Of a DNA stretch of 34,020 bases, positions 1-34,020 are shown piece by piece. Position 1 is the stretch's first letter. Every line of letters starts with the position of its first letter. Origin of the DNA: Bacillota bacterium (lineage in GTDB: Bacteria > Bacillota > SHA-98 > UBA4971). Both the position numbers and the translations under genes were made by a program. The stretch is from contig JAAZLO010000038.1 of NCBI GenBank assembly GCA_012689375.1, positions 1-34,020 of the forward strand, in the 5' to 3' direction. The notes under the pieces are model-generated. The model saw nothing but the letters and a program-made list of their open reading frames with translations, did not search any database and was not told the DNA's origin.

Positions 1-2438
1 AGAACTCTCCTTAATTCAGGTAGTTCGCTTCGTTCAGCTAAAAGATATAAAGGCTCCACATACAGGACTGAGCGTTCGATGGGGATCACCAGGAGGTTCC
101 CGCGGACTACCTTAGAACCACGCTGACTCCAAAGGGTCAAGGCTTGGGATATTTCGGGATGCTGATCTATTCTGGATTCAATTTGCATTGGTCCGTACAC
201 TAATCTGTCTTTGGGAAAGGTGTATAAAACCAATTCACCTAAGCGGGGCACGTCACATCTGGCCATCAACCACCCGATCATATTATCTTTATTTGAAGGC
301 ACAAAAGGCAGTATCAGAAGATATTCGGCAAAATCCTCCCCCGGTGTCTTCATAAATACATAGTAAGGCGATACCCCGACACGATCCTGTCCGTATACTT
401 CTGTAGGGAATTCCCACATATCTCCCTTATTATAGAATGTATCAGCAGCAGTCATATGGTAAAGACAAAGGATCTCCGCCTGGATTTCAAAGAGATCTGC
501 AGGGTAGCGCAAATGAGTTTTAAGGGAATCAGGCATTGCGTCGAAAGGTTTAAATAAGTCCTTAAAAATTCCTGATAATGTTTTAACAATGGGATCTGAG
601 GAATCGAACATATAAAACGTAACGTCACCATTATATGCATCTATTACGATTTTCACTGAATTTCTTATGTAATTAAAGCCCTTATATACAGGCTGGGAAT
701 ACGGATAGAGATTGCTCACGGTATAAGCGTCCCATATCCAAAAAAGCCTGCCGCCAACTAAAACTAGGTACGGATCTTCATCATATTTGAGAAACGGTGC
801 GATTTTTTCTGTACGCCCTTTTATATCCCGGTTAAAAAGGACACGGCTTGTTGATTTAATATCCTGTGAAAACAATAGTTTAGAGCTCCGGAACCTAAGT
901 GCAAAGGCGATTCTCCGAATAAGGGAAGAGAGTCTGATCCCCCCTGTTCCCTCATAGGTTGCATATGCATTTGACTCCCCTTCGGGATAATCAAATTCTT
1001 TTGCCTTAGTATTGACTATTACATAATTGCAGGTTTTTTCACCAAAATAGATTTCGGGCCGGGTTACCTCGAACCCCGGATAGGGTGATCTTGGTGGGAT
1101 ATCTGAGATGATAAATTTAGGGAGACCTTCTCTGGAAACCTCGTTGGTGGGGCTCATAGCAAGACCATAACCATGGGTGTACACTAAGTGTTCGCTGACC
1201 CAAGTCCTGGCTTCCGTAGGGAGAAGGTTACAGGATAATTCTCGGGCTGATAATGCCATTTGCCTTATCCTGCCCTCTACTTGGTATCTGTCTAGATCTA
1301 TGTCGTAGAAATCATAATAGGCCCGGATTTCTTGTAACTGTCCGTAAGTTTGGCCTAGGGAACGCCAGTCCCAAACCCGTATGTTATCTATAGTATCCTT
1401 GTGGTCTTCAGTAAGCTTCTTGTACGTAATATCATGATTGACATCTAAGGATTTGACGCTTATTTTATCTAAGCCGAAAGCCTTCCGGGTAGATTTGATG
1501 TTGTATTCAATATATGGAGTTTCCCTTGATAGTTCACTGGGTTCAACTGCAAATTTTTGAACAAGACTTGGAAATATTCCTCCCAGGACAATTGAACAAG
1601 CAATGAAGACTATTACTGCAGTGGTTAAAACCCTTCTTAAACGAACAAATACACTGATAAGTACCAGGGCCCCTAAAACAATTGCAATAACGGCGAGGAT
1701 TTTAAGTACCGGAAGAAGCGCGTGAACATCAGTGAATCCTGCCCCGAATACCACTCCCCTTGTGGAATATGACAAAGTGAATCCCTGGAGCCTATAACCC
1801 CAAGCCTTAATAAATAAGGCTGCCGCTGCCAAAAAACTTAAATGGAATCTCGCAATAGGTTCACCTTCGCCTGTCCACAAACTTTTTATGAGGAGGGAAC
1901 CTGAAAATATGTAAAGAACGAGACTCCCGGTAAAGCCTATAATTAAAATGGAAATTATTAACCTATAGATAGCATGGTAGAACGGTAGGGAAAATAAATA
2001 AAATCCGATATCCATATTGAATAGGGGATCAGAGATACCTGCGGTAGCCCGGTTTAAAAAAGCCTGCACTGTCATCCACTGGAGAGATGCAAAATACCCT
2101 GCAATTGCTGAGGTTACAACAGTTAAAACTAAGAACATACGGCGGATGGTTCCTGAAAATTGTTCAGGTAGAATGTGGGGAAAGTAATCCCATATCCCGC
2201 TAAGCTTTCCTATTCTTCTAGCAGCGATACTAAAATTTGCAAATAAGAATAAGAAGACTGCTACAAAAACGGAAACTCCTATAACTACTTTAGATACAAT
2301 GGGAATCACGAATGCATCTAGGTACCCAAGGTTTTTAAACCATAAAATATCAGTAATAATACCTGCAATATAACGGGAACTGAAAACCACAATGGCCAAT
2401 ATTATAACGACGATAATAGACCAAACCCGTTTGAACAT
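1..2438 (-). CDS. UPF0182 family multi-pass membrane protein (3' end cut by window edge)
   Basis: The minus frame beginning at the ATG at 2438-2436 was in frame at the three points I translated: the N-terminus, about 1150-1200 and the window edge. It gives about 812 codons of a family usually near 900 residues, so roughly the last tenth is missing. The N-terminus is a hydrophobic helix followed by the family-typical LWFKNLGYL, with further membrane segments over about the first 300 residues. Around 1150-1200 it encodes HLVYTHGYGLAMSPTN, a hallmark of the large C-terminal domain, and the sequence leaves the window in VEPLYLLAERSELPELRRV, also typical. GGGGTGA just upstream is the ribosome binding site. 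The family has no established biochemical function. It lies 69 bp after a small ORF and could be the last gene of the radical-SAM operon or have its own promoter. Family assignment is confident, role unknown. Confidence 0.88.
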   Translation of the reverse strand, partial: MFKRVWSIIVVIILAIVVFSSRYIAGIITDILWFKNLGYLDAFVIPIVSKVVIGVSVFVAVFLFLFANFSIAARRIGKLSGIWDYFPHILPEQFSGTIRRMFLVLTVVTSAIAGYFASLQWMTVQAFLNRATAGISDPLFNMDIGFYLFSLPFYHAIYRLIISILIIGFTGSLVLYIFSGSLLIKSLWTGEGEPIARFHLSFLAAAALFIKAWGYRLQGFTLSYSTRGVVFGAGFTDVHALLPVLKILAVIAIVLGALVLISVFVRLRRVLTTAVIVFIACSIVLGGIFPSLVQKFAVEPSELSRETPYIEYNIKSTRKAFGLDKISVKSLDVNHDITYKKLTEDHKDTIDNIRVWDWRSLGQTYGQLQEIRAYYDFYDIDLDRYQVEGRIRQMALSARELSCNLLPTEARTWVSEHLVYTHGYGLAMSPTNEVSREGLPKFIISDIPPRSPYPGFEVTRPEIYFGEKTCNYVIVNTKAKEFDYPEGESNAYATYEGTGGIRLSSLIRRIAFALRFRSSKLLFSQDIKSTSRVLFNRDIKGRTEKIAPFLKYDEDPYLVLVGGRLFWIWDAYTVSNLYPYSQPVYKGFNYIRNSVKIVIDAYNGDVTFYMFDSSDPIVKTLSGIFKDLFKPFDAMPDSLKTHLRYPADLFEIQAEILCLYHMTAADTFYNKGDMWEFPTEVYGQDRVGVSPYYVFMKTPGEDFAEYLLILPFVPSNKDNMIGWLMARCDVPRLGELVLYTFPKDRLVYGPMQIESRIDQHPEISQALTLWSQRGSKVVRGNLLVIPIERSVLYVEPLYLLAERSELPELRRV

Positions 2439-2507
2439 CCATTTCACCCCGTTCAAGCAAGAAAGAATCTCAATTCGAATTCTTCTCTAACGGGTGGTCG
2501 ATTCCTG

Positions 2508-2705
2508 CTATTTATTAGCGCCAGCCCTTGTAAGGGTTGGATCATCTGAAGAATAGTTTAGGGCTATGTTTAGGAAATCGGTTGCATGCTGGATAAGGGT
2601 TATTTTAGAGTTAGGGGAGTGGGTTTGTTTAGCCTCCCTTGTACATATCATGCTTAGACTGAGACACATCCGCGCCAATTGGCATTCAAGGTAGTTAAAA
2701 GTCAA
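2508..2705 (-). CDS. Small hypothetical protein (65 aa), TTG start
   Basis: A 65-codon ORF starts with TTG, preceded at good spacing by GGAGGG, one of the better ribosome binding sites in the neighbourhood. It begins only 23 bp after the ABC permease stop, so it looks like part of that operon. The N-terminal third is a possible amphipathic helix with three cysteines (residues 8, 14, 21). The rest is polar, with SSDDPTLTRAGANK at the C-terminus. There is no signal peptide or membrane helix. I do not recognise the family. By position it could be an immunity or accessory protein of the peptide system, a precursor peptide, or a chance ORF; the ribosome binding site and spacing argue that it is translated. 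Confidence 0.42.
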   Translation of the reverse strand: MTFNYLECQLARMCLSLSMICTREAKQTHSPNSKITLIQHATDFLNIALNYSSDDPTLTRAGANK

Positions 2706-2728
2706 GGATTTCCCTCCAGATAGAATTT

Positions 2729-3511
2729 TTAGTAGCTCCCTAATAGGCCCTTATGTCTTGCGATACTCTCTGCTTTTGTAAAACAAAGGATTCCTAGGGT
2801 TACCCATAAACCACTTAAAACACATAGCTTCCAAAACCCCAATTTCCATGTTGAAAACGGAGCATTTCCTAATATGATTTCAATTAGTCTAATACCATGA
2901 GCAAATGGAATAACAGAACCTACAACTCCAATTATCTGTGGTAATTTATTTGGGGGAGATAAAGCTAAGGGCAACAAAGCAAGGCTGGTGAGGTTAGGAA
3001 TAAATCCTGTTCTCTTTGCTATAAGTGTTAGGGAACCTAGAAGGAAACCTATACCGAGCATCCCTATATTCATAGGAAAAACAATTGTAGGTATCAAAAC
3101 TAGGGTCCAGCTAATCCCTTGGTTTCGGGAGACGATTCCCACAACTATTAGAATAATTGGCATTATCCTAATAGTATCAGCGACGAAGCGAAATATGATA
3201 AGTGACGACAATCCAAAAGGTGCCAAATATAGTTGTTCAAGGGTCCCAAGATCTGATTCTTCCTTTACTACTCGGTGAACAATTTGGAGCCCGATAAGTG
3301 CAATAAAAACCGTAGTCAATGCTACAATTTTTTCGGGCTTGTCTATAGTAAACCCCAGGAGGCCTTTAGGGAATGAACCTTCCAATAATGACGGTACAAC
3401 TATTGCAACGGAAATTACCATAATAACCTCACAAACCGCCTGAACCGGATATGCCAAATGGTTTTTTAATCCTCTCTTTAGTTCAGCAATAAGGATGGCC
3501 ACCTTTGCCAT
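2729..3511 (-). CDS. ABC-2 type transporter permease (SkfF-like position)
   Basis: This is an integral membrane permease of an ABC exporter, about 260 residues with six hydrophobic segments in the ABC-2 arrangement. I start it at MAKVAILIAELKRGLK (ATG at 3511), which has GGCGGAG seven bases upstream and overlaps the end of the ATPase gene by 29 bp. A longer in-frame extension to 3622 would encode an Arg/Lys-rich stretch inside the ATPase gene and is unlikely. The segment VKEESDLGTLEQLYLAPFGLSSLI is the typical cytoplasmic E-x-G-T-x-E-x-L-x-x-x-P loop of ABC-2 permeases, which contacts the ATPase. With the ATPase it should form one exporter, probably of the product made by the radical SAM enzyme upstream. 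Substrate is inferred from context only. Confidence 0.85.
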   Translation of the reverse strand: MAKVAILIAELKRGLKNHLAYPVQAVCEVIMVISVAIVVPSLLEGSFPKGLLGFTIDKPEKIVALTTVFIALIGLQIVHRVVKEESDLGTLEQLYLAPFGLSSLIIFRFVADTIRIMPIILIVVGIVSRNQGISWTLVLIPTIVFPMNIGMLGIGFLLGSLTLIAKRTGFIPNLTSLALLPLALSPPNKLPQIIGVVGSVIPFAHGIRLIEIILGNAPFSTWKLGFWKLCVLSGLWVTLGILCFTKAESIARHKGLLGSY

Positions 3512-4313
3512 AGGGTTTCTCCGCCTTTCCTTTGGTTTCTTCTCCCGTAACTTCAAGGAACATATCTTCAAGCCAACATGATAATGGATTTTTATTACCT
3601 TTAATTGCATTTGTTTTATCAAATAAATCCGCTACTGAACTAATAATTACTGGTTCGCCACGCCTCAGGATACAAATCTGGTTTGCAAGTTCCTGAGCCT
3701 CATCCATCTGATGCGTAGCAATTATTACTGCACACTTATTTAATGATACAATTTCGCGGAGGAACCCTCGTATCTCTAGGCGTGCAGGAACATCAAGCCC
3801 AAAGGTGGGCTCATCCAGTACAAGCAATTTGGGCTTGGGTAATAAGGCTATAGCAAGGAGCAACCGTTGACGCATCCCACGAGATAACTCCCCTGCACGC
3901 CTGTTTAATACTTTGTGAAAATCAAGTAAATTTGCCATGGTTGTTATACGTTTTTTCAACTGCCTACCGTAAACACCCCTCAGAACACCAAAGTATTCCA
4001 AATTATCATAGGCACTTAGCCTCCAATAGATTGAGCGGGCGTCGCCTAACATTACACCCACTTCTTTTAAGGCAGTTTTACGGTTTCGTACTACATCCAC
4101 ATCATTAACTGTAATTCTCCCGGAAGTAGGAATTACGAGCCCAGCCAAAAGCTTAATTACTGTTGTCTTTCCGGAACCATTAGGCCCAAGCAGCGCTAGC
4201 GTTTCACCTTTTCGGACTTTAAAAGAAAGTCCAGCCACCCCAGTAGCCAAAGGCCTACCGCGGAAATCCTTGTATATCTTTGTTACATTTGTGAACTGTA
4301 CATATGACGTAAT
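3483..4313 (-). CDS. ABC transporter ATP-binding protein (SkfE-like position), non-ATG start
   Basis: Cytoplasmic ATPase of an ABC-2 exporter. It has Walker A (GPNGSGKTT), Q-loop region (VGVMLGD), signature LSRGMRQR, Walker B LLVLDEPTFGLD and switch His (IIATHQMDE). The first canonical start codon (TTG at 4250) lies too far in. The same frame upstream encodes VQFTNVTKIYKDFRGRP, the usual first beta strand of ABC ATPases, back to a stop at 4337. No ATG, GTG or TTG occurs in that stretch. The most plausible start is ATT at 4313, whose first base is the last base of the TAA of the CPBP gene (TAATT) and which sits just after GGGGGG. This suggests translational coupling; a sequencing frameshift is the alternative. 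The 3' end overlaps the permease gene. About 276 residues. Confidence 0.85.
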   Translation of the reverse strand: MTSYVQFTNVTKIYKDFRGRPLATGVAGLSFKVRKGETLALLGPNGSGKTTVIKLLAGLVIPTSGRITVNDVDVVRNRKTALKEVGVMLGDARSIYWRLSAYDNLEYFGVLRGVYGRQLKKRITTMANLLDFHKVLNRRAGELSRGMRQRLLLAIALLPKPKLLVLDEPTFGLDVPARLEIRGFLREIVSLNKCAVIIATHQMDEAQELANQICILRRGEPVIISSVADLFDKTNAIKGNKNPLSCWLEDMFLEVTGEETKGKAEKPYGKGGHPYC

Positions 4314-5083
4314 TATCCCCCCTTTGGTTTTTTTCTAAAATTCTTGAGCTCCCACACTCCTGATGCTTTATTCCATACAAAGCCCGCATAGTTTAGGCCA
4401 AAATGAATAATCCACCCTGGCCAAAGTGAATATGACGTTTGATTTAGCACAGAAAATGCTATCCCGAGCAACATAGGCATAACAAACGCATATAGTGGAA
4501 TTATGATATTTTTACCTCTAAAACAACGAAATGCGGGAATAAAGTGGGTGATTCCAAATAGGATTGCGGAACTAATGATACTAAAAATACTAACTAAAGA
4601 TGGCGACATTGCAAATAAACCATAGAACCAATTCCCGAAGGAAACTATTAAACCCCTGAATATAAATTCCTCCATAAAAGTCTGGGAATAAACCATAGGC
4701 AGCCCTAATACTAATCCAGTAAGTTTTGGGTATGACGCCAGGGAAAGGTAGACTCCCCCTGGGTTTATATCCCCTTTCGCTAGAACCTCTTGGATAACAG
4801 AAGTAGGATAAAGTACCACGAAGTTTGCTAATCTACCCATAAAAAATGCAATTACCCACACGAAAAACGTCGCTTTCCAGGGGCATTTAGGTACTTGTGA
4901 TAAACTGAGCCCATAAATCCGTAAGGGATCTTCCAAGCCTATAACTCCTATCAGTGCTAGCATGAAAACTACTATAAAAGGGATAACATCTATATTATTG
5001 TCATTCCCTTTACGGCTACTCCTTGCCACAAAAATCCTCACAATAAGTGACAATCCAAGACTAATGTATACAGGAATAATCAC
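4313..5083 (-). CDS. CPBP-family (CAAX/Abi) intramembrane metalloprotease, SkfC-like position
   Basis: A 256-residue multi-pass membrane protein with the CPBP/Rce1 signature. EEFIFRG in the middle gives the paired glutamates and Arg, ILFGITHF gives the first histidine, and HFGLNYAG near the C-terminus gives the second conserved His-x-x-x-Asn. About seven or eight hydrophobic segments surround these. Relatives cleave peptides within the membrane, and SkfC of the sporulation killing factor operon belongs here. It starts at GTG 5083, 6 bp after the radical SAM stop, with GAGGGATG upstream, and its stop overlaps the putative ATT start of the ATPase gene. In this context it probably removes a leader from, or cyclises, a modified peptide, or gives self-protection. 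The family call is strong and the role is inferred. Confidence 0.85.
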   Translation of the reverse strand: MIIPVYISLGLSLIVRIFVARSSRKGNDNNIDVIPFIVVFMLALIGVIGLEDPLRIYGLSLSQVPKCPWKATFFVWVIAFFMGRLANFVVLYPTSVIQEVLAKGDINPGGVYLSLASYPKLTGLVLGLPMVYSQTFMEEFIFRGLIVSFGNWFYGLFAMSPSLVSIFSIISSAILFGITHFIPAFRCFRGKNIIIPLYAFVMPMLLGIAFSVLNQTSYSLWPGWIIHFGLNYAGFVWNKASGVWELKNFRKKPKGG

Positions 5084-5089
5084 TTGGGT

Positions 5090-6448
5090 TCATCCCTCTT
5101 TTTCTATACATGACAAAATCGCGGCAATGTTATCTGAAAAAACCCTATCTTCCCGCCATTCCCAGAGGACGGCGGGAAAAACAGATTTATAGAACTTGCA
5201 GTAAGGATCTTTTGAAAATAAATCTCCGGTATGGGCAAAGGCTCTAGCGCGGCATCCGCCCCCGCAAAAGAAAGCTACATCACAACCTTGGCATTCCGGA
5301 AGGGAGGCAATGCCCGGTACCCTAGATGTTCCCTTTTTTATAATCTCTGAAATTAAATCTTTTGGCAATTCCCCTAAAACTAAATCTTCCGTATGTAATA
5401 GTGGACACGGGTAAACCTTACCGTTAGGTGCTATGCTGATAATGTTGCTCCCAGCACCACATCGTGTTTTTACAACGAGATCAACTGGTGGTTTACACTC
5501 GTTAGGCTGGGAAATACTACTTGTTCCTTGAACCCGAGGTTCCACTCTTTGTATTGCTTTTAGTGGTCTACTACATACTTTCAAAAAATGCTCCTTTAAT
5601 TCAGCTTTAGGGATTTCCATATCTCGGGCGTGGGATGCACCCCTACCTATAGGCAAAAAGAGACTGAAATGATAGTCTATACCCAGTATATTTGCTAGCT
5701 TAATAACGCCTTCAGATTCGTGGATACTGTTTCTTGTTAAAGTCTGGACAATCTCGATATTATGAACATTGGCCTGAAGAAGTGTTTTGATACCCCTGAG
5801 CGTTTTGTTGAAACTTCCATAACCTCTAATGTTATCATGGACTTGGGGATTAGCCGACTCAATACTTACCTGCACTTTTGCCATAGATTTAGATATTAAC
5901 GTTGCGTCCTCCTTGCTGATTATTGTTCCATTGGTAAGAACCGTAATCGAGGGAAACTTTCCTTTCGCGTATTCTAATACGCCTTGAAAGTTTTGATATA
6001 AAAGGGGTTCACCCCCGCTTACAATAAGATTATTAATACCTGCCTCCGCCAAAATATCAATGATTAAACGTGCGTCCTTATAGGGTAGCTCTTTATATTC
6101 CTTGCTAGCTTCACTTGCAAAATAACATAAAGGGCACATCAGGTTGCATTGGGCTGTTATATTAAAGTAGGCACGAGCAAGGCCCTTTGTATTATCAATT
6201 TTCATCAGAAACCCATTTCCCTTCAAATAGTAAAAGAGGGATCCGATGGTTTCTATCGTTCCCCCGGTCCTTCGGGCTTCATCAGCTATTAATTGTTTTA
6301 TGGGTTTCCCCTCAGGGTTTAATGCAAATTCATAGGCGTAATCTGCGAGTTTGACCCATTCGCGATTTTTAGGGTTTATAAGAACCCGTTGATCCTCATA
6401 TTTTATTATTTCAATCCCTTTCGCAATTGTGAATGTTTGGTTATACAA
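5090..6448 (-). CDS. Radical SAM/SPASM peptide-modifying enzyme with PqqD-like N-terminus (SkfB-like position)
   Basis: With the TTG start at 6448 (GGGGGGA seven bases upstream) the protein has 452 residues. Residues 1-85 look like a PqqD-type recognition domain (IAKGIEIIKYEDQRVLINP, then KLADYAYE). The radical SAM cluster motif is C101-x3-C105-x2-C108, followed by SGGEP at 144-148, which binds S-adenosylmethionine. The C-terminal SPASM domain has seven cysteines (330, 348, 386, 389, 395, 399, 417), enough for two auxiliary Fe-S clusters. Such enzymes install thioether or C-C crosslinks on ribosomal peptides. The frame is open up to GTG 6574, but that extension starts with a low-complexity AVGGRPNVGCG stretch and lacks a good ribosome binding site. 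It heads the run with CPBP, ATPase and permease. Substrate peptide not identified. Confidence 0.88.
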   Translation of the reverse strand: MYNQTFTIAKGIEIIKYEDQRVLINPKNREWVKLADYAYEFALNPEGKPIKQLIADEARRTGGTIETIGSLFYYLKGNGFLMKIDNTKGLARAYFNITAQCNLMCPLCYFASEASKEYKELPYKDARLIIDILAEAGINNLIVSGGEPLLYQNFQGVLEYAKGKFPSITVLTNGTIISKEDATLISKSMAKVQVSIESANPQVHDNIRGYGSFNKTLRGIKTLLQANVHNIEIVQTLTRNSIHESEGVIKLANILGIDYHFSLFLPIGRGASHARDMEIPKAELKEHFLKVCSRPLKAIQRVEPRVQGTSSISQPNECKPPVDLVVKTRCGAGSNIISIAPNGKVYPCPLLHTEDLVLGELPKDLISEIIKKGTSRVPGIASLPECQGCDVAFFCGGGCRARAFAHTGDLFSKDPYCKFYKSVFPAVLWEWREDRVFSDNIAAILSCIEKEG

Positions 6449-6583
6449 TATAAGTCCCCCCGAGTTAAAACTATATAATCCACCGGTATTGTCCCTGATC
6501 GAATTCTGTATAACCGTTTTCAATAAGTAGACGGCAGACCCGCAACCCACATTGGGCCTACCGCCTACCGCCACCCTGCGGTG

Positions 6584-6658
6584 TCACCCTATCGTTATGA
6601 AGTGTCCCCAGAGCTGAAAGGTAAAACAAAACCCATCAATTGCAAGATCAAGCTTCAT
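6584..6658 (-). CDS. Candidate short peptide ORF upstream of the radical SAM gene (24 aa, or 36 aa from GTG 6694)
   Basis: A 24-codon ORF begins MKLDLAIDGF and ends HFITIG, directly after GGGAGGAAG. It has a single Cys in GFCFTFQLWG and is rich in aromatic residues. The frame continues upstream to a possible GTG at 6694, adding VRQIYGKLGGRK, which contains a GG pair such as is often found at leader cleavage sites. It lies where a precursor gene would be expected (skfA precedes skfB). Against this, the ribosome binding site is very close to the ATG, there is only one Cys, and the surrounding 6580-6760 is GC-rich and hairpin-forming, so it could instead be debris of a mobile element. Treat as a hypothesis. 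Confidence 0.25.
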   Translation of the reverse strand: MKLDLAIDGFCFTFQLWGHFITIG

Positions 6659-6701
6659 CTTCCTCCCGCCAAGCTTACCGTAGATTTGGCGCACCCCCTT
6701 C

Positions 6702-6788
6702 CCCGCTTTTGCAGCGGGCCAACTTTGTGTTAGCGCCTGGGCCGGCTCAGGCCGTCTCTGGCAATTTTAGTCTAATGTATATTTACAT
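6702..6788. promoter_or_regulatory. GC-rich hairpins and a short dyad between the LuxR gene and the radical SAM operon
   Basis: Three inverted repeats lie close together. CCCGCT/AGCGGG (6702-6707 with 6713-6718) and GCCTG/CAGGC (6735-6739 with 6748-6752, around a GCCGGC core) are GC-rich. ATGTA/TACAT (6775-6779 with 6784-6788) is an AT-rich dyad of the size bound by LuxR-type dimers. No U-tract follows the hairpins on either strand, so a classical terminator is not supported. They may be a leader structure, an operator region or part of an inserted element. The rest of 6449-6867 shows no further gene that I can support beyond the short ORF described at 6584-6694. Confidence 0.3.
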
Positions 6789-6867
6789 GAATTACCATTC
6801 CCCATAGGAATGACTTTTTAGATTTAGTAAAACCATCCCCTACATTATCCGCATTTATATTTTTGAA

Positions 6868-7350
6868 TTATTCCTCAAAGCCGGATTTATAGGCATATCT
6901 TACAGCCTGCGCCCGGTTCTTTACGCGTAACTTCCTAAAAATGCTAGAAACATGACTCTTAACAGTATTGATACTAATATACATTTCATTGGCAATTTCC
7001 TTATTTTGATAACCTTTGGCTAGGAATCTCAAGACTTGGGCTTCTGTTCTAGTGAGATAAATAGATCGGTTCCCAATTTTTCTAGGAATAGTTAATGCAG
7101 ACGCCCCTCGTTGTAATTCTTGGTGAAAAGCCCCTTCATTTAGGCGATCGTTTTCCCTATTTAAAATGCAATTGGAACCGTTCTTATCAGGGGCCCTTTG
7201 TTCTCCGCAAGGAGATCCAATATCTAGGCCTGATTTTCTCATTCTAATACTCCCCAACACTTCTACGCCTTCAGGAAAAATATCAGGATCAAAGTTCGCT
7301 ACATCTGAACCTAAATCATCATGAACTAGAAATACTTTAATTTTACTCAC
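6868..7350 (-). CDS. LuxR/NarL-type HTH transcriptional regulator with degenerate N-terminus
   Basis: 160 residues. The C-terminal ~65 residues are a clear GerE/LuxR helix-turn-helix (LTRTEAQVLRFLAKGYQNKEIA, then ISINTVKSHVSSIFRKL). The N-terminus begins IKVFLVHDD, like the first strand and acidic pair of a response-regulator receiver domain. The following ~85 residues are too short and lack a recognisable phospho-acceptor Asp strand or the later Thr/Lys motifs, so this is probably not a phosphorylated two-component regulator. The GTG start has a strong GGAGGGGAG site. It lies upstream of and in the same direction as the radical SAM/CPBP/ABC operon, separated by about 420 bp, which makes it the obvious candidate regulator. 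No kinase is adjacent. Confidence 0.8.
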   Translation of the reverse strand: MSKIKVFLVHDDLGSDVANFDPDIFPEGVEVLGSIRMRKSGLDIGSPCGEQRAPDKNGSNCILNRENDRLNEGAFHQELQRGASALTIPRKIGNRSIYLTRTEAQVLRFLAKGYQNKEIANEMYISINTVKSHVSSIFRKLRVKNRAQAVRYAYKSGFEE

Positions 7351-8001
7351 ACTGCTCCCCTCCGCAACACGCTCATCAAAGATGCTCGCCCCCTTTTTGG
7401 CTATTTATAATCTTTTGGAAAAGGCTAGTGTCACATACCATAATGGTTGTTTTTACGCGTCATAGTTATCACAATACTAATTTACCATTATGTGTAAAAC
7501 ATGTCAATAGACGCCATTTTGGTTTTCCCAAAAGCACATCCACTATCATCCATAATTACAAGATAGGGCATATACGGTTTTTAGGTACATGTGATCTATG
7601 AGGGACGGAGTTTTAGCATGAAACTATAGAGTTTCAATACCTTTGGCTTATATTTCGGCCTTGAAATAAGTTGAAGAGCAGCCATATATTTACCTGAAGA
7701 TCGTATAGAAGCAATAGTTATGTTAAGAAAACATAATTGTTTCAGGGAAGATCCTCCGGGGGATCATGGAAGATAAACAGCCCGCTGTTCTGTATAAAAA
7801 AGATAAAGAATGTGTCAGATGATATCACAAATGGGCTCACTAAGGGGGAATACACAGCCGTACATACGAATAAGGGCTGCCGTTACCCAGGCCGGGTTTC
7901 ATAGGTAGCAGGAAAAAGCATTCGCAAGAAAACACTATCAGATTTAACAAGTCTGTTCCATATAGAATGTTGCTGTTAAAACACCATCCTCTTTCTGAAA
8001 T
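7351..8001. other. Gene-poor region of about 650 bp with several short inverted repeats
   Basis: I find no convincing gene here on either strand. Structure present: CATAATGG (7439-7446) with its inverse CCATTATG (7485-7492), a possible operator in front of the LuxR gene. There are also hairpins TGAAACT/AGTTTCA (7619-7636), TTATGTT/AACATAA (7718-7736) and GATCC..GGATC (about 7749-7764). The long plus-strand frame from 7967 is a shadow of the ThiF-like gene. The stretch may be decayed coding DNA or contain an unrecognised small RNA; nothing seen decides between them. Confidence 0.35.
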
Positions 8002-8751
8002 TTATCTACTGCAAGATATGCAATTAGGATCCCTTGATACTTTAACCTCATGCCATATCATCTCTAAACCGTCGAGCAAGAGAAGCCTGCCTACAAGGGG
8101 GTCACCTATATCGAGGAGTACCTTTATTGCCTCTACGGCTTCCATACAACCGATTATCCCGGGAATTGCAGCAAGTACGCCTATCTCCCGGGGATCTTTT
8201 TTAGGTGGAGGCTGGGGAAATATACATCTGAAACACGGACCTTTCCCCGGTAAAACAGTAAGGATCATACCATCAAAATGCATTACCCCCCCCTCTATCA
8301 GGGGTTTTTTGAGTTCCTGGCAGGTATCATTTACTATATATCTTGTTTCCAGGTTATCCACTGCATCTACCACTAAATCATACATACCAATAACATTTTC
8401 GGCGGATTCCCCGGATAGCTTAATATCGTGGGTTTCAACACTCACGTTTGGATTAAGCCCAACAATAGTTTGTCTTGCGGAATCGACCTTCTTCATCCCA
8501 ATACGATTTGAACTATGGAGGATCTGCCGCTGCAAGTTAGAAATGCTAATTATATCGTCATCTAAAATGCCAATTGTGCCTACACCTGCACATGCTAGGT
8601 ACATAGCAGAAGGTGAACCCAGCCCCCCCGCCCCAATGATCAGGACCTTCGATGCCTTTAGTTTCTCCTGTCCCTTTTTGCCGATTTCCGGCAATATGAT
8701 TTGCCTTGCATAGCGCGTTTTTTCCTCATTAGTCAACATAATAAACCACAT
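8002..8751 (-). CDS. ThiF/MoeB/HesA family adenylyltransferase (E1-like)
   Basis: 249 residues of a Rossmann-fold E1-like enzyme that adenylates the C-terminal Gly of a ThiS/MoaD-type sulfur carrier. Visible features are R15, the nucleotide motif GAGGLGSPSAMY (40-51), DDD at 64-66 followed by NLQRQ, and VDNLETRY at 131-138. Zinc-binding pairs are C173/C176 (PCFRC) and C244/C247 (CISC). The Cys normally found before the conserved GV(L/M)xP segment, which in ThiF joins to ThiS, is absent: the text reads KKDPREIGVLAA. It therefore probably acts by MoeB-like adenylation only. Start is uncertain (ATG at 8751 or at 8739). No carrier protein, thiazole or molybdopterin gene is nearby, so the pathway cannot be named. 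Confidence 0.88.
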   Translation of the reverse strand: MWFIMLTNEEKTRYARQIILPEIGKKGQEKLKASKVLIIGAGGLGSPSAMYLACAGVGTIGILDDDIISISNLQRQILHSSNRIGMKKVDSARQTIVGLNPNVSVETHDIKLSGESAENVIGMYDLVVDAVDNLETRYIVNDTCQELKKPLIEGGVMHFDGMILTVLPGKGPCFRCIFPQPPPKKDPREIGVLAAIPGIIGCMEAVEAIKVLLDIGDPLVGRLLLLDGLEMIWHEVKVSRDPNCISCSR

Positions 8752-8912
8752 CCGAAAAAGTAATTGATTTCTTGATTTCTAAGATTATTGTTTAGACCCG
8801 GTTATACGAGGCAGTCTATAATTATTTGACTTATACATACTCTGTAATGCCCATTTCCCAATTCCAAACCCTGCCTGTAATCATTGTCATTGGGTTATAC
8901 CCCATAAGCCCT

Positions 8913-9011
8913 TTAGATTAAGAAAATGATTCTACCGGAACCTACAGTCTTTACGCTTACGCCGACTGTTGTTTTTAAAGCCTCTTCCACAGACTCTGCT
9001 TTCCCTACCAT
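8913..9011 (-). pseudogene. Possible gene remnant or 32-codon ORF
   Basis: A short open frame reads MVGKAESVEEALKTTVGVS and continues to IIFLI before a stop. The composition is protein-like (amphipathic helix followed by beta strand). The frame extends about a dozen codons upstream (EGYEN just before) to a stop, with no good ribosome binding site. It looks like the C-terminal tail of a decayed enzyme rather than a complete gene. The rest of 8752-9179 shows no supportable gene. Confidence 0.2.
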
Positions 9012-9179
9012 GTTTTCATAACCTTCCAAAAGGGAGATATCAAGGCCTTAGATTAAATAGGATATTTAGTGCGGAAAGTACCTTCTGCACTAAATATAAG
9101 ACTCCTGCTTAACCGAAACTTATCACACGCGTACCCCCCTTCAAGGGAAATATATAACAGGCCCCCATGGTGGCATTGA

Positions 9180-9269
9180 TTGATTCCAGGCAATGTGACA
9201 GTAACCCCGTCCCCCTGTCACGGGTTGATTCCGGGCAATGTGACAGTAACCCCGTCCCCCTGTCACCCA
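9180..9269. repeat. Two tandem copies of a 45-bp palindromic intergenic repeat
   Basis: Unit 1 (9180-9224) and unit 2 (9225-9269) both begin TTGATTCC and differ at only a few positions (CCAGG versus CCGGG, and the last three bases). Each holds a core with GTGACAG at the left and CTGTCAC at the right around TAACCCCGTCCCC, so each core can fold into a 7-bp-stem hairpin. The same core recurs at 30258-30286 and 30357-30385, and a related one at 31797-31922. It lies directly upstream of the hydantoinase-like gene promoter. It resembles REP-type interspersed palindromes. Confidence 0.85.
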
Positions 9270-9270
9270 C

Positions 9271-9299
9271 TTGTTATGCAGTGTGTTTTGCTGTACTAT
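9271..9299 (+). promoter_or_regulatory. Predicted sigma-A promoter for the hydantoinase-deacetylase pair
   Basis: TTGTTA (9271-9276), a 17-bp spacer and TACTAT (9294-9299) match the -35 and -10 consensus at 4/6 and 5/6. Transcription would begin near 9306. That places the ATG at 9315 too close to the start and supports the internal ATG at 9345 as the real start of the gene. The promoter begins 2 bp after the tandem palindromic repeat. Confidence 0.5.
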
Positions 9300-9344
9300 G
9301 AAAGGTAGCTATATATGGTAATAAGCGAAGGTGAATATGCTAAA

Positions 9345-11066
9345 ATGATCATTGTTGGGATAGATGTAGGTGGGACAAATACTGATGCTGCACTTATTTC
9401 TGGGGGGAAAATTAAAGCAACCGCGAAGGTCCCGACCAACTATAACCAATTATTGGAGAGCACTGTGTCAGCCTTTGAAGTCCTTCTTAATTCATACGGC
9501 AGCCGTCTGCCTGAGGATGGAATAGAGCTCCATCTCAGCACAACCTTATCCACAAATGCAATCATCCAGGAACAGGGTGATCCCACAGCTGTTTTGGCTG
9601 TTCCAGGCCCCGGTATGAATATAAAACAAGTTGGTTTAAGGTTCCCTATTTATATTCTCTCAGGTTCAATTGATCATAGGGGGCGCGAGGTTGCGCCTTT
9701 AGATCCAAAGGAAGTTAGAGCTGCCGTCACCGAGGCTAAAAATGAGGGGGCTTTAGCTTTAGCCGTAGTAGGTAAGTTTTCGCATAGGAATCCCAGTCAT
9801 GAATTAACAATTGAGGGGCTCATTAGAGGGGACACTTTATTCAAGGCTGGTTACATAACATTAGGGCATCGGCTGTCAGGACGGCCTAATTTCCCACGCA
9901 GAATGGCTACTTCTTACTTAAATGCAAGCATAGCCAGGCGTCAGGCTTCATTCTGTAGTACAATCCGTGAATTTATGGTTAGAGGGAAAAACGTCAGAAA
10001 TGTCTTCTTATTAAAAGCGGACGGAGGCACTATGCGACTAGAAGATTCTCTTATCCGTCCTATTGAAACTATTCTTTCAGGCCCGGCAGCAAGTATTATG
10101 GGTGCGGAATCGCTTTCTGCATACCCTTATTTAAATACAGTGATTATAGATATAGGCGGCACAACTACTGACATCTCCTGCCAAATTAAAGGGGATACTG
10201 TTTTTCAGAGGCAAGGAGCCGAAATTTCCGGGTATAAGACTCTGGTACCTGCCCTTTTTTCAAGATCCATCGGCCTTGGAGGTGATTCTGAAATAAACAT
10301 TACCAATACCCCGGGAGATTCCGGTTTTAGTCTTAGGATAGGCCCTAAGCGCGCAGGGACCCCCGCTGCATTCGGCGGGAATTATGTTACCCCTACTGAT
10401 GCAGCAGTTGTATTAGGTTTGGCTAAGATCGGTAGCTTGGTATCAGCCGAAAATGCACTGTCTGATTTTAGCAAGCCTTATGGGATTGAACCAAAAGAGC
10501 TTGCGCAGATGATTATAGATACCTTTACTCAGCAGCTCACTCTTGCAATTAAGGAAATCTATGAGGATCTCCAATCGCAACCTGTCTATACAGTCTCTGA
10601 AATATTGGCACCGCCTGATATTCAGCCTCAAGCAGTAATAGGTCTTGGCGCACCTGCAAAGGTGTTTATCCCGCCTGTTGCTAAGCATTTGGGCCTTAAA
10701 TATCAGATTCTTCCCTACAGCGAAAGTGCGAATGCAATAGGAGCCGCAGCCAGTTGCCAAACAGCAGGGATAACTTTGCATGCAGATACTGCCTTGGGTG
10801 TTATGACCGTACCGGAAGCAGGCTATACCGGCAGAATAGAAAGACCCATTCTTTTCGATATTAGGCGGGCCCGGAAGGAAGCGACGGAACGGGCAACTGA
10901 ATTTGCGAGGAATCTTGGTCTAGATGAGCCGGAAAATATAAAAATAGTTGAAGAGGAGAGCTTCAATATGGTCCGGGGGTTCCATACCATAGGCCGTACC
11001 TTTATGGTTAGAGCCCAGGTGAGGCCTAAAGTCACAAGGCTTTCAGTTCCTTTTTCACAGTGTTGA
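9345..11066 (+). CDS. Hydantoinase/oxoprolinase (HyuA) family protein
   Basis: About 573 residues from MIIVGIDVGGTNTDAAL, the usual N-terminus of the family; an alternative ATG at 9315 adds ten residues. The actin-like ATPase fold is visible: phosphate-1 motif GIDVGGTNTD, a conserved TLSTNAI segment, phosphate-2 motif IIDIGGTTTDIS in the middle, and an SGPAAS segment. Family members hydrolyse ATP to activate an amide or lactam (5-oxoproline, hydantoins) or take part in carboxylation. The partner HyuB subunit is missing, so the substrate is unknown and this is a single-subunit relative. It is followed after 15 bp by the deacetylase-family gene, so the two probably form an operon. Confidence 0.85.
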   Translation: MIIVGIDVGGTNTDAALISGGKIKATAKVPTNYNQLLESTVSAFEVLLNSYGSRLPEDGIELHLSTTLSTNAIIQEQGDPTAVLAVPGPGMNIKQVGLRFPIYILSGSIDHRGREVAPLDPKEVRAAVTEAKNEGALALAVVGKFSHRNPSHELTIEGLIRGDTLFKAGYITLGHRLSGRPNFPRRMATSYLNASIARRQASFCSTIREFMVRGKNVRNVFLLKADGGTMRLEDSLIRPIETILSGPAASIMGAESLSAYPYLNTVIIDIGGTTTDISCQIKGDTVFQRQGAEISGYKTLVPALFSRSIGLGGDSEINITNTPGDSGFSLRIGPKRAGTPAAFGGNYVTPTDAAVVLGLAKIGSLVSAENALSDFSKPYGIEPKELAQMIIDTFTQQLTLAIKEIYEDLQSQPVYTVSEILAPPDIQPQAVIGLGAPAKVFIPPVAKHLGLKYQILPYSESANAIGAAASCQTAGITLHADTALGVMTVPEAGYTGRIERPILFDIRRARKEATERATEFARNLGLDEPENIKIVEEESFNMVRGFHTIGRTFMVRAQVRPKVTRLSVPFSQC

Positions 11067-11081
11067 TGGGGGTTATGTTGA

Positions 11082-12413
11082 ATGGAAACGAGTAAATACA
11101 AAGTAGGTCTTATTTTCTTTCCCGCCTTTGATTGGGCAATCAGCCCTGATCATCCGGAAAGGGAGGAACGATTGCTTTATACAAGAGACCAGATTGTAGA
11201 AGAAGGTCTTTTAGATGTGCCAGGTATTGAAGAGCATAGGCCTCAAATTGCCGAGGATGCCTCTATAAACCGTATACATGTATGTGTCCCTAATGTATCA
11301 CGGATTATCACTGAATCCCATAGGATTGCAGTAGGCGGAACAATAGTAGCATCTGATCTTGTCCTTACAGGCAAGACAGATCGTGCCTTTGCATTACTCC
11401 GCCCCCCCGGACACCATGCAATGCGTATAGTCCACGGGTCACGTGGGTTTTGTTTGGTAAATAACGAAGCAATAATGGTGGAACACATCCGACATAATTA
11501 CGGGCCTGATACCCGCATTGCCATTATAGATACAGATGCCCATCATGGCGACGGTACCCAGGACATATTTTATAATGATCCCGGAATCCTTCATATCTCA
11601 CTTCACCAAGACGGACGGACTCTTTACCCGGGGACAGGGTTTATTGAGGAACGGGGCGGACCTAAAGCCTTCGGCTTGACTGTAAATGTCCCGCTCCCAC
11701 CGGGGACCGGAGATAAAGGAATCCTTTATGTTTTAGAAAACCTTGTTCTTCCGGTGCTTGAAGATTTTGAACCTGATATAGTAATAAATGCAGCAGGTCA
11801 GGATAACCATTACACTGATCCTCTCACTAACATGAATTTCACGGCAAGGGGCTATGCCCGCCTTACGGAACTCCTTTCCCCCGATATCGTGGTCCTGGAG
11901 GGGGGGTACTCCATTGAAGGTGCGCTTCCCTACATTAATGCCGGCATATTACTAGCCTTAGCCGGATTAGATTACAGTGCAACCAAGGAACCTGATTGGT
12001 CTCATCGGCTTACAAAGCAACCTGACGAGATAACCCAAAATATTGACAGACTAGTAGACGTTTTAAAGGACATGTGGAATACACGGGAAAGCGTCGATTT
12101 AGATAAAGTCTTCGGTACAAGCCCGGTTTTCGAGCGAAAACGCAGAATCTATTATGATACAGACGGTATTTCTGAGGAACAGTCTGAACGCATTACAAAA
12201 TGCAAACTATGCGCCGGATGGCGATTAATAGTGTCCTCCGCTACCCATAATACCGGAAAGACATCACACATAGCCGCAATAATCATTCCATGGCATGCTT
12301 GCCAAACCTGTAAAAGAGCTGCAGAGAAAGAATTTGCGAAAGCATGTAAAGATCCCAGGTTGGATCATGTATATTTGCAAGATACAGAACGGGACAGGTT
12401 CCTCCACACATAA
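11082..12413 (+). CDS. Histone deacetylase/AcuC/acetylpolyamine amidohydrolase family protein with C-terminal Cys4 tail
   Basis: 443 residues. Residues 1-335 are an arginase-fold Zn deacetylase: RPPGHH (107-112) with the catalytic histidines, IDTDAHHGDGTQ with zinc ligands D152 and H154, third ligand in GQDNH (D241), and LEGGYS with the catalytic Tyr. Such enzymes remove acetyl groups from lysine, polyamines or small amides. After residue 335 comes an extra ~105-residue region with CKLC (374-377) and CQTC (407-410), which looks like a zinc ribbon and is not part of the family core. GGGGGT precedes the ATG at 11082. It is paired with the HyuA-like gene, so both may act on one amide substrate (inference). 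Confidence 0.9.
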   Translation: METSKYKVGLIFFPAFDWAISPDHPEREERLLYTRDQIVEEGLLDVPGIEEHRPQIAEDASINRIHVCVPNVSRIITESHRIAVGGTIVASDLVLTGKTDRAFALLRPPGHHAMRIVHGSRGFCLVNNEAIMVEHIRHNYGPDTRIAIIDTDAHHGDGTQDIFYNDPGILHISLHQDGRTLYPGTGFIEERGGPKAFGLTVNVPLPPGTGDKGILYVLENLVLPVLEDFEPDIVINAAGQDNHYTDPLTNMNFTARGYARLTELLSPDIVVLEGGYSIEGALPYINAGILLALAGLDYSATKEPDWSHRLTKQPDEITQNIDRLVDVLKDMWNTRESVDLDKVFGTSPVFERKRRIYYDTDGISEEQSERITKCKLCAGWRLIVSSATHNTGKTSHIAAIIIPWHACQTCKRAAEKEFAKACKDPRLDHVYLQDTERDRFLHT

Positions 12414-12432
12414 TCGCTTTCTACAAATCCTT

Positions 12433-13470
12433 TTATAAGCGTTTCGTAGTACAACTTCTTATGAAGCTTACGATTTCTTTAAGGAAACCAGGAGCCAAAG
12501 GTAACGAAGGATCACTGTATGCTGCAAGATTCTCTTGGGGATCAAGAGATACCGATTTCAGAACATGATTCATACCGTCAATGATTTTAAGCCTAGCGTC
12601 CTGGTTTGCATCTTTGAGCAGCTTTGCATCTTCAACATTTACCTGAATATCAGTGGTGCCATGTAAAATTAATAAAGGAATATCCAAATTCCTAATTTCA
12701 TCAACCGGGTTATATTTAAACCATGAAATTAAATATGGCTGTACACTGGGTCTGAAAAGCGGCATAAGCTCAGGTCTGATTTCTCCGATAAGCCTCCCTT
12801 CCCTTAATTCATTTAATATTTTGCAGGCTTCATCACGAATCTCTTTTTCTTCATTTGATAATTGCTCAGTGATTAGATCATATGCAGGCCTTCCTGCACC
12901 TGAAATTGAAATAATACCTGATAATCCCGGGGTTTTATTGGCAGCTGCCGTACCAATCAAAGCCCCCTCACTATGCCCTAAAATTATTACATGGGAAAAA
13001 CGGGAATCCTTTTGTAGATCCTCAACCCAGGCAACTGCATCGTCGACATAGTCATCAAATCTTAGATCCGCCTCGGTTTTTCCTGCCATTGCATCGGAGC
13101 TCCCTGCAATTCCTCTTTTATCATAACGCACTGAGGCAATACCGTTTTCTTGGAGACCAAGCGCAATCATTTTCAAGCTATCATTTCTACCTAGTAACAA
13201 AGGGGAATTACCATCACGATCAGTAGGTCCTGATCCTGCAATTATTAAAACAACAGGGTATTTCCTAGCAGTTTCCGGGACTTGGAGTGTCCCGTGGATA
13301 TTACCTGTAGGGGTCTTAAGGGTAATTTCTTCCCCACCGCGAATCTGCCTGTTTAAATCTGTACCCCCTGCCTCTGCAAATCCGCCAATTCCGTGGATAT
13401 ATGTTAATAGACCAAGAATAAACACAAAAATAAATATAACTGGAAATTGATCCGCCGGCATCTTTCTCAT
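12433..13470 (-). CDS. Exported or membrane-anchored alpha/beta hydrolase
   Basis: About 345 residues from MRKMPADQFPVIFIFVF (ATG 13470, GGGATG eight bases upstream); the frame is open to 13566. An N-terminal hydrophobic segment (FPVIFIFVFILGLLTYIHG) is a signal peptide or anchor. The catalytic domain shows an oxyanion stretch IIAGSGPTDRDGN, the nucleophile elbow GHSEGA, an Asp in HGTTDIQV and the His in GMNHVLK, so the Ser-Asp-His triad is complete. It resembles the alpha/beta hydrolases often annotated as S9-like or YfhR-type, acting on an ester or short peptide outside the cytoplasm. It converges on the deacetylase gene and diverges from the PH-domain gene. Substrate unknown. Confidence 0.88.
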   Translation of the reverse strand: MRKMPADQFPVIFIFVFILGLLTYIHGIGGFAEAGGTDLNRQIRGGEEITLKTPTGNIHGTLQVPETARKYPVVLIIAGSGPTDRDGNSPLLLGRNDSLKMIALGLQENGIASVRYDKRGIAGSSDAMAGKTEADLRFDDYVDDAVAWVEDLQKDSRFSHVIILGHSEGALIGTAAANKTPGLSGIISISGAGRPAYDLITEQLSNEEKEIRDEACKILNELREGRLIGEIRPELMPLFRPSVQPYLISWFKYNPVDEIRNLDIPLLILHGTTDIQVNVEDAKLLKDANQDARLKIIDGMNHVLKSVSLDPQENLAAYSDPSLPLAPGFLKEIVSFIRSCTTKRL

Positions 13471-13592
13471 CTTTCTATCATCCCTTTCCATAAGAATTTG
13501 TGATCCCGATACCTTCCAGAGGAACGGAACTATTAGTGTCGAAGATTCACTATAATAAATAAGCAAAACCCACAGGAAAGGAGCGCCTGCTT

Positions 13593-14195
13593 ATGCCAAG
13601 GAAGGAATTCTATCCGAACCGGGCAATGAAAATTTTCCTTTATATAATGTCCCTGTCGATCCTTGCCGTATCAGTATTGTCATGGAGTATACCCATAGCG
13701 TTAGTTTTAAATGATCCTGTAACAAACAATATCATACTATGGGTCCATGTTATTACTGTCCTTATTGGAATATTACTTATTATCTGGGTGCCGAAATATT
13801 ATAACAGTATTACATATGCCATTGATAAAGAATGGCTTTATGCAGAAGGGGGTGTTATTTGGAAACGCCGTTCCCGCCTACCGGTAAGCAGGGTACAGAT
13901 GGTCGATCTCAACCAGGGCCCATGGCAACGGATGTACGGGCTTGCCAGTCTCCGTGTGTTTACTGCAGCTACAGGTCAACCTACCGCAGAGCTCACATTC
14001 CAAAATATCAGAGATGCGGAATCACTTAGGGATCACATACTTAAGCTGGTTCAGGAATACTGTGTGGATGAGAGTGGCTTAGGGGAAAGTACTAAAGATA
14101 GGACTACGGCTCATATTAACAGGGAGCGGACTGTAGAAGTCTTTGATCACCTTTTAACCGAAGTACGTAAAATCAGAAGAAAACTCGAAGGTTAG
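13593..14195 (+). CDS. PH (bPH2/DUF304, YdbS-like) domain membrane protein
   Basis: 200 residues. Two membrane helices lie near residues 12-35 and 44-65, followed by a bacterial PH domain with ITYAIDKEWLYAEGGVIWKRRSRLPVSRVQMVDL and then RMYGLASLRVFTAATGQP, which are characteristic of the YdbS family. The C-terminal ~50 residues form a charged helix. AGGAAAGGAG lies nine bases before the ATG. YdbS/YdbT-type proteins are linked to membrane stress and antimicrobial tolerance in Bacillus, but function here is not shown. A single-gene transcript is likely, diverging from the hydrolase. Confidence 0.85.
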   Translation: MPRKEFYPNRAMKIFLYIMSLSILAVSVLSWSIPIALVLNDPVTNNIILWVHVITVLIGILLIIWVPKYYNSITYAIDKEWLYAEGGVIWKRRSRLPVSRVQMVDLNQGPWQRMYGLASLRVFTAATGQPTAELTFQNIRDAESLRDHILKLVQEYCVDESGLGESTKDRTTAHINRERTVEVFDHLLTEVRKIRRKLEG

Positions 14196-14221
14196 ATCAT
14201 GCTATGAAAGGCTAATATTAA

Positions 14222-15904
14222 TTAGGCAGTATAGCGACAGGAATTAACAGCTTCAACAGAGAGTATCCTTACTCCGTAAGGCTCTAGGACAGTCTCTCTT
14301 TTTGAGGAATTGTGCTTATCAGTGCTAAAGAACAGGCTCCCGTTATTTAAGTCAACAAAGCGATATCCGATCTCAGCCTGAGTACAGGCTAATTCCCCGG
14401 GCAGACTTATCTTAATTTTGGCCGTTTCATCCTTGAAATTAAGGATAACCATGATACGGCTATTCCGGTATTCACGGTAGTAAGCAATTACTGAATCGTT
14501 CCCTTTTACATCAAGAAATTTGAGTGAACCCCTTCTAAGCGCAGGAATGTTCCGGCGGATATGAATAAGGCTTCTATAAACTTCCTTTATTTCGCAATCC
14601 CCATTGTCCCAATGGATCTTGTATGGATCAAACAAAGACACATGGCTCTGTTCTGCAATTTCTTGGCCGTTATGAATCAGGGGTACCCCATCCAGAGTGA
14701 AGAGAAGGCTTGCAGCAACCCTTTGTCCTGATTTGCCGATTAATTTCATTATCCTGGGCTGATCGTGATTTTCAAGGTACCTAAGCCTCAGCGATTTCAC
14801 AGGAAAGGCGAGCCTATCCTTTTCTATAAGATCCCTTATCGCCTTTGCAGGGAGTATCCCCGAGAATACCTTTTGTAATATTCTGGGAAGGTTCTCTTCA
14901 TAAGTAAGATCAAAGGCTTCGGCATTATGGGAAGGTTCATGGGATTCAGCGAGAAGGATAGCGTCAGACTTAAGCCTTTGTATGGCTTCCCTGGCATCAC
15001 GCCAGAAATCCGTGGGTACCAAAGCGGCTACATCGCATCTATATCCATCTATGTCACATTCTTTAATGTAGTAACACATTGTTTCAATCATATATTTCCA
15101 CAAATCCCGATTTTTATAGTTAAATCCTATAACATCAGTCCACCCAAACCCCGGAGATTGAGGCCGACCACATGAATCACGCCTGTACCATTCAATGTGG
15201 TTCTCCCGGAGATCGCAATCAATGGCACTATGATTTGCTACAAAATCCATTATCACCTTTATTCCGTGATCATGGGCTGTCCTTACAAGCTCTTTTAAAT
15301 CATCAAGCGTACCAAGATCCGGGTGAATACTACGGTAGGAAGATATTGCATACGGGCTCCCGAGCACTCCTTTTCTCCCGCATAGACCAATAGGATGTAC
15401 CGGCATAAGCCATATACAAGTTACACCCAGACCCCAAAGCTCAGGGATCCTTTTCCTTACAGCATCAAGTGTTCCCTCAATTGAGAACGCCCTGGGAAAA
15501 ATCTCATAGATTATTGCATCCTGTAACCAATCAGGGCCGGGAATTGCCCTGAATTTGCCGAAATCCTTTGCACCCGGCGATGGAGCAGGCAAACTGATGC
15601 TGCCATCTCTTTCAATTTCAAGCACCGAATTTACCCCTTTAAATCTATTTAGTACAACGGAGGGATTCGCAGGATCATGTACCCAAATACCGTCTACAAT
15701 ATATTTATATTGATATACTCCCTCTTTAAGGGGAAGTACAGTTTCCCAGACGCCACAAGGATGCTTAGCAAGTCCGTATGAATCCCTGTCCCAATTATTA
15801 AATTCTCCCGCAATATTTACTGAAGATGCATGCAAATCAAAGTAACGGAACCTAACCCCTCCGCAAACACGCGCCGGGCTGAATTGGTTTTGGATTACGT
15901 CCAA
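14222..15904 (-). CDS. GH13 alpha-amylase/neopullulanase-type enzyme with CBM48-like N-terminus
   Basis: 560 residues from a TTG start with GGGGAG seven bases upstream. Residues 16-100 resemble an E-set/CBM48 glycogen-binding domain (VNIAGEFNNWDRD, then YQYKYIVDGIWVHDP). The (beta/alpha)8 barrel follows with the GH13 regions: VIMDFVANHS (217-226), DGYRCDVA with nucleophile D291, ILLAESHE with acid/base E320, and ENHDQ with D381. The C-terminal ~100 residues form the usual beta sandwich. No signal peptide is visible, so it should act on alpha-glucans in the cytoplasm, such as glycogen or maltodextrin. No other sugar gene is adjacent. Exact specificity (amylase, neopullulanase, cyclomaltodextrinase) cannot be set. 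Confidence 0.92.
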   Translation of the reverse strand: MDVIQNQFSPARVCGGVRFRYFDLHASSVNIAGEFNNWDRDSYGLAKHPCGVWETVLPLKEGVYQYKYIVDGIWVHDPANPSVVLNRFKGVNSVLEIERDGSISLPAPSPGAKDFGKFRAIPGPDWLQDAIIYEIFPRAFSIEGTLDAVRKRIPELWGLGVTCIWLMPVHPIGLCGRKGVLGSPYAISSYRSIHPDLGTLDDLKELVRTAHDHGIKVIMDFVANHSAIDCDLRENHIEWYRRDSCGRPQSPGFGWTDVIGFNYKNRDLWKYMIETMCYYIKECDIDGYRCDVAALVPTDFWRDAREAIQRLKSDAILLAESHEPSHNAEAFDLTYEENLPRILQKVFSGILPAKAIRDLIEKDRLAFPVKSLRLRYLENHDQPRIMKLIGKSGQRVAASLLFTLDGVPLIHNGQEIAEQSHVSLFDPYKIHWDNGDCEIKEVYRSLIHIRRNIPALRRGSLKFLDVKGNDSVIAYYREYRNSRIMVILNFKDETAKIKISLPGELACTQAEIGYRFVDLNNGSLFFSTDKHNSSKRETVLEPYGVRILSVEAVNSCRYTA

Positions 15905-16002
15905 TCTTCCGCTCCCCTTCCCACTGTTTTTATCTGAAGTTCACGGAATATAGCTGCAATTTAATTATACTGTGCTTTACAGTGAGAGTGTAGGGGAAGT
16001 TT

Positions 16003-16746
16003 TTACCTATGGGATGCCTGGAAGTGATCTGCAATTCCAAGATAGATATAGTACCCCTCGCGCCATGTATATCCCATATCCCTAAGCCTGGCCTCCTCAT
16101 ACGGGTTACTGATATACGAGGCCTCTGTCAAAATTGCAGGCATAGATGTATAGCGAAGTACGTAAAACCCGGCTGTCCGTGTTTCGCCGTCAGGAAGACC
16201 CAGCCCCTCAAGAAGCCTATTATGTACTTTCTTTTGCATATCAAAAGCAGTCTCTTGTGCATAATAATATGCGTAAGTCTCAGTTGCGTTATAATCGCGA
16301 TTTACAGATGCATTATGGTGGACTGATATGAACCTATCAGCTCCCCAATTATTTGCTGCCCTAACCCGTTCGTCAAGGCTTACATCTATATCCCCTGTAC
16401 GTGACATCATAACTTCCACCCCGCCGTATTCCCTTAAACAGTTTGCCAGAACATGCCCTACACGGAGATTTACGTCGGATTCCCGGAGTCCTGAAAGCCC
16501 TACAGCCCCGGGATCCGGTCCACCATGACCCGGATCGACAAAAATTTTAACACCTGCCAGATTTCCATTGGCAAACACAGACAAGGGGGTAACGAAAAAT
16601 AAGAAAACGGAAATGAAAACGAGGGCTGAGAAAGGCCGAAAGAGCCTTGCATTAGTCTGAAAATGTGATGTTATCTTACGTACCTTAGTAAACAATTTCA
16701 TTATGCGGTTATGTATTCTTTTTATTTCATTACCAACAAGCTTCAT
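16003..16746 (-). CDS. N-acetylmuramoyl-L-alanine amidase (Amidase_3)
   Basis: 247 residues. A basic N-terminus is followed by a hydrophobic export signal (ALVFISVFLFFVTPLSVFA). The catalytic domain has the Amidase_3 zinc site: DPGHGG (His), LRESDVN (Glu), ISVHHNA (His) and the catalytic Glu in AILTEASYISN. It cleaves the amide between MurNAc and the stem peptide outside the cytoplasmic membrane. There is no SH3, SPOR or LysM binding domain, so it is a bare catalytic unit. A GGAGG lies 12 bases before the ATG, somewhat far. It follows the putative porin gene by 70 bp in the same direction, so the two may be co-transcribed, linking wall remodelling to the envelope protein. Confidence 0.92.
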   Translation of the reverse strand: MKLVGNEIKRIHNRIMKLFTKVRKITSHFQTNARLFRPFSALVFISVFLFFVTPLSVFANGNLAGVKIFVDPGHGGPDPGAVGLSGLRESDVNLRVGHVLANCLREYGGVEVMMSRTGDIDVSLDERVRAANNWGADRFISVHHNASVNRDYNATETYAYYYAQETAFDMQKKVHNRLLEGLGLPDGETRTAGFYVLRYTSMPAILTEASYISNPYEEARLRDMGYTWREGYYIYLGIADHFQASHR

Positions 16747-16816
16747 AATTCTTTTAAACCTCCGTCACAAATAAATAATTTGTTCTTGCATAGAGTTACC
16801 CCGCTATAGCCGGAAT

Positions 16817-18253
16817 CTAAAAGTTCAGGTTAATCCCGGCCGTAACCCGTCCGTAGCCGCTCCCGTTTTCCATTTGCCAATATTCATATTGGCCTTTTAA
16901 AAACACATTTGTTTTGAGCTCGTGTATTAAGAAGATAGAGGCCAAGAATGTCGGGGTTACTGTAGATTGAGTTAAATAACCGGATGATGCTTCTTTATTT
17001 AAAAAATAAAGACATCCTCCTTCTAAATTAATTTCAGTGGATGAAGAAAGGCGGCGATCATAATTTATCAATATCCCTTGTGTGTTTTGATCAAAGGGAA
17101 TCCATAGCCCGCCTGAACGTGACGCAACAGCAGAATAGTATGGTGCAAACCCTTGGGAAATATAGCCGTATGAGAATTCCAATCTATGCATGGGCGTGCT
17201 GAAGGCCTCCGCCTTTAGTACAAGCCCGGGTACGAACCCCAATGTCCGATATTCCGGATAAAGTGTGGAACTTGATTTAAACATACCAATCTCCGCTACA
17301 ACATTTCTACCTCCTACGTTCCCTTGTAAATCTAAGGAAGCCCCTGTTTCATTTCCTAAACCGTCAGATAAATAATTTAAACCCAAAACCCATGTTTCCG
17401 CTAAAGGCCTCATCAATCTGAACGCCATAAGGTTGTCTACAGATGTTACAAAGGAGCTGTTATAATAATAGCCTGAACTAAGCCTTGACCATATCACAGT
17501 TAAATTCCATTTTTCAATTCCTATATCAAAAACAACACCTTCCATAGCCTCCGGATCAGTCCTGCCCAAGAGTCCCACGGGGCCTAAGGAAAACCTTTGT
17601 TTGCCTGCGCGTACCTGAAACTTACCTGCGGCATACCTAATCCAGGCTTCATCAATAAGAAGAGGTCTTATCATTGAAGGCATCCAAGGACTCGCATCAC
17701 TTGGTCTGCTTACGCCCCAAACACCGCTCATTGACAGCCTTGTGTAGCCTTGAACCGATTCCCCAAGCCTACCGTCAATTACCAGGTTAAGATCATGGCG
17801 AACACCGGGGTACGTTATGCCACTGGGTTTTGGTGGCAGATACATATCCCATTCGTTTTCTCCGGATTCATTATTATCTGATTCATCGCCACCGGGTTCT
17901 ATAGTATACGGATCATCCGCAACAGGCATATCCCCAAAAAATACCTCCCCGGAAATACCCATATTCCCGCCAATAAACAATAAAGGGCTTTGTCCGCTTT
18001 GTACTGCCGGTTTTATATCTGATCCAACCTGACAATTCACTCTCTCTCCCCCGGACCAAGAAATAAAACCCCCAGCCTCCTTTGCCTCATAGACATAAAG
18101 GGGGGGAGATTCGCTGAGATTGTCTTCAGATAGGCATGCACATGTGCTTATGGGTTCCGCTGATACCTTATCAAGATTTGTTAACATAAACGTAAGGAAA
18201 GTAACAATAAGCATAATTATAGCTTTTTTACAGTTGTATCTTGTCAAATTCAT
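16817..18253 (-). CDS. Putative outer-membrane beta-barrel protein (porin-like)
   Basis: About 478 residues from MNLTRYNCKKAIIML; the GTG at 18277 is an alternative. A signal peptide ends near VSAEP. After a variable, acidic, low-complexity linker (GGDESDNNESGENEW), the remaining ~340 residues show alternating hydrophobic/polar strands with many aromatic residues and short Gly/Asn/Ser turns. The last strand ends VTAGINLNF with a C-terminal Phe, the beta-signal used by outer-membrane barrels. RAGKQRFSLGPVGLLG resembles the strand and loop motifs of carbohydrate-selective or alginate porin-like proteins. I cannot assign a named family. If correct, the organism has an outer membrane. Confidence 0.65.
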   Translation of the reverse strand: MNLTRYNCKKAIIMLIVTFLTFMLTNLDKVSAEPISTCACLSEDNLSESPPLYVYEAKEAGGFISWSGGERVNCQVGSDIKPAVQSGQSPLLFIGGNMGISGEVFFGDMPVADDPYTIEPGGDESDNNESGENEWDMYLPPKPSGITYPGVRHDLNLVIDGRLGESVQGYTRLSMSGVWGVSRPSDASPWMPSMIRPLLIDEAWIRYAAGKFQVRAGKQRFSLGPVGLLGRTDPEAMEGVVFDIGIEKWNLTVIWSRLSSGYYYNSSFVTSVDNLMAFRLMRPLAETWVLGLNYLSDGLGNETGASLDLQGNVGGRNVVAEIGMFKSSSTLYPEYRTLGFVPGLVLKAEAFSTPMHRLEFSYGYISQGFAPYYSAVASRSGGLWIPFDQNTQGILINYDRRLSSSTEINLEGGCLYFLNKEASSGYLTQSTVTPTFLASIFLIHELKTNVFLKGQYEYWQMENGSGYGRVTAGINLNF

Positions 18254-18360
18254 GATGGGATAATCATCCTTTTCCACTTATAAAGCAATCAGCCTTCCAC
18301 ATCCCTTTCAAGCTTTCGGATAATCCGTCCACTTTTCTGTGAAAGGCTACGCCTAAGCCC

Positions 18361-18376
18361 AGATATTGTAATATCT
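18361..18376. promoter_or_regulatory. Short palindrome between the divergent porin-like and DUF1540 genes
   Basis: AGATATT-GT-AATATCT is a perfect 7-bp inverted repeat with a 2-bp spacer in the 278-bp intergenic region between two divergent genes. It could be an operator. Nothing else in 18254-18531 is clear apart from the ribosome binding site of the DUF1540 gene. Confidence 0.3.
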
Positions 18377-18531
18377 AATTCTTGTTATACCCTTGAATAT
18401 CCTGCTTAGCCTCGTCTTTATCATTAAGGTAATATATGGGGAAAGCTCCCGGCAGAAAGATTTAAATCATCTGTGGACATACTATATTACCGGCGGTCCA
18501 TACCAACGATTCAGAAAGGAGGACTGATAAG

Positions 18532-18777
18532 ATGGATGACAGAATCAGATGCAGTGTCAGTAGTTGCCATTATTGGCAACATGGGAACATTTGCGGTGCA
18601 TCACAGATTATGGTAACAGCGGATTCCATAGGAGCATCAAAACCTGATAGCTTTGATGCTCCGCAGGCATCTGTCGCACCGTCTACACCAGCATCCAAAT
18701 GTGAAGAAACATGCTGCAAGACTTTTACTATGAAGGATTCCGGCAAAACACATATGGATAACGTCCATAAAATGTAA
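18532..18777 (+). CDS. DUF1540 domain small cysteine-rich protein
   Basis: 81 residues beginning with the DUF1540 pattern: CSVSSCHYWQHGNICGASQIMV, then later KCEETCCKTF. The Cys spacing suggests metal binding. The middle (about 30 residues) is a Ser/Ala/Pro-rich linker. AAAGGAGG lies nine bases before the ATG, a very strong ribosome binding site, and a clear terminator follows, so it is a short monocistronic, probably well expressed gene. DUF1540 proteins are widespread in spore-forming Firmicutes and have no settled function. Confidence 0.85.
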   Translation: MDDRIRCSVSSCHYWQHGNICGASQIMVTADSIGASKPDSFDAPQASVAPSTPASKCEETCCKTFTMKDSGKTHMDNVHKM

Positions 18778-18900
18778 GATATGAAGAAGGAAATTACAGG
18801 TACACAATATTCAGTTATAATCCAATTGGATCCCTGTGTTACCCAGCCCCTAATTTCCCTAAAACGATGAACCGATATAGAAACCAGGCAGATCCGGGCA

Positions 18901-18951
18901 GGAAATATCCGGTCGGTATTCAAAGACCGGGTATTTCCGTATTGTTCTTTC
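18901..18951 (+). terminator. Rho-independent terminator after the DUF1540 gene
   Basis: A 14-bp stem, left arm 18901-18914 (GGAAATATCCGGTC) and right arm 18925-18938 (GACCGGGTATTTCC), has one G-U pair and a 10-base loop. It is followed by the T-rich TATTGTTCTTTCT. Confidence 0.75.
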
Positions 18952-18965
18952 TAGGGGAATTTTAA

Positions 18966-18994
18966 TTGACAAAACCCACCAAGAATACTAGCAT
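18966..18994 (+). promoter_or_regulatory. Predicted sigma-A promoter for the ABC exporter pair
   Basis: A perfect TTGACA (18966-18971), a 17-bp spacer and TAGCAT (18989-18994, 4/6 matches) lie 64 bp upstream of the GTG start and just after the terminator. Confidence 0.6.
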
Positions 18995-19058
18995 TTAATT
19001 ATGTATTTGCTTTATTAGACCAGATGGTATTGCCGATTAAAAACAAGGTGATGTTTTA

Positions 19059-20027
19059 GTGAGTATTATAAAAGTGGAAAATCTGACAAAACGCTACGGA
19101 GATTTTGAGGCAGTTAAAGGCATCAATTTTTCAGTACACAAGGGGGAAATCTTTGGATTTCTCGGACCGAACGGCGCCGGAAAAACCACCACAATTAATA
19201 TGTTAATCGGGCTTGCCGGAATAACATCAGGCTCGGCAAAACTCCTGGGATATGATCTTACGTTCCAAGCTAAAAAAGCTCAAAAATATATAGGGATAGT
19301 CCCGGATGAAAGTAACCTTTATGAGGAATTAGATGGATTTCAAAATTTAAGTTTTTGTGCAGCGCTTTATGGTATGAAAAAATCTGAACGTATGGAAAAA
19401 GCCCATGAATTACTCCACCGATTCAACCTTGCAGATGCCGGGAACAAACCTTTCAGGGCTTATTCCAGGGGGATGAAACGGAGACTCACCATTGCAGCGG
19501 GAATAATTCATGACCCAAAAATCCTTTTCCTTGATGAGCCCACAACTGGGATTGATGTAGCAAGTGCAAGACAGATACGGGAGCTTATTCTTGATCTAAA
19601 CGCCTCAGGCACAACTGTTTTTTTAACCACCCATTATATAGAGGAAGCTGAAAGACTCTGCCATAGGATTGCCTTTATCGTTGACGGAAAGATTGTAAGA
19701 ATCGGAACTGTAAATGAACTCATGAGCGAGGCGCAGGAAGGAACAATAGTCCAATTTACACTTGATGATGCTTCGGATCCCGGGTTAAGGGAGGCACTTC
19801 GTCATAGGTTCCCTGAATTTGAAGAAGAATTTATATCCGGTAACATAGTCAGAATTCATTCCCCGTCCCCTACCGGACTTATGGAATTCATGAAATTCTT
19901 TGATGAGAGAAAGCTCAATATTTATGAAGCGAAAATCATAAGGCCGTCTTTGGAAGATGTATTTGTAAAAATTACAGGAATTGAAATTAATAAAATGGCC
20001 AAAGATAAGGAGCAGTACAAAAAATGA
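19059..20027 (+). CDS. ABC exporter ATP-binding protein (DrrA/NatA-like)
   Basis: 322 residues from GTG with AAGGTGAT upstream. Motifs: Walker A GPNGAGKTT, signature YSRGMKRRL, Walker B ILFLDEPTTGID and switch His in TTHYIEEAE. The C-terminal ~90 residues (from about GTIVQFTLDD to RPSLEDVFVKITG) form the regulatory extension seen in DrrA/NatA-type ATPases. The last four bases overlap the permease start (ATGA), so the two are translationally coupled. They form a two-gene exporter for a drug, lipid, ion or similar substrate that the sequence does not reveal. This gene is distinct from the SkfE-like ATPase at 3483-4313. Confidence 0.92.
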   Translation: MSIIKVENLTKRYGDFEAVKGINFSVHKGEIFGFLGPNGAGKTTTINMLIGLAGITSGSAKLLGYDLTFQAKKAQKYIGIVPDESNLYEELDGFQNLSFCAALYGMKKSERMEKAHELLHRFNLADAGNKPFRAYSRGMKRRLTIAAGIIHDPKILFLDEPTTGIDVASARQIRELILDLNASGTTVFLTTHYIEEAERLCHRIAFIVDGKIVRIGTVNELMSEAQEGTIVQFTLDDASDPGLREALRHRFPEFEEEFISGNIVRIHSPSPTGLMEFMKFFDERKLNIYEAKIIRPSLEDVFVKITGIEINKMAKDKEQYKK

Positions 20028-20758
20028 GGTCTTGTACAGCCTTTAAGAATATCCTAATAAAGGATATAAAAACTTATTATATTAAACCCCCTAACATAAG
20101 CTGGGGAATTATTTTCCCCATTGCGTGGACTGCCATGTTTTTTGTAAAATCCCAAACCCCCATAGATATCCGGGCTATTTTACCGGGCGTGATGTCCATG
20201 TCAATTTTATTCGGGACTACGTCAATGCTGGCTGTAACCATTACATTCGAAAGGCGCCATAGATCCTTCGAAAGACTTCTAGTGGCACCTATAGAGCTTA
20301 GTTCATTAATGCTAGCGAAGACTCTGGGAGCCATACTATTTGGTATAGCCAATGCATCAGTCCCTGTTATCTTCGCATCGTTCCTTATAAGTCTTTCAGA
20401 TATTAATTGGGTTTTGGCATTTATCAGTGTTGTGCTGATGGCAACCACTTCAGCTTTTCTTGGCTTATTTATTGCCGTCGCAGTCAGTGAAGTATTTGAA
20501 GCCCAAACGTTTTCGAATTTCTTTAGATTTCCTATGATATTCCTGTGTGGATTATTCATCCCTGTAAGCGATTTGCCAAGAATAATAAGGCCTTTATCCT
20601 ACATAATTCCTCTTACATACGGTGCAGATCTCCTTAAGCTTTCCATAAATAATGACGGTCATATATTTCCGATCCTGAGTCTGGTAATCCTTGTTACCTT
20701 TGGTGTTGTGCTGTTTAGTCTAAGCCTGAAAAACGTGAAGCGTAAGTGGATATATTGA
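20024..20758 (+). CDS. ABC-2 type exporter permease (DrrB/NodJ-like)
   Basis: 244 residues with about six membrane helices. The loop ITFERRHRSFERLLVAPIEL matches the E-R-x(4)-E-R-L-x-x-x-P contact region of ABC-2 permeases, and the C-terminal part has FFRFPMIFLCGLFIPVSDLPR and PLTYGADLLK, typical of the DrrB/NodJ family. It starts inside the last codons of the ATPase gene and ends 10 bp before the convergent tRNA gene. Together with the ATPase it makes a complete exporter. Confidence 0.9.
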   Translation: MRSCTAFKNILIKDIKTYYIKPPNISWGIIFPIAWTAMFFVKSQTPIDIRAILPGVMSMSILFGTTSMLAVTITFERRHRSFERLLVAPIELSSLMLAKTLGAILFGIANASVPVIFASFLISLSDINWVLAFISVVLMATTSAFLGLFIAVAVSEVFEAQTFSNFFRFPMIFLCGLFIPVSDLPRIIRPLSYIIPLTYGADLLKLSINNDGHIFPILSLVILVTFGVVLFSLSLKNVKRKWIY

Positions 20759-20768
20759 CGTTAATAAA

Positions 20769-20854
20769 TGGTGCCCGGGACGAGACTTGAACTCGTAAGG
20801 GGGTTACCCACACGCCCCTCAAACGTGCGCGTCTGCCAGTTCCGCCACCCGGGC
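20769..20854 (-). tRNA. tRNA-Leu, anticodon GAG
   Basis: The 86-base minus-strand sequence has acceptor arms GCCCGGG and CCCGGGC with an encoded CCA end. The D-arm reads GGCGGAACTGGCAGACGC, the anticodon stem CACGT/GCGTG holds the loop TTGAGGG (anticodon GAG, Leu CUC/CUU), a long variable arm is typical of class II tRNAs, and the T-arm contains GTTCAAGTC. It lies between the ABC permease and the nicotinate phosphoribosyltransferase gene. No other tRNA is adjacent. Confidence 0.95.
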
Positions 20855-20950
20855 ACTGATAATCAATTATTGAAATGTTTTACTGTCGTACCTGATTAAA
20901 ATTATAAATGCTGGATGTATTATTGTCAAATATTCCGGGCCTACTGTTTA

Positions 20951-22024
20951 CTATAGTTTCTTTACTAATTTCAATTTTTCATTTTGGCTAATCCCCGGAA
21001 TCCTACCCCTTTTTGCGACAGGCTTCCCTGCTACCTCTTTAAGATCAAGGGTCATATCACAGGGTAACGCTTGGGATATAAAACTTCCGACTCCGAAGGA
21101 ATATGCACCTGCACGGGATAAAGCCTGGATTTTCTCAGGATACAATCCTCCGGATACGAAGATTTTTACATGGCTGTACCCTGCCTGATCAAGCCTTGCT
21201 CTCACCTCAGCCACTAAACCCGGGGTTACACCGCCTCTTTCTCCCGGAGTATCCAACCTAATTCCCTCAAGCCTTTTCCCAAGTGCCTCCGCCACTCTTA
21301 GAGATTCTTCGGCTTCGTCTTTAAACGTATCCACCAATATTATTCTGGCGGCGTCTTCCGGCATAAATTCATCGTAAGCCTTTGCAACTTTTACACTGTC
21401 ACCGACTATGAGAAATACAGCATGAGGGAGGGTCCCTGAGGGTTCTGTAAGCAACAGCTTTGCAGCAAGAATACAACTTGCTCCGTCAGCTCCTCCGATA
21501 ACGGCGGCTCGCTCCATAACAGGAGCTACCGCAGGATGAACATGCCTTGCACCAAAGCAAATGACTGCCTTATCCCCTGCCGCTTCCTTGACAACCCTCG
21601 CTGCAGTTGCCCATCCACTGGAACTTGCAAGGAATCCGAGGATTGTTGTTTCGAACATTCCAAATTCATCGTACAGCCCTTCAATACGCATTACCACTTC
21701 TTTCTGGGTAAATCTTTCCCCTTCAGGAACTGCCCATATCCTGACATGCTTATCCTTAAGAAGGTGCAAAACTTCTTCCACACCTGCCAAAACTCCGGAT
21801 TTTTGTGAGAATATTTCAGCAACCACAGGCGTCTTGCTGAGTTCCAGTCTATCCAGGATCTCCCGCGTCCTGACGAAGTATATATCTGTGGTAAGACCTT
21901 GGCGAATCTCATCATGCTCAGCTGAATGAAATCTCGTCTTGGCATCTGCGGTAACCGCCTTGACATCAGCCAGGGTCCGGATCTCACGAAAAAACCGGTG
22001 AGAACCGCGCTTATCCCCTGCCAT
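20951..22024 (-). CDS. pncB: Nicotinate phosphoribosyltransferase
   Basis: About 357 residues from ATG 22024, preceded at eight bases by AAGGGAG; the TTG further upstream overlaps that site. It makes nicotinate mononucleotide from nicotinate and PRPP in NAD salvage. Visible features are the N-terminal GLTTDIYFVRT, the substrate region CFGARHVHPAVAP with the conserved Arg/His, GADGASC, IRLDTPGERGG (the PRPP/phosphate region) and the phosphate-binding FVSGGLYPEKIQAL with FGVGSFI. Length and motifs fit the shorter archaeal/clostridial-type branch. It is monocistronic or followed only by the tRNA gene. Confidence 0.88.
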   Translation of the reverse strand: MAGDKRGSHRFFREIRTLADVKAVTADAKTRFHSAEHDEIRQGLTTDIYFVRTREILDRLELSKTPVVAEIFSQKSGVLAGVEEVLHLLKDKHVRIWAVPEGERFTQKEVVMRIEGLYDEFGMFETTILGFLASSSGWATAARVVKEAAGDKAVICFGARHVHPAVAPVMERAAVIGGADGASCILAAKLLLTEPSGTLPHAVFLIVGDSVKVAKAYDEFMPEDAARIILVDTFKDEAEESLRVAEALGKRLEGIRLDTPGERGGVTPGLVAEVRARLDQAGYSHVKIFVSGGLYPEKIQALSRAGAYSFGVGSFISQALPCDMTLDLKEVAGKPVAKRGRIPGISQNEKLKLVKKL

Positions 22025-22190
22025 GGAAAACGCTCCCTTCAAATCAAGAACTTATCTTATATTCAGCAATATATAAGAGCAGCCCATGCTTTCATAGGGC
22101 TCACTTAAGATCAAAGTTGATTATAACACAATAGGACAAAATCTTGCACTGTTTGTCAGCCCCGCCTATTGTAAAAAACGTGTACTGCTA

Positions 22191-22934
22191 TTAGGTTTGT
22201 TGTTCAGGGAATTGTTCACAGCACTTAATACGTTTCCTATACAGGGGATTTACATCAGGATTTCTGTCTCCGAATTTCTCCATAATCTCATCTAATATTA
22301 CCCTTTTATCCAAACCTTCTTTCTCTCTCTTTTTAATATGCCTATATACACCGAAAACCGTTGAAGGCCCTATTTCAGACGAAAAATGGCCTATTCCCTG
22401 ATTCCAAGCAAAAAGTGAAAACAGTTCGTCAAGTTCTTCCACTGTAACTCCTAAAGAATAGGCTTTTATAAGCTCCCTTGTGGCTTGCCTGAACCTGGAT
22501 GCACCAATTGCATTACTCATGGATAAAAGTAATTTAGTTTTTAAGTCTATGGCGGATTTTTCATTTCCCCATATCTGCTCCCAAAAATCGACGACTGTAC
22601 CTGCAAGTATATCATCAATTACCTTATAATTTACAATTGCAGTTGGCTTAAAGGGCATGTCCGCCCCGGTTTCATAAGTAATTGCCTTTATCTCAGTCCT
22701 GTAAAAATAGACTCTGTATTCACGATCTGATACCTTTTCAGTCACATGCTCAAATCCTAAGTCTTGCAAGGCTGAATAAAGGGGCTTGGGCTCAAAGCTC
22801 TGAATGACACACATTCCGTTATGTAAGTTTACTTGTTGTGCTTTGCGTAGGATCATAGGCAAAAAATTACCAGTCAACTCCCTGACATCAACTACGGCAA
22901 AAGTCGGTTTCTTATCCTCCCAATCAGCTTTCAT
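22191..22934 (-). CDS. DUF2249 protein with C-terminal carboxymuconolactone-decarboxylase-like region
   Basis: 247 residues. Residues ~14-78 match DUF2249: VVDVREL, then ILRKAQQVNLHNGMCVIQSFEPKPLY, then ALQDLGFEH with an RVYFYRT strand. Residues ~115-210 are all helical (DLKTKLLLSMSNAIGASRFRQA, then GVTVEELDELFSLFAWNQGIG), in the pattern of AhpD/CMD-like helical domains but without a clear Cys-x-x-Cys redox site. DUF2249 domains often occur near nitrogen-oxide and redox proteins, but none is seen here. GGAGAG precedes the ATG. Neighbours are the transglycosylase upstream and pncB downstream. The domain call is fair; function is unknown. Confidence 0.7.
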   Translation of the reverse strand: MKADWEDKKPTFAVVDVRELTGNFLPMILRKAQQVNLHNGMCVIQSFEPKPLYSALQDLGFEHVTEKVSDREYRVYFYRTEIKAITYETGADMPFKPTAIVNYKVIDDILAGTVVDFWEQIWGNEKSAIDLKTKLLLSMSNAIGASRFRQATRELIKAYSLGVTVEELDELFSLFAWNQGIGHFSSEIGPSTVFGVYRHIKKREKEGLDKRVILDEIMEKFGDRNPDVNPLYRKRIKCCEQFPEQQT

Positions 22935-22993
22935 AACATTTCTCTCCTTAAATTGCTATGTTTCATTAGTCTGATGTTTCTAGAACTTAAAAA

Positions 22994-23578
22994 TTATTCC
23001 TCCCAGCATTCCCTATACACGTATCGGTACTTATCGTATATATATAAAACCTTCTTCACATATTCCCGGGTTTCAGGAAACGGGATATTATCAATATCTT
23101 CCTTCTCTCCGGTCCATTGTTTTTCGTCAATCCATTTTTTTACGTTCCCCCGTCCTGCGTTATACGAGGCAAGGGCTATAATTAAATCCCCGTTGTATTC
23201 CTGCCTGAGTAATGATAAATACCACGTACCAACCCTTAGATTCATCATAGGCTCATACAGCATCTCAGGCTCAAACCCGCCAATACCCAATTCATCGGCG
23301 ATCCATCTGCCTGTTTCAGGCATCACCTGCATAAGCCCCTTAGCCCCCCTGACAGATAATGCCTTAGGCCTAAACCTGCTTTCCACATAAATAACAGAGG
23401 CAATAAGAAAAGGATCCATATCATTTTCCAAGGAATATTGGGTAATTACATCCTTATAATGGATAGGATAGACTTTCTTTAAATACCATCTTGATTGCAG
23501 TACAAGATATACCGAAAGTAATATCCCCAAAAACACAAGTACATACCTTATTCCACGCTTAAGGTTTACGACAAACAT
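22994..23578 (-). CDS. SLT-family lytic transglycosylase, membrane-anchored
   Basis: About 194 residues from ATG 23578 (GGGGG eight bases upstream; GTG 23584 possible). One N-terminal helix (YVLVFLGILLSVYLVLQ) anchors it to the membrane. The rest is the goose-lysozyme-like SLT domain: ASVIYVESRFRPKALS with the catalytic Glu, GAKGLMQVMPETG, NLRVGTWYLS and ALASYNAGRGNVKKW. It cleaves the MurNAc-GlcNAc bond with 1,6-anhydro product. It follows coaE in the polA-ytaF-coaE-slt order seen in spore-forming clostridia. Confidence 0.92.
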   Translation of the reverse strand: MFVVNLKRGIRYVLVFLGILLSVYLVLQSRWYLKKVYPIHYKDVITQYSLENDMDPFLIASVIYVESRFRPKALSVRGAKGLMQVMPETGRWIADELGIGGFEPEMLYEPMMNLRVGTWYLSLLRQEYNGDLIIALASYNAGRGNVKKWIDEKQWTGEKEDIDNIPFPETREYVKKVLYIYDKYRYVYRECWEE

Positions 23579-23685
23579 TACCACCGCCCCCTTATTTTTG
23601 GGCTGCGTCTCCTATTCAATACCCTTATACATCAAAAGCTAATCCTATTCGCACTAAGTCAAAATCCCTGGGGATTCATGGATCA

Positions 23686-24282
23686 TTATATATTTATACC
23701 TAGAAGGCGGAGGCCATTAATAAGTTTCCCTCGTAAAGCCTGGGGGCTACCTGAATTATCCAAAACAAAATCAGCGCGGCGTACAGCGACTTCATCAAGA
23801 TCCCCTTGACCTATTACACGCTGTACAGCCTCCTCATACGGAAGCCCGTCTCTTTTCATTATTCTTGCGATACGTATTTCCTTAGCGGCAGTAACTGCTA
23901 TAACTTTATCCGTTAACCTATCCAAGCCTGCCTGATAAAGAACGGCAGCATCTATAACAACCAAATCATTATCAGCAGTAACATTATCAAGCTGCACCTT
24001 GGCAGCCTCCATAAGCTTGGGAAACATAATTTTATTTAAACGGTGGAGAGCCTCGGGCTCAGAAAAAACTAGCTTCCCCAAAGCCTTGCGATCCAATGCC
24101 CCTTGATCTGATATATAGTTCTTACCGAATTCCCTTTGTATTTCAGAAAGAGCAGGCATCCCCGGCCCGACTAATTCATAACTGATAATGTCCATATCGA
24201 TAACATAGGCCCCCAACGAGGCAAGTTCAGACGTAATAAGACTTTTGCCGCTTCCAATCGGACCGGTTATACCAATGACCAT
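23686..24282 (-). CDS. coaE: Dephospho-CoA kinase
   Basis: About 198 residues from ATG 24282, with GAGGCGG just upstream; GTG 24294 overlaps that site. It phosphorylates the 3'-hydroxyl of dephospho-CoA, the last step of CoA synthesis. Motifs: P-loop GPIGSGKS, LGAYVIDMDIISYELV (the conserved Asp region), DRKALGKLVFS, the LLYQAGLDRLTD-like stretch and the RIMKRDGLPYEEAVQRV lid. It lies in the conserved order with ytaF upstream and the transglycosylase downstream. Confidence 0.95.
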   Translation of the reverse strand: MVIGITGPIGSGKSLITSELASLGAYVIDMDIISYELVGPGMPALSEIQREFGKNYISDQGALDRKALGKLVFSEPEALHRLNKIMFPKLMEAAKVQLDNVTADNDLVVIDAAVLYQAGLDRLTDKVIAVTAAKEIRIARIMKRDGLPYEEAVQRVIGQGDLDEVAVRRADFVLDNSGSPQALRGKLINGLRLLGINI

Positions 24283-24393
24283 TTTCCGCCTCACTGTCCG
24301 TTTATAAGCATTGCTTAGATAAGCAGCAATATATTCTGCAAACCTATAGGTCTACAATTTCTCGATTATTCCTGTAAATCCTTCCTTTAACTG

Positions 24394-25083
24394 CTATTTC
24401 AATCTTAGCATTCCAAGGAATATCAGCATCACCCCAGGCACTTTTTCTACCACCCGGACAGATACCGTCCTGCGCATGTTTCTCCCGAGAATCAAACCAA
24501 AGCTTACAAAAATACATTGTGTTATCCCCGCTATAATAGGAGTCGCTATTCTAGATATACCTGACATGCCCGCCCCGAACCCTACACCGAAGGCATCAAC
24601 AGCCAGGGCTACTCCAAGGAGGAATCCCTCATCGGGGGTAAGAACCCCGGAAGAATCAAGATCAGCAGTTGCCGGTTCAACCAAAAATTTGGGGATCATT
24701 GTTATCAACCTGAAGAACCCTGATACACCTATTCTCGATGTAAATATATTTACTGGGTTATCATCAGCTATATTTTTGAATATATCCCCGCTACAATTCT
24801 TGGGTTTTATAGGATCTTTGATACCAGGTTTCGATAATGGTTTTAACATGAGAACTCCCAGAATAATTAAAATACTGCTCCCGGCAATTTTTGCTGCCTG
24901 CAATCCCAACTGATTTGCAATGTAATCCCCGCTGCTTAGGGATAGAAATACAACTACCCCTGATATAACGTTAATTATAATCAAGGTTGCAATAGGGACC
25001 CTTATCCCCCGCATTCCGTGGGCAATACCGGCGAGAAATCCATCAACACTGACAGCAACGGCAAACAATAAAACAGCAAGCAC
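24394..25083 (-). CDS. ytaF: Sporulation membrane protein YtaF (MntP-like fold)
   Basis: 229 residues from a GTG start with GGCGGAGG upstream. Six membrane helices are arranged in two halves, each carrying an Asp in a helix: AVAVSVDGFLAGIAHGMRGI near the N-terminus and VALAVDAFGVGFGAGMSGI in the second half. This duplicated pattern defines the MntP/YtaF superfamily. The central loop (about residues 90-150) is longer and polar. YtaF is found mainly in spore formers and is encoded next to coaE and polA, as here. Transport function has not been established. Confidence 0.88.
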   Translation of the reverse strand: MLAVLLFAVAVSVDGFLAGIAHGMRGIRVPIATLIIINVISGVVVFLSLSSGDYIANQLGLQAAKIAGSSILIILGVLMLKPLSKPGIKDPIKPKNCSGDIFKNIADDNPVNIFTSRIGVSGFFRLITMIPKFLVEPATADLDSSGVLTPDEGFLLGVALAVDAFGVGFGAGMSGISRIATPIIAGITQCIFVSFGLILGRNMRRTVSVRVVEKVPGVMLIFLGMLRLK

Positions 25084-25205
25084 TAATCCTCCGCCCCTTT
25101 ACCGGCACCTTCCTATCCCAATCACGATATGGCAGAAGCGGACAATTAGTGCCTGTACCTGTCAACACCGCATTTTTACAGCTACTTATAAGATCATATA
25201 AGACG

Positions 25206-27185
25206 TCAGAATGGGATCGTAATTGTCAATGTGAAAAGCCTTGGCTTAGGTTCTATTTCAGCTGAACATAACCATGCCCAAGGCTTCCCCTTATGGTTTG
25301 TATCAGTACATTCGTCACGGAGTCCGGTTTTCCCATAGCCTATTTGGATTCCTGCATTTTTTAAAATTACTGTATACGTAGCATCAAAGGTACCCTTCCC
25401 GCCTTTCAGGGTGTACCCAAGGTTCAAAATGCTGTTAGCTGATACCCTGCAATCTAATTTGTTATATAATGTCGGTGCATAATGGGAGGTTTTTTTGGGT
25501 TCCTTTGCAAACAACAGAGCCGTGGTATTGGAAACCCGCTCATTAACAATGATATCCATCTTTCCGTATGATACCAATGTTATTCTGGGATCCCTTGTTT
25601 GCCTATGTGAATACTTGGCTAATCCGGCTAAGGAGATATCCACTTTCCCGAGACCGTCGGGTATGAAACCATGTTTTAGTTCCGCATATACCTCCCCATA
25701 GATTTTTGAAGTCAGCCTACCGACACTTGTGTAGCTTGGAAATGTTAAGGAGCCTTTTTCGTATCCACACTTACCTTTCAGTATTCCGTCCAATTTCCCG
25801 TGTTCCGGGGGTTTGATTTTAATGCCTCCTTCGAATTTATGGGCCTTTCCTTCAACTGTCTTATATTTTTTTGTCGCTCCCCAGGCTCTACCCCATATTT
25901 CATTGTTCCTAGGTGATTTATATGATATCTTCGCCCGGGTACGTATAGTGTTATCCCCGTAATAATCACCGGTATCAGCCAAAACCTTATTTAGGTACCC
26001 ATCCAGGGTTAATGTAACACGGGGTGAAAAGTTATATATAATTTCGCCTGAGATTTTATTTTTCGAAGAGCCCCCTTCATTATCCTGGCTACCGTCATAG
26101 TTTGTAATGTATTCATTGCAGAAGGCAATTTTAATATCGCGTTTGAATGCTTGGGCTGTAGTCCTAATCTCCCCACGTATATATCGTTTGCCCTCGTAAC
26201 AGTGGATGTCGCTTGAATCTCTTTTGTGAGCTACAGCGGAAAAACCGGGTTCAACTGCAATTATGTCCCCGGCTAATCCTACAGTCCCTAACCGGAGCCT
26301 TCTTGCTTTAAGGGAAAAAGCATGCTTTGGAGTGTAAGACTTACCTGACTCCCTGCTTGTGTTCACAGCGAATGCCCCTTGCAGGCTACCCTTTTGGGTC
26401 AGGACAACCGGGATTTTCGCATCCATGCTGATATTTCCGTTTATATCAAAACCCGGATTCCAATTGCTGTTTAAAATCCTGTTGATATCCTCGTCTACAC
26501 CGATGCCATTATTACCGAAAGGGCTTAGGGGTTTTAGGTGGATTCCGCCTGTAAAACCCAGATCTAAACCGGACGGGAAATCGTATGTTGCCCGCATAAC
26601 CCCGTACCGGGATCTTTGCATTCTGTCTTCATCGCCTGCAGGTGCCGCATCAATTAAATAGCCTAATACATTTATCCCATAAGGTTCACCTGTTATTTTA
26701 AGGACTGTCATGTCCTTAGCATCAATTTCTCTAATTAAACCCAAAGGATCCTTAAGACTTTTAAATATATAATCTCCGTCACTTGCATCAGTAAGGCTGA
26801 GAGTCACCTGATGCGTCTTTAGGACAATAAAATAATCATCATCAGGATCTTTAATGACGGACAGGCCGTTTTTCCCGGTATCCTTAAACACTACCAATGG
26901 GAGATGAGCCCTAAGTAAATTGTCATGATTTAAACCGGCCGATGATATATTTGCCCCCGGGAAATCAAAGGTCAGGTAAAGCGCGGACATACCCGGCAAA
27001 TCAATCCCAGTTGTCATTGAGCCGGGATTCACAGAAAACACAGGGCCTCCAAATAAACACATTTCCCCGTCATATATAAGGTTTGCGACGTATTTCCCTG
27101 TTACCTGAAGTGCTGCCCCATAAGTGGGACAAGCAAACATTGCTATTAAAACAATAGCTATAATAACAATGAAACTTCCATTCAT
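25206..27185 (-). CDS. Putative outer-membrane beta-barrel protein of unknown family
   Basis: About 659 residues from ATG 27185, preceded by GGGGGGTAAGGAT; the frame is open to 27269 but the upstream part looks non-coding. A signal peptide (FIVIIAIVLIAMFACPTYGA) is followed by beta-rich sequence throughout. Residues from ~190 on show alternating strands with short turns (RATYDFPSGLDLGFTGGIHL, ISGEIIYNFSPRVTLTLDGYL), and the C-terminus is LFTLTITIPF, a terminal-Phe beta-signal. The N-terminal ~180 residues are a separate beta domain. I do not recognise the family. It sits between polA and ytaF, where many Firmicutes have mutM. A secreted non-barrel surface protein is the alternative. Confidence 0.6.
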   Translation of the reverse strand: MNGSFIVIIAIVLIAMFACPTYGAALQVTGKYVANLIYDGEMCLFGGPVFSVNPGSMTTGIDLPGMSALYLTFDFPGANISSAGLNHDNLLRAHLPLVVFKDTGKNGLSVIKDPDDDYFIVLKTHQVTLSLTDASDGDYIFKSLKDPLGLIREIDAKDMTVLKITGEPYGINVLGYLIDAAPAGDEDRMQRSRYGVMRATYDFPSGLDLGFTGGIHLKPLSPFGNNGIGVDEDINRILNSNWNPGFDINGNISMDAKIPVVLTQKGSLQGAFAVNTSRESGKSYTPKHAFSLKARRLRLGTVGLAGDIIAVEPGFSAVAHKRDSSDIHCYEGKRYIRGEIRTTAQAFKRDIKIAFCNEYITNYDGSQDNEGGSSKNKISGEIIYNFSPRVTLTLDGYLNKVLADTGDYYGDNTIRTRAKISYKSPRNNEIWGRAWGATKKYKTVEGKAHKFEGGIKIKPPEHGKLDGILKGKCGYEKGSLTFPSYTSVGRLTSKIYGEVYAELKHGFIPDGLGKVDISLAGLAKYSHRQTRDPRITLVSYGKMDIIVNERVSNTTALLFAKEPKKTSHYAPTLYNKLDCRVSANSILNLGYTLKGGKGTFDATYTVILKNAGIQIGYGKTGLRDECTDTNHKGKPWAWLCSAEIEPKPRLFTLTITIPF

Positions 27186-27338
27186 ATCCTTACCCCCCAA
27201 TTGAATTCTGTAAGATAGCGTCTTATAATAGGTTCGGATCATAAAAGCCTTAATCCCATAAACATCCATGTAAATATATTACATAAAAATACTATAATTG
27301 TCAAATAGGGGTGTGTTCTTTAAGCATCCGGTTGGAAT

Positions 27339-27367
27339 ACAAAAACCCCCTGGCTGTCCAGGAGGTT
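27339..27367 (-). terminator. Rho-independent terminator after polA
   Basis: Read on the minus strand: AACCTCCTGG, ACAG loop, CCAGGGGGTT, then TTT. A 10-bp stem with one U-G pair lies about 50 bp beyond the polA stop. It separates polA transcription from the putative outer-membrane protein gene. Confidence 0.75.
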
Positions 27368-27418
27368 CTGTTAAAGAGAATCTTACGGTCTAAGATTATT
27401 TTGAAAGGCCAAGGAAGT

Positions 27419-30175
27419 TTAGGGGGAGTCCGCCAGTTCGAGCCAGTTAGGACCGAACCTTGCATCTACCTTCAGGGGAACCCTAAGAACAACAGCGCTT
27501 TCCATAGTCTTGCAAACCAGTTCAGATACTTCTTCCAGCTCAGTTTTTGGAACATCAAAAACGAGTTCATCATGGACTTGAAGGATCATTTTAGTCTTAA
27601 ATCCTTTAATTTTAAGCCTCTTTGCAATATTAATCATGGCAACCTTAATTATATCAGCGGCAGTTCCTTGGATTGGCGTATTCATGGCAGTCCTTTCTGC
27701 GAATTTTCTGCGGGGAATATTATTTGTACGAAGATCGGGGAGGTACCTCCTTCTATTCAAGAGGGTTGTGACGTACCCGTCTTCCCTTGCCTTTGCGATG
27801 GCTTCATCTAAATATTTTTTTACTCCCTGATAGTGATGAAAATAGGTTTCTATAAACTTTGCAGCTTCCGCCCGGGATATACCAATACCGCTTGCCAACC
27901 CGAAATCACTTATACCGTATATTATCCCGAAATTAACAGCCTTCGCTTTTCTTCTCATATCTGCAGTTACATCTTTAAGCTGGACTCCGAAAACTCTGGC
28001 AGCAGTACGTGCATGAATGTCTTCATCCTTCATAAAAGATTCCGTCAGGATCTCATCCCCGGAAAAATGGGCAAGCACTCTGAGTTCAATCTGAGAGTAA
28101 TCGGCGCTCAATATTACACTGTTTTTATCAGACGGGATGAAAACAGCTCGGATTTTCCGTCCTTCCTCCTTCCGAATAGGTATATTTTGAAGATTTGGAT
28201 CGCTGCTTGATAAACGCCCGGTAGAAGTAACAGCCTGGTTAAACGTAGTATGGATACGGCCTGTCTCCGGATTGATTAAGGCAGCAAGCGCATCAGCGTA
28301 GGTAGTCTTTAATTTTATCAATTCACGATAATCCAGGACCTTGCCTGCGATTTCATGGATAAACGATAAAGCCTCCAAGACCTCTGCATCAGTAGAATAG
28401 CCTGTTTTAGTCTTCTTAACAGGGGGAAGGCCTAATTTTTCAAAAAGAACGAAACTTAGCTGTTTCGGTGAATTAATATTAAATTCATCTCCCGCCAGAC
28501 GGAAGATGTCCTTTTCCAATCCAGAAAGTCTTTGTCCTAAATCCGAGGAAAGCATTTCAAGACCTTCCGGATCTACTTTGACCCCTGTCATTTCCATATC
28601 TGCAAGCACTCTCGCGAGGCTCATTTCCACTTTGGAGAATAACTCTGTCATATCGGATCCAGCGAGGTCTCTGTTTAACACTTTCTTAAGTTCAAAAAAC
28701 TTTTCTAATCCGGCGCAGGCAGCATCCTTGATTTTCCCCACTTCAACTTCTCCGACCGTCTTTGGAAGACCGCCCCGCCCTGAACGTAAATAGAGGCTGG
28801 AAACCCCGGGCACTTCATCCCCTAAAAAATTGCCAATAATGTTTTCAATTTCACTGCTTTTATCCGGATTTATAAGGTAGGAGGCAATCATCGTATCGAA
28901 AACAGGATCCATTAATTCCACACCATACCTGTTCAGATAGATAATTTTTGCCTTCATATCATGGCAGATCTTCGATATGTTTTTATCTTCAAATGCAGGT
29001 TTCAAAATTTTAATAGTCTCATCTGGCGCAAGGCCGGGTGCGTCAGGATGTGTATGAGAAAAAGGAAGGTAGAATCCCTGTCCTCCGGGATAGGTAATTG
29101 CAATCCCTATAATTTCAGATTGCATTGGGTTGTCACCGGCAGAAATTATTTCAAATGCAAATTCACCTGCGTCAACCAGTTTTTTGTTTAGATCCTTAAC
29201 CTCTCCCAAATCCTTTACAGTTAGACATGAAAACATCTCATCTTCGGTAGTTTGTTGAAATAAATTTAACGTACCGGGGGAGATATTGCTTCCCCCTTTT
29301 TCGGATCTATTTTCAAAACGTTTAATCAGCTTTCGAAATTCAAGCCTCCTGAAGAGTTTAAGCAAATCGGCCCAATTAGGTTCTTCTATATGAGATTTTT
29401 CAATGTCAAAATCAATTGGAACTTCCCTGACAATTGTTGCAAGTTTCTTAGAAAGCCTCGCCTGATCCCTATATTCCTCCAGAAGACGCTTTGTGCGTTC
29501 CGGTTTAACAGTGTCTACATTTTTTAGGATATCCTCGAGATTTCCGAAAGCTTTAATAAGTTTAACCGCAGTTTTTTCACCAATACCAGGTATTCCCGGA
29601 ATATTATCGGATGCATCCCCTGCCAACCCCTTAATATCAGGTACATATTCAGGGTTAACCCCAAGATATTTTCTTACTGCCTCTTCATCATAGATTTCCG
29701 TCTCACTTATGCCTTTCTTCGTGAGCATCGCCCGGGTAAGATTCGATACAAGCTGCAAAGCATCCCTATCCCCCGTTATAATGAGACATTCGTGCCCTGC
29801 TTCTTCACATTTCTTTGCCGCAGTCCCAATAATATCGTCCGCTTCATAGCCGTCAGCCTCGAGTGCAGGGATATGAAAAGCAGCTAAAATTTCTTTAATG
29901 AGGGGCATTTGCACACCAAGCTCATCAGGCATTCCTTTTCTGGTGGCCTTATATTCATCATATTCCAAGTGCCTGAAAGTCGGGCCGGGCTTATCGAAAG
30001 CTACAGCTAAAAAATCAGGATTCTCCTCATCCATTAACCGTACAAGCATATTAGTAAATCCGTATATAGCATTAGTAGGCAAACCGTCAGTTGTGGTAAG
30101 TTCGGTGCGAATTGCATAGAAAGCCCTGTTCGCCAAACTATTTCCATCAATGATTACCAGCTTTTTTCTCCCCAT
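27419..30175 (-). CDS. polA: DNA polymerase I with intact 5' nuclease and apparently inactive 3'-5' exonuclease
   Basis: 918 residues. The N-terminal 5' nuclease has IIDGNSLANRAFYAI, GYEADDIIGT, ITGDRDALQLV and the GLAGDASDNIPGIPGIGEKTA helix-hairpin-helix. The middle domain aligns with proofreading exonuclease but the first motif (AFDTET in E. coli) reads AFEIIS and the second lacks the usual Asp (HDMKAK), as in Bacillus Pol I; the third, DTMIASYL, is kept. The polymerase domain has motif A SADYSQIELRVLAHFSGDE, motif B RRKAKAVNFGIIYGIS and motif C MILQVHDELVFD. GGAGG lies nine bases before the ATG. Functions are Okazaki fragment processing and repair gap filling. Confidence 0.97.
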   Translation of the reverse strand: MGRKKLVIIDGNSLANRAFYAIRTELTTTDGLPTNAIYGFTNMLVRLMDEENPDFLAVAFDKPGPTFRHLEYDEYKATRKGMPDELGVQMPLIKEILAAFHIPALEADGYEADDIIGTAAKKCEEAGHECLIITGDRDALQLVSNLTRAMLTKKGISETEIYDEEAVRKYLGVNPEYVPDIKGLAGDASDNIPGIPGIGEKTAVKLIKAFGNLEDILKNVDTVKPERTKRLLEEYRDQARLSKKLATIVREVPIDFDIEKSHIEEPNWADLLKLFRRLEFRKLIKRFENRSEKGGSNISPGTLNLFQQTTEDEMFSCLTVKDLGEVKDLNKKLVDAGEFAFEIISAGDNPMQSEIIGIAITYPGGQGFYLPFSHTHPDAPGLAPDETIKILKPAFEDKNISKICHDMKAKIIYLNRYGVELMDPVFDTMIASYLINPDKSSEIENIIGNFLGDEVPGVSSLYLRSGRGGLPKTVGEVEVGKIKDAACAGLEKFFELKKVLNRDLAGSDMTELFSKVEMSLARVLADMEMTGVKVDPEGLEMLSSDLGQRLSGLEKDIFRLAGDEFNINSPKQLSFVLFEKLGLPPVKKTKTGYSTDAEVLEALSFIHEIAGKVLDYRELIKLKTTYADALAALINPETGRIHTTFNQAVTSTGRLSSSDPNLQNIPIRKEEGRKIRAVFIPSDKNSVILSADYSQIELRVLAHFSGDEILTESFMKDEDIHARTAARVFGVQLKDVTADMRRKAKAVNFGIIYGISDFGLASGIGISRAEAAKFIETYFHHYQGVKKYLDEAIAKAREDGYVTTLLNRRRYLPDLRTNNIPRRKFAERTAMNTPIQGTAADIIKVAMINIAKRLKIKGFKTKMILQVHDELVFDVPKTELEEVSELVCKTMESAVVLRVPLKVDARFGPNWLELADSP

Positions 30176-30257
30176 AAATCTTGCCTCCGTATTTTACCGC
30201 CGGTACATGCATACTCTTTATACTATCTTACACTATTGAGCATGACAAGGGACAGAG

Positions 30258-30286
30258 GTGACAAAGGGGGACGGGGTTACTGTCAC
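30258..30286. repeat. Interspersed palindromic repeat, inverted copy 1
   Basis: The 29-bp copy GTGACAAAGGGGG...TACTGTCAC is the reverse complement, with small changes, of the core found twice at 9180-9269. With 30357-30385 it forms an inverted pair between the S-layer-homology gene and polA. Confidence 0.8.
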
Positions 30287-30356
30287 ACTACAAAGCATTG
30301 ATTCACCTGGTACATAAGGGGTTTTATCCCCTGTCGCACCTGTTATCAACAGCAAT

Positions 30357-30385
30357 GTGACGGTAACCCCGTCCCCCTTTGTCAT
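30357..30385. repeat. Interspersed palindromic repeat, inverted copy 2
   Basis: GTGACGGTAACCCCG... matches the reverse complement of 30258-30286 at 27 of 29 positions. It ends 5 bp from the stop codon of the S-layer-homology gene, so the long hairpin of the pair could terminate or protect that transcript. Confidence 0.8.
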
Positions 30386-30390
30386 ACCTA

Positions 30391-31644
30391 TTAAAGGTTA
30401 AGCAATCTCATAAGGACGTACTGGGCAACTTCAATCTGACCATAGGCTTTTGCCTGCTCCCAGTCAAGATCAAAAAGGGATATAATAAGTTCCTGCGATA
30501 TACCTAATTCGCTTGACAAAGCACCTGCTACACGTTTTTTAGCAAGCTCACCGAGCTCAGACCAATTTTGTTTAAGAATTACAGAGGCTTCCTCTTCAGT
30601 GAGGCCCTTTTCTACCATGTTTTGAAGAAGCTTCGGTTCAAGATCTTCCCTGACAGTATTCCAGTCAGATCTCGCCAATGCCTCAACATCTTTAGGCTCC
30701 AGGGCTCCTTTAGACAAAATGCTTACTTTGGCAGTGACATCATCCTTTGTAACTAAACCACGCGCCTTTATAAATTTTGGTTGCCCGACACTATCAGACA
30801 CTACATAGACTTCATCCCCACGTAATAATCTTTCAAGCCCGGCTTCTACATTGTTTCTATAAATAGCGGTATCAAGGGGTACAATTATCCGCTGTTCAAT
30901 CCCACCTCGGGTAGTAACTGTAAGAGTCCCCTGTTGGTTATCAACTTTCGCCAGTTCCCCCTCGTATATTCTGAGCCCAATAAGGGATTGGATCATGTAT
31001 GCAGTCTCAGCACGGGTTGAGGGGAGATCAGGTTCAAAAACAACTCCGAAATACACAGGCAGCACGCCAAGGGTGTTAGCAACTTCAATACTGTGGAATG
31101 CCCAGTGATCATGATCTACATCTATAAAACTGGGGCTGGGTTGTTTAAGTTTATCCATTTTATCCCCGAGCTTAATTGTACGAATTAATATTTCCGTCAT
31201 TTCCGCCCTGCTTATGTCCCTTAATGGGCGGAATGTTCCGTCAGGAAAACCTGATACTATTCCTGCCTCTGTAAGGGCGGCAATATATGCCTCAGCCCAG
31301 TTACCTTCAATATCACTGAAAACCGGCTCACCGGCTGCACGGATTGCAAAAGCTTTTGCAATCATTTTTGAAAATTCAGCTCTTGTGACAGGATCTTCTG
31401 GCTTAAAAGTCCCATCGGGGTAGCCTGTAATTATTCCTTCATTAACTAAAGCTAATATGGCTTCTTCAGCCCAGCAGCCCTCAATATCAGAAGGCCTTAT
31501 CGAAGCTTCAATTTGGAAAGCCGCTGACAGCCATATAACCATAAGCACAGCCAAAACCGGGATAATCCGGACTTTGAATGGTACGGTTGACCTATCTATT
31601 TTTTTTCGTGTAACCCTAAGTGAAACATAATCTACACTTATCAT
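30391..31644 (-). CDS. S-layer-homology (SLH) domain protein
   Basis: About 417 residues from ATG 31644 (GGGGGA upstream; TTG 31653 also possible). A basic N-terminus and a hydrophobic segment (VRIIPVLAVLMVIWLSAAF) form an export signal. Three SLH domains follow, around residues 50-95, 110-155 and 170-215. The first two show WAEEAILALVNEGIITGYPDG and WAEAYIAALTEAGIVSGFPDG; the third is more diverged (HWAFHSIEVANTLGVLP). SLH domains bind pyruvylated secondary wall polymer or peptidoglycan. The C-terminal ~200 residues include a small beta segment (DNQQGTLTVTTRGGIEQRI) and helical repeats with W-N/D-W motifs; I do not recognise them. There is no barrel domain, so it is not an OmpM-type protein. 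Confidence 0.9.
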   Translation of the reverse strand: MISVDYVSLRVTRKKIDRSTVPFKVRIIPVLAVLMVIWLSAAFQIEASIRPSDIEGCWAEEAILALVNEGIITGYPDGTFKPEDPVTRAEFSKMIAKAFAIRAAGEPVFSDIEGNWAEAYIAALTEAGIVSGFPDGTFRPLRDISRAEMTEILIRTIKLGDKMDKLKQPSPSFIDVDHDHWAFHSIEVANTLGVLPVYFGVVFEPDLPSTRAETAYMIQSLIGLRIYEGELAKVDNQQGTLTVTTRGGIEQRIIVPLDTAIYRNNVEAGLERLLRGDEVYVVSDSVGQPKFIKARGLVTKDDVTAKVSILSKGALEPKDVEALARSDWNTVREDLEPKLLQNMVEKGLTEEEASVILKQNWSELGELAKKRVAGALSSELGISQELIISLFDLDWEQAKAYGQIEVAQYVLMRLLNL

Positions 31645-31796
31645 GTATGCCAAGTCCCCCTTTACCCCGCCTTTATCCGACCAACAGGTGTTTGTGTCAC
31701 CACTAATTATCGCTATTCCACATAAAATAATTACATACCTTTATGTAAGTTATGGAGTAGGGGGAGGCATATGGCTGATATGGGTAATAGTGACAG

Positions 31797-31826
31797 GGGT
31801 GACAGAGGGACGGGGTACCTGACACA
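31797..31826. repeat. 30-bp inverted copy of the GTGACAGAGGGACGG-type repeat
   Basis: This is the exact reverse complement of the last 30 bases of the tandem unit at 31849-31878. With a 22-base loop it can form a 30-bp perfect hairpin between the S-layer-homology gene and the M42 genes. Confidence 0.9.
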
Positions 31827-31834
31827 TTGTAGCA

Positions 31835-31922
31835 TTGATCGGTGTTAGTGTGTCAGGTACCCCGTCCCTCTGTCACCCTTGATCGGTGTTAGTGTGTCAG
31901 GTACCCCGTCCCTCTGTCACCC
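31835..31922. repeat. Two perfect tandem copies of a 44-bp palindromic repeat
   Basis: Units 31835-31878 and 31879-31922 are identical, each beginning TTGATCGGTGTTAG and ending CCCTCTGTCACCC. The core GTGTCAGGTACCCCGTCCC... is related to the repeats at 9180-9269 and 30258-30385. The second unit overlaps the 3' end of the M42 peptidase gene. Confidence 0.9.
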
Positions 31923-32908
31923 AGCTCAGATTCGAGTATAGCAACAAGGAATTTCACTGCATTTTCTATATCGTTCAAATCCGCCATTTCCGATGGAGTA
32001 TGGATATATCTGGCCGGGATTGAAATTGCACCTGAAGGGACCCCTTCTCTGGTAAGATGTATAGGCCCTGTATCAGTGCCACCACGTTCAAGGACTTCAA
32101 GCTGGTACGGAATATCCTTTTTCTCTGCAATATCTATCATAAACTGCCTGACAAGGGGGTGGGTCAGCACAACCGAATCCTTTACTTTAATTGTCGGACC
32201 ACCACCTAGTTTTACTGCCATAGCCGGTGACTCAGGCGTATCCCCTGTCCGTGTTACGTCCACAGCAAATCCAATATCAGGGTTTACCCGGTAAGCCGCG
32301 ATTTTTGCACCTCGGAGACCTACCTCTTCCTGCACTGTAAAAACTGCATATATCTGGTTATGAATATCCCTCTCAGCAAGATTTTCGAGGGTTTTTATTA
32401 AAACCGCACAACCTGATCTGTTATCCAGGGATTTTGCAATTACTTTATCCCCAATAAAATGGGCTTCCCCATAAAGTCCGCCGATATCACCGATTGACAC
32501 TTTCTTGCTGGCGGAATCCCGATCTGTAGCCCCGATATCAATAAACATCTTATTCAATTTCAAATCTTTCATTTCACTGAGGTTCTCCATACCACAGGAA
32601 CCGACAGTTCCGTTGGCAAAGATCACTTTTTGCCCTAATAACACAAACGGTGACACCCCACCGATATTTGAAAACCTCAAAAACCCTTTTTCATCAATAT
32701 GGGTCACAATTACACCAATTTCATCCATATGCGCAGCAACCATCACCCTGGGCCCATGGCCTTTTCGGATTGCTATGAGATTCCCCATTGCATCTGTTTC
32801 CACTTCATCTACAAATCCTTTAACTTTCTCCCGTATAACATCCCTTATCTGAGCCTCATTTCCGGCAGGCCCGAAAGTCTCAGCCAGTTTCTTCAATAAA
32901 TCCTTCAA
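31889..32908 (-). CDS. M42 family glutamyl aminopeptidase/deblocking aminopeptidase
   Basis: 339 residues from TTG 32908, which overlaps the TGA of the next gene upstream (TTGA), with AAGGGGG before it. Dinuclear-metal aminopeptidase motifs: AAHMDEIGV, LDNRSGCAVL, TVQEEVGLRGAK with the catalytic Glu pair, DVTRTGDTP, and GTDTGPIHLTREGVPSGAIS with the last His in RYIHTPSE. M42 enzymes form tetrahedral dodecamers and trim peptides in the cytoplasm. The last ten residues, GDRGTGYLTH, and the stop are read from the palindromic repeat at 31879-31922, so the native C-terminus has been replaced or extended. It is the last gene of an operon of three M42 genes. Confidence 0.93.
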   Translation of the reverse strand: MKDLLKKLAETFGPAGNEAQIRDVIREKVKGFVDEVETDAMGNLIAIRKGHGPRVMVAAHMDEIGVIVTHIDEKGFLRFSNIGGVSPFVLLGQKVIFANGTVGSCGMENLSEMKDLKLNKMFIDIGATDRDSASKKVSIGDIGGLYGEAHFIGDKVIAKSLDNRSGCAVLIKTLENLAERDIHNQIYAVFTVQEEVGLRGAKIAAYRVNPDIGFAVDVTRTGDTPESPAMAVKLGGGPTIKVKDSVVLTHPLVRQFMIDIAEKKDIPYQLEVLERGGTDTGPIHLTREGVPSGAISIPARYIHTPSEMADLNDIENAVKFLVAILESELGDRGTGYLTH

Positions 32909-33936
32909 AAGGGTAACCCCCTTTCTTCAATACTATCCAAAAAACCTACCATGAGCTTGAAAGTGTTTTCAAAATCGTCCTTATCTATAATTGATGCCGG
33001 GGAATGAATGTATCTCGTCGGGACTGATACAGCCCCACAGGGAACCCCTTCCCTCACGAGATGGATTCTGCTCGTGTCTGTATAACCACCCACAAGCCCC
33101 CTCATTTGATAAGGAATGTTCTTTTTCTCAGCGACTTCTTTGAGCCTTTCCAGAATCCTGGGATCGGCCAGGAGCCTATTGTCTGAATGAGATAAAGCAG
33201 GGCCTTCCCCTAACATAGTTGAGTATAAGTGTTTTTTCGATCCGGGAACATCAGATGCAGTGGTACTTTCCAGCACTATGGCAATATCCGGTTCTAACCT
33301 ATATGACGCAACTTGTGCCCCACGTGCATCTATTTCTTCCTGGGCACTGAAAACACCTTGGAGTGTAAAACTCCACTTTTTGTCCATTGTTAAAAGCCTG
33401 GCAAGAATGGCACACCCTGCCCTGTCGTCAAAAGCTTTAGCCTTTGCGCGCTTCGTCCCGAGATCCTCATATGTGGTGGTGAATATAACACCGTCACCAA
33501 GCTCTACCAAACGCTCCGCTTCTTCCTTGTCCTTTGCACCGATATCTATAAATAAATCATCAATGCCGAAGGGGACATCTGCCTCTTCCCTTTTTTGAAG
33601 GTGGATAGGTTTTGCACCTATTACTCCGGGAATACGGCCTCTCCCTATATATACGGATTTAGAGACAAGCACTCTTGGATCAATACCCCCGACAGGTTTA
33701 AATCTTAAAGCCCCTGACTTTTCAATGAAAGTTATCATTAACCCTACTTCATCCATATGTGCACATAACATAACCTTAGGGCTTCCCTCTTTTCCACTTT
33801 GTATGGCAATAAGATTTCCCAGAACATCGGTTTCCACCTTATCACAATTCCCGCTAATCCACTCCTTTAAAATATTGGCGATTTCCTGTTCTTGTCCTGG
33901 TATCCCAAAGGCTTCTGTAAGGGTTTTTAGAAGCAT
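32905..33936 (-). CDS. M42 family aminopeptidase
   Basis: 343 residues from ATG 33936 with GGAGG upstream. Motifs: CAHMDEVGL, FDDRAGCAIL, FSAQEEIDARGAQ, VLESTTASD and GGYTDTSRIHLVREGVPCGAVS with RYIHSPAS. The third metal-ligand segment reads LESTTASD, where the downstream paralogue has DVTRTGD, so metal or substrate preference may differ. It overlaps the third M42 gene upstream by ten bases and the downstream one by four, so all three are translationally coupled. Likely role: peptide degradation in a shared complex or with complementary specificities. Confidence 0.92.
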   Translation of the reverse strand: MLLKTLTEAFGIPGQEQEIANILKEWISGNCDKVETDVLGNLIAIQSGKEGSPKVMLCAHMDEVGLMITFIEKSGALRFKPVGGIDPRVLVSKSVYIGRGRIPGVIGAKPIHLQKREEADVPFGIDDLFIDIGAKDKEEAERLVELGDGVIFTTTYEDLGTKRAKAKAFDDRAGCAILARLLTMDKKWSFTLQGVFSAQEEIDARGAQVASYRLEPDIAIVLESTTASDVPGSKKHLYSTMLGEGPALSHSDNRLLADPRILERLKEVAEKKNIPYQMRGLVGGYTDTSRIHLVREGVPCGAVSVPTRYIHSPASIIDKDDFENTFKLMVGFLDSIEERGLPF

Positions 33937-34020
33937 TTCAATTCCTCCACAAATTTCTTATCCAACCGGACTATGAATTCTGCAAGCAACCGGCCGGCAC
34001 GTTCAATATCAGCAAGGCAT
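33927..34020 (-). CDS. Third M42 aminopeptidase, C-terminal fragment only (rest outside the window)
   Basis: The minus frame entering from the window end reads CLADIERAGRLLAEFIVRLD and ends FVEELKCF before a TAA at 33929-33927. This matches the C-terminal helix of M42 peptidases (compare DDFENTFKLMVGFLDSIEE in the next gene). Only 30 residues are visible, so family assignment rests on this helix and on the ten-base overlap with the next M42 gene. Confidence 0.6.
   Translation of the reverse strand, partial: CLADIERAGRLLAEFIVRLDKKFVEELKCF

What the first reader, a model, noticed from the sequence alone, without database searches (positions are those of the whole stretch)
2508..7350. Sporulation-killing-factor-like peptide modification and export locus with its own LuxR regulator
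Seen: radical SAM/SPASM enzyme with PqqD-like N-terminus, CPBP membrane protease, ABC ATPase and ABC-2 permease, back to back on one strand, with a LuxR-type gene upstream. Known: skfB-skfC-skfE-skfF of Bacillus subtilis have the same order and families. Inference: this locus makes, processes and exports a crosslinked peptide, possibly a cannibalism or signalling factor. No Cys-rich precursor like SkfA is evident, and the regulator differs, so the product class may be new.
Basis: partly seen in the sequence, partly recalled or inferred. Interest (0 to 1): 0.75.

Follow-up and report, generated by a model that had tools for sequence, protein, structure and literature searches.

The report
Conserved tiny peptide with radical-SAM maturase
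Two little-known groups of mostly spore-forming bacteria carry, in nearly every sequenced genome, a 33-residue peptide gene that is not in the family databases searched, always followed by an enzyme of the kind that cross-links peptides and usually a membrane protease; it looks like an inherited signal or cell-surface factor rather than a weapon, but its product has never been seen.

Summary
Between the LuxR-type gene and the radical SAM gene lies a 33-codon ORF (6685-6584, minus strand), IYGKLGGRKMKLDLAIDGFCFTFQLWGHFITIG, found at the same place in all 17 genomes of the class and in 11 of 12 of a second class. It is always 33 aa, under strong purifying selection, with G7, C20, F23, W26, T31 and C-terminal G33 invariant in the aligned set, and is absent from Pfam and NCBIfam. 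LuxR-peptide-radical SAM keep this order in every locus, with CPBP next wherever found; the ABC transporter is lost in several. A 23-bp box lies 19 bp before the peptide's -10 hexamer in 24 of 25 loci.

The enzyme is a SPASM peptide maturase with an RRE-like N-terminus, but fails the SkfB, AlbA, SCIFF and anSME cut-offs, and the peptide has one Cys. Near-universality, vertical inheritance, slow evolution and retention in a family without detectable Spo0A argue against a cannibalism toxin. Best reading: a radical-SAM-modified, CPBP-processed peptide acting as a conserved signal or envelope factor. Modification, processing and function are inferred, not shown.

The parts
6868..7350 (-). LuxR/NarL-type (GerE HTH) regulator, 160 aa, variable N-terminal part that is not a full receiver domain
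   Evidence: PF00196 4e-21; HTH conserved directly upstream of the peptide in both classes
6795..6817 (-). Candidate operator box AAAGTCATTCCTATGGGGAATGG; LuxR binding is an inference
   Evidence: Conserved box at constant distance from the -10 in 25 loci; only copy in the own genome with up to 3 mismatches
6769..6774 (-). Candidate -10 hexamer TAGACT of the peptide promoter
   Evidence: TAGACT/TATAAT/TATGAT type hexamer 19 bp after the 24-bp box in 24 of 25 loci, 20 bp in one
6693..6704 (-). Shine-Dalgarno region (AAGGGGGTG; AAGGAGGTG in relatives)
6584..6685 (-). Candidate precursor peptide gene, 33 codons plus stop. The first codon is ATC here, ATG or GTG in all relatives; GTG at 6694 is an in-frame alternative
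   Evidence: Same place in 17/17 class genomes and 11/12 of a second class; 3-base periodicity confined to the ORF; dN about 0.11 against dS about 1.4 or saturated
6532..6565 (-). Hairpin-forming sequence after the peptide stop, conserved at DNA level in the genus; role unknown
5090..6448 (-). Radical SAM/SPASM enzyme, 452 aa, RRE-like N-terminus, CxxxCxxC plus seven SPASM Cys
4313..5083 (-). CPBP (Rce1/CAAX type) intramembrane glutamic protease with intact EExxxR, FxxxH and HxxxN motifs
   Evidence: PF02517 5e-10; motifs kept in both classes
3483..4310 (-). ABC transporter ATPase; the conserved reading frame begins near 4310, perhaps at an ACG codon
2729..3511 (-). ABC-2 type permease, 260 aa
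2508..2705 (-). Small ORF (65 aa, TTG start, GGAGGG SD) conserved only in the genus; possibly an accessory or immunity protein
   Evidence: about 50% identity in four sister genomes; no Pfam or NCBIfam match
3..2456 (-). Large membrane protein of the UPF0182 type (family name from memory), conserved downstream neighbour in families f1 and f3; not a core part

Best explanation
The locus encodes a previously unlisted RiPP-like system. The LuxR-type protein activates the promoter of a 33-aa peptide gene from a box centred about 42 bp upstream of the likely transcript start. The radical SAM/SPASM enzyme binds the basic N-terminal part of the peptide through its RRE-like domain and modifies the C-terminal half, most likely at Cys20 (thioether) and/or around Phe23/Trp26. 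The CPBP protease then cleaves the modified peptide in or at the membrane. The product leaves through the adjacent ABC transporter where there is one, and otherwise through CPBP or another exporter. Because the peptide hardly varies and is inherited vertically as a single-copy gene, its most likely role is a conserved intercellular or envelope signal, not a toxin. Shown: genes, order, conservation, purifying selection, conserved box, fold class of the enzyme. Inferred: modification, cleavage, export, regulation by this LuxR protein and function.
For: Peptide ORF at the same place in 17/17 genomes of the class and, in a diverged form, in 11/12 of a second class; the one miss is a 72%-complete genome. 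Constant length of 33 aa; C20, F23, W26, T31 and G33 invariant in 22 aligned sequences. Coding periodicity inside the ORF only. LuxR-peptide-radical SAM in all 28 loci, CPBP next wherever the contig reaches and a match is detectable. Full radical SAM and SPASM cysteines in both classes. RRE-like N-terminus; top folds are CteB, SuiB and SkfB, all peptide maturases. Intact CPBP catalytic motifs. Fixed box-to-promoter geometry, unique in the genome. No match in plasmid or phage collections.
Against: No product has been observed. The peptide has only one Cys and no obvious leader/core boundary. The window copy begins with ATC instead of ATG/GTG. The ABC genes are missing from the locus in at least four class members and were not found next to CPBP in the second class, so export is unclear. 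CPBP was not detected in one f38 locus (L085). LuxR binding to the box is untested, the box has only weak dyad symmetry, and it is not recognisable in f38.
Confidence: 0.6

Rival explanations
1. A sporulation-killing (cannibalism) or antibacterial sactipeptide system like SKF: the modified peptide kills siblings or competitors, and the ABC pair exports it and gives immunity.
For: Same gene families and order as skfA-B-C-E-F (skf roles in PMC8172795); most members have Spo0A.
Against: Module universal and single-copy in two classes; peptide nearly invariant, not diversifying; ABC pair lost while peptide, enzyme and protease stay; kept in f38, where Spo0A is not detected in three genomes, one of them 98% complete; enzyme scores 68 bits or less against the SkfB model (cut-off 300).
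Confidence: 0.12
2. A small-molecule redox cofactor precursor, as PqqA or MftA: the peptide is trimmed to a few modified residues that serve enzymes in the cell.
For: Very conserved short single-copy peptide; the enzyme scores well, though below cut-off, against the mycofactocin maturase (125-142 bits, cut-off 265); 'IDGxC' resembles the MftA core motif (from memory).
Against: A membrane CPBP protease and an ABC exporter fit a secreted product; no adjacent dehydrogenase, cytosolic peptidase or further cofactor enzymes; conservation spans the whole 33 aa including T31 and G33.
Confidence: 0.13
3. A regulatory or structural small membrane protein: the radical SAM enzyme modifies it (for example one epimerised residue or one cross-link) so that it inserts in the envelope; CPBP is its releasing or quality-control protease, and nothing is secreted.
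For: Alternating hydrophobic pattern and predicted beta strands (low confidence); ABC genes not essential.
Against: No transmembrane-length hydrophobic helix; the ABC transporter is in the operon in most class members.
Confidence: 0.15

Closest known systems
skf operon (sporulation killing factor) of Bacillus subtilis
   Same: Order precursor, radical SAM enzyme, CPBP-type protease, ABC ATPase, ABC permease; RRE-like N-terminus; SkfB is among the best structure matches by sequence and fold
   Different: Peptide of 33 aa with one Cys and no resemblance to SkfA; full SPASM cysteine set instead of the SkfB twitch domain; SkfB model cut-off not met; LuxR regulator; no SkfG/SkfH; ABC dispensable; near-universal in two classes and kept where Spo0A is not detected
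SCIFF peptide and its maturase (CteB; ranthipeptide)
   Same: Short, highly conserved, widely inherited peptide with an RRE-SPASM maturase; CteB is the best PDB match
   Different: SCIFF has six Cys in about 45 residues, this peptide one; SCIFF maturase cut-off not met (76 against 425 bits); CPBP and LuxR partners here
Epipeptide system EpeXEPAB (YydFGHIJ)
   Same: Radical SAM enzyme, intramembrane protease and ABC transporter acting on a small peptide
   Different: EpeP is an M50 metalloprotease (PMC10885120), here a glutamic CPBP protease; EpeE folds rank well below CteB, SuiB and SkfB; different peptide
StsB family sactipeptide maturases
   Same: Best NCBIfam score of the window enzyme (153 bits)
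   Different: Far below the curated cut-off of 625
Mycofactocin precursor and maturase (MftA/MftC)
   Same: Conserved short peptide with an IDGxC motif (from memory) and a related SPASM enzyme
   Different: Cut-off not met; no mycofactocin partner genes nearby; membrane protease and exporter instead

Membership tests
Sporulation killing factor (skf) | Gene order precursor, radical SAM, CPBP protease, ABC ATPase, ABC permease | tested here: met
   (in the window; the ABC pair is missing in some relatives)
Sporulation killing factor (skf) | Radical SAM protein scores above the SkfB model cut-off | tested here: not met
   TIGR04403: 68.3 and 64.8 bits for two relatives, cut-off 300; SkfB not among the 25 best models for the window protein
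Sporulation killing factor (skf) | SkfA-like precursor with several Cys (Cys4-Met12 thioether, Cys1-Cys16 disulfide) | tested here: not met
   One Cys in a 33-aa peptide; SKF chemistry from PMC8172795
Sporulation killing factor (skf) | Made under Spo0A control as a cannibalism toxin | tested here: inconclusive
   Spo0A in 17/17 and 9/12 genomes, but none detected in f38, which keeps the module; activity not testable
RiPP modified by a radical SAM/SPASM enzyme | Small conserved precursor gene next to the enzyme | tested here: met
RiPP modified by a radical SAM/SPASM enzyme | RRE-type peptide-binding domain on the enzyme | tested here: inconclusive
   AlphaFold N-terminus b3-a3 and full-length matches to CteB, SuiB and SkfB; no Pfam PqqD match
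RiPP modified by a radical SAM/SPASM enzyme | CxxxCxxC and complete SPASM cysteines | tested here: met
RiPP modified by a radical SAM/SPASM enzyme | Modified mature peptide | not testable with these tools
   needs mass spectrometry
SCIFF / ranthipeptide | Six-Cys precursor and maturase above TIGR03974 cut-off | tested here: not met
   One Cys; 76 bits against 425
Anaerobic sulfatase maturase (anSME) | Above TIGR03942 cut-off | tested here: not met
   79 bits against 349
AlbA (subtilosin) maturase | Above NF012164 cut-off | tested here: not met
   80 bits against 850
Mycofactocin maturase | Above TIGR03962 cut-off | tested here: not met
   125-142 bits against 265

The most novel reading that the evidence does not exclude
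A family-level new modified peptide, near-universal in two bacterial classes, that acts as a conserved pheromone or envelope factor under a dedicated LuxR regulator, with a new cross-link around the C20-F23-W26 core.
Probability: 0.4. Interest if true: 0.8.

Novelty: new variant of a known kind. Interest (0 to 1): 0.62.

Why it matters
Most radical-SAM peptide systems known are patchy and fast-evolving. One that is kept by nearly every member of two classes, with a precursor absent from the family databases searched, suggests a basic function in organisms that can dominate biogas reactors (one carrier, AS02xzSISU_21, reached 32% abundance in an Avicel-fed reactor, PMC7038595). The named peptide, enzyme and protease make the question of what is made, and what for, directly testable.

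Tried and rejected
Known riboswitch or other RNA in the conserved leader: no Rfam match of substance; the single-strand fold is not exceptional (z -1.2) and there is no covariation. Small ORF 2705-2508 as the precursor: conserved only in the genus and downstream of the operon. Mobile or phage origin: peptide absent from the plasmid and phage collections, locus syntenic. Defence system: only generic superfamily matches in PADLOC. Relatives in viral contigs by the single-protein query: none. First genome-contig scan with the single protein found nothing; the second with the peptide alignment found only same-class genomes, because its patterns were class-specific. Wider spread in the phylum: the extra weak hits G254, G304, G373 and G246 (E 0.004-0.01) are partial and judged chance. 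Perfect palindromic operator: only weak dyad symmetry was found. Published description: no paper in the held library was found by peptide motif or by gene combination. AlphaFold of the peptide alone: low confidence (pLDDT 64), not used as evidence.

Full report
Observation. The window lies in a 1.83-Mb, 140-contig assembly of 96% completeness.

The missing precursor. Relatives were taken from all 16 other genomes held for the class; each has exactly one match to the enzyme above the threshold used, and it lies at this locus. The gap between the LuxR and radical SAM genes, read in three frames, holds one ORF conserved in every genome: in the window IYGKLGGRKMKLDLAIDGFCFTFQLWGHFITIG (6685-6584), in sisters MYGKLGGKKMRFDLAIDGFCFTFRLWGHRITIG and the like. 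All copies have 33 codons and a Shine-Dalgarno sequence (AAGGAGGTG in many) just before ATG or GTG; the window alone has ATC. Nucleotide diversity by codon position is 0.15-0.21/0.05-0.21/0.44-0.52 in the three thirds of the ORF and flat at about 0.4-0.7 in the flanks. Median dN is 0.11 and median dS 1.45 where dS is finite; half of the pairs are saturated. This is a real, slowly evolving gene.

Spread. A profile of the peptide finds it in 16 of 16 class members sampled, plus the seventeenth (G009, locus L027/L042), and in 11 of 12 genomes of a second class; the twelfth is 72% complete. The remaining genomes of the 398 sampled from the phylum gave only weak partial hits. In all 11 second-class loci the LuxR HTH, the peptide and the radical SAM gene follow in the same order and strand; CPBP follows where the contig allows, except that no match was detected in L085. 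Across 22 aligned peptides from both classes G7, C20, F23, W26, T31 and C-terminal G33 do not vary. Neither Pfam nor NCBIfam has a family for it. No match was found in plasmid or phage collections.

What is core. LuxR-peptide-radical SAM-CPBP is core. The ABC pair is adjacent in 11 class loci, absent in four (L031, L032, L033, L036) and cut off by a contig end in two; it was not found next to CPBP in the second class, where obg and nadD follow in several genomes, in one case after a gene that resembles spo0B by eye. UPF0182 follows in families f1 and f3 only.

Promoter. A box AARTCRYCCNNTNNGGGNAATGG lies 19 bp before a -10 hexamer (TAGACT, TATAAT, TATGAT) in 24 of 25 loci of both classes, 20 bp in one (the automatic -10 choice picked other hexamers in some genus members, where the fixed-position hexamer is TAGACT or, in L040, TAATAT). 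Its centre is about 42 bp before the expected start of transcription, the usual place for a LuxR-type activator. It occurs once in the own genome at up to three mismatches. It was not recognised in the three f38 loci. That this LuxR protein binds it is an inference.

Enzyme. CxxxCxxC and the seven SPASM cysteines are kept in both classes. AlphaFold (pLDDT 81.5, 11 sequences) gives an N-terminal b3-a3 unit as in RRE domains. Foldseek ranks CteB, SuiB and SkfB first, and sequence search ranks CteB and SkfB first. No NCBIfam equivalog cut-off is reached: StsB 153 of 625, mycofactocin 125 of 265, SCIFF 76 of 425, AlbA 80 of 850, anSME 79 of 349, SkfB 68 of 300 in a relative. It is thus a peptide-maturase type of its own, not an anSME.

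Function. The skf-like order suggested a killing factor, but a cannibalism toxin should be patchy, diversifying and tied to Spo0A. Here the peptide is near-universal, nearly invariant and vertically inherited, and it stays in family f38, in which no Spo0A was found in three genomes, one 98% complete. A conserved signal or envelope factor fits better; a cofactor precursor is a serious rival. Everything beyond gene content, conservation and fold class is inference.

Limits. Genomes are mostly metagenome-assembled and unnamed; the named ones are Bacillota bins, one from a biogas study. Other phyla were reached only by one pattern scan that was specific to this class. The ATC start of the window copy may be a sequencing error or a true weak start.

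Noticed in passing
window 4310-4290 (-): The ABC ATPase frame is conserved upstream of any ATG/GTG/TTG; across the genus and in L034 only an ACG after a G-rich SD lines up. The radical SAM gene starts with TTG, CTG or ATG in different sisters, and the peptide with ATC in the window. Unusual starts cluster in this operon.
   Followed up: partly
window 6775-6686 (-): The leader of the peptide mRNA holds an almost invariant CCAGAGRCGACCTGAGCCGGCCCAGGC in family f1 and a hairpin before the SD; no Rfam family, no covariation.
   Followed up: partly
window 2508-2705 (-): 65-aa ORF with two conserved Cys, found only in the genus, between the permease and UPF0182 genes; no known family.
   Followed up: partly
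window 9195-9266 and 31799-31920: Five copies of a 27-bp imperfect palindrome GTGWCAGGNACCCCGTCCCYCTGTCAC in two intergenic clusters, none expected by chance; looks like a REP-type element.
   Followed up: partly
L083 5212-6660, also L084 and L085: A second, different radical SAM gene lies just upstream of the LuxR gene in family f38 of the second class.
   Followed up: no
L083, L089, L090, L092 downstream of CPBP: In the second class the module sits near obg-nadD, in L090 with a spo0B-like gene between, by reading the translations.
   Followed up: no
window 19059-20758 (+): A second ABC ATPase and ABC-2 permease pair of the DrrAB type next to tRNA-Leu, separate from this operon.
   Followed up: no
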